Source of the DNA: Frankia sp. AiPs1
GTDB taxonomy: Bacteria > Actinomycetota > Actinomycetes > Frankiales > Frankiaceae
Length of the DNA: 32,732 nt
Reading direction: 5' to 3'
NCBI RefSeq assembly: GCF_023716945.1
Contig: NZ_JAMQQF010000022.1
Coordinates: forward strand, 1 to 32,732
A program made the position numbers and the translations under genes. A model generated the notes under the pieces. The model made no database searches. It worked only from the letters and a program-made list of their open reading frames with translations, and was not told the DNA's origin. Positions 1 to 32,732 of this stretch are shown here, piece by piece. How positions within the stretch are numbered: the first letter of the stretch is position 1; the number at the start of each line of letters is the position of its first letter.

Positions 1-780
1 CACCGAGGCCGCCGCCGCCGGGATGGTGACGGCCGGCGCGCGACCGCGCCCCCCGGCGACGACGACCGCCGCGGTCAGCTCCCGCAGGCTGACGTGCGCG
101 TCGGAGAGGATGTACCGCGCGCCGGGGCGGCCCTCGCGGGCGGCCGCGAGATGACCGCGGGCCAGTCCCTCGGTGAAGACCAGGCCGAACCCGCCGGGTG
201 GAACGGCTGGCAGCAGCCCACGCAGTGCCGGACGAAACATCCGGCTCTCCATCGAGGTCGGCCCGTAGGGCGGCAAGCCGTAGACGGTGGCCGGGTTGAC
301 GATGACCACCTGCATGCCCCCCGCGACGGCGAGCACCGCCCGTTCCGCGCGCTGCTTGGAACGCTCGTACGGGGTGCCTTTCGGGGTGGCGGCGAGTGCG
401 GTCTCGTCGAAACGGCCGCCCGGCGGGGCGTCGAACACGTCGATCGTGCTGGTGTGCACCAGCCGGCGCACGCCGGCCTGCGCCGCCGCCCGCGCGACGT
501 TGTCCGAACCGGCCACGTTGACCCGGTCGAACTCGTCGGCATCGGGCAGCCACTGCTCGGGAACGCCCATCGCGTTGAACACGATCTCGATCCCGGCCAC
601 GGCCGCCGGCAACGTCGCCGGGTCGGTGACGTCCCCCACGACGACGTCGACCGGCCCGGGCAGGTTGGCCGCCCGGGCCGAGTCGCGGACGAGGGCCCGC
701 ACCTGGTGGCCGGCCTCGATCGCGGCCCGTACGACCGCCCCGCCGACCTTGCCGGTCGCCCCCGTGACCAGGACCCTCAC
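1..780 (-). CDS. NAD(P)-dependent epimerase/dehydratase, partial (3' end outside window)
   Basis: Extended short-chain dehydrogenase/NAD-dependent epimerase family. The frame is open from a GTG at 780 to the window edge, giving 260 codons without a stop. Seen: N-terminal Rossmann start VRVLVTGATGKVGG with GxxGxxG at residues 7-13, an acidic residue in VVVGDVTD (about 50) as in the family's adenine-binding loop, a Ser/Thr run (HTSTID, 109-114) at the catalytic serine position, and the active-site pair YERSK (Tyr138, Lys142). The following PATVYG is typical of epimerases. The substrate cannot be told; relatives act on nucleotide sugars, flavonoids or steroid-like ketones. The GTG overlaps the stop of the upstream gene by 4 bases (GTGA), so translation is probably coupled. 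Family call is firm, substrate unknown. Confidence 0.9.
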   Translation of the reverse strand, partial: MRVLVTGATGKVGGAVVRAAIEAGHQVRALVRDSARAANLPGPVDVVVGDVTDPATLPAAVAGIEIVFNAMGVPEQWLPDADEFDRVNVAGSDNVARAAAQAGVRRLVHTSTIDVFDAPPGGRFDETALAATPKGTPYERSKQRAERAVLAVAGGMQVVIVNPATVYGLPPYGPTSMESRMFRPALRGLLPAVPPGGFGLVFTEGLARGHLAAAREGRPGARYILSDAHVSLRELTAAVVVAGGRGRAPAVTIPAAAASV

Positions 781-1625
781 CGGCGCGAGCGGGGCAGGCC
801 GAGCAGCAGGTCCGGGCCCGCCGGCGGGGTGGTCGTGTGGGTGCTGGTGATCGCCGAGTAGTCACCGAAGAACTTCACCTCGAGGCGTTCCCGGCGCGTC
901 TTGCCCGACCCGTCCGGGATGAGGCGCAGGAAGTACAGCACGCTGGTTCCGCCGGCGTTGGCCCGGTCGTGCGGGTTGTAACCGCCGCCGTCCCAGTGGA
1001 ACTCCGCGCGGGTTCGAAGCACGGCGCGCAGGCCCTCGATAATGATCGGGTTCGGCTCGGGCAGGCGCATCGCGAAGTGCCGTTCCAGCTCGAAGGCGCG
1101 CTCCTGTTCGACGAGACCGGGCGGCAACTCGGGGGTCCGCCGCACCATGAAAATCTCGACCGTGCGGCCGGCACCGGCGTCGGATCGCAGCGACGCGTGG
1201 GTGAGGCGCACATCGAGCTGGTCCGGGCGCACGCCGTAACGCTCGCCCAGCCGGGCCCGCACGATGACGCTCGGGACCAGCGCGCTGGGCTCGAGCCCGA
1301 GCGAGGCCAGCGCGCTCAGGGCGGCGTCGAAGTCGTCGACGGCGATCAGCAGCGCCGCGTGGTCGAGCACGCAGTAGGTGGCGACGAGCGCGACCAGTTC
1401 GGCGGCGCCGTCGATCCCGTCGAGCAGGCCGGCAAGCAGCCCCTCGGTGTTCAGCGACCGCAACGGCTCGCAGACGGCCTCGATGCGGCGAACGTCGACC
1501 TCGTCGATGGCCATGGCGGCGGCTCGTCCGGTGACGGCGCCTCCCTGTGGGCCTCCTCGCGGGCCTCGCGGTGTGCCTCGCAGTGGGCCTCGCAGTGGCC
1601 CGGTTCCCGTCGGCGTGTCCGTCAT
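777..1625 (-). CDS. conserved-looking protein of unknown function, possible VOC-like domain
   Basis: I do not recognise this 282-residue protein. The ATG at 1625 is chosen because a purine-rich GAGAGG lies about 10 bases upstream and sequence further upstream is low complexity; an internal ATG at 1514 (MAIDEVDV) is an alternative. Residues about 1-37 are an Arg/Gly/Pro repeat made by a 12-bp tandem duplication, so the folded part probably starts near MAIDEVDVRR. The stretch around LDHAALLIAVDDFDAALSAL followed by LGLEP, and later VEIFMV, resembles the start and metal-edge strand of vicinal-oxygen-chelate (glyoxalase-like) domains, but I see no clear metal triad. A hydrophilic region with HWDGGGYNPHD follows. 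The stop overlaps the epimerase start by 4 bases, so the two probably form one operon. Confidence 0.7.
   Translation of the reverse strand: MTDTPTGTGPLRGPLRGTPRGPRGGPQGGAVTGRAAAMAIDEVDVRRIEAVCEPLRSLNTEGLLAGLLDGIDGAAELVALVATYCVLDHAALLIAVDDFDAALSALASLGLEPSALVPSVIVRARLGERYGVRPDQLDVRLTHASLRSDAGAGRTVEIFMVRRTPELPPGLVEQERAFELERHFAMRLPEPNPIIIEGLRAVLRTRAEFHWDGGGYNPHDRANAGGTSVLYFLRLIPDGSGKTRRERLEVKFFGDYSAITSTHTTTPPAGPDLLLGLPRSRR
1549..1596 (-). repeat. 12-bp tandem repeat, about 4 units, coding
   Basis: Four near-identical 12-base units (1549-1560, 1561-1572, 1573-1584, 1585-1596; consensus gggcctcgcagt on the plus strand) lie in the 5' part of the unknown gene and encode its Arg-Gly-Pro rich N-terminus. 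The unit is a multiple of 3, so copy-number change would keep the frame. Confidence 0.75.
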
Positions 1626-2024
1626 TGCGTGCCGCCTCTCGCCACGCGGCGCGGGCCCGATCGGGCGCGCCGGTCCCGGTCCCGGACCGGTCCCGGGCCG
1701 GTCCTGGTGGGGCGGCCGCGGTCCCTGGTCGACAAGGCCGGACCCCCGCACCGGGCCGGCTGGCTTGCTAAGGGCATCCGGGTGGGCGCCGAAACTTTTC
1801 CGGGAGCCTAGCCGCACTGTGTGACGGCTTCGTTGTCAGCTCCCTACCGGAGGCGGCAAGCGGGTAAAATCGTGTATGAGACCCGGGCGGCGTCAGGCCG
1901 GTGTGGCCGAGGCGGGCGAAGCCCGTCGTCCGGTGGTCCCCGGCCCCGGCGGAATGCCGGCGGCGCCTGCCGCGCTTCTTTTCAGGTGACGGAAGCGACC
2001 GGTGGTGTAAGGAGGACCTCGATC
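1626..2024. other. 399-bp divergent intergenic region with one promoter candidate
   Basis: This gap separates the unknown minus-strand gene from the PAC2 gene. A TAAAAT hexamer at 1865-1870 is the best actinobacterial -10 match and would start transcription toward the PAC2 gene at about 1876. I see no good -35 at 17-18 bp; TTGTCA at 1833-1838 is too far. The remainder (1626-1800) is GC-rich and low complexity. Confidence 0.45.
1876..1989 (+). CDS. possible leaderless 37-codon leader ORF upstream of the PAC2 gene
   Basis: ATG at 1876 lies 5 bases after the -10-like TAAAAT (1865-1870), the geometry of a leaderless transcript. The frame runs 37 codons (MRPGRRQAGVAEAG...) to TGA at 1987-1989 and ends about 20 bases before the Shine-Dalgarno of the PAC2 gene. 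The peptide is rich in Arg, Pro, Gly and Ala and matches nothing I know. It may be a real leader peptide or simply the first AUG of the mRNA. Low confidence. Confidence 0.25.
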   Translation: MRPGRRQAGVAEAGEARRPVVPGPGGMPAAPAALLFR

Positions 2025-2963
2025 GTGCTTGATCCGCAGGAGCTTTACAGTCTCACCGAGGACGCGTCCGACGACCCCATCGACGCGCATCGCCCGATCA
2101 TGCTGGAGGCGCTGACGGGCGTCGTCGACGCCGGCAACGCGGTCAGCCTCGCCGGCGAGCACCTGTTGACCGCGCTCGACCATCGCATCGTCGCGACGTT
2201 CGACGTCGATCAACTGCTGGACTACCGGTCCCGCCGGCCAACCATGATCTTCTCCGAGGACCACTGGGAGAGCTACACGGACCCGGTGCTCGCGCTCTAC
2301 CAGCTACGCGACGAGTCGGACACGCCGTTCCTCCTGCTCACCGGCCCCGAGCCGGACCTGCAGTGGAAGCGCTTCACGGCGGCCGTCCGCGGGCTGGTGG
2401 CCCGGCTCGGCGTCCGCCTCACCGTCGGGCTCAACGCCGTGCCGATGGCGGTTCCGCACACCCGGCCCGCGACGATCACTGCGCACGGAAGCAGCAAGGA
2501 GCTGGTCGTCGGCCATGAGCCGTGGCTGCGCCGGCTTCAGGTCCCCGGCAGCGCCGGGCATCTGCTGGAGTACGAGCTGGGCCGCGACGGCCGGGACGCG
2601 ATGGGCTTCGCCGTCCACGTTCCGCATTACCTGGCCCAGACGACCTACCCCGCGGCCACCGAGGTGCTGCTGACGTCGGTGTCGAAGGCGACCGGCCTGA
2701 TGCTTCCGCTGGACGGGCTGCGCTCCGCGGCGGTCGCCGTCCAGGACGAGGTCAACAGCCAGATCGCCCAGGGCGGAGAGGCCGCGGCGCTCGTCCACGC
2801 GTTGGAGGAGCAGTACGACGCCTACCAGCGGGGGCGGCGCGGCCCCAGCCTGCCCACGATCGACGCCGAGCAGAAGCTGCCGACCGCCGATGAACTCGGG
2901 GAGGCGCTCGAACGCTTCCTGGCCGAACAGTCCGAGCCGGGCGGTCCGAACCCGCTGTCCTGA
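2025..2963 (+). CDS. PAC2 family protein (proteasome assembly chaperone-like)
   Basis: 312-residue PAC2 (DUF75)-family protein. In archaea and eukaryotes relatives help assemble the 20S proteasome; the actinobacterial members have no settled role, though these bacteria do carry proteasomes. Seen: GTG start at 2025 with a perfect AAGGAGG at 2009-2015, nine bases upstream. The open frame extends upstream to 1821 but that part is Arg-rich non-coding sequence. Typical family segments include FDVDQLLDYRSRRPTM, the acidic FSEDHWESY, LLLTGPEPDLQWKRF, then GLNAVPMAVPHTRP and an HVPHYLAQTTYPAA strand-loop. The C-terminal third is helical and charged (AAALVHALEEQYDAYQRG), as in actinobacterial members. 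Monocistronic by spacing. Confidence 0.88.
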   Translation: MLDPQELYSLTEDASDDPIDAHRPIMLEALTGVVDAGNAVSLAGEHLLTALDHRIVATFDVDQLLDYRSRRPTMIFSEDHWESYTDPVLALYQLRDESDTPFLLLTGPEPDLQWKRFTAAVRGLVARLGVRLTVGLNAVPMAVPHTRPATITAHGSSKELVVGHEPWLRRLQVPGSAGHLLEYELGRDGRDAMGFAVHVPHYLAQTTYPAATEVLLTSVSKATGLMLPLDGLRSAAVAVQDEVNSQIAQGGEAAALVHALEEQYDAYQRGRRGPSLPTIDAEQKLPTADELGEALERFLAEQSEPGGPNPLS

Positions 2964-3193
2964 ATCCGACACTGGGGACCAGCCGCTGAGAACCAACCGC
3001 GCAGAACCGGCCGACGGGATGTCGACCGGCTGTACCTCTTGTCGCACATCGCGCAGGAATTCGCCAGCTCCCTGAGCGCGCACGGCCGTCCAGTTCCTGC
3101 TGTTTCCCGGTGACGTCCGCGGAATGCCACAATTCCGATTCGCCACCGGGAGATTCACCCAATCACCGTTACACCATCACCCCGGTTTGCGTC

Positions 3194-3223
3194 GGTCTCC
3201 CGCCGCCACGACGGCGGGAGACC
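3194..3223. terminator. perfect 12-bp stem hairpin between convergent genes
   Basis: GGTCTCCCGCCG (3194-3205) and CGGCGGGAGACC (3212-3223) are exact reverse complements around a 6-base loop. The stem lies 20 bases beyond the stop of the minus-strand gene ending at 3244 and about 230 bases beyond the PAC2 stop. There is no T-run, as is common for actinobacterial terminators. It probably serves both convergent genes. Confidence 0.75.
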
Positions 3224-3243
3224 CGAACCAGATCCGGGCAGTC

Positions 3244-3657
3244 TCAACGGCGGTCGGACACGCGGCCGATGCTCGCGTCCGACAGCGCCCGGACCGACAG
3301 CCCGTCGACGAACCGCTCGACGATCGCCCCCACCGGCCAGCGATCGACCTCTGTGAGCAGGCGCGATGCCTCCGCGTCGGCGTGGCGGGCGTCCCAGCCC
3401 TGCGCGTCCAGACTATTACGCAATGCCTCACGGTAATCCGTTTCCGTGACTCCGGGAAGGTCGCGGACCATCGCCGTCGTCGTTCCGTAGAAAGAGCCCA
3501 GGCCGACGAAGACCCGACCGCACTCGCACCGGCCGTGCGGCCGGTCCAGGTGCATGTCACAGAACGCCCGCAGGGTTACGAGCTCACCTTCCACCGCCCA
3601 GTGGAAATCGTCGACACGCAGGCCCTGCGCGTACGCGGTGGCCGTGAGAAGTTTCAT
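3244..3657 (-). CDS. small Cys/His-containing protein of unknown function (137 aa)
   Basis: 137 residues starting MKLLTATAYAQGLRVDDFHW. I chose ATG 3657 because GAGGAG lies 10 bases upstream and because I recall a widespread actinobacterial small-protein family that begins MKxLTAT and carries a CxCGR motif. An in-frame ATG at 3768 would add 37 residues but has no clear ribosome site. Seen: a cluster CDMHLDRPHGRCECGR (about residues 32-47) with three Cys and two His that could bind metal, then GLGSFYGTTTAMVRDLPG, followed by two helices (YREALRNSLDAQGW, ASRLLTEVDRWPVGAIV). No signal peptide or membrane segment. The function is not known to me. It is divergent from the sensor kinase with 204 bp between them. 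Confidence 0.75.
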   Translation of the reverse strand: MKLLTATAYAQGLRVDDFHWAVEGELVTLRAFCDMHLDRPHGRCECGRVFVGLGSFYGTTTAMVRDLPGVTETDYREALRNSLDAQGWDARHADAEASRLLTEVDRWPVGAIVERFVDGLSVRALSDASIGRVSDRR

Positions 3658-3861
3658 GACTCCCAAGCTCCTCGTGGTCGCCCGACCGCTTCCGGGTGGG
3701 AAGCGGATGCCCTCCGGATCTACGAGAAGACAACCATCCCCCACCGACAAAAGTCTCGGCTTAGCCATGATCGGGGTACTCTCGACGCACGCCTCGGACC
3801 GGCCGCGGGGACCGGCCCGAGACGATTCCGGTGGGAAGATCCAGTGGGAGGACGGCAGCCG

Positions 3862-5088
3862 GTGACTGCGCCTGTCGCCGCCACGGCCGACTCCACCCCG
3901 ACCCCCGAAGGTGCCGGATCCGCCGAGGCCGCCACGCCCCGCCGGCAACGGCTCGCCGCGGGCGCCGCGACCTGGCGGGGTGTTCTGTTCCTGCTGCTGA
4001 ACCTCCCTTTGGGCATTATCGGCTTCGTCTGCGTGACGACCGCGCTGGCCCTCGGCGCGGGCCTGGTGGTCACGGTGATCGGGATACCCGTGCTCGCGTT
4101 CGGCCTGCAGTTGTGCCGCGTGTTGGGCACCATCGAGCGGGTCCGGGCCCGGTGGCTGCTCGGCCTGAGGATCGACGCCCCGTCGCGGCGGCCGCGCCGG
4201 CGGGCCGGCGGGCTCGGCTCGATGTTCGCCGCGCTGGCCGATCCGGTGTCCTGGCGGACGGCGCTGTACCTGTTCATCCGCCTGCCCTGGAGCATCATCA
4301 GCTTCGTGGCGGCGGTGCTGCTGCTCACCGTGGGCTGGGTGGTGCTGCCCTCGGCCACGCGCGGGCTCGTCGCGGTCGATCGGGCGATGATCCGCGGACT
4401 GCTCTCCCCGTCGGAGGGGGTGGAACGGCGGATCCGGGAACTGGAGGCGGACCGGGGAACGCTCGCCGACTCCGCCGCCGCCGACCTGCGGCGGATCGAA
4501 CGCGACCTGCACGACGGCGCGCAGGCCCGGCTCGTCGCGCTGGCCATGGGCCTGGGGCTGGCGAAGGAGAAGCTCGCCGACGATCCGGACGCCGCCGCCC
4601 TCATGGTCGCCGAGGCACACGGCGAGGCGAAGCTCGCCCTGCAGGAGCTGCGCGACCTCGCCCGCGGCATCCATCCCGCGATCCTCACCGATCGCGGTCT
4701 GCCCGCGGCCCTGGCCTCGCTGGCCGCCCGGTGCACCGTGCCCACCCGGGCCGCCGTCGAGCTGAGCGGCCGGCCGGCCGCCGCTCTGGAGGGCATCGTC
4801 TACTTCACCGCGTCGGAGCTGCTCACCAACATCAGTAAGCACAGCCAGGCCAGCGCCGCCTCGATCGAGCTGAGCCGCTGCGACGGCGCCAGCCTGCTAC
4901 TGCGGGTCAGCGACGACGGTGTCGGCGGCGCGGATCCCCGCCGCGGCACGGGCCTCGCCGGTCTGACCGGACGCCTGGACGCCATCGACGGCACCCTGGT
5001 CGTCGACAGCCCTCCTGGTGGCCCAACCCTGGTCAGCGTCGCGCTGCCCTGGCGGGATGCCACCGATGACCCCGGTTACGGGCGTTGA
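3862..5088 (+). CDS. sensor histidine kinase, NarL/DesK type (HisKA_3)
   Basis: 408-residue membrane histidine kinase. GTG 3862 is chosen for GGGAGGA (3846-3852) nine bases upstream; the frame is open further 5' but overlaps the divergent gene's promoter side. Seen: an Ala/Pro-rich N-terminus, four hydrophobic segments in two pairs (about 41-60, 62-84, 132-152, 153-168) matching the 'putative sensor' domain of actinobacterial kinases, then the dimerisation/phosphoacceptor helix ADLRRIERDLHDGAQARL with His217. The HATPase domain follows, with an N-box (SELLTNISKHSQA), G1 box (VSDDGVGGA) and G2 box (GTGLAGLTGRL). Such kinases usually sit beside a LuxR-type response regulator; none is adjacent here, so it looks like an orphan within this window. 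The signal is unknown. Confidence 0.93.
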   Translation: MTAPVAATADSTPTPEGAGSAEAATPRRQRLAAGAATWRGVLFLLLNLPLGIIGFVCVTTALALGAGLVVTVIGIPVLAFGLQLCRVLGTIERVRARWLLGLRIDAPSRRPRRRAGGLGSMFAALADPVSWRTALYLFIRLPWSIISFVAAVLLLTVGWVVLPSATRGLVAVDRAMIRGLLSPSEGVERRIRELEADRGTLADSAAADLRRIERDLHDGAQARLVALAMGLGLAKEKLADDPDAAALMVAEAHGEAKLALQELRDLARGIHPAILTDRGLPAALASLAARCTVPTRAAVELSGRPAAALEGIVYFTASELLTNISKHSQASAASIELSRCDGASLLLRVSDDGVGGADPRRGTGLAGLTGRLDAIDGTLVVDSPPGGPTLVSVALPWRDATDDPGYGR

Positions 5089-5132
5089 TCTTCGGCGCCG
5101 TCAGCTACTTCGGCAGCGCCCGGACGAGACCG

Positions 5133-6695
5133 TCAGACCGGCCGCGCCACCCGGCCCGGCTCGGCGGGTGCGAGACCCGGCGTGCCCGGATCAGATCCGA
5201 CAGCCGGCTGCGCTGCGCCCGATCCATCCCGTGGCGCAGCGGGCCGCGGCCTGCCGGCCGCGCGCCCCGGCAACAGCAGGGCCAGCGGAACAGCGAGCAC
5301 GGAGAATCCCAGCGTCCACCAGAACGCCACCGCGTAGGCGTGGGCCTGCCCGCCGAGGTCCAACCCGGCGCCACCCGACGTCGTCCCGGGTAGCTGGTGG
5401 GCCAGGACCACCGCGAGCACGGCGGTGCCGAGGGAGCCCCCGATCTGCTGGAAGATGCGGACCGCCGAGGTGGCGCGGGGAATGTCGGTGGGGCGCAGTC
5501 CGTGGTAGGCCGCCGACATGACGGGGATCGACGCGGCCGCGAGGCCCATTCCCCGAAGCACCAGCGAACCGCCGAGGAGGACCTCGCTCGTGTCCGTGTC
5601 GATCTGGGTGTAGGCCACCGAGCCCAGCACGCTGAGCACGATCCCGATCAGGACGAGCAGGCGCGGGCTGGTCCGATCGACCAGCCGGCCGACCACGATC
5701 ATCGCGAGCATCATGCCGAGTCCCTGTGGCGCGAGCAGCAACCCGGCCGCGACGGCGCTACGCCCCCGCACCTGCTGCTCGTAGAGCGGAAGCAACAACA
5801 TCGCGCCGTAGAGCGAGAGCCCGAACAGGAACATCATTCCCGCGGAGCCGCAGAACGACGCGAAACGAAACAGACGTAGATCGATCAACGGGACGATCCT
5901 GGTCCGCAGCGCGTGCCAGGCAAAGACGGCGATCAGTGCCAACCCTGCGATCAGTGGCACCAGCGCCCTTGGGTCGGCGAAGTCGCCGCGCCGACCCGCC
6001 TCGGACAGGCCATAGACCGCCACGGCGAGCCCGGGCGAGAGCAGGGCGAATCCGACCCCGTCGAACGGGTGGCGCTGCGCCACCCGCATGTCGGGCATCA
6101 GGCGCCAGGCCAGCGCGATGGCGACGACACAGACCGGCACATTGACGAAGAAGATCCATCGCCAGCCACAATCATCGATGAGCACACCGCCGACGACGGG
6201 GCCGAGCACGGGGGTGAGCAGCGCCGGGACGGCCACCGTGGCCATGAGCCGGCCCAACCGGGCAGGACCGGCCGCCTGGGCGAGGATCGTCTGCATCAGC
6301 GGCAGCAGCAGGCCACCCCCCACGCCCTGGACGATCCGAAAGGCGATCAGGCTGCTCGCGGACCACGCGATCCCGCAGAGCACGGAGCCCACCAGGAACA
6401 GCGTCAGCGACGCCAGCCACATCCGCTTGCCCCCGAAGCGCTCGACCGACCAGCCGGTGAGCGGGATCACCACCGCGAGGGCCAGCAGGTAGCCGGTGCT
6501 GACCCACTGAATCGTCGACACGCCGACGTCGAAGGACCGGGCGAGGGTGTCGAGCGCGACCGCCACGATCGTCGCGTCCAGCTGCACCACCACTGCTCCG
6601 ACGAGAACGATCAACGCCAGCCGGACCAGCGTGGGATCCAACCGGTCACCACCGCCAGCGCCATCCGCCGTCGACGCCTCGGCCTGCACAGCCAC
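5133..6695 (-). CDS. MFS multidrug efflux transporter, DHA2 (14-TM, EmrB/QacA) family
   Basis: 520-residue major facilitator proton-drug antiporter of the 14-helix DHA2 group. GTG start at 6695 with GGAGG about 10 bases upstream. Seen: the TM1 motif QLDATIVAVALDTLA with the DHA2-type aspartate, motif A in the TM2-3 loop (GWSVERFGGKRMW), motif C in TM5 (PVLGPVVGGVLIDDCGWRW), followed by FFVNVPVCVV. About 14 hydrophobic segments are visible and the C-terminus is a Pro/Ala-rich cytoplasmic tail. It is divergent from a TetR-family gene across 171 bp that contains an 11-bp palindrome, the usual arrangement of a pump repressed by its neighbour. A TATCGT (minus strand, 6790-6785) is a possible -10. 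Substrates cannot be read from sequence. Confidence 0.93.
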   Translation of the reverse strand: MAVQAEASTADGAGGGDRLDPTLVRLALIVLVGAVVVQLDATIVAVALDTLARSFDVGVSTIQWVSTGYLLALAVVIPLTGWSVERFGGKRMWLASLTLFLVGSVLCGIAWSASSLIAFRIVQGVGGGLLLPLMQTILAQAAGPARLGRLMATVAVPALLTPVLGPVVGGVLIDDCGWRWIFFVNVPVCVVAIALAWRLMPDMRVAQRHPFDGVGFALLSPGLAVAVYGLSEAGRRGDFADPRALVPLIAGLALIAVFAWHALRTRIVPLIDLRLFRFASFCGSAGMMFLFGLSLYGAMLLLPLYEQQVRGRSAVAAGLLLAPQGLGMMLAMIVVGRLVDRTSPRLLVLIGIVLSVLGSVAYTQIDTDTSEVLLGGSLVLRGMGLAAASIPVMSAAYHGLRPTDIPRATSAVRIFQQIGGSLGTAVLAVVLAHQLPGTTSGGAGLDLGGQAHAYAVAFWWTLGFSVLAVPLALLLPGRAAGRPRPAAPRDGSGAAQPAVGSDPGTPGLAPAEPGRVARPV

Positions 6696-6829
6696 GGGCC
6701 CACCACCTCCGGAACGATTCAGGGAATCACGTCACTCCCGCCACCAGCGCGGCGGATGAGCGGCACCTGCCAGCGCGCATCCGAACGATACACCGTCTCG
6801 ATTTCGCTACGCCGCATCGCGACCCGTAC

Positions 6830-6866
6830 ACCGTAACGGTTTCGCGGAACCACGTAACCTCGAGGA
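6830..6866 (+). promoter_or_regulatory. palindromic operator and leaderless promoter of the TetR gene
   Basis: ACCGTAACGGT (6830-6840) is a perfect palindrome around a central A, a plausible operator half-way between the divergent pump and tetR genes. GGTT-N6-AACC (6839-6852) overlaps its edge. TAACCT at 6855-6860 is a TANNNT -10 placed 6 bases before the ATG at 6867, so the tetR mRNA probably starts at its initiation codon. The 10-mer TTCGCGGAAC (6841-6850) recurs at 22477-22486 before another oxidoreductase/TetR pair. Confidence 0.5.
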
Positions 6867-7775
6867 ATGGGTGACCACACCCGCGCGGAGCGACTCCCGG
6901 CGGTACCGACGAACCTGGCCCCCCCGGCCCCGGCACCGGCACCCAGCCCGGCAGCACCCGCACGCCCGACGCCCACGGACCTGCCCCCCGCAGGATCGAC
7001 CCCTCCGAGCCCGACGCTCGCCGGGGTGGCGGGCGCGCCAGACCGCCCGGCGCCGGCGGGGGGGTCCGCCGGGATCGTCTGGGCGCGACCGGCCGAACGC
7101 CGCCGCCCACGGCTGACCCGGGAGGCGATCGTCGACGCGGCCGTCGCGATGGCCGACGCCGAGGGTCTCGAGGCGGTCTCGATCCGCCGGATCGCCGCGG
7201 CGCTCGACGCCCGGCCGATGAGCCTGTACTCCCATTTCGACCGCAAGGACGACCTGCTTGCCCTCATGAACGACCAGGTGGCCGCGGAGGTGATCGTGCC
7301 CGAGCCGCTGCCGGCGGACTGGCGCGACGCCCTGTGCGCCATCGCCCACCGAACCCGGGACAGCAGCCTGCGCCACCCGTGGATCCTGCAGACGCTTTCC
7401 GGCCACCCCCAGTTCGGCCCGAACGGCCTGCGCCACGCCGAGCAGTCCGCAGCGGCGGTGTCCGCCCTGCCGCTACCGACCCGCCAGCGGGTCGCGCTGC
7501 TGCGCGCGGTCGACACGTACACCCTCGGGCACGTCACCGCCGAACTGCGGGAGCGCCAGGGTTACCTCGGCGGCGCCGACCGGGCGGACGTGCAGCGCTA
7601 CCTGACCGGCGTGCTTGAAGGTGGCCAGTATCCGCACCTGGCCCAGTTCCACAGCAATGACCTCGTCCTGATCGGCGGGGACGCCCGGGAGAGCTTCATC
7701 GAGGGCCTGAACTGGCTGCTGGCCGGGATCGCGGCCGCCCTCGGCGCGGCATCGCCTGGCGCGGCATCGTCCTGA
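6867..7775 (+). CDS. TetR/AcrR family transcriptional regulator (TetR_C-type), probable pump repressor
   Basis: 302-residue TetR-family repressor. The DNA-binding domain is at about 85-145: LTREAIVDAAVAMADAEG then the helix-turn-helix VSIRRIAAALDARPMSLYSHF and the family's DRKDDLLALMNDQV. The C-terminal ligand domain resembles the class of tetracycline-repressor-like proteins (WRDALCAIAHRTRDSSLRHPWIL; LLRAVDTYTLGHVTAELRERQ). Residues about 17-80 are an unusual Pro/Ala-rich extension before the HTH. The ATG at 6867 has no spaced Shine-Dalgarno but sits 6 bases after a TANNNT box, suggesting leaderless translation. Its last codons (AASPGAASS) are written by the first copy of a downstream tandem repeat. 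It probably represses the divergent MFS gene. Confidence 0.9.
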   Translation: MGDHTRAERLPAVPTNLAPPAPAPAPSPAAPARPTPTDLPPAGSTPPSPTLAGVAGAPDRPAPAGGSAGIVWARPAERRRPRLTREAIVDAAVAMADAEGLEAVSIRRIAAALDARPMSLYSHFDRKDDLLALMNDQVAAEVIVPEPLPADWRDALCAIAHRTRDSSLRHPWILQTLSGHPQFGPNGLRHAEQSAAAVSALPLPTRQRVALLRAVDTYTLGHVTAELRERQGYLGGADRADVQRYLTGVLEGGQYPHLAQFHSNDLVLIGGDARESFIEGLNWLLAGIAAALGAASPGAASS

Positions 7776-7859
7776 CCGGGCACCGGCCCGGTGCGGCATC
7801 GCCTGGCGCGGCATCGCCCGGCGCGGCATCGTCCTGACCGGGCACCGGCCCGGTGCGGC
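7758..7859. repeat. 40-bp duplicated segment with hairpins (likely terminator region)
   Basis: A 40-base segment at 7758-7797 recurs exactly at 7820-7859, with nested GCGGCATCG-containing units of about 13-14 bases between the copies. Each copy contains ACCGGGC-ACCG-GCCCGGT (7775-7792 and 7837-7854), a perfect 7-bp stem with a 4-base loop. The pair lies between convergent genes (tetR ends 7775, oxidoreductase ends 7878) and probably acts as a double bidirectional terminator. The tetR stop lies in the first copy. Confidence 0.8.
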
Positions 7860-7877
7860 CGCCCGCGCCCGCGGCGG

Positions 7878-8297
7878 TCAGACGCTGCCCAGCACCCGGG
7901 TGATCCGCACCGCGAGGACGACCCGCAGCGGGTTGGCCCGCGGCTCGCGGTAACGCTGCGCGTAGCGCCGCTCCGCCTCCGCGACGCTCGCGGGATCGTC
8001 GCGCACCACGGCCAGCCCCTCCAGGGTCGACCAGCGGCGCCCGTCGATCTGGCAGATCGCGACGGCCGTTCCGTCGGCGGGCCCGGCGGCGATCAGGCGC
8101 GCCTTGTGGGATCGCCCGGAGGTGATCACGCGGGCGATCCCGGCCGCGGGGTCGAGGGTCGCGCCGACGGCGACCACGTGGGCGCTGCCGTCGGCCCGCA
8201 CCGTGGTCAGGCTGCACAGGTGCCGCTCCCGCCAGAAGTCGAGGAACTCCCCGCCACGGCCGGTGAGGTCGGGCGGCCGGGCGGACTGGTTCGGCAT
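7878..8297 (-). CDS. PPOX-class (F420/FMN-binding split-barrel) oxidoreductase
   Basis: 139-residue pyridoxamine-5'-phosphate-oxidase-like split-barrel protein of the actinobacterial F420-dependent type. Seen: FLDFWRERHLCSLTTVRADGSAHVVAVGATLDPAAG is the family's N-terminal strand pattern (RHLxxLTTVRxDGxxHVVxVG), followed by TSGRSHKARLI (cofactor phosphate contact region) and ICQIDGRRWSTLEGLAVV, and a C-terminal RYAQRYREPRANPLRVVLAVRITRV. Length fits the family. ATG 8297 is chosen because the N-terminus matches relatives; the ribosome site is weak (AGG about 9 bases upstream). Such proteins reduce or bind F420, FMN or biliverdin; the substrate here is unknown. Divergent from amtB with 226 bp between them. 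Confidence 0.85.
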   Translation of the reverse strand: MPNQSARPPDLTGRGGEFLDFWRERHLCSLTTVRADGSAHVVAVGATLDPAAGIARVITSGRSHKARLIAAGPADGTAVAICQIDGRRWSTLEGLAVVRDDPASVAEAERRYAQRYREPRANPLRVVLAVRITRVLGSV

Positions 8298-8373
8298 GTC
8301 GCCAGCCTGCCACGCGGCGGGCGGGGCCGTCCGGCGGCCACCCAGCCGACGAGCATCGCCACGATATGCACCC

Positions 8374-8422
8374 AAAACGGTAGGTTTACCAACCCGATAC
8401 CTGCACGAAACGAACTGGAAAG
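8374..8422 (+). promoter_or_regulatory. candidate GlnR operator upstream of amtB
   Basis: Five pentamers recur with an exact 11-bp period: AAAAC (8374), TTTAC (8385), GATAC (8396), GAAAC (8407) and GAAAG (8418), each separated by 6 bases. The actinobacterial nitrogen regulator GlnR binds pairs of gTnAC-n6-GaAAC boxes with this spacing, and amtB is a classic GlnR target in Streptomyces and Mycobacterium. The array ends 101 bp before the amtB ATG. The sequence shows the period; GlnR binding is inferred. The region is markedly AT-richer than its surroundings. Confidence 0.6.
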
Positions 8423-8523
8423 CAGCACTGTCGACCCTCGTCGCACAACACATCTTCGCTGGTCCGACGCCCGCCCACGGATCGCGGGGACATGCACAAC
8501 GGCGGCGCAGGGACAGGAGCGAC

Positions 8524-9771
8524 ATGCCGTTCGACTTCGGCGCGATCAATACCGGGGACACCGCCTGGGTGCTGGCGAGCGCCGCCCTCGTCCTGCTCAT
8601 GACGCCGGGCCTGGCGTTCTTCTACGGGGGAATGGTCCGCGTCGAGAACGTCCTGAGCATGATCATGCAGAACTTCTTCTGCATGGGCATCGTCAGCGTG
8701 CTGTGGGTCCTGGTGACCTACAGCCTGGCCTTCGGCGGGGCGAACGGGTTCGTCGGCGGGTTCGACCACGTCGGGCTCGCCCACATGAACGTCCAGGTCG
8801 CCGGCTACACGGGCACGGCCGGGCAGACCATCCCGCCGATCGTGTTCGTCTGCTTCCAGCTCATGTTCGCCGTCATCACGCCGGCGCTCATCACGGGGGC
8901 GAGCGCGGACCGGTTCCGGTTCAGCGCCTTCGCCCTGTTCATCGCGCTGTGGTCGGTGCTGGTCTACGGCCCGGTCGCGCACTGGGTCTTCTCCCCCGCC
9001 GGCTGGCTCTACGAGCACGGCGCCGAGGACTTCGCCGGCGGGACCGTCGTCCACGCCAACGCCGGCGCCGCCGCCCTCGCGGTGGCCGTCGTGCTGGGCC
9101 CCCGCCGCGGCTGGCCCACCGGCGACTTCCGCCCGCACAACGTCCCGTTCGTCCTGCTCGGCGCGGGCCTGCTGTGGTTCGGCTGGTTCGGCTTCAACGC
9201 CGGCTCCGCGCTGCACGCCAACGAGCTGGCGGGCAGCGCCTTCCTGAACACCAACACCGCGGCCGCCTGCGCCATGCTGGGCTGGATCGCCGTGGAGCGC
9301 CTGCGCGACGGGATGGCCTCCACGCTCGGTGCCGCCTCCGGCGCCGTCGCCGGACTGGTGGCGATCACTCCCGCGGCCGGGTACGTCACCCCGGTCGGCT
9401 CGATCATCATCGGCCTGCTCGCCGGCGGCGTCTGCGCCCTGGCCACCGCCATCAAGGGCAAGGTCGGCATCGACGACGCCCTGGACGTCGGCGCCGTGCA
9501 CCTCGTCGGCGGCGCGCTGGGCGCCCTGCTCATCGGCCTGCTGGGCAGCAGCGACATCGGCGGCCGGGACGGGCTGTTCTACGGCGGCGGCAGCAGCCTG
9601 CTGCGCGAGCAGGTCGTCGCCGTCGCGGCCGTGGTGGCCTACTCGTTCGTGGCCTCGCTGATCATCGCCGGGGCGGTGCGGCTGGTCCTGCGGCTGCGAG
9701 TGACGCCGGAGGAGGAGGCCAAGGGACTGGACACCACCCAGCACGGCGAGGTCGCCTACCGGCTCTGGTGA
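8524..9771 (+). CDS. amtB: ammonium transporter AmtB
   Basis: 415-residue Amt/MEP/Rh ammonium channel of the inner membrane. ATG 8524 with AGGAG at 8515-8519. Seen: N-terminal TM1 (AWVLASAALVLLMTPGLAFFYGGMV) typical of Amt proteins, the signature DFAGGTVVHANAGAAAL (Asp169-Phe170, first pore histidine His177), the FGWFGFNAGSAL helix, and the second pore histidine His326 in DVGAVHLVGG, so the twin-histidine pair is intact. Eleven hydrophobic helices are visible. The cytoplasmic tail is short (EEEAKGLDTTQHGEVAYRLW) and ends in the HGEVAY motif usual for PII-contacting Amt proteins. No glnK or glnD follows; the next gene is convergent and overlaps amtB by 16 bases. The GlnR-like array upstream suggests induction under nitrogen limitation. 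Confidence 0.97.
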   Translation: MPFDFGAINTGDTAWVLASAALVLLMTPGLAFFYGGMVRVENVLSMIMQNFFCMGIVSVLWVLVTYSLAFGGANGFVGGFDHVGLAHMNVQVAGYTGTAGQTIPPIVFVCFQLMFAVITPALITGASADRFRFSAFALFIALWSVLVYGPVAHWVFSPAGWLYEHGAEDFAGGTVVHANAGAAALAVAVVLGPRRGWPTGDFRPHNVPFVLLGAGLLWFGWFGFNAGSALHANELAGSAFLNTNTAAACAMLGWIAVERLRDGMASTLGAASGAVAGLVAITPAAGYVTPVGSIIIGLLAGGVCALATAIKGKVGIDDALDVGAVHLVGGALGALLIGLLGSSDIGGRDGLFYGGGSSLLREQVVAVAAVVAYSFVASLIIAGAVRLVLRLRVTPEEEAKGLDTTQHGEVAYRLW

Positions 9772-10670
9772 CCTCCGGCCATGGGCGCGATGGTGACGCC
9801 GAGCCGGCGGTGGGTGAGCACCGGGAACTCGGCGCGGACAGCGGCCGGCAGGCCCGGGTCGAGCTCGGCGCGGACCCGGGCGGGACCCTGGCCGCCCTCG
9901 GCCAGCGCCACCCCCCACGGGTCGACGACGACGCTCGCCCCGGCCATGTCGCGGCCCGCCTGCCGACCCGCGACGTTGCAGGCGACGAGGTGGACCTGGT
10001 TCTCGATCGCGCGGGCCCGGGTGAGCACGCGCCAGTGCTCCAGCCGGGCCGCGGGCCACGCCGACACGACCGCGACGAGGTCGGCACCGGCGTCGCCGAG
10101 CAGCCGGAACAACTCGGGGAAGCGAAGATCGTAGCAGGTGGCCAGGCCGATGCAGCCGAGCTCGGTGCGAGCGGTGTCGGCTGTCGTTCCGGGCGTGAGC
10201 AGCCTGGCCTCGTCGGACCCGTAACCGAACAGGTGAATCTTTCGGTACGTGTGCAGGATGTCGCCGCCGGGGCCGATCAGGGCGGTCGTGTTGTGCAGCC
10301 GGCCGTCGTCGGCCCGCTCCACCAGGCTGCCCGCGACCAGGTGGAACCGGCGTTCCCGGGCCACCTCCCGCAACGCGGTCAGCGTCGGACCGGTCAACGG
10401 CTCCGCCTGCGCGCGGTACGCGTCGAACCGGAAGTATCCGGTGGCCCACAGCTCGGGGAGCACGACGAGGTCGGCGTCGGTCCGGCGCAGTTCGGCCAGC
10501 ACGCGGCCCACCCGGTCCGCGGCGCTCTCGCCGTCCGGGCAGTCGAGTTGCAGGCACTCGGTGCGGATCCGGCCAGATGCCGGGGCGGCCACCGGTGCCG
10601 GAGCGGCCACCGGTGCCGAGACCGAGACCGAGACCGGAGCCGGTCTCGGAGCCGGTGACGTCGGGTTCAT
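9756..10670 (-). CDS. carbon-nitrogen hydrolase (nitrilase superfamily, Nit/omega-amidase-like)
   Basis: 304-residue nitrilase-superfamily amidase. The catalytic triad is readable: Glu73 in VVLPELWATGYF, Lys144 in TYRKIHLFG, Cys179 in LATCYDLRFPELF. The CYDLRFPELFR signature is typical of the Nit1/Nit2 branch (deaminated-glutathione amidase, omega-amidase, YafV-like), so hydrolysis of a 2-oxo-acid amide is the best guess. Residues 5-33 are a low-complexity Ala/Pro/Val/Ser leader created by tandem repeats, so the fold begins near IRTECLQLDCP. ATG 10670 has GGAG 8 bases upstream. Its stop lies inside the convergent amtB 3' end (16-bp overlap). It follows the metallo-hydrolase gene by 25 bp and is probably co-transcribed with it. 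Confidence 0.9.
   Translation of the reverse strand: MNPTSPAPRPAPVSVSVSAPVAAPAPVAAPASGRIRTECLQLDCPDGESAADRVGRVLAELRRTDADLVVLPELWATGYFRFDAYRAQAEPLTGPTLTALREVARERRFHLVAGSLVERADDGRLHNTTALIGPGGDILHTYRKIHLFGYGSDEARLLTPGTTADTARTELGCIGLATCYDLRFPELFRLLGDAGADLVAVVSAWPAARLEHWRVLTRARAIENQVHLVACNVAGRQAGRDMAGASVVVDPWGVALAEGGQGPARVRAELDPGLPAAVRAEFPVLTHRRLGVTIAPMAGGHQSR
10579..10614. repeat. 18-bp tandem duplication in the nitrilase 5' end
   Basis: Two 18-base units (10579-10596 and 10597-10614, one mismatch) encode a doubled Ala-Pro-Val-Ala-Ala-Pro in the nitrilase-like protein. They are followed by three ACCGAG-type hexamers. The unit length keeps frame. Confidence 0.75.
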
Positions 10671-10695
10671 GGGCGGGTCTCCAGCACGTCGTCGA

Positions 10696-11409
10696 TCAGC
10701 CCAGGCCGAGCATCGACTTCCACTGCTGGGCGCTCGTCGGCCGGAAGACGTGGTTCATCCGCTTGACGACCGACAGGTCCTCGGAGGACTGCGGCGAGTA
10801 CTGGTGGCCGGGGAAGACGGTGGTGGTGTCCGGCAGGGTCGCCAGCCGGCGCAGGCTGTCGTACATCAGCCCGGCGTCGCCGCCGGGCAGGTCCATCCGG
10901 CCGCAGCCCTCCAGAAACAGAGTGTCGCCCGCGACGAGCCGGTTGTCGACGACGAAACACTGGCTGCCGGGGGTGTGACCCGGGGTGTGCAGGAGCTGGA
11001 TCGGGATCTCCCCGACCGTGACCACGTCGGCGTCGTCGTGCTCGACGAGGTCGGCGGCGGTGACCTCGGTGGCCCGGCGCACCCACTCGGCCTCGGCCCG
11101 GTTGACGTGGATGGGCACGTCGACTCGGGTGAGCAGCTCGCGGATGCCCTCGATCTCGATGCCGAACGCGGAGCCACCCACGTGATCGGCGTGGTAGTGG
11201 CTGACGAGCGCGCCGGTAAGCCGCATGCCGTCGGCGGCGACCATGGCGAGCAGATCGTCCACCTGGTAGGCGGGGTCGACGACCACTGCCTCGCCGGTCT
11301 CCCGGTCCCCGACGAGGTAGACGAAGTTGACCATCTGGGTGCCGACCGGGTCGCCGACGGCGAAGTCGCGACCGGACAGAAGCTGGCGAAAGTACAGACG
11401 CTCGGTCAT
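10696..11409 (-). CDS. metallo-beta-lactamase fold hydrolase (glyoxalase II-like)
   Basis: 237-residue binuclear metallo-hydrolase. Metal ligands are all present: SHYHADHVGG (His71, His73, Asp75, His76), HTPGHTPGS (His141/His145 region), AGDTLF (Asp162) and FPGHQY (His202). The family includes glyoxalase II, persulfide dioxygenase-like and sulfurtransferase-associated hydrolases. The N-terminal RQLLSGRDFAVGDPVGTQMVNFVYLVGD is common in actinobacterial members of uncertain substrate. ATG 11409 is used because upstream sequence in the same frame is non-coding; a clear ribosome site is not visible. It lies 25 bp before the nitrilase-like gene, so both are probably one unit. Divergent from the MerR-like gene with 67 bp between. 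Confidence 0.9.
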   Translation of the reverse strand: MTERLYFRQLLSGRDFAVGDPVGTQMVNFVYLVGDRETGEAVVVDPAYQVDDLLAMVAADGMRLTGALVSHYHADHVGGSAFGIEIEGIRELLTRVDVPIHVNRAEAEWVRRATEVTAADLVEHDDADVVTVGEIPIQLLHTPGHTPGSQCFVVDNRLVAGDTLFLEGCGRMDLPGGDAGLMYDSLRRLATLPDTTTVFPGHQYSPQSSEDLSVVKRMNHVFRPTSAQQWKSMLGLG

Positions 11410-11463
11410 CCGTTCAGCGTACGAAGGTCCGCCCCGAGGTGCGGCGAGGCGGCCCCGTGGGGC

Positions 11464-11476
11464 TACATTCGGCGAC
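11464..11476 (+). promoter_or_regulatory. -10 box of a leaderless promoter
   Basis: TACATT (11464-11469) lies 7 bases before the ATG at 11477, the spacing expected if transcription starts at the initiation codon. No Shine-Dalgarno precedes this ATG and no good -35 is visible. Confidence 0.45.
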
Positions 11477-12079
11477 ATGACGGGGGACAAGCCCAGGTCG
11501 CGAACACCCGCCGCCGGTCCCCCGCCGCCGCCCGACACCCGGGTCACTCCTCGCCAGGTGGCGCGCTGGCGCCGCTCCGGGCTGGTCCGCGACGGCGGTC
11601 ATGACCTGGCTCAGCTCCGGATGATCGGGACGCTGCGGCGGGCCGGGATCAGCCTGGGTCGCATCCGCGCCGCCTTCGACCGAGCGGCCACGGGGCCCGA
11701 CGCCGCGACGCGCGGCTCCGGATACGACGTCCGGCGTTACGCCGTGTATGCGGACGAGCTGTACGTTCAGCACAACGACGGGACCTGGGAGGGCGACCGC
11801 CGCCCGGGCCAGCTCGTCCTCGACGAGGTGCTGCCCCTGCGCCCGATCGACGTCGCCGTGGTGACCGAACCAGCCGCCCGCTCGGCGCGCTCCACGGTCA
11901 CCCGCCCGGCACCCCCCGACCGTTCTCCGGGCCGGATCGTTCCCGTGGACCCGACAGCTCCGGCGAGGCCGACCGGTCCGGCAAGGCCGATCCTTCCGGC
12001 GAGGCCGATCGTTCCGGCGGATGCCGAGGCGATCCGACGCTTCCTCGCCATCCAGGACCACGTTGAGCGGCCTTCGTGA
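11477..12079 (+). CDS. MerR-like helix-turn-helix protein
   Basis: 200-residue probable DNA-binding protein. Residues about 23-70 (TPRQVARWRRSGLV ... DLAQLRMIGTLRRAGISLGRIRAAF) follow the MerR pattern of helix-turn-helix plus the 'LRRAGxSLxxIR' helix, but the wing segment between the two parts is shortened to RDGG and the usual YRRY is missing. A middle domain (YAVYADELYVQHNDGTWEGDRRPGQLVLDEVLPLRPI) resembles the part that follows MerR-like HTH in DUF433-type antitoxin-like proteins; this is from memory and uncertain. The C-terminus holds PARPI-type repeats from an 18-bp tandem repeat. ATG 11477 appears leaderless. It ends 15 bp from the convergent WD40 gene. Confidence 0.7.
   Translation: MTGDKPRSRTPAAGPPPPPDTRVTPRQVARWRRSGLVRDGGHDLAQLRMIGTLRRAGISLGRIRAAFDRAATGPDAATRGSGYDVRRYAVYADELYVQHNDGTWEGDRRPGQLVLDEVLPLRPIDVAVVTEPAARSARSTVTRPAPPDRSPGRIVPVDPTAPARPTGPARPILPARPIVPADAEAIRRFLAIQDHVERPS
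11961..12014 (+). repeat. 18-bp tandem repeat, 3 units, coding
   Basis: Units 11961-11978, 11979-11996 and 11997-12014 share the pattern cggcRaggccgaYcSKtc and encode successive Pro-Ala-Arg-Pro hexapeptides near the C-terminus of the MerR-like protein. Confidence 0.75.
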
Positions 12080-12094
12080 TCCCGGGCGGGCCGG

Positions 12095-14155
12095 TCAGGT
12101 CACCGTCCACAGCCGGGTCTGATCGCCGCCGGCGCTGGCGACCGTGCGTCCGTCGGGACTGAAGGAAACCGAGAACACCGGACCACCCTGTGCTGGGGAC
12201 GTTCCAAGCGTGCGAAGCAGGGCGGGATCCGACACGTCCCAGAACCCGACGGATCCATCCGTCCCCCCCGTGGCAAGGGTGCGGTTGTCCGGGCTGAAAG
12301 CCAGCGACAGCAACGCCCCCGATCGGATGGTCAGCGGGGCGCCGAGCGCCTGTGGATGCGCCGCGTCACTGATGTTCCAGAGCCGCATGGTGTCGTCGGC
12401 GCCGCTGGCGAGGACTCGCCCGTCCGGGCTGAACGCAACCGAGGACACCGAGCCGGCATGACCGGTCAGCGCCACGCCAAGCTGACGGGGCGCGGACACG
12501 TCCGCGATATCCCACAACCACACCTCGTCGTTGGCAGCGCCGATCGCGACGACCTCCCCGTCCGGAGAGATCGCCAGTGAGTTCGGCGGGCTCGGCGTCA
12601 CCTGGCGGCTGACAGCCCGTGGCCGATGGGGATCGCGGACGTCCCAGAGGCGGAAGGCGGAGTCCGAGCTGATGGTGATCAGAGAGCCGCTGCGGATGAA
12701 CGCGACGTCCAGGGCACGGCCGTTGTCGACCTGGCTCAGCCGGGTGGGTCGCCCCTCCTGCGCCACGTCCCACACGGCAAGTCCTCCACGCGTGCCGACG
12801 GTCGCCACCATCCGCCCGTCGGCGGAGTACGAGGCGGAACGCACCGGGCCGCTCGGAACGAGCGTCGCCTCGCCGCCGGCCGGCGGCGGCGGGAGAAGGC
12901 CGAAGTGCGCCGAGGTACGGCTCGGCTCGTAGGTCCCGGCGCTGGTGATCGGCGCCGGGACAACCTGGGCAGAGCTGGTGACCGGGGCCCGCTGCAGCGC
13001 GATGGCGGGGGCGGCCGCCCGGTGGTCGGCGCGCAGCAGACCGACCTGCCAGAGGCCGGCGGACACCGGCACCAGGACGGCGAGGATCACTACCAGGAAC
13101 AGCAGCGAGCGCGACGACAGCCGATGCTGGGCCACCGCGGCCGCGGTCGTCGCATCACGCTCGACCATCTTTTCAGCCCGGGCCGCAGGTGCGGAGCCCA
13201 GCCCAACCGGCTGCGGTCCGCCGCCGCTGGAGCCGGCCCCGGTCGCGGCGCCCGGCCGGTCCCCGGGTCGGTCAGGCGCGGAGGGCGCTGGGCAGACGGG
13301 AAGTGCCTGGCAGGCGGGGAGTGCCGGGCAGGCGGGGAGTGCCGGGCGAGCAGGGGACGGCCGCGCGGAGGAGGCGATCGCCGCGCGGATCGTGGCTCGG
13401 GCTGTCTCGGTCGGCACGTAGGCGTCGAGCAGACGTTCGACGGCGGCGTCCAGCCGGCGGGCCTGGTCCTCCAGTTCCCGGGTCCGTTCCTGCTCGCGGA
13501 ACAGATGCATCTGCAGCTCGACCGCTTCGCGGCTCTGATCCGTGGCACGTGCTCGTAGCCGGACGAGCTCCGTGAGGGCGGCGTCCCGGTCCTCGGTGAG
13601 CTGGTCGCAGCGGCGGACCGCCTCCTGCTCACCCAGGGCCGCATCTCGAAGCTCATGGCCGAGCTGTTCGAGGGTCATCCGATACCGGGCGTTCTGCTGA
13701 CGGATATCGGTCAGATCGTCGATCTCCTCGAGCCGGGTGGGCACCCGGACATCCCGGATGTGACCGCGATACCTCGGTGGCGGACTACCCCCGCGGGCCG
13801 CCCGCCACAACCCGGCCAGGTGGGCCACCTCCTCCGCCACCTCGTCCGCGGGGAGGCAGGCGTGAGCGACGTCCCGCACGTAGGGCCACTCCGGGCCTCG
13901 GGCATAGGGCGGACGCCCCCGGAACTGCCGGGACAGCTTCTTGTCGTCCAGCGTGGCCAGCGAGAGCTCCGGTTGGACCTCCCGAACGTGCGCGAAGAGG
14001 TTCGTGCGCGAACCGTGCGCCGAGCTGATCAGCTCGTCCAGCCACTCCACCAGAGCCCGCACAGCGGGGCTCACCTGCGGATCGCTGCTCGTCTTCGGGG
14101 GCGCACCGCGTCTGGCCCGCCGCACCGAGCCCTTGCTGCCGGGTCCCAACACCAC
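12095..14155 (-). CDS. HTH-like / coiled-coil / transmembrane / WD40 repeat protein
   Basis: 686-residue multidomain protein. GTG 14155 has GGAGGG 5 bases upstream; the second GTG (14152) is also possible. Domains in order: basic N-terminus (1-25); a helical domain (about 29-120, VRALVEWLDEL ... DDKKLSRQFRGRPPY ... WPYVRDVAHAC) resembling the degenerate XRE-type HTH found at the N-terminus of many actinobacterial effector proteins; a long coiled coil (about 142-246); a Pro/Ala/Cys linker with 18-bp repeats (264-293); one hydrophobic helix (350-372, LLFLVVILAVLVPVSAGLW); and a C-terminal beta-propeller with six readable WD40 blades (437-686, e.g. FSPDGRVLASGADDTMRLWNI). With one membrane span the propeller would lie on the opposite side from the HTH/coiled coil. 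No catalytic domain is seen. It could relay an external or wall signal to an internal partner; this is inference. Confidence 0.85.
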   Translation of the reverse strand: MVLGPGSKGSVRRARRGAPPKTSSDPQVSPAVRALVEWLDELISSAHGSRTNLFAHVREVQPELSLATLDDKKLSRQFRGRPPYARGPEWPYVRDVAHACLPADEVAEEVAHLAGLWRAARGGSPPPRYRGHIRDVRVPTRLEEIDDLTDIRQQNARYRMTLEQLGHELRDAALGEQEAVRRCDQLTEDRDAALTELVRLRARATDQSREAVELQMHLFREQERTRELEDQARRLDAAVERLLDAYVPTETARATIRAAIASSARPSPARPALPACPALPACQALPVCPAPSAPDRPGDRPGAATGAGSSGGGPQPVGLGSAPAARAEKMVERDATTAAAVAQHRLSSRSLLFLVVILAVLVPVSAGLWQVGLLRADHRAAAPAIALQRAPVTSSAQVVPAPITSAGTYEPSRTSAHFGLLPPPPAGGEATLVPSGPVRSASYSADGRMVATVGTRGGLAVWDVAQEGRPTRLSQVDNGRALDVAFIRSGSLITISSDSAFRLWDVRDPHRPRAVSRQVTPSPPNSLAISPDGEVVAIGAANDEVWLWDIADVSAPRQLGVALTGHAGSVSSVAFSPDGRVLASGADDTMRLWNISDAAHPQALGAPLTIRSGALLSLAFSPDNRTLATGGTDGSVGFWDVSDPALLRTLGTSPAQGGPVFSVSFSPDGRTVASAGGDQTRLWTVT
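13290..13343. repeat. 18-bp tandem repeat, 3 units, coding
   Basis: Units 13290-13307, 13308-13325 and 13326-13343 encode repeated Ala-Leu-Pro-x-Cys-Pro hexapeptides in the linker of the WD40 protein, placing three Cys residues six apart in a disordered segment. Confidence 0.75.
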
Positions 14156-14376
14156 CGCCGCCCTCCGCGAAAATTCGGAATTTTCACAGGATTCTCACAG
14201 GGAAAAATTTTCGCAGCCAGCTCGAAAAATAATCTGTGATGACCTGGAGGTCAGTCGAGCAAGCCTCGTTCTTTCTTTCTCGCGAGCGGTTTTCGCGAGA
14301 GAAAAGAATCGCCGGGCCCTCGACGCGTCGGACCGAGACGACCCCACCTCGGCCGCCGACACGGAAGGACCTCGCC
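14156..14376. promoter_or_regulatory. AT-rich divergent promoter region with nested palindromes
   Basis: 221 bp separate the WD40 gene from the small membrane protein gene. AAAATTCGGAATTTT (14170-14184) is a perfect 7-1-7 palindrome. GCGAAAATT (14167-14175) is repeated inverted as AATTTTCGC (14206-14214). Between them, TTTTCACAGGA and TTCTCACAGGG form a direct repeat with an 11-base period. TAATCT (14230-14235) is a TANNNT -10 for the rightward gene. A further stem, TCTCGCG with CGCGAGA, lies at about 14277-14302. The sequence is far more AT-rich than the rest of the window. A dimeric regulator binding here is inferred; its identity is unknown. Confidence 0.6.
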
Positions 14377-14673
14377 ATGATGCCCGAGTTGCTGCTCATC
14401 GTCACGATGTCCATGACGATCGGGCTGGCCTGCACCCGGACGCGCGGAACACGGGCACGCCACCCGGCGGTCCTCGCGATGCACGGGGCCGCTGTGGTGA
14501 CGGTCGTGGTCGTCGCAGGGATGGTCCTGGTTCGCCTCGCCCTGGTTCCGACCGGCGACCTGCTCACCGCGGTGTGGGCGAACCTGGCGGTGCGCGTGGC
14601 CGACGAACGCCTGTCCTTCCGCCGGCCACCGCAGATCGAGCCGCCGGACGCCGGCGCGACCAGCGGCCGCTGA
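14377..14673 (+). CDS. small two-helix membrane protein (98 aa)
   Basis: 98 residues starting at tandem ATGs (14377/14380) with GGAAGGA at 14363-14369. Seen: a hydrophobic N-terminal helix (PELLLIVTMSMTIGLAC, about 3-19), a basic loop (TRTRGTRARH), a second strong helix (AVVTVVVVAGMVLVRLALV, about 39-57), then a hydrophilic C-terminus with RVADERLSFRRPPQ. I do not recognise a family. It is divergent from the WD40 membrane protein and shares its palindromic promoter region, which suggests joint regulation. Codon use is normal for the window, so I think it is a real gene. Confidence 0.6.
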   Translation: MMPELLLIVTMSMTIGLACTRTRGTRARHPAVLAMHGAAVVTVVVVAGMVLVRLALVPTGDLLTAVWANLAVRVADERLSFRRPPQIEPPDAGATSGR

Positions 14674-14700
14674 TGACGTCCGGACCAGCCGGGGGCGCCG

Positions 14701-14736
14701 GCTCATGCGGTGGGGCCAGCTCATGCGGTGGGGCCG
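14701..14736. repeat. 18-bp tandem duplication, intergenic
   Basis: Two 18-base units (14701-14718, 14719-14736; last base differs) fill the gap between the small membrane protein gene and the esterase gene, 10 bases from the esterase stop. Confidence 0.75.
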
Positions 14737-14745
14737 AGATCGCCG

Positions 14746-15774
14746 TCAGGCGGGCGGGGCGGCGCGGTGGGCGGTGAAGAAGTCGAGGATGGCGCCGGTG
14801 GCGTCGAAGGTCCGCCCCGCGGGTGAGTCGCGCGGGTCGCGGCGGGCCTCGGGGCTCGCCGGCCACAGGTGGGTGCCGCCGACGACGGTGTCGAACAGTA
14901 CCTCGCCGCCGTCCGCGCAGCCGCCGTAGCGGCGCACGACGATCCCGGGGGTGGGCTGAGTGGTCAGCGACGTCGGGTCGCAGCCATAGCGTTCGGCGTA
15001 GCCGCCGACCACGGTCGCCGCCGCTGGCACCCGGGTCGAGGAGCCCGCCACCACGCCGCCGCCATAGGGCACCGACGGGTCGGCGGTGCCGTGCACGGCC
15101 ATCGTCGCCGGCGCACGCCCGGCAGGGCAGCTGGCCTCGTAGGTCGACGAGACCATGGCCACCGCGGCGAATCGGGCGGACCGGCAGACCAGCGCCGCGG
15201 CGAACTCGGCGCCGTTGGAATGCCCGGTGGCGTACACCCGCCGGCCGTCGACGCAGAACCGGGACGAGAGGTCGGTCAGCAGGGCGCCGACGAAGCCGAC
15301 GTCGTCGGCCTTGCCCGGGTCGCTCGGAGTATTCCAGCGACGCGGCGTGCCGAGCGCGTCCGGGGTCACCACGACAAAGCCGCGCCCGGCGCCGACGACG
15401 CCCATCCGCGACCGCTGTTCCTCCAGCGCCGCGTCCGCCTTGAAACCGTGGAAGTCGAACACGACGGGATAGGAGAACCGCCCGTCGTAATTCGTGGGCA
15501 CCGCCAAACGGTAGGAACGCCGAACCCCGTCGTGAACGAGAACGTGCACCCCGCCAGGCAGCGGAACGCCGCCGGTGGACGCCGGGCACACGCCGCCGGT
15601 CGCCAGGCCGGACGAGCCTGCGGCCGGCCGCGGTGGCGGCGTCCCGCCGACCCGGCCGACGGCGGCGCCGGAGCTGCCGGGCAACACCGCCATGGCCAGC
15701 GACATGACCGCCGCCATGATGGCGATGCCCATCACGGCGAGCGGCCATCTCGGCACACTCCCAGCACGGAACAT
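14746..15774 (-). CDS. exported alpha/beta-hydrolase esterase (PHB depolymerase / LpqC-like)
   Basis: 342-residue secreted or membrane-anchored esterase of the polyhydroxybutyrate depolymerase/feruloyl esterase type. Start ATG 15774 (MFRAGSVPRW). Seen: N-terminal signal or anchor (RWPLAVMGIAIMAAVMSLAM then AVLPGSSGAA), no lipobox cysteine, then a Pro-rich linker. The alpha/beta core has VVFDFHGFKA at the oxyanion position, nucleophile motif GHSNGAEF, Asp in HGTADPSVPY, and catalytic His in GGTHLWP. An early CPASTGG and later paired cysteines would suit an exocytoplasmic protein. The ATG lies 6 bases after TATTGT (minus strand, 15786-15781), suggesting a leaderless mRNA. The substrate is a polymer or aromatic ester by family; unproven here. 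Confidence 0.88.
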   Translation of the reverse strand: MFRAGSVPRWPLAVMGIAIMAAVMSLAMAVLPGSSGAAVGRVGGTPPPRPAAGSSGLATGGVCPASTGGVPLPGGVHVLVHDGVRRSYRLAVPTNYDGRFSYPVVFDFHGFKADAALEEQRSRMGVVGAGRGFVVVTPDALGTPRRWNTPSDPGKADDVGFVGALLTDLSSRFCVDGRRVYATGHSNGAEFAAALVCRSARFAAVAMVSSTYEASCPAGRAPATMAVHGTADPSVPYGGGVVAGSSTRVPAAATVVGGYAERYGCDPTSLTTQPTPGIVVRRYGGCADGGEVLFDTVVGGTHLWPASPEARRDPRDSPAGRTFDATGAILDFFTAHRAAPPA

Positions 15775-15780
15775 TCGCCA

Positions 15781-15786
15781 ACAATA
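15781..15786 (-). promoter_or_regulatory. -10 box of a leaderless promoter for the esterase gene
   Basis: TATTGT on the minus strand lies exactly 6 bases before the ATG at 15774, and no Shine-Dalgarno precedes that ATG. No convincing -35 is visible. Confidence 0.45.
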
Positions 15787-16519
15787 CGAACGGGGCCCTG
15801 GAAATACGGCGTTCGGCCCCGGACGCCTGTCCGACAGTCCACATCGGGACAGGCGAGCTGCAGCGGAGCGTCGCCGATGAGGCTCGACGTTCCGCCCCGG
15901 AATCGGACGGGGGTCATTTCTGACCGGCGGCGGTGACCGGCCGGGGAGGATGTTGCGGCGGTACGCGGAACGGGCGCGGATGCGCGGGGTTGGCGGTGTG
16001 AGCACGGCCGGCACTGTGGACGCCGACGTCCAGGCCGCGCTGACCGTCGATCGTCTCCCGACCCGCGCCGGTGTTCCCCGCGCATGGCTGTCAGCAACGC
16101 CGACGTTGCCTCTCTCGCCGCAGGGGGTCGCGGACGGTAGCCGCGTGGCCTTTGCGGCTCAACGGCAACATCTGTGGCGGTTTTTCGCACGTGCGAACGC
16201 GGCGGGAGACGGAACCATAGACTGGCGGAATGCGGCGGCGCACGGACGGCACCGGCTCACCCGCGCCCACCCACCTGCTCTCCGAGACGTCGGACTGCGC
16301 CCGCCCCGGCCGCCGCGGCGGGCGAACCGGTCGGCTGATCGGCCCCTGCCAGGGACACGGCCCCGTCCTGTCGCCCGACCGCCCGTCGCCCGACCCACCC
16401 GTCACCCGACCGCCCGTCACTCGACCGCCCGGCGCCTGACGGCCCGTGACCCGCGCTCGACCGCACCGCGAACGACGCACCGGCACCGCGCCAGCCACCG
16501 ATCTTCCCTGGGGGCACTT
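15787..16519. other. about 730-bp gap before the receiver/flavoenzyme gene
   Basis: The frame of the downstream gene stays open back to 15950, but the extra 190 residues are Arg/Pro/His-rich and composition is non-coding after about 16140. The stretch holds a perfect 14-bp palindrome (16184-16197), a TANNNT box (16218-16223) and degenerate CCCGACCGCCCGTC-type repeats (about 16371-16432). I see no convincing gene here. The part 15950-16140 has fairly coding-like third positions, and a short protein there cannot be excluded. Confidence 0.5.
16184..16229 (+). promoter_or_regulatory. perfect 14-bp palindrome plus -10 box, promoter candidate for the two-component operon
   Basis: TTCGCACGTGCGAA (16184-16197) is a perfect palindrome. 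TAGACT (16218-16223) is a TANNNT -10 that would start transcription at about 16230, putting the palindrome centre near -40, where activators or repressors commonly bind. The resulting leader to the ATG at 16520 is about 290 bases. An ATG at 16230 opens a 69-codon Pro/Arg-rich frame (to 16439) that I doubt is a gene. The motif does not match the CRP (TGTGA-n6-TCACA) or LexA consensus. Confidence 0.5.
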
Positions 16520-18238
16520 ATGACGTCCGCATCGGCTCCGCCCACGCCCGGCGCCGCGGCGGCGCCCGGTTCGAGGGCCCCGGCCCGCCCGGCGATCCTC
16601 ACCGTCGACGACGACCCGAGCGTCTCCCGCGCGGTCGCTCGCGACCTGCGGCGCCAGTACGGGGAGCGCTACCGGATCGTGCGCGCCGAGTCCGGCTCGC
16701 AGGCGCTCGACGCGCTGCGGGAGATGAAACTGCGTGGCGACCGGGTCGCCGTGCTGCTCGCGGACTTCCGGATGCCGACGATGAACGGCATCGAGTTCCT
16801 CGAGCAGGCGATGGACCTGTACCCGACGGCGCGCCGCGTGCTGCTGACCGCGTACGCCGACACCACCGCGGCGATCGACGCCATCAACATCGTCGATCTC
16901 GACCACTACCTGCTCAAGCCGTGGGACCCGCCGCAGGAGAAGCTCTACCCGGTCGTCGACGGCCTGCTCGACGCCTGGCTCGCCGCCGATCACGCCCCCG
17001 TCACCGAGACCCGCGTGGTCGGGCACCGCTGGTCGGCGCGTTCCTACGAGGTGCGCGACTTCCTCGCCCGCAACCAGGTGCCCTACCGCTGGTACCTGTC
17101 CGAGGAGCCGGAGGGCGCGCGGCTGCTGGCCGCGGCCGAGGCATCCCCGGACACCCTGCCGGTCGTGATCACCGCTGACGGGGTGACGCTGACCGACCCC
17201 ACCGACGCCGAGCTCGCCGGCCGCGTCGGGCTGACGACCTCCCCCACCGAGGACTTCTACGACGTCGTGGTGATCGGCGGCGGCCCGGCGGGACTGGGCT
17301 CGGCGGTGTACGCGGCCTCGGAGGGGCTGCGCACCGTGCTCGTCGAGCGCACGGCCACCGGCGGGCAGGCTGGCCAGAGCTCGCGGATCGAGAACTACCT
17401 GGGCTTCCCCGACGGCGTGTCCGGCGCCCAGCTCACCGACCGGGCCCGCCGCCAGGCCATCAAGTTCGGCGCGGAGGTCCTCACCGCCCGCGACGCCGTC
17501 ACGCTGGAGGTCTGCGGGCCGGCGCGCACGGTCCACTTCGACGACGGCCGGCAGATCTCCGCACACGCCGTCGTCCTCGCCACCGGGGTGTCCTACCGGC
17601 AGCTCGCCGCCCCCGGCCTGGACGAGTTCACCGGCCGCGGGGTGTTCTACGGCTCCGCGCTCACCGAGGCGCCCTCCTGCGCCGGGCAGGACGTCTACAT
17701 CGTCGGGGGGGCGAACTCCGCCGGCCAGGCCGCGATGCACTTCGCCCGGCACGCCCGGCGGGTCACCATGGTGGTGCGCGGGTCGTCGCTGGCGGCGTCG
17801 ATGTCCCACTACCTGATCCAGCAGATCGCCGGGGTCGAGGCGATCACCGTGCGGACCTGCACCGAGATCGTCTCGGCGGCGGGGGACGGCCACCTCGAAC
17901 GGCTCACGCTGCGCGACAATGCCAGCGGGCAGACCGAGACGGTCGACACCCAGTGGCTGTTCATCTTCATCGGCGCCGCGCCACGCACGAGCTGGCTCGA
18001 CGGCGTGCTGACCCGCGACGAGCGCGGGTTCGTCCTAGCCGGACCGGACCTGGTCGTCGACGGGCGCCGCCCGCCGGGCTGGTCCCTCGATCGCGACCCC
18101 TACCACCTGGAGACGTCGGTGCCGGGGGTGTTCGTCGCCGGCGACGCCCGCGCCGAATCGGTGAAGCGGGTGGCCTCGGCGGTCGGCGAGGGCGCCATGG
18201 CCATCGCGCTCGTCCACCGCTACCTGGAAAAGCGCTGA
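16520..18238 (+). CDS. response-regulator receiver fused to thioredoxin-reductase-like FAD oxidoreductase
   Basis: 572-residue fusion; databases call such proteins 'fused response regulator/thioredoxin-disulfide reductase'. ATG 16520 follows a weak GGGGG. Domains: receiver (about 24-150) with acidic pair VDDD, phosphoacceptor Asp82 (ADFRMP), Thr110 (LLTAY), Lys133 (LLKPW); a glutaredoxin-like segment (about 165-235, WSARSYEVRDFLARNQVPY ... LPVVITADGVTL) with no CxxC; FAD domain with VIGGGPAGLGSAVYAA (about 251-266) and TGGQAGQSSRIENYLGFP; and NAD(P)H domain VYIVGGANSAGQAA. The site that is CATC in thioredoxin reductase reads GSAL (378-381), so the enzyme cannot reduce thioredoxin by the usual dithiol route. 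I recall relatives also lacking it. The C-terminus has the FAD-closing VFVAGDARAESVKRVASAVGEG. It is the likely target of the kinase 60 bp downstream. Confidence 0.93.
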   Translation: MTSASAPPTPGAAAAPGSRAPARPAILTVDDDPSVSRAVARDLRRQYGERYRIVRAESGSQALDALREMKLRGDRVAVLLADFRMPTMNGIEFLEQAMDLYPTARRVLLTAYADTTAAIDAINIVDLDHYLLKPWDPPQEKLYPVVDGLLDAWLAADHAPVTETRVVGHRWSARSYEVRDFLARNQVPYRWYLSEEPEGARLLAAAEASPDTLPVVITADGVTLTDPTDAELAGRVGLTTSPTEDFYDVVVIGGGPAGLGSAVYAASEGLRTVLVERTATGGQAGQSSRIENYLGFPDGVSGAQLTDRARRQAIKFGAEVLTARDAVTLEVCGPARTVHFDDGRQISAHAVVLATGVSYRQLAAPGLDEFTGRGVFYGSALTEAPSCAGQDVYIVGGANSAGQAAMHFARHARRVTMVVRGSSLAASMSHYLIQQIAGVEAITVRTCTEIVSAAGDGHLERLTLRDNASGQTETVDTQWLFIFIGAAPRTSWLDGVLTRDERGFVLAGPDLVVDGRRPPGWSLDRDPYHLETSVPGVFVAGDARAESVKRVASAVGEGAMAIALVHRYLEKR

Positions 18239-18262
18239 ACCACCTCGCCACCGCGTTGACGG

Positions 18263-18296
18263 TGACGCCGAGAGGGCGATGACACCGAGAGGGCGA
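18263..18296 (+). repeat. 17-bp tandem duplication carrying the ribosome-binding site
   Basis: Units 18263-18279 and 18280-18296 differ at one base and each contains CGAGAGGGCGA. The second copy supplies the Shine-Dalgarno (GAGAGGG, 18287-18293) five bases before the kinase ATG. The duplication also creates a 7-codon frame (ATG 18279, TGA 18300-18302) whose stop overlaps the kinase start as ATGA. Confidence 0.75.
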
Positions 18297-18298
18297 TC

Positions 18299-19774
18299 AT
18301 GACACCGGTTCCCTGCGACGTCGACGAGCTGCGCACCCTGTTCCTGTTCGAGAAGCTCACCGACGATCAGCTCCACTGGCTGTGCGAACGCGGCCACGCC
18401 GAACTGCTCGAGCCGGGCCCGGTCTACCGCGAGGGTGCGCCGGCGACCTGCTTCTACGTGCTCATCTCCGGCGCGCTGGTGATGTCCACTCGGGTCGGTG
18501 CGGACGACATCGAGGTGGTGCGCTCGAACCAGCGCGGGGTGTACGCCGGCGCCTGGCACGCCTACCTCGGCGACCGGGTTCCCCAGGTCTACAAGAACTC
18601 GATGCGGGTGACCGAGCCCAGCCGCTTCTTCGTCCTCGACGCCGACGACGTGGCGACCGTGATGCGCGAGTGGTTCCCGATGGCCCTGCACATGCTCGAG
18701 GGTCTGTTCTTCGGCATGCAGAGCACCCAGCAGGTGGTCGGCCAGCGGGAGCGGCTGCTCGCGCTGGGTTCGCTGTCCGCGGGGCTGACCCACGAGCTGA
18801 ACAACCCGGCGGCCGCGGCCGTGCGGGCGACCTCGGCGCTGCGCGAGCGGGTCGCCGGCATGCGACACAAGCTCGGCATGATCGCCGCCGGTCCGTACGA
18901 GCGCACCGAGCTGGAGGTGCTCATCCGCCTGCAGGAGGAGGCGGTGGAGCGGGTGGCGAAGGCACCGACGCTCACCCCGATCGAGGTCTCGGACCGCGAG
19001 GATCTCATCGGCGACTGGCTGGACGAACGCGACATCGGCGACGCCTGGGACGTCGCGCCGATCTTCGTGCAGGCCGGCCTGGACGTCGCCTGGCTCGACC
19101 ATGTGGCCGGCTCGGTGCCGGCGGGCGTGCTCGACGGCGCCGTGCGCTGGCTGACCTACACCGTCGAGAGCGAAATGCTCATGCGGGAGATCGAGGACTC
19201 GACCACCCGGATCTCGACCCTGGTCACCGCCGCCAAGCAGTACTCGCAGATGGACCGGGCGCCGTACCAGACCATCGACATCCACGAACTGCTCGACAGC
19301 ACCCTGATCATGCTGGGCCGCAAGATCGGCGACGACGTCGAGATCCACCGGGACTACGACCGGTCCCTGCCGGCGATCCCCGCCTACGCCGCCGAACTCA
19401 ACCAGGTCTGGACGAACCTGATCGACAACGCCGTCGCCGCGATGGACCACCGCGGCACGCTGACGGTGCGCACCTTCGCCGACCACGACACCCTCGTCGT
19501 CGAGATCGGCGACACCGGCCCGGGCATCGACCCCGTCATCCGGGACCGGATCTTCGAACCGTTCTTCACGACGAAGGCGGTCGGCGAGGGCACCGGCCTC
19601 GGGCTGGACATCTCCTGGCGGATCGTGGTGAAGAAGCACCACGGCGACCTGCGGGTCACCTCCACCCCCGGCGACACCCGCTTCCAGGTCCGCCTCCCCC
19701 TCGCCGCCCCGGCGGCCACCGGCGACCTGCCGGCGGGCCCGCCCGACAGCGGCCCGGAATCCACGCAGACGTGA
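18299..19774 (+). CDS. soluble histidine kinase with cyclic-nucleotide-binding-like domain
   Basis: 491-residue kinase without membrane segments. ATG 18299 with GAGAGGG 5 bases upstream. Domains: CNBD-like beta-roll (about 8-125: LFLFEKLTDDQLHWLCERG ... CFYVLISGALVMS). Its phosphate-binding cassette lacks the FGE and Arg-Ala pattern (here YAGAWHAYLGDRVPQVYKNS), so cAMP binding is doubtful. A HisKA-type helix follows (ALGSLSAGLTHELNNPAAAA, His165), then a long helical region and an HATPase_c domain with N-box (LNQVWTNLIDNAVAAM), G1 (DTGPGI, 405-410), F-box (FEPFFTTK) and G2 (GTGLGL, 431-436). It is co-directional with the receiver/flavoenzyme gene 60 bp upstream; together they form a two-component pair whose output is a redox enzyme, not a DNA-binding domain. 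Confidence 0.92.
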   Translation: MTPVPCDVDELRTLFLFEKLTDDQLHWLCERGHAELLEPGPVYREGAPATCFYVLISGALVMSTRVGADDIEVVRSNQRGVYAGAWHAYLGDRVPQVYKNSMRVTEPSRFFVLDADDVATVMREWFPMALHMLEGLFFGMQSTQQVVGQRERLLALGSLSAGLTHELNNPAAAAVRATSALRERVAGMRHKLGMIAAGPYERTELEVLIRLQEEAVERVAKAPTLTPIEVSDREDLIGDWLDERDIGDAWDVAPIFVQAGLDVAWLDHVAGSVPAGVLDGAVRWLTYTVESEMLMREIEDSTTRISTLVTAAKQYSQMDRAPYQTIDIHELLDSTLIMLGRKIGDDVEIHRDYDRSLPAIPAYAAELNQVWTNLIDNAVAAMDHRGTLTVRTFADHDTLVVEIGDTGPGIDPVIRDRIFEPFFTTKAVGEGTGLGLDISWRIVVKKHHGDLRVTSTPGDTRFQVRLPLAAPAATGDLPAGPPDSGPESTQT

Positions 19775-19808
19775 CGTCGCCCATCACGGTGTCACGTCTT
19801 CGGCCCCG

Positions 19809-19820
19809 ACCGTGCACGGT
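19809..19820. terminator. 12-bp perfect palindrome between convergent genes
   Basis: ACCGTGCACGGT lies 35 bases past the kinase stop and about 74 bases past the glycosyltransferase stop. It is a loopless palindrome without a T-run, so it is a weak terminator candidate; a protein site is equally possible. Confidence 0.3.
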
Positions 19821-19893
19821 GGACCGAGAGCGGACGAGCCGTCCGGGCCCGTGCCGCCCGACCTGGTGAGTTCTGGGCGGGAAGGCGCTCGGC

Positions 19894-21279
19894 TCAGCTG
19901 CGGCCGCGGATGACCCGGCCGCGGATGACCCGGCCACGGGTGGGCTGGCCACGGGTGGGCTGGGCGGGCAGGACCGTGCCGAGCCGGTCGCCGCTGGTCG
20001 ACGCGGCGGCGGCCGCGAGCTGTTCCAGCAGGTCGGCGGCTTTCTCCTCGCGGCCGGCGCGCGTGATCTCGGCTTGCAGGCGGCGCGCCCGCGTCGCATA
20101 ACGAGGGTCGGCGAGCACCTGACGGACGGCCGTGCGGATCTGCCCGGTGGTGGGCGTCTGGGTACGCAGGTCGATGCCCACGCCGGACCAGGCCACCCGG
20201 GCGTTGACCTCGTTCTTGTCCTCGGTGCGGCCGGCGCCGACGATCGGCACGCCGTGCGAGAGTGCGAGCTGCGTCCCGCCGTAGCCGCCGTTGGTGAGGA
20301 AGACGTCGACGTGCGGCAGAAGCTCGTCGAAGGGGATGAAGCGTTCGACCCGCGCGTTCGCCGGCAGCGTCCCGAGGTCGGCCGGGTCGGCGCCGCCGGT
20401 CACGGCGACCACCAGGATGTCCTCGCCGGCGAGCGCGGCCAGCGCGGGGCGGATCAGCTGGTCCGCGTCGGTCGCGACGGTGCCCTGGTTGACCAGCACG
20501 ACCCGCCGGGCCGCCGTCAGCTCGGGCCACCAGTCCGGTCGCTGCCAGGTCGGGTCGGCCAGTGGTCGCGGTGGGCCGACGAAGCGCACCTGAGCCGGCA
20601 GGTCCGGGACGGGATACTCGAAGCCGGGCGGGCTGAGCTGCAGGTACATCTGGGAGACCAGCGGATACTCGAACACCATCTGGGCGGTGGGTGGCAGGCC
20701 GAGCTGCCCGCGGGCGTCGTTGACCGCGGCGGTCATCGGCCGGAACACGACCCGGCGCATGAGCTGATCGAGCGCGCGGTTGCGCAGCCGGCCGATCAGG
20801 CTGGCGGACGGGGCGAGCCCGAGGCCGAAGGGTGCCAGCTCCCGGCTCGGGAAACCGAGCACGGTGATGCCGAAACCGGCGAACGCCGGGCCGCCGAGTT
20901 CCTGGATCAGCGCCGCGGCGACGAAGGCGGTGTCGCCGACGATGACGTCCGCGGATTCGACCTCGAGCAGGGCGCGCAGATCTCGGACGTGTCCGGGCAG
21001 GGGAAGGGCGAACCCGTGGACCAGCTCGAACTGGAGCCTGCGCAGTCCGGTCCGCTGCTGGTGGCCGGGGAACCGCTCGCCCAGGTCGAGGACGCTGAAG
21101 TCGTTGTGGCGCTCGCTGATGGGATGAAAGGTGGCGCCGGTGGCCGTGATGGCGTCGACGAAAGCCGAACCGGCGTACCACCGGACGCTGTGCCCGCGGC
21201 CCACCAGGGCTTGGGCGACCGGGTACGCCGGCGCCGTATGGCCTACGGCGGGAGTGGTGGCGAACAGGAAACGGGCCAC
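19894..21279 (-). CDS. glycosyltransferase family 1 (MGT/UGT-like)
   Basis: 461-residue GT-B glycosyltransferase related to macrolide and ergosterol/flavonoid UDP-glycosyltransferases. GTG 21279 with AAGGTGA about 9 bases upstream. Seen: N-terminal acceptor domain starting FLFATTPAVGHTAPAYPVAQALVGRGH with the usual GH-T/P pattern; NQGTVATDADQLI at the domain boundary; and the C-terminal UGT signature region (ARVERFIPFDELLPHVDVFL, TNGGYGGTQLALSHGVPIV, GRTEDKNEVNARV), where nucleotide-sugar contacts lie. Acceptors are probably small hydrophobic molecules. The last 22 residues (QPTRGQPTRGRVIRGRVIRG) are made by 15-bp repeats and are likely dispensable. It lies 68 bp after the SDR gene on the same strand; possible operon. 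Confidence 0.92.
   Translation of the reverse strand: MARFLFATTPAVGHTAPAYPVAQALVGRGHSVRWYAGSAFVDAITATGATFHPISERHNDFSVLDLGERFPGHQQRTGLRRLQFELVHGFALPLPGHVRDLRALLEVESADVIVGDTAFVAAALIQELGGPAFAGFGITVLGFPSRELAPFGLGLAPSASLIGRLRNRALDQLMRRVVFRPMTAAVNDARGQLGLPPTAQMVFEYPLVSQMYLQLSPPGFEYPVPDLPAQVRFVGPPRPLADPTWQRPDWWPELTAARRVVLVNQGTVATDADQLIRPALAALAGEDILVVAVTGGADPADLGTLPANARVERFIPFDELLPHVDVFLTNGGYGGTQLALSHGVPIVGAGRTEDKNEVNARVAWSGVGIDLRTQTPTTGQIRTAVRQVLADPRYATRARRLQAEITRAGREEKAADLLEQLAAAAASTSGDRLGTVLPAQPTRGQPTRGRVIRGRVIRGRS
19901..19960 (-). repeat. 15-bp tandem repeats, two pairs, coding
   Basis: Two copies of one 15-base unit (19901-19915, 19916-19930) are followed by two copies of a related unit (19931-19945, 19946-19960). 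They encode the C-terminal RVIRG and QPTRG pentapeptide doublets of the glycosyltransferase and stop only 4 bases short of its stop codon. Confidence 0.8.
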
Positions 21280-21306
21280 GGAAAGGTCACCTTCTCGACT
21301 GACCGC

Positions 21307-21362
21307 CAGGCTACCGGGCTCAGGCCACCGGACTCAGGCCACCGGACTCAGGCCACCGGACT
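21307..21362. repeat. 14-bp tandem repeat, 4 units, straddling the SDR stop codon
   Basis: Three identical units caggccaccggact (21321-21334, 21335-21348, 21349-21362) and one degenerate unit (21307-21320). The SDR stop codon (21348-21350) lies across two units, so the repeats extend past the gene into the 68-bp gap before the glycosyltransferase start. A unit of 14 would break frame if it lay wholly in coding sequence. Confidence 0.85.
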
Positions 21363-22127
21363 CAGGCCGCCGTCGAGGTTGACGGCCGCGCCGGTGATGT
21401 AGGCGGCCCGCGGGGAGAGCAGGAAGGCGACGAGGTCGGCGAACTCCTGCGCCCGGCCCACCCGGCCCAGCGGGATGTTGGAGTCGCGGCCCATCCGCGC
21501 GTAAAGCTCGTCGATCCCGAGGCCCTGGGCGGCCGCGGCCCGGTCCCACTGACCGCTCTCGACCATGCCGATGAGGATCGCGTTGACCCGGACGTTGTCC
21601 GGGCCGAGCTCCTTGGACAGGGCCTTGGTGAGCGCGAGTCCGGCGGCCCGGGTGACCGACGTCGGCATGGAGCCCGCGCCGGGCGCCCGGGCGCTGATCG
21701 ACAGCGAGTTCACGATGCTCCCGCCGCCCGCCCGGCGCAGGTGCGGCAGGACGAGCCGGGACGCCCGGACCGCCGCGTGCAGCTTCAGGTCGAGGTCGCC
21801 CTGCCAGGCCTCGTCGGTCTGGCCCTCGAACGGCCCCGCGGAGCTGGCCCCGGCGTTGTTGACCAGGGCGTGGACGGCGTCCCACCGCTCGGTGGCCGCG
21901 GCGACGAACCGATCGAGGTCGGCCGGTTCACGGACGTCGGCGACCACCGGCAGGACCTCGCCGGCGAAGCCGGCCGCCGCCTCGGCGACCGACCGCAGCC
22001 GCGCGGTGTCCCGGCCGCAGAAGGCCACCCTGGCCCCCTCGGCCGCCAGCGTCCGCACCAGGGCGGCGCCGAGGCCGTCCGAGCCGCCGGTCACCAGCAC
22101 GACCCGGCCCGCAAGCTGCAGATCCAT
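21348..22127 (-). CDS. short-chain dehydrogenase/reductase with altered catalytic residues
   Basis: 259-residue classical-SDR fold. ATG 22127 with GGGGAG about 5 bases upstream. The cofactor site is intact: VTGGSDGLG (TGxxxGxG, residues 13-20), FCGRD after strand 2, VADV near 62-65, LVNNAG (88-93). The catalytic tetrad is not. The Ser is present (NSLSIS, Ser143), but the position of the active-site Tyr is Thr156 and that of the Lys is Arg160 (PTSVTRAAG in place of YxxxK), and the usual Asn is Asp113. The C-terminal YITGAAVNLDGG is normal. I have an impression of other SDRs reading TSVxRAAG here, so this may be a subfamily, not a mutation. It may bind NAD(P) without standard reductase chemistry. 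Upstream of the glycosyltransferase on the same strand. Confidence 0.88.
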   Translation of the reverse strand: MDLQLAGRVVLVTGGSDGLGAALVRTLAAEGARVAFCGRDTARLRSVAEAAAGFAGEVLPVVADVREPADLDRFVAAATERWDAVHALVNNAGASSAGPFEGQTDEAWQGDLDLKLHAAVRASRLVLPHLRRAGGGSIVNSLSISARAPGAGSMPTSVTRAAGLALTKALSKELGPDNVRVNAILIGMVESGQWDRAAAAQGLGIDELYARMGRDSNIPLGRVGRAQEFADLVAFLLSPRAAYITGAAVNLDGGLSPVA

Positions 22128-22173
22128 CCCGCTCCCCTACTCCAGCGCCGCCGTCCTACTGAAACCCGCCGTC

Positions 22174-22419
22174 CTACTGAAGGTAGTGCTCGACCTGGGA
22201 GACACTGCCCGGTTCGGCGCCCTGCGGGTCCTGGCCGGCGTCGCGCCGGGCGCGGCGGCGGCGCAGCAGGTCCCAGCACTGGTCCAGCGCCTGTTCCAGG
22301 CGCTCGAGGCGCTCGTGCTCGGTCTCGGCATCGATCTCGCCGCGGGCGCGGCGGCCCCGCAGCTCGTGCTCCTCGGCCACGAGGGCGCTGACCTGGGCGT
22401 AGATCCGCTCGTCATCCAC
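22174..22419 (-). CDS. DUF2630 family protein
   Basis: 81-residue small helical protein of the actinobacterial DUF2630 family, function unknown. I chose GTG 22419 because family members begin (M)DD..I...V..LVAEEHELR; an in-frame TTG at 22431 would add four residues. Seen: LVAEEHELRGRRARGEID, then the diagnostic LEQALDQCWDLLRRRRARRD, and the end VSQVEHYLQ. It is acidic/basic amphipathic helices, cytoplasmic, with no membrane segment. It is 46 bp upstream of the SDR gene on the same strand and divergent from the quinone-oxidoreductase-like gene. Confidence 0.88.
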   Translation of the reverse strand: MDDERIYAQVSALVAEEHELRGRRARGEIDAETEHERLERLEQALDQCWDLLRRRRARRDAGQDPQGAEPGSVSQVEHYLQ

Positions 22420-22476
22420 CCGCCCACTCAATCACGCCGGCCGCACGGCGTGGGACTGACCGCAAAGCGGAAGACC

Positions 22477-22536
22477 TTCGCGGAACGTGATTCTCGGAAC
22501 GTCAACTGGCATACTGATCGGGTGGGAATCGCGATG
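22477..22536 (+). promoter_or_regulatory. promoter/operator region of the oxidoreductase-tetR operon
   Basis: CGGAACGT occurs twice, 14 bp apart (22481-22488 and 22495-22502), and TTCGCGGAAC (22477-22486) is the same 10-mer seen before the other tetR gene at 6841. CATACT (22510-22515) is a -10-like hexamer 6 bases before GTG 22522. The direct repeat may be the binding site of the TetR encoded by the second gene of this operon; that is inference. Confidence 0.4.
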
Positions 22537-23535
22537 ATGCGAGCCGCGGTCTGCCATCGACTGGGCACGCCGGACGAGATCACGACCGAGCCGGTACCCA
22601 GGCCCGAGCCGGGGCCGGGCGAGGCATTGATCAGAGTGCATGCGGCGGCGGTCAACCTGCCGGACGTGCTCATCGCCGCGGGCCGTTACCAGGTGCCGGT
22701 GCCCCCGCCGTTCACCCCCGGCAGCGAGTTCGCGGGGGTCGTCGTCGGCGTCGGGCCGCAGGTGACGGGCGTCGGGGTCGGTGACCGGGTGGCCGGCGCG
22801 GTGATGAGCGGCGCCTTCGCCGAGTACGTCGCCGCCCCGGCGCAGTCGCTCATCCCGGTGCCGGCCGGGGTGGATCTCGCCACCGCCGCCGCGAGCTGGG
22901 TCTGCCACCTCACCGCCTACCACGCGCTGCGTTCGATCGCGGCCATCGCGCCCGGGGAACGGCTGGTCGTGCTGGGGGCCGCCGGTGGCGTCGGGCTCGC
23001 GACGGTGGAGCTGGGCGCGCTGCTCGGCGCGCGGGTGATCGCCGCGGCGTCCAGCCCGGAGAAGCTCGCGGCCTGCCGGGAACGCGGCGCCGAGCACCTG
23101 ATCGACTACGAGCGCACGCCGTTGCGCGACGCTATCCGGGCGGCGGCCGGCGGCGCGGACGTGGTCGTCGACCCCGTCGGCGGACGCTTCGCCGAGGCGG
23201 CGCTGCGCACCCTCGGCTGGGGCGGGCGGTTCGTCACAGTCGGCTACGCCAGCGGAGAGATCCCGCGCATCCCCCTCAACCTGCTGCTGTTGAAGGGCAT
23301 GATCGTGCGCGGTTTCGAGCTGCGCACCTTCGCCCAGTTCGAGCCGGAGCTCGCGGCGCGGGACCGGGCCGAGCTCGCCGAACTGCTCGGCACCGGCCGG
23401 GTCGCCCCGCTCATCGGCGCGCGCTTCCCACTGGCCGACACCGGCGCCGCCCTGACCCATGTCGCCGCGCGGCAGGCGATCGGCAAGGTCATCCTGGCGA
23501 TGACGGACGGCGACGACACCGGCGTCGATGGCTGA
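22537..23535 (+). CDS. NADPH:quinone oxidoreductase-like MDR family enzyme
   Basis: 332-residue zinc-free medium-chain dehydrogenase/reductase of the quinone oxidoreductase type. Start is uncertain: ATG 22537 gives the family-like MRAAVCHRLG and has GTGGGA 9 bases upstream; ATG 22534 and a possibly leaderless GTG 22522 are in frame. Seen: GEALIRVHAAAVNLPDVLIAAGRY, PGSEFAGVVVGVG without the catalytic-zinc Cys/His set, and SWVCHLTAYHAL. The NADPH-binding motif is LGAAGGVGLATVELGALLGARV (AAGGVG), with SSPEKLAACRERGA after strand 2 and VVVDPVGG. The C-terminus has ALTHVAARQAIGKVIL, the usual QOR ending. Probably reduces quinones or enals. The tetR gene starts within its last codons, so they are co-translated. 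Confidence 0.92.
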   Translation: MRAAVCHRLGTPDEITTEPVPRPEPGPGEALIRVHAAAVNLPDVLIAAGRYQVPVPPPFTPGSEFAGVVVGVGPQVTGVGVGDRVAGAVMSGAFAEYVAAPAQSLIPVPAGVDLATAAASWVCHLTAYHALRSIAAIAPGERLVVLGAAGGVGLATVELGALLGARVIAAASSPEKLAACRERGAEHLIDYERTPLRDAIRAAAGGADVVVDPVGGRFAEAALRTLGWGGRFVTVGYASGEIPRIPLNLLLLKGMIVRGFELRTFAQFEPELAARDRAELAELLGTGRVAPLIGARFPLADTGAALTHVAARQAIGKVILAMTDGDDTGVDG

Positions 23536-24136
23536 GATCGGTGAGCTCGACCAGCCCGAGGACGTCGAACAGGCGCAGGTGCGGCGGCTGCTCGACGTGG
23601 GGCTGACCCTGCTGATCGACCGAGGCACGTCGGAGGCGGTGCGCGTCGCGGACATCGTCGCAGCCGCGGGATTGTCCAACCGGGCGTTCTACCGGTACTT
23701 CGCCAGCAAGGACGACCTGGTCGCCGCGATCGTGGCCGACGGGATGCGGCGGGCCGAGTCCTACCTGCGGCACCTGATGGACCGGGAGACCTCGCCGGAA
23801 GGCCGACTCCGGGCGATGATCGCGGGCTTCCTCCGCCAGGCGACGGACCCCGTCATCGGCGCGGCGACGCGGGCGGTGCTGGCACAGTCGGAGCGATCAC
23901 GGGACATCGCCGGCAGCGCGGCCCGGACCTCGCTGGACATGATCGCCGGGCTGGCGACCGACCCGCTGGCCGCACTGGGCGTGGAGCACCCACGGGACAA
24001 GGCGCGGCTGCTCGCCATCACGCTGTCCGGCGCCGTGCAGGACGTGCTCTGGGGTCGCCACGAGCGCTCGTCGCGGCCGCAGGAGGTCGCTGCCTACTGC
24101 CTGGCCGGCGTGCGTGCGCCGGTCGACGCCCGCTGA
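23528..24136 (+). CDS. TetR family transcriptional regulator
   Basis: 202-residue TetR-family regulator. ATG 23528 overlaps the end of the oxidoreductase gene by 8 bases, so translation is coupled. HTH domain at about 18-65: QVRRLLDVGLTLLIDRGTSEAVRVADIVAAAGLSNRAFYRYFASKDDLVAAIVADG, with the typical LSNRAFYRYF recognition helix. The C-terminal ligand/dimer domain is helical (EGRLRAMIAGFLRQATDPV; AARTSLDMIAGLA) with no class-specific signature I can name. It probably autoregulates this two-gene operon through the direct repeats near 22481-22502. No other target is evident in the window. Confidence 0.92.
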   Translation: MAEIGELDQPEDVEQAQVRRLLDVGLTLLIDRGTSEAVRVADIVAAAGLSNRAFYRYFASKDDLVAAIVADGMRRAESYLRHLMDRETSPEGRLRAMIAGFLRQATDPVIGAATRAVLAQSERSRDIAGSAARTSLDMIAGLATDPLAALGVEHPRDKARLLAITLSGAVQDVLWGRHERSSRPQEVAAYCLAGVRAPVDAR

Positions 24137-24146
24137 CGTCCCGATC

Positions 24147-24206
24147 GCCTCCCACCCACCCCGACTGCCTCCCACCCACGCCGCTTGCCTCCCACCCACC
24201 CCGGGA
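24147..24206. repeat. 20-bp tandem repeat, 3 units, intergenic
   Basis: Units 24147-24166, 24167-24186 and 24187-24206 share the core GCCTCCCACCCACSCCG and begin 11 bases after the tetR stop. There are no spacers, so this is not a CRISPR array. No strong hairpin is formed. Confidence 0.85.
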
Positions 24207-24283
24207 CCAACAACTACTTTGCGTCACCATTCGCTGGTGCCGGCATCGCATGAGGGCGCGACCGCCCGGGTATGGACAAGGCC

Positions 24284-24321
24284 GGGCCGCATGGGGTGGG
24301 TCGGGCCGCACGGGGTGGGTG
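24284..24321. repeat. 19-bp tandem duplication just upstream of the GGDEF/EAL gene
   Basis: Units 24284-24302 and 24303-24321 differ at two positions (core GGGCCGCAYGGGGTGGGT). The second unit ends in the purine-rich ribosome-binding region of the next gene, so copy number could affect its leader. Confidence 0.75.
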
Positions 24322-24328
24322 AGGAGTC

Positions 24329-26809
24329 TTGGTACAGGAGCGTGCGGACCTCTTCGAGCTCCTGAACCTCGCCGTGACGGCGACCGATCTTCGCAGCGGC
24401 CGCCTGCGCCGGGCCAACGCGGCGGCCTGCGACCTGCTCGGCCGGTCCGAGGACGAGCTGGTCGGCACCTACTGGCAGGACGTCACCGTGCCCGAGGAGC
24501 GGGCGCTGTGGCACGAGGAAACCCGCCGGCCCGGCCAGCACGACCCGTCGTCCCAGCGGCTGGTCCGCCTGTGGCGCCCGGACCACAGCACCGTGCACGT
24601 CCTGGTCACCTCGGCGACGGTGCCCGGACCGACGGGACCGGAGATCGTCAGTCAGCTCCAGGACGTCTCCGACGAGATCACCGCGAACGACCGCCTGCGC
24701 CTCATCCTGGACAACACACCGGTGTCGATGTTCCTGGTGGACCGGGCCGGGTTCGTGCTGGCCAGCGAGGGCCTCATGGATGCGACGCTGTCGCGGCTGT
24801 CCGAGCATCCCGACGTTTCGGTGTTCACGCTCTTCGAGGATCTGCCCGACGCCCTCGGCCTGCTGGCGGCCGCGCTCGCCGGGCGTCCCCTGCACCACGT
24901 CATCGAGGCGTTCGGCCGCTGCTTCGATCTGCACCTGATGCCGATCGAGGGGCCCGAGGGCGAGGTGAGCTACCTGACCTGCGTGGCCACCGACGTTACC
25001 GAGCACCAGCAGGCGCTGGCCACCCTGCGGACCCGCTCGGTCGAGCAGGCCATGGTGGCCGACCTGGGCCAGCAGGCGCTGGAGAGCCTCGACGCCGCCT
25101 CGATGTGGACCCGGGCCGCCCGGACTCTCGCCGAACATCTCGCGGCCGGAACCGTCCGGATCCACGAACTCGACGACACCGGCCGGCGCACCCGCACCCT
25201 CGCCGACGTCTCCCACGACCCCGAATCCCCCCACGACCCCGAGTGCCCCCACGACCCCGAGTCACCCCAGGGCACCGAGTCACCCCACGACTCGGGCACT
25301 CACGAGCTCGTCGTGGCGACCGGCCGAGGTGACCGGCCGTCGGCGGTCATCGAGGTGAGCCGCCTCCCCCCCGCGCCGGCGTTCAGCGAGCAGGACGTGC
25401 AGTTCGTCCACACGGTCGGCGCCGTGCTGGGAGCGGCGGCCGTGCGCTTCCGGATGGAGGACGAGATCCGCCGTCAGTCCCTGCACGACGGGCTCACCGG
25501 GCTACCCAACCGGACGGCGCTGCTCGACCGGCTGGACCGGGCGCTGCGGCGGGCACGGGGGGACGGGACCCGCATCGGCGTGCTGTTCATCGACCTCGAC
25601 GGCTTCAAGACGGTCAACGACACCCTGGGTCACCAGGCCGGCGACCATCTGCTGCGGCTGACGGCGGACCGGCTCGAGCACGCCGTGCGGCCCGCCGATG
25701 TCGTCGGGCGGCTCTCCGGCGACGAGTTCGCCGTGATCTGCGAGGACGTCGACTCCCCCGCCGACATCGAGGCGATCGCCGACCGGGTGCTCGCCACCCT
25801 GGACACGCCCTGCGTGCTGCGCGAACGCACGGTCCTGCTGTCGGCCAGCGTCGGCATCGCCCTGTCCGAGCCGGACACCGCCGACGGCGAGGATCTGCTC
25901 AACGCCGCCGACATCGCGATGTACGCCGCGAAGCGCCGCGGCCCGGGGCGGCGGCTGGCGTTCGACGAGGTGATGCGCACCCGGCTGATGGCCCAGATCA
26001 CCGAGAGCGACGAGCTGCGCCGGGCCGTGTCCGCCGACGAGCTGGTCATGCGTTACCAGCCGATCCAGGACATCGACCGGGAGGTGGCCGGCGCGGAGGC
26101 GCTGCCGTACTGGCGACATCCGCGTAGGGGGCTGCTGCCCCCCGCGCAGTTCCTGCCCGATCCGGCGCACGTCGCCCTGCGGGTGCCGATCGACCGCTGG
26201 GCCGTGGGGCGGGCCTGCCGGGCCGCCGTCGAGTGGGCGGACGAGCGCGCCGACGGCACGCCGCCACCGCTGCTGACCGTGGCCATCTCCAGCCGCTGCC
26301 TCGTCGAAGCCCGGTTCGTTCCCGAGCTGGATGTGCTGCTGGCCGCCACCGGCGCGGACCTCCGCTACCGGCTGTGTCTACAGGTGACCGAGCGGGAGGT
26401 CGCCGACGACGAGACGGCCCTGTCGGCCGCCTTCGGTGAGGTGCGCCGGCTGGGAGTCGACCTCTGCGTCGACGACTACGGGTCGGCGCGGACGATGGCC
26501 GCCGCCATGAACCGGGTGCCCTTCCGCTACATCCGGCTCAACGGGGCGTTCGTCGACGGCGTCGACCGCAGCCCGGTGCGCCACGCCGCCTCGGGTGCGC
26601 TCCTGCACTTCGCCCATGAGCTCGGCATCCGGGCGATGGCCGGCGACGTCGGGACGGCCTCACAGTTGGACACGCTGCGGGCGCTGCGCTGCGACCTCTT
26701 CCTCGGGCCGGTGATCGGTCCGAGCACGGCGCGGCTGCCGCGACTGGCCGGACACGGGGACGAGCCGGGCACCGACCGTCACCCCGTGCCCCCGTCGCGC
26801 GGAGGGTGA
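24329..26809 (+). CDS. PAS-PAS-GAF-GGDEF-EAL protein, diguanylate cyclase with degenerate EAL
   Basis: 826-residue c-di-GMP signalling protein without membrane helices. An in-frame TGA lies at 24320-24322, so the start is TTG 24329 behind GGTGAGGAG (24318-24326), or a later codon. Domains: PAS (about 10-115), PAS (about 120-235), GAF (about 245-375, interrupted by hexapeptide HDPESP repeats), GGDEF (about 385-545), EAL (about 560-800). The cyclase half looks active: DGLTGLPNRTAL, FIDLDGFKTVND, SGDEF (463-467; S for the first G is tolerated in the family), and an inhibitory RxxD site (RPAD) five residues before it. The EAL half keeps Glu590-Ala-Leu, but consensus Asn, Lys and several acidic metal ligands are altered (TVAISS, IRLNGAF, MAGDVGT), so phosphodiesterase activity is unlikely. 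It may bind c-di-GMP. Confidence 0.93.
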   Translation: MVQERADLFELLNLAVTATDLRSGRLRRANAAACDLLGRSEDELVGTYWQDVTVPEERALWHEETRRPGQHDPSSQRLVRLWRPDHSTVHVLVTSATVPGPTGPEIVSQLQDVSDEITANDRLRLILDNTPVSMFLVDRAGFVLASEGLMDATLSRLSEHPDVSVFTLFEDLPDALGLLAAALAGRPLHHVIEAFGRCFDLHLMPIEGPEGEVSYLTCVATDVTEHQQALATLRTRSVEQAMVADLGQQALESLDAASMWTRAARTLAEHLAAGTVRIHELDDTGRRTRTLADVSHDPESPHDPECPHDPESPQGTESPHDSGTHELVVATGRGDRPSAVIEVSRLPPAPAFSEQDVQFVHTVGAVLGAAAVRFRMEDEIRRQSLHDGLTGLPNRTALLDRLDRALRRARGDGTRIGVLFIDLDGFKTVNDTLGHQAGDHLLRLTADRLEHAVRPADVVGRLSGDEFAVICEDVDSPADIEAIADRVLATLDTPCVLRERTVLLSASVGIALSEPDTADGEDLLNAADIAMYAAKRRGPGRRLAFDEVMRTRLMAQITESDELRRAVSADELVMRYQPIQDIDREVAGAEALPYWRHPRRGLLPPAQFLPDPAHVALRVPIDRWAVGRACRAAVEWADERADGTPPPLLTVAISSRCLVEARFVPELDVLLAATGADLRYRLCLQVTEREVADDETALSAAFGEVRRLGVDLCVDDYGSARTMAAAMNRVPFRYIRLNGAFVDGVDRSPVRHAASGALLHFAHELGIRAMAGDVGTASQLDTLRALRCDLFLGPVIGPSTARLPRLAGHGDEPGTDRHPVPPSRGG
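25212..25283 (+). repeat. 18-bp tandem repeat, 4 units, within the GAF domain
   Basis: Units 25212-25229, 25230-25247, 25248-25265 and 25266-25283 (the last degenerate) encode His-Asp-Pro-Glu-Ser-Pro hexapeptides. They lie between two predicted GAF strands (RTRTLADVS and HELVVATGRG), so they probably form an acidic surface loop. The unit preserves frame. Confidence 0.85.
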
Positions 26810-27288
26810 CAGCCGGGTGCGGCGACCGACTTCGGGTGTGCCGGCAGGCGACCAGTACCCGCGCGCATGAGTGACGACGTCGTCAGACCCACCTCGATCA
26901 CGAGCCGCCTGGAGCCACCGCAAAGCGCCCAGCGTCACGTGGTCGCCCGCGGCGACCGCCGCCGCGGCGAGCGCCGAGCACATCGCGACCGACGGGTCCG
27001 CCGGATCACCGGCGGCGCCGGGCCGGCGTCCGGCGGGTGCGTCCGCGCACCGCAGCCGCCCTGCGGCCCCTTCACCAGCGGTCAGAAGCGGACTGGGCAG
27101 CAGGTGACGGCCGCTGCGGCCGGGCACCGGCGCATCGGCTGCCCCGAGTCCGAATCTGAGGTTCAATGAGCGATGAAACATCTAACTTCGCACATGAGAT
27201 GTACGGCGGGTTCCGGCACGACCGGGATCACGTCGCGGACATACACCCGCAAACGGGGCCTGCCCACACCCGGCGTCACGTGACATCG
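26810..27288. other. gap after the GGDEF/EAL gene, no convincing gene
   Basis: Overlapping frames exist on both strands: plus 26867-27169 (100 codons, Arg-rich) and minus 27181-26660 (173 codons). The latter contains a protein-like stretch (MCSALAAAAVAAGDHVTLGA) but runs 150 bases into the coding 3' end of the GGDEF/EAL gene. Neither has a good ribosome site or recognisable domain. The minus frame could be a decayed gene. From about 27160 base composition becomes AT-richer. ACATCT (27178-27183) is repeated inverted as AGATGT (27197-27202). Confidence 0.4.
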
Positions 27289-27321
27289 TTGTTAGAAATC
27301 GAGGTAGCCTCGTATGCTTAG
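27166..27321 (+). CDS. possible small protein (51 aa), low confidence
   Basis: ATG 27166 with GAGG four bases upstream opens a 51-codon frame (MSDETSNFAHEMYGGFRHDR... LLEIEVASYA) ending TAG 27319-27321. The peptide has a more natural composition than the Arg/Pro-rich frames around it, but codon use is atypical (AAA, TTA and ACA present) and it overlaps a strong promoter candidate at 27289-27318. I know no family. It may be chance in an AT-richer regulatory stretch. Confidence 0.2.
   Translation: MSDETSNFAHEMYGGFRHDRDHVADIHPQTGPAHTRRHVTSLLEIEVASYA
27289..27318 (+). promoter_or_regulatory. sigma70-like promoter of the small protein/acyl-CoA ligase operon
   Basis: TTGTTA (27289-27294) and TATGCT (27313-27318) are separated by 18 bp, the best -35/-10 pair in the window; transcription would begin near 27325. 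The spacer contains the small inverted repeat CGAGG-TAG-CCTCG. An 11-base stretch at 27318-27328 resembles one half of the IdeR/DtxR iron box, but the second half is missing. Confidence 0.6.
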
Positions 27322-27324
27322 GTG

Positions 27325-27590
27325 AGGCGTCGTCGCGCGCGGGCAGCCGCCCCGGCGGCGGTTCCAGCCGCCGGCATGGCGCGTTCGTCCGGCGGCCACG
27401 AGCCAGGGGCCGACGACTGCGGGTGAGATTCCGCCGCTGCCGCCGGCGCTGACCCTCGATCCACATACGGGTGGCTATGTCGCTCCCACCCGGGGCGGTG
27501 GCGCCTGATCCCCCCGGGCAGTAGAAATCAGGAAAGGCGTGGCTCCCTCCGCTCCGCGAGAGGAACACGCGCGAGCGAGGAGGTCGAAAA
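27325..27590 (+). other. about 266-base 5' leader of the operon
   Basis: Between the predicted transcription start and the GTG at 27591 lies a GC-rich leader with several potential stems (for example CCGGCGGCGG with CCGCCGG near 27352-27385). I compared it by eye with TPP, cobalamin, SAM and ydaO riboswitch cores and found no match. Such a long structured leader could carry an unrecognised regulatory RNA. Confidence 0.35.
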
Positions 27591-27905
27591 GTGAGCCTTG
27601 TCACCAAGCCCGGTACCCGCTACCGGTCCACCGTCGACCAGACGGAGTTCATCGTGGTGAAACCCGCGAAGGGTCCGATCGATCTGCGGTGCGGCGGCCA
27701 TCCGGTCGTGGCGATCGGCACCGAGGCCCCCACCGGGCTCACCCTGGACCCCGCGTTCTCCGCCGGCACGCCGCTGGGCAAGCGGTTCGCCGACACCGAC
27801 TCCGGCCTCGAGCTGCTGTGCACCAAGGGCGGCACCGGTTCCCTGTCCATCGGGGAGGTCATCCTCGCCCAGAAGGACGCCAAGCCCCTGCCCTCCTCTG
27901 ACTGA
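27591..27905 (+). CDS. small two-cysteine protein of unknown function (104 aa)
   Basis: 104 residues. GTG 27591 with GAGGAGGT (27577-27584) six bases upstream, one of the strongest ribosome sites in the window, so it is probably well translated. Seen: SLVTKPGTRYRSTVDQTEFIVVKP, then LRCGGHPVV (Cys34) and LELLCTKGGTGSLSIG (Cys77), with short beta-type segments and no helices of note. The two Cys/Gly motifs loosely recall small metal-site proteins such as desulforedoxin/rubredoxin types, but two cysteines alone cannot form that site unless a dimer does. Not exported. It starts the operon, 12 bp before an acyl-CoA ligase gene, implying a role linked to acyl activation. Function unknown to me. Confidence 0.85.
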   Translation: MSLVTKPGTRYRSTVDQTEFIVVKPAKGPIDLRCGGHPVVAIGTEAPTGLTLDPAFSAGTPLGKRFADTDSGLELLCTKGGTGSLSIGEVILAQKDAKPLPSSD

Positions 27906-27917
27906 CGGGTAGCCACG

Positions 27918-29417
27918 ATGCACCTCGGGATGCTTCTCGAAATGGCCGCGGACGGCATGGCCGACCGGGTCGCACTCGGCCCGTTGGCCTCCGGTCTGAC
28001 CTTCGCCGAGCTGGCCAGCCGGGCCCGGCGCCTGGGCGCCGCGCTCGAGGCGCGGCCGGGCGAGCGGGTCGGGCTGATCGACCTGAACTCCCCCGCGGTT
28101 CCCCTGACCCTGTTCGGCTCGGCGATCGCCGGCAAGCCGTTCGTGCCGATCAACTACCGCCTGGCGGATCCGCAGTTGCGCGCCATCGTCGCCCGCACCG
28201 CCCCGGCGACGATCATCGTGGGTGAGGGTGTCGTCGAGCGGGTCGGGCCGGTTGACGGCGTCGAGTTCCTCAGCCGAGCCGAGGCCCTGGCGCTCGCCGA
28301 GGACCCCGAGGGCAAGGAGAAGGACGGCTGGGGCGGCGACGCCGACGAGATCGCCGTCCTGCTGTTCACCAGCGGCACCACCGGCGAGCCGAAGGCCGCC
28401 GTGCTGCGGCACAGCAACCTGACCGAGTACATCATCTCCACGGTCGAGTTCGCCGGCTCCGCGGAGGATGAGGCCGCGATCGTCAGCGTGCCGCCGTACC
28501 ACATCGCGGGCATCTCGGCGGTGTTGTCGTCGACCTACTCCGGACGCCGGGTGGTCCAGCTCGAGGCGTTCGACCCGACCGCCTGGGTCACCACCGTCCG
28601 GGTGGAGTCGATCACCCACGCGATGGTCGTCCCGACGATGCTCGGCCGCATCCTGGACATCGTGGAGGCCGACGGCCTGGGTCTGCCGTCGCTGCGCTCG
28701 CTGTCCTACGGCGGCGGCCCGATGCCCCTGCCGGTCATCGAGCGCGCGGTCGGCCTGCTGCCGAACGTCGGCTTCGTCAACGCCTACGGGCTCACCGAGA
28801 CCTCCAGCACCATCGCGGTGCTGGGGCCCGACGACCATCAGGCGGCGTTCGCCAACGACGACCCGACGGTCCGCGCCCGGCTCGCCTCCGTCGGCAAGCC
28901 GCTGCCGACGCTCGAGGTGTCGATCCGCGACGCGGCCGGCATCGAGGTGCCGGTGGGCGAGCGCGGGGAGATCTGCGTGCGCGGCGGCCAGGTTTCCGGC
29001 GAGTACCTCGGCCGGGGCACGACGCTGGACTCCGACGGCTGGTTCCCGACCCGCGACGAGGGCCACCTCGACGAGGGCGGTTACCTGTTCGTCCACGGCC
29101 GGCTCGACGACGTGATCGTGCGCGGCGGCGAGAACCTGTCGCCGGGCGAGATCGAGGCGGTGCTGCTGGAGCACCCGGGCGTGCTCGAGGCCGCGGTCGT
29201 CGGGATCCCGAACAAGGAGTGGGGCGAGCAGGTCGTCGCCGCCGTCGTCACCTCCGGCGGGGTGACGGAGGAGGACCTCAAGGCGCACGTCCGCACCCAG
29301 CTGCGCTCCAGCCGTACCCCCGACCACATCCAGTTCCGCGAGGAGCTGCCGTTCAACGAGAGCGGCAAGCTGCTGCGCCGGGTGCTTCGGACCGAACTGT
29401 CCGAGGCCTTCACCTGA
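27918..29417 (+). CDS. class I adenylate-forming acyl-CoA ligase (AMP-dependent synthetase)
   Basis: 499-residue ANL-superfamily ligase that activates a carboxylic acid through an acyl-adenylate and transfers it to CoA. ATG 27918, 12 bp after the preceding stop. Motifs in order: LLFTSGTTGEPKAAVLRHSN (A3 P-loop), NAYGLTETSS (A5), DGWFPTRDEGHLDEGGYLFVHGRLDDVIVRGGENLSPGEIE (A7-A8 hinge, with the ribose-binding Asp and hinge Asp), VVGIPNKEWGEQVVA, and the C-terminal catalytic Lys in NESGKLLRRVL (A10). About average or slightly short for the family; no carrier-protein domain. Substrate chain (fatty or aromatic) cannot be read. The TesB gene downstream would hydrolyse acyl-CoAs, so the pair could set an acyl-CoA level or act in one degradative route. 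Confidence 0.93.
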   Translation: MHLGMLLEMAADGMADRVALGPLASGLTFAELASRARRLGAALEARPGERVGLIDLNSPAVPLTLFGSAIAGKPFVPINYRLADPQLRAIVARTAPATIIVGEGVVERVGPVDGVEFLSRAEALALAEDPEGKEKDGWGGDADEIAVLLFTSGTTGEPKAAVLRHSNLTEYIISTVEFAGSAEDEAAIVSVPPYHIAGISAVLSSTYSGRRVVQLEAFDPTAWVTTVRVESITHAMVVPTMLGRILDIVEADGLGLPSLRSLSYGGGPMPLPVIERAVGLLPNVGFVNAYGLTETSSTIAVLGPDDHQAAFANDDPTVRARLASVGKPLPTLEVSIRDAAGIEVPVGERGEICVRGGQVSGEYLGRGTTLDSDGWFPTRDEGHLDEGGYLFVHGRLDDVIVRGGENLSPGEIEAVLLEHPGVLEAAVVGIPNKEWGEQVVAAVVTSGGVTEEDLKAHVRTQLRSSRTPDHIQFREELPFNESGKLLRRVLRTELSEAFT

Positions 29418-29431
29418 TCGGTTCCGCATCG

Positions 29432-29465
29432 CGCGCCCGCCGGCCGGCTGCGACCGGCGGGCGCG
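29432..29465 (+). terminator. strong hairpin between the ligase and thioesterase genes
   Basis: CGCGCCCGCCGG (29432-29443) and CCGGCGGGCGCG (29454-29465) form a perfect 12-bp stem with a 10-base loop, starting 15 bases after the ligase stop. There is no T-run. Because the thioesterase gene follows in the same direction 114 bases later, this is either a terminator or a partial attenuator lowering thioesterase expression. Confidence 0.7.
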
Positions 29466-29579
29466 GGAGGCGGCGTGCGGCGCCCGCGGCGCGCCTGCCC
29501 GCCGGAATCGGGCCCGCCGCGGACCGCACCGCCGTGCGGGGACGCGTGCCGGTGCGGACGAGGCGAGGATGAGCTGACC

Positions 29580-30533
29580 ATGACTGTCGTTCCCACCGGC
29601 CCCGGTCCCGTCGGGGAGCCGGCGCTCAGCGCCACCCCGGCCGGCGCGGCCGGCGCGGCCACGGATCTCGCCCTGCCGTTGCAGGACGTCCTCGGGGTCC
29701 GGGAGTCCGAGCCGGACGTGTTCGTCGGCGCCCGGGGTGCGCGCGCCCGCACCGGCATCTTCGGCGGGCAGCTCGCCGGCCAGGCCCTCGCGGCGGCCCA
29801 GCAGACCGCGGACTTCCCCGCGCACTCGCTGCACGGCTACTTCCTGCAGTCCGGCGAGCCGGACATCCCGGTGAGCTACCACGTCGAGCGCCTGCGCGAC
29901 GGCCGCTCGTCGGCGGTGCGCCGCGTGGTCGCCCGCCAGCACGACCGCCGGCTGTTCGAGGTGATGGCGTCGTTCACCACCCCCCGCGAGGGGCTGGACC
30001 ACGCCGACCCGGCTCCGCTGGACGTGCCCGATCCCGAGTCGGTCGCCGACCTGCCCAGCCATCTCGCCTCCTGGGGGTTCGACGGCCCGCTGCCGCCGCA
30101 CTTCGCGGTGCTGGACTTCCGGCCGGTCAGCGTCGTGTCCCCGCTCGCCCCGCGGGCGTATCCCCCCAGCCAGCAGGTCTGGTTCCGGGTCAGGACCGCG
30201 CTGGGGGACGATCCCCGCGTCCACCTGCAGGCGCTCACCTACGCGTCCGATCTGTACCTGCTGGCCACCTCCCTTCGGCCGCACGGCATCGCATCGGCGA
30301 GCCCCGGAGTGTCCTTCGCCAGCCTCGACCACGCGATCTGGTTCCACCGCCCGTTCCGGGCCGACGAGTGGCTCCTGCACGACCAGCACTCCCCGACCGC
30401 CTCCGCCGGCCGCGGGTACTCGACCGGCAAGATCTTCCGGCGGGACGGCACCCTGGTCGCGACGACCGCCCAGCAGGGTTTCATCCGCCCGCCGGCCGGC
30501 GCCGTCGGCGAACAGCGCCCACCGACGCGCTAG
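29580..30533 (+). CDS. acyl-CoA thioesterase II (TesB-type double hotdog)
   Basis: 317-residue TesB-family thioesterase (acyl-CoA + H2O to acid + CoA), cytoplasmic. ATG 29580; purine-rich GAGGATGAG lies about 10 bases upstream. Seen: first hotdog domain [32 protein letters not shown] (family hallmark RxxFGGQ...H-SLHxYFL), [29 protein letters not shown]. The second hotdog has [22 protein letters not shown] (active-site Asp in YASD), [25 protein letters not shown] and [26 protein letters not shown], as in TesB. Residues 1-28 are a low-complexity extension. It follows the acyl-CoA ligase gene after a hairpin. Its stop overlaps the convergent nhaA stop by 3 to 4 bases. Confidence 0.94.
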
Positions 30534-31864
30534 GGCCGCCCCGGGCGGTAGCCGTCCGGGCCGCCGTCTTCGTCGGCGGCGTGGTCGGTGTCGTGGTCGG
30601 CGGCGGCCGTCTCGAGCTGGTGGATCCGCGCGTAGGCGCGATTGCGCAGCCGCAGCACCACCGAGGCCAGCAGCGCGGCGAGAACCGAAGCGGTCAGCAC
30701 ACCCACCTTCGCATGATCGTCACGGACGCTGCCGGGTCCGAACGCCAGCTCCCCGATGAGCAGCGACACCGTGAACCCGATCCCCCCGAGCAGCGCGAGC
30801 CCCGCCACGTCGACCCAGGCCAGACCCCCGTCGAGGCTCGCCCCGGTGAAACGGGCGACGAGCCAGGTCGTCGCGAAGATCCCGATCGCCTTGCCGGCGA
30901 CCAGGCCGACGACGACGCCGAGGGCGGCCCGGTCGGCCAGCGCGTCGGTGAGGCCCCCGAGGCCGCCGACGGTCACCCCCGCCGAGCAGAAGGCGAAGAC
31001 CGGCACGGCGACGCCCGCCGACACCGGCCGCCACCGGTGCTCGAAGTGTTCCGCCAGCCCCGGGCCCGCCTGCGGTCCCCCGCCCCTCTCGCTGCGCGCC
31101 ACCGGCACAGCGAAGCCGAGCAGCACCCCGGCGACCGTGGCATGCACCCCGGAGGCGTGGACGAGCGCCCAGGTGAGCACCGCGAGCGGCAGCAGCAGCC
31201 ACCACGCCCGCACTCGGCGCTGCACCAGCAGAGTGAACATCGCCAAGGGAACGACGGCGACGGCCAGCGGCACCGCGGACAGCTCATCCGTGTAGGCGAC
31301 GGCGATGATCGCGATGGCGAGCAGGTCGTCGACCACGGCGAGGGTCAGCAGGAAGGTACGCAGCGCCGTGGGCAGGTTCCTGCCCACGACCGCGAGCACC
31401 GACAGGGCGAAGGCGATGTCGGTGGCGGTCGGGATCGCCCATCCCCGCAACGCCCCGCTGTGCAGGTTCAGCAGCGAGTACAGCACGGCCGGGACGACCA
31501 CGCCGCCCACGGCGGCGGCCACCGGCACCGCCGCGCGGCTGGGCTCGCGCAGGTCCCCGGCGACGAACTCGCGCTTGAGCTCAAGACCGGCGACGAAGAA
31601 GAAGACGGCCAGCAGCCCGTCGGCCGCCCACTCGCGAACCGAGAGGTCCAGGTGCAGCGCCGCCGGGCCGAAGTCGGTGGCCAGCAGCGCGTCGTAGGAG
31701 GCCGACCAGGGTGAATTCGCCCAGCCGAGGGCCAGGACGGTGGCGGCGAGCAGCAGCGCCCCGCCGATCGTCTCGTCGCGCAGGATCGCCGTGATCCGCC
31801 GGGTCTCCGCCCAGGAGCCGCGGGCGAACAGGCGAGGGGCGCGGCGCGGCGGCGGGTTCAGCAC
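30530..31864 (-). CDS. nhaA: Na+/H+ antiporter NhaA
   Basis: 444-residue NhaA-type antiporter exchanging two H+ for one Na+ across the cytoplasmic membrane. Start chosen as GTG 31864 ([10 protein letters not shown]) with GGGAG just upstream, since relatives have only a short tail before [16 protein letters not shown] 31918 (18 residues more) follows a TAGACT box (31934-31929) and is a real alternative. The open frame to 32278 is non-coding upstream. Seen: [26 protein letters not shown] (Asp149, E. coli Asp133), [14 protein letters not shown] (Asp179-Asp180, the ion-binding pair Asp163-Asp164), and [11 protein letters not shown]. About 12 helices. The acidic C-terminal tail with His and Asp is an extension beyond E. 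coli NhaA. Confidence 0.95.
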
Positions 31865-31928
31865 GGTCTCCCAGCGTCCGGGGTCGGTTGGATCACCGCC
31901 GACCAGACTTCCCGGCACACCACGATCA

Positions 31929-31934
31929 AGTCTA
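31929..31934 (-). promoter_or_regulatory. -10-like box upstream of nhaA
   Basis: TAGACT on the minus strand would start transcription near 31922, a few bases before GTG 31918 and 58 before GTG 31864. TTGAGC (31953-31948) is too close (13 bp) to be its -35. Confidence 0.35.
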
Positions 31935-31959
31935 GCCGTCCGCTGCCGCTCAACCGGCC

Positions 31960-31989
31960 GCGTGCCGCCCGACGGCGTGCCGCCCGACG
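31960..31989. repeat. 15-bp exact tandem duplication, intergenic
   Basis: gcgtgccgcccgacg occurs at 31960-31974 and again at 31975-31989, between the small membrane protein gene and nhaA. Confidence 0.8.
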
Positions 31990-32006
31990 CGGCTAGCCAC
32001 CGCCGG

Positions 32007-32366
32007 TCACCGGCGACGTCCTCCCGACAGCGCCGACGGCGCGGGCGCTTCACCCACCGCCTCGTCGGAGGCAAGAGCCTCGCCCCGCCGCCGTGCGCCC
32101 CAGCCCGCGCGGTCTCCATCCCGCGCGGACCGCTCGGGAGCGGCCCCGCCCTGTGCGGCCCACTCGGAAGCGGCCGCGGGCGCTGTCCCCTCCCGGTAGC
32201 TCTGGCCGTCGGGTCCATACCGAACGGGGCGGGACAGCGCCTGCGCCCCGAAGCGGTGTCGATCCCGGACCTGGTCACACCAGATCACCAGGGCGGGCAG
32301 GAGGAACATCCCGGCCAACAGCGCGACGGCGAGAAGTATGCGATCCCATTCGAACTCGGAATCCAC
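32007..32366 (-). CDS. small single-pass membrane protein (119 aa)
   Basis: 119 residues. GTG 32366 with GAAGGG seven bases upstream. Seen: short N-terminus MDSEFEWDR, one hydrophobic helix ([20 protein letters not shown], about 10-29), a basic stop-transfer region (RDRHRF), then a long Ala/Gly/Arg/Glu-rich, probably disordered C-terminus. N-out/C-in topology is suggested by the positive-inside rule. No family recognised. It lies upstream of nhaA on the same strand with 142 bp between, so co-expression is possible but not shown. Confidence 0.6.
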
Positions 32367-32732
32367 GGTTCATCCCTTCGGTCGATGATCGTCTTACGAC
32401 GGGCAGTCTCCGAAAAGCCCGAACTCCGAGGCCGGCCATCTGCCGCCATCGCACGACAGCGGAGCCGCATCCGGCGGGCAGACATCCCAAATCGGAAATG
32501 CGGACCACCCGCGGCGCGGCCCAGGCAGGGCGAAACCCAGGCATTCGCGGCACAGGCCGCACAGACACCCGGCAGCCACGGCGCCGGCAGCACTATCGCC
32601 ACGCGACGACGCCGGCAGCACGATCGCCACGCGACGGGCCCCGCGAAGGTCCGGCGGTCCCGGCGCGGGCCTACCTCGGAAGTGAGCTGGAGGGCCGCGG
32701 CGGGCCGCGGGCTGGCGGGGTCCCAGTTCGCG
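32367..32732. other. right-end region, no supported gene
   Basis: Several overlapping minus-strand frames start in this region (for example GTG 32630 to 32394, 78 codons with a CLCGLCREC cluster), but their starts lie inside a 28-bp tandem duplication and third-position GC is lower than in real genes here. A plus-strand frame may begin beyond the window. Confidence 0.4.
32582..32637. repeat. 28-bp tandem duplication
   Basis: Units 32582-32609 and 32610-32637 differ at two positions. This is the longest contiguous tandem unit in the window and creates duplicate start codons for spurious frames. Confidence 0.85.

Follow-up and report, generated by a model that had tools for sequence, protein, structure and literature searches.

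Introduction

Two kinds of proteins described in the literature resemble the locus reported here. The pairing of a receiver domain (REC) with thioredoxin reductase (TrxR) is in print as a 'Mycobacterium-like combination' (PMC5847659, J Bacteriol 2018), and TrxR-like ferredoxin/flavodoxin-NADP reductases (FNR) that carry no CxxC cysteine pair, many of which were first annotated as TrxR, have been described as well (PMC10294844), so that on the accessible parts of these two sources REC-TrxR fusions and CxxC-less enzymes of the TrxR fold are already known. The accessible parts of a Deinococcus review and a cyanobacterial redox review do not describe a fusion of the type presented here. In a literature search that reached mostly papers outside subscription, no functional study was found of the REC fusion, of the fusion of a cyclic-nucleotide-binding-type (cNMP) domain with TrxR, or of the bacterial UBP zinc finger.

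The locus lies in a window of 32,732 nucleotides, the whole of the stretch analysed, from the soil bacterium Frankia sp. AiPs1 (contig NZ_JAMQQF010000022.1), whose draft genome comprises 7.35 Mb in 1203 contigs. A preliminary description of the DNA had presented it as a two-component system with a cysteine-free, TrxR-like flavoenzyme as output.

Results

Architecture of the two-gene locus

Gene A encodes a fusion of a receiver, a glutaredoxin-like segment and a TrxR-like flavoenzyme, and gene B, which starts 60 bases after the end of gene A, encodes a histidine kinase, as shown in Table 1. The fusion of an intact receiver to the two redox modules, as first described, was recovered, with the phosphorylatable aspartate, the acidic pair, the threonine/serine and the lysine of response regulators all present. 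The start at position 16184 given for the system lies in the open frame, upstream of the called start at 16520, which is the start that the accompanying numbering of Asp82 fits. The gene A protein shares 97% identity with its counterpart in Frankia torreyi CpI1 and 73–78% with those in Streptomyces, Rhodococcus and Prauserella, a family likeness that is far beyond chance. The glutaredoxin-like segment was matched by no Pfam model and is so named because it aligns with the corresponding segment of the CxxC-bearing sister protein L154 and because of its modelled fold (pLDDT about 90 there); the segment of L154 itself matches Pfam Glutaredoxin at 41.5 bits and the NCBIfam mycoredoxin model at 76.6 bits, under the cut-off of 89.5.

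Table 1. Features of genes A and B in the window (positions count from the first base of the window).
Feature	Positions	Strand	Basis
Gene A, REC - glutaredoxin-like - TrxR-like flavoenzyme fusion	16520..18238	+	572 aa, ATG start
Receiver domain, residues 26-138	16595..16933	+	Pfam Response_reg 56.2 bits; D30/D31, D82, T110, K133 present
Asp82, predicted phosphorylation site	16763..16765	+	D82 in 80/80 loci (best 80 of 510)
Glutaredoxin-like segment, ~160-235, CPDC positions = S172-A-R-S175	16997..17224	+	L154 alignment; modelled fold
TrxR-like FAD/NAD(P)H module, residues 247-572	17258..18235	+	Pyr_redox_2 109.5 bits (247-558); Foldseek
GSAL, residues 378-381, at TrxR CATC site	17651..17662	+	Alignment
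Cys387, single cysteine	17678..17680	+	In 42/68 representative members
~20-residue insertion, within ~504-530	18029..18109	+	Printed CxxC-free members; not L154, E. coli TrxB
Arg550	18167..18169	+	68/68 CxxC-free representatives; Gln in 6 CxxC-bearing sisters and E. coli TrxB
Gene B, soluble histidine kinase, 491 aa	18299..19774	+	HATPase_c 83.7 bits
Degenerate cyclic-nucleotide-binding-type domain, residues 42-123	18422..18667	+	cNMP_binding 23.1 bits, cut-off 27.5
His165 in THELNNP, presumed phospho-acceptor	18791..18793	+	63/63 aligned kinases
Long stretch ~177-290, H-box to pre-ATPase part	18827..19168	+	Conserved E234, L241, W250, G260
HATPase_c domain, residues 365-469	19391..19705	+	Pfam

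The identity of gene B as a histidine kinase is borne out by the invariant His165 and by the N, G1, F and G2 boxes, which are largely retained. The highest 19-residue Kyte-Doolittle mean of the protein is 1.39 and thus gives no sign of a membrane span, which agrees with its first description as a soluble kinase; since the cNMP_binding score falls under the Pfam cut-off, the word 'degenerate' used for that domain is also fair. The long stretch between the H-box and the pre-ATPase part is probably an insertion in the DHp domain. The gene downstream of gene B lies on the opposite strand and is glycosyltransferase-like, and no UBP zinc-finger gene was found beside the window operon. A defence-system identity for the two genes was also considered and was dropped, as PADLOC matched neither gene A nor gene B.

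Loss of both cysteine pairs across the group

The CxxC pair is absent from both redox modules of the gene A protein, as had been noted: the CPDC of L154 aligns with SARS (S172 and S175) and its CATC with GSAL, so that the window reads WSARS and GSAL where the nearest relatives with both pairs (L154–L158 and others) read WCPDC (WCGDC in L157) and CATC. Taken literally, 'cysteine-free' does not apply, for C332, C387 and C447 remain as single cysteines; CxxC-free is the correct term. The alignment contained 162 rows, of which 153 make up the CxxC-free group, including the window protein, its copies L003 and L011, and L143, which has an internal stop. A CxxC in either module was observed in 0 of these 153 rows, and the suggestion that the loss is a family trait is therefore upheld. 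A lone cysteine at the pair positions was observed in one row for the flavoenzyme (L181) and in two rows for the glutaredoxin-like segment (L175 and L190). With regard to a CxxC or CxxS site of glutaredoxins and mycoredoxins, the first cysteine is missing in all 153 rows and is replaced by serine in 141, and the second position holds serine in 112 rows and threonine in 16. In alignment A2 the glycine motifs for FAD and NAD(P)H vary little or not at all.

In a maximum-likelihood tree computed for 76 representatives with the CxxC columns omitted, the 68 CxxC-free rows form a single clade (100/100), next to six glutaredoxin-TrxR rows (100/94), and the flavoenzyme cysteines change once on this tree. 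On it the flavoenzyme pair was thus lost a single time, after the split from the glutaredoxin-TrxR fusions that carry both pairs. The sampling of the family outside Actinomycetota drew on plasmid records only, with E. coli serving for TrxB and AhpF.

Other positions distinguish the group. Arg550, Gln403 and Tyr431 are each present in 68 of 68 representatives and Tyr377 in 99%, while the six CxxC-bearing sisters carry Gln, Glu and other residues at the positions of Arg550, Gln403 and Tyr431, and E. coli TrxB carries Gln and Glu at positions 550 and 403. Position 550 presumably adjoins the pyrimidine ring of the flavin, as in TrxR structures. The insertion of about 20 residues, which precedes the last FAD motif, is found in the five group members printed; L154, E. 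coli TrxB and an FNR-like row have a shorter stretch there or none.

Cys387 behaves differently at different depths of sampling. It is present in 88 of the 89 sequences of a first, close alignment, from which it was taken as a candidate replacement for the active-site cysteine, and this candidate was rejected on wider sampling, where the residue is missing in 26 of 68 representatives. It could still be proposed that Cys387 alone performs disulfide chemistry on a low-molecular-weight thiol or a protein disulfide, as in one-cysteine flavoprotein reductases; its near-constancy in the close set, its retention in 42 of 68 representatives and its presence in all 14 members of the cNMP clade described below speak for such chemistry, whereas its nine changes on the tree and its absence from members that hold both Asp82 and a kinase nearby, among them that of Deinococcus aetherius (L021), L138, L169 and L170, speak against it, and we regard it as unlikely.

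Relationship to thioredoxin reductases and FNR

The redox-active CxxC in the NAD(P)H domain that marks TrxR is GSAL in the window protein. Against TIGR01292 (thioredoxin-disulfide reductase) the protein scored 208 bits, under the cut-off of 343.45, and the CxxC-bearing sister L154 was also under it, at 290 bits; the label is thus unfit for the window protein, as had been claimed. The statement that databases apply this label to the fusion holds in part, since some cNMP-fused members carry the name 'thioredoxin-disulfide reductase' and several receiver-fused members are named only 'FAD-dependent oxidoreductase'. As both cysteine pairs are absent, the job of the protein is probably other than that of a TrxR.

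The CxxC-less condition and the annotation history of TrxR-like FNRs (PMC10294844, as far as accessible) lend some support to the reading that gene A encodes such an FNR, incidentally bearing a receiver. With the family profile, which incorporates five CxxC-bearing rows, the top score was 266 bits among chains labelled TrxR and 127 bits among those labelled FNR, and in a tree that included one FNR-like protein the rows without CxxC formed a clade that excludes it (100/99), the FNR-like row being a long branch. As far as tested, with a single long-branch FNR-like row for comparison, gene A does not appear to belong to the FNR lineage, and we consider this identity highly improbable.

Predicted structure

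An AlphaFold2 model of the gene A protein, made from 53 sequences, reached a mean pLDDT of 89 and a pTM of 0.72, and in a Foldseek search with this model AhpF and TrxR entries ranked first, the TrxR chains among the matches listed showing 23–32% identity. In the flavin-reducing (FR) state of TrxR, NADPH reduces the flavin, and in the FO state the flavin meets the CxxC. The model fits the FR structure of Lactococcus lactis TrxR, 5mh4, with a target TM-score of 0.95 at 2.2 Å, and does not superpose on the FO structure 5mjk (0.64, 7.7 Å). As a control, a model of the CxxC-bearing L154, made from 12 sequences (pLDDT 85.5), gave a TM-score of 0.78 to both 5mh4 and 5mjk, and the best of its 50 matches listed was barley NTR2 (0.85), so that its modelled conformation appears intermediate and not FO. 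With one model of each kind and alignments of unequal depth (53 versus 12), the FR-like model fits an enzyme that may no longer need the FO state.

Two modes of control of one core

The principal set of loci consisted of the best 80 of 510 matches, mostly Streptomyces, and in 80 of these 80 a kinase lies within 3 kb of a gene A homologue with intact Asp82, which supports by gene order the proposed pairing of kinase and receiver. A second arrangement was observed in a clade of 14 representatives (100/95), where the core stands behind a cNMP-type domain; 12 of 13 members scanned were at or over the Pfam cNMP_binding cut-off, with L182 just at it and L148 not matched at the cut-off (L004 was scanned as L135, and L179, left out of the scan, has its cNMP name from RefSeq). 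Since L175 has a cNMP domain outside this clade, the direct fusion may have arisen more than once. The cNMP domain was also found over the cut-off in the kinases beside L021 and L170 and in the upstream kinase of L022. The CxxC-free core thus appears either behind a cNMP-type domain or behind a receiver beside a cNMP-bearing kinase, an observation that is new here, and because it is also fused to the cNMP domain elsewhere it behaves as a regulated module.

Outside the cNMP clade, a kinase was found nearby in 32 of 54 representatives, all of them with Asp82, and in none was a kinase found without Asp82; among the 22 kinase-less representatives eight hold Asp82 and 14 do not. Three of these 14 (L025, L176 and L152) gave no receiver match, and L175 has the cNMP domain instead; L025, L176, L152 and L181 matched neither receiver nor cNMP domain on scanning. 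The loci of L164 and L165 contain three successive kinase genes each. The sequence of L124, with Asp82 and no kinase nearby, stops 548 bases past the gene, and some flanks extend only about 1.5 kb, so that an absent kinase or UBP gene is weak evidence there. On the tree Asp82 changes six times and the kinase twice, leaving two independent pairs (p 1); the association of kinase and Asp82 is not independent of ancestry, and the contrasts are too few for significance.

A branch of 16 rows (97/94) had no kinase within 3 kb and decayed receivers: of the 14 scanned, nine gave no Response_reg match at E 0.01 and five matched under the cut-off, and Asp82 is absent from 10 of the 16 rows and kept in six. 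This kinase-less branch, in which the receiver decays and the flavoenzyme is retained, is new here. It bears on the proposal that the flavoenzyme is a redox sensor or pseudoenzyme which responds to the state of NAD(P)H or of the flavin and, by way of the receiver, acts back on the kinase. The loss of the catalytic pairs in both modules and the fusion to signalling domains would suit such a sensor, but the flavoenzyme is conserved where the receiver has decayed and no kinase was found nearby, and it also occurs in cNMP fusions in which the receiver was not found. The feedback role offered in the preliminary description is accordingly not supported, as far as can be told from sequence, and we judge it quite unlikely.

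UBP zinc finger and other neighbours

In Streptomyces fungicidicus and Tsukamurella the kinase is followed by a gene for a UBP-type zinc finger, a domain that in eukaryotes reads free ubiquitin tails. Of the principal 80 loci (the best 80 of 510, some with short flanks), 63 have such a gene within 5 kb; the Frankia/Parafrankia rows contribute 1 of 13 loci to this count and all other rows 62 of 67. Such a gene also adjoins a Frankia paralogue on contig C426 and the cNMP-fused members in Rhodococcus and Agrobacterium, and in L170 a zf-UBP domain (40.0 bits) is fused to the cNMP-kinase. None was listed near the receiver-fused members examined in Deinococcus aetherius, Caballeronia and cyanobacteria. 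That the UBP gene accompanies both forms, and once appears as a fusion to the kinase, is likewise new here. Across 198 genomes of the phylum, a zf-UBP gene was found in 31 of 39 genomes with a CxxC-free match and in 14 of 159 others (Fisher p 3e-18, uncorrected for ancestry), the 39 being the 44 with a match less five with the CxxC-bearing form and including the match of G141, counted uninspected; in 12 of the 31 the flavoenzyme and zf-UBP lie within about 2 kb. A control search for zf-UBP gave matches in 2 of 14 named genomes. Among solved structures, 2ida, which bears the name 'hypothetical protein', is nearest to the bacterial UBP zinc finger.

Thiol-related genes were observed beside some members: trxA adjoins the cNMP-fused members of Rhodococcus and Streptomyces NBC_01001 in GrpE-DnaJ-CbpM-ClpB-TrxA operons, and a thioredoxin-domain gene and a DsbA-family gene adjoin the Gloeocapsa member. 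As trxA stands beside some cNMP-fused members, a thiol partner is possible, and the flavin might directly reduce the disulfide of a separate thioredoxin-like protein although the enzyme has no CxxC of its own. However, no thioredoxin gene was listed within 5 kb of seven annotated receiver-fused members in the incomplete PLSDB gene table, and in the FR-like model the place at the flavin would be taken by NADPH and not by the disulfide of a partner; such a thiol enzyme acting in trans seems to us rather doubtful. In the annotated records, neighbours other than the kinase and the UBP gene are too variable to indicate function.

Discussion

The domain make-up, the gene pairing, the loss of both CxxC pairs, the retention of the FAD and NAD(P)H motifs and the single origin of the group can be read from the alignments, the tree and the gene order. 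Because both pairs are lost throughout the sampled group while the FAD and NAD(P)H motifs are kept, an active flavoenzyme without a dithiol relay is indicated, and because the flavoenzyme persists where the kinase is missing and where a different sensor domain is attached, it would be an output and not a sensor for the kinase. With the relay gone and an output role, the favoured reading, which we hold to be somewhat probable, is that gene A encodes a phosphorylation-gated NAD(P)H flavin oxidoreductase which transfers electrons directly from the flavin to a non-dithiol acceptor. We infer that the gene B kinase, under the control of its cNMP-type sensor domain, would phosphorylate Asp82 of gene A, and that this would shift the receiver and thereby set the activity of the fused flavoenzyme. 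Hydride would then pass from NAD(P)H to FAD, and the flavin would hand electrons directly to an acceptor, which may be a quinone, O2, a flavodoxin- or ferredoxin-type protein or another partner, with the dead glutaredoxin domain possibly serving as a linker or docking surface. A further and decidedly speculative extension, to which we give little credence, is that the UBP zinc finger, together with the cNMP-kinase or cNMP domain, switches a flavoenzyme in which the dithiol relay of both modules was taken apart and replaced by a direct flavin-to-acceptor route, and places a redox output under protein-tail or protein-quality signals.

The output of this two-gene signalling system is an electron-handling enzyme and not a gene switch, and we know of few response regulators with a metabolic redox enzyme as output. 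Both ancestral redox pairs are gone across a wide bacterial group, and the enzyme is retained under two modes of control; if the flavoenzyme is active, it would represent an NAD(P)H oxidoreductase switched by phosphorylation and working without the dithiol chemistry of its ancestors. The TrxR name on part of the group is at the least misleading, and the steady company of the UBP zinc finger provides a direct lead to what the flavoenzyme system senses or acts on. In the literature covered, which includes few subscription papers, we found neither the loss of both pairs nor the double wiring of one core, the association with UBP genes or the branch without a kinase.

Comparison with known systems

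The REC-TrxR regulators resemble gene A in the pairing of a receiver with a TrxR domain, and the accessible account names the combination only, with no mention there of CxxC loss, a cNMP-fused sister or a UBP zinc finger (PMC5847659). The TrxR-like FNRs have the TrxR fold without CxxC in common with the group (PMC10294844, accessible part), but the two are separate lineages as far as tested. The low-molecular-weight TrxRs, such as E. coli TrxB and Mycobacterium smegmatis TrxR (5uth), share the fold with its FAD and NAD(P)H domains; unlike them, the gene A group has no CxxC, holds Arg550 in place of Gln and Gln403 in place of Glu, and contains the insertion of about 20 residues, features that distinguish it from TrxR. 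The glutaredoxin (mycoredoxin-like)-TrxR fusions, L154 and its kin of about 411 residues, have the same core and form the sister clade, but they retain the flavoenzyme CxxC in 12 of 12 aligned and the glutaredoxin CxxC in 11 of 12 (CPDS in L204), carry Gln at position 550 in the six compared and, in L154, match neither receiver nor cNMP domain. Also close are the cNMP-TrxR proteins ('cyclic nucleotide-binding domain-containing thioredoxin-disulfide reductase'), which have the same CxxC-free core and, in several cases, a UBP zinc-finger neighbour, and in which a direct cNMP fusion replaces the kinase and the receiver.

Histidine kinases and other genes of the window

The soluble kinase encoded next to the receiver-flavoenzyme fusion (gene B) has no HisKA domain among its Pfam matches, and the stretch that follows its H-box is listed in the table together with two other genes of the window.

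Features of the window
Feature	Position	Strand	Remarks
Stretch of ~110 residues between the gene B H-box and the pre-ATPase part	18827-19168		conserved E234, L241, W250, G260
Second histidine kinase of the window	3124-5088	+	Sensor and HisKA_3 domains
Large WD40-repeat protein	12095-14155	-	

Variant loci and cNMP-fused relatives

Three consecutive kinase genes of the same family follow the receiver-flavoenzyme gene at two loci (L164:6677-12612 and L165:1856-7861), and an internal TGA was observed in another family member (L143:5197-6903, minus strand). The cNMP-TrxR gene, in which the flavoenzyme core lies behind a cyclic-nucleotide-binding-type domain, closes a GrpE-DnaJ-CbpM-ClpB-TrxA gene run on a Rhodococcus plasmid (L177:1-6296), where a UBP zinc-finger gene is also present, and on a Streptomyces plasmid (L183:1-6299), with a PsiE-family gene nearby. 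The genome of the window itself carries a CxxC-free, cNMP-fused paralogue on another contig (C426, L135:6533-8935), with a UBP zinc-finger gene upstream. Moreover, the cNMP_binding, kinase ATPase and zf-UBP domains occur within a single ORF at L170:3777-5534 (minus strand), a fusion that ties the zinc finger to the kinase.
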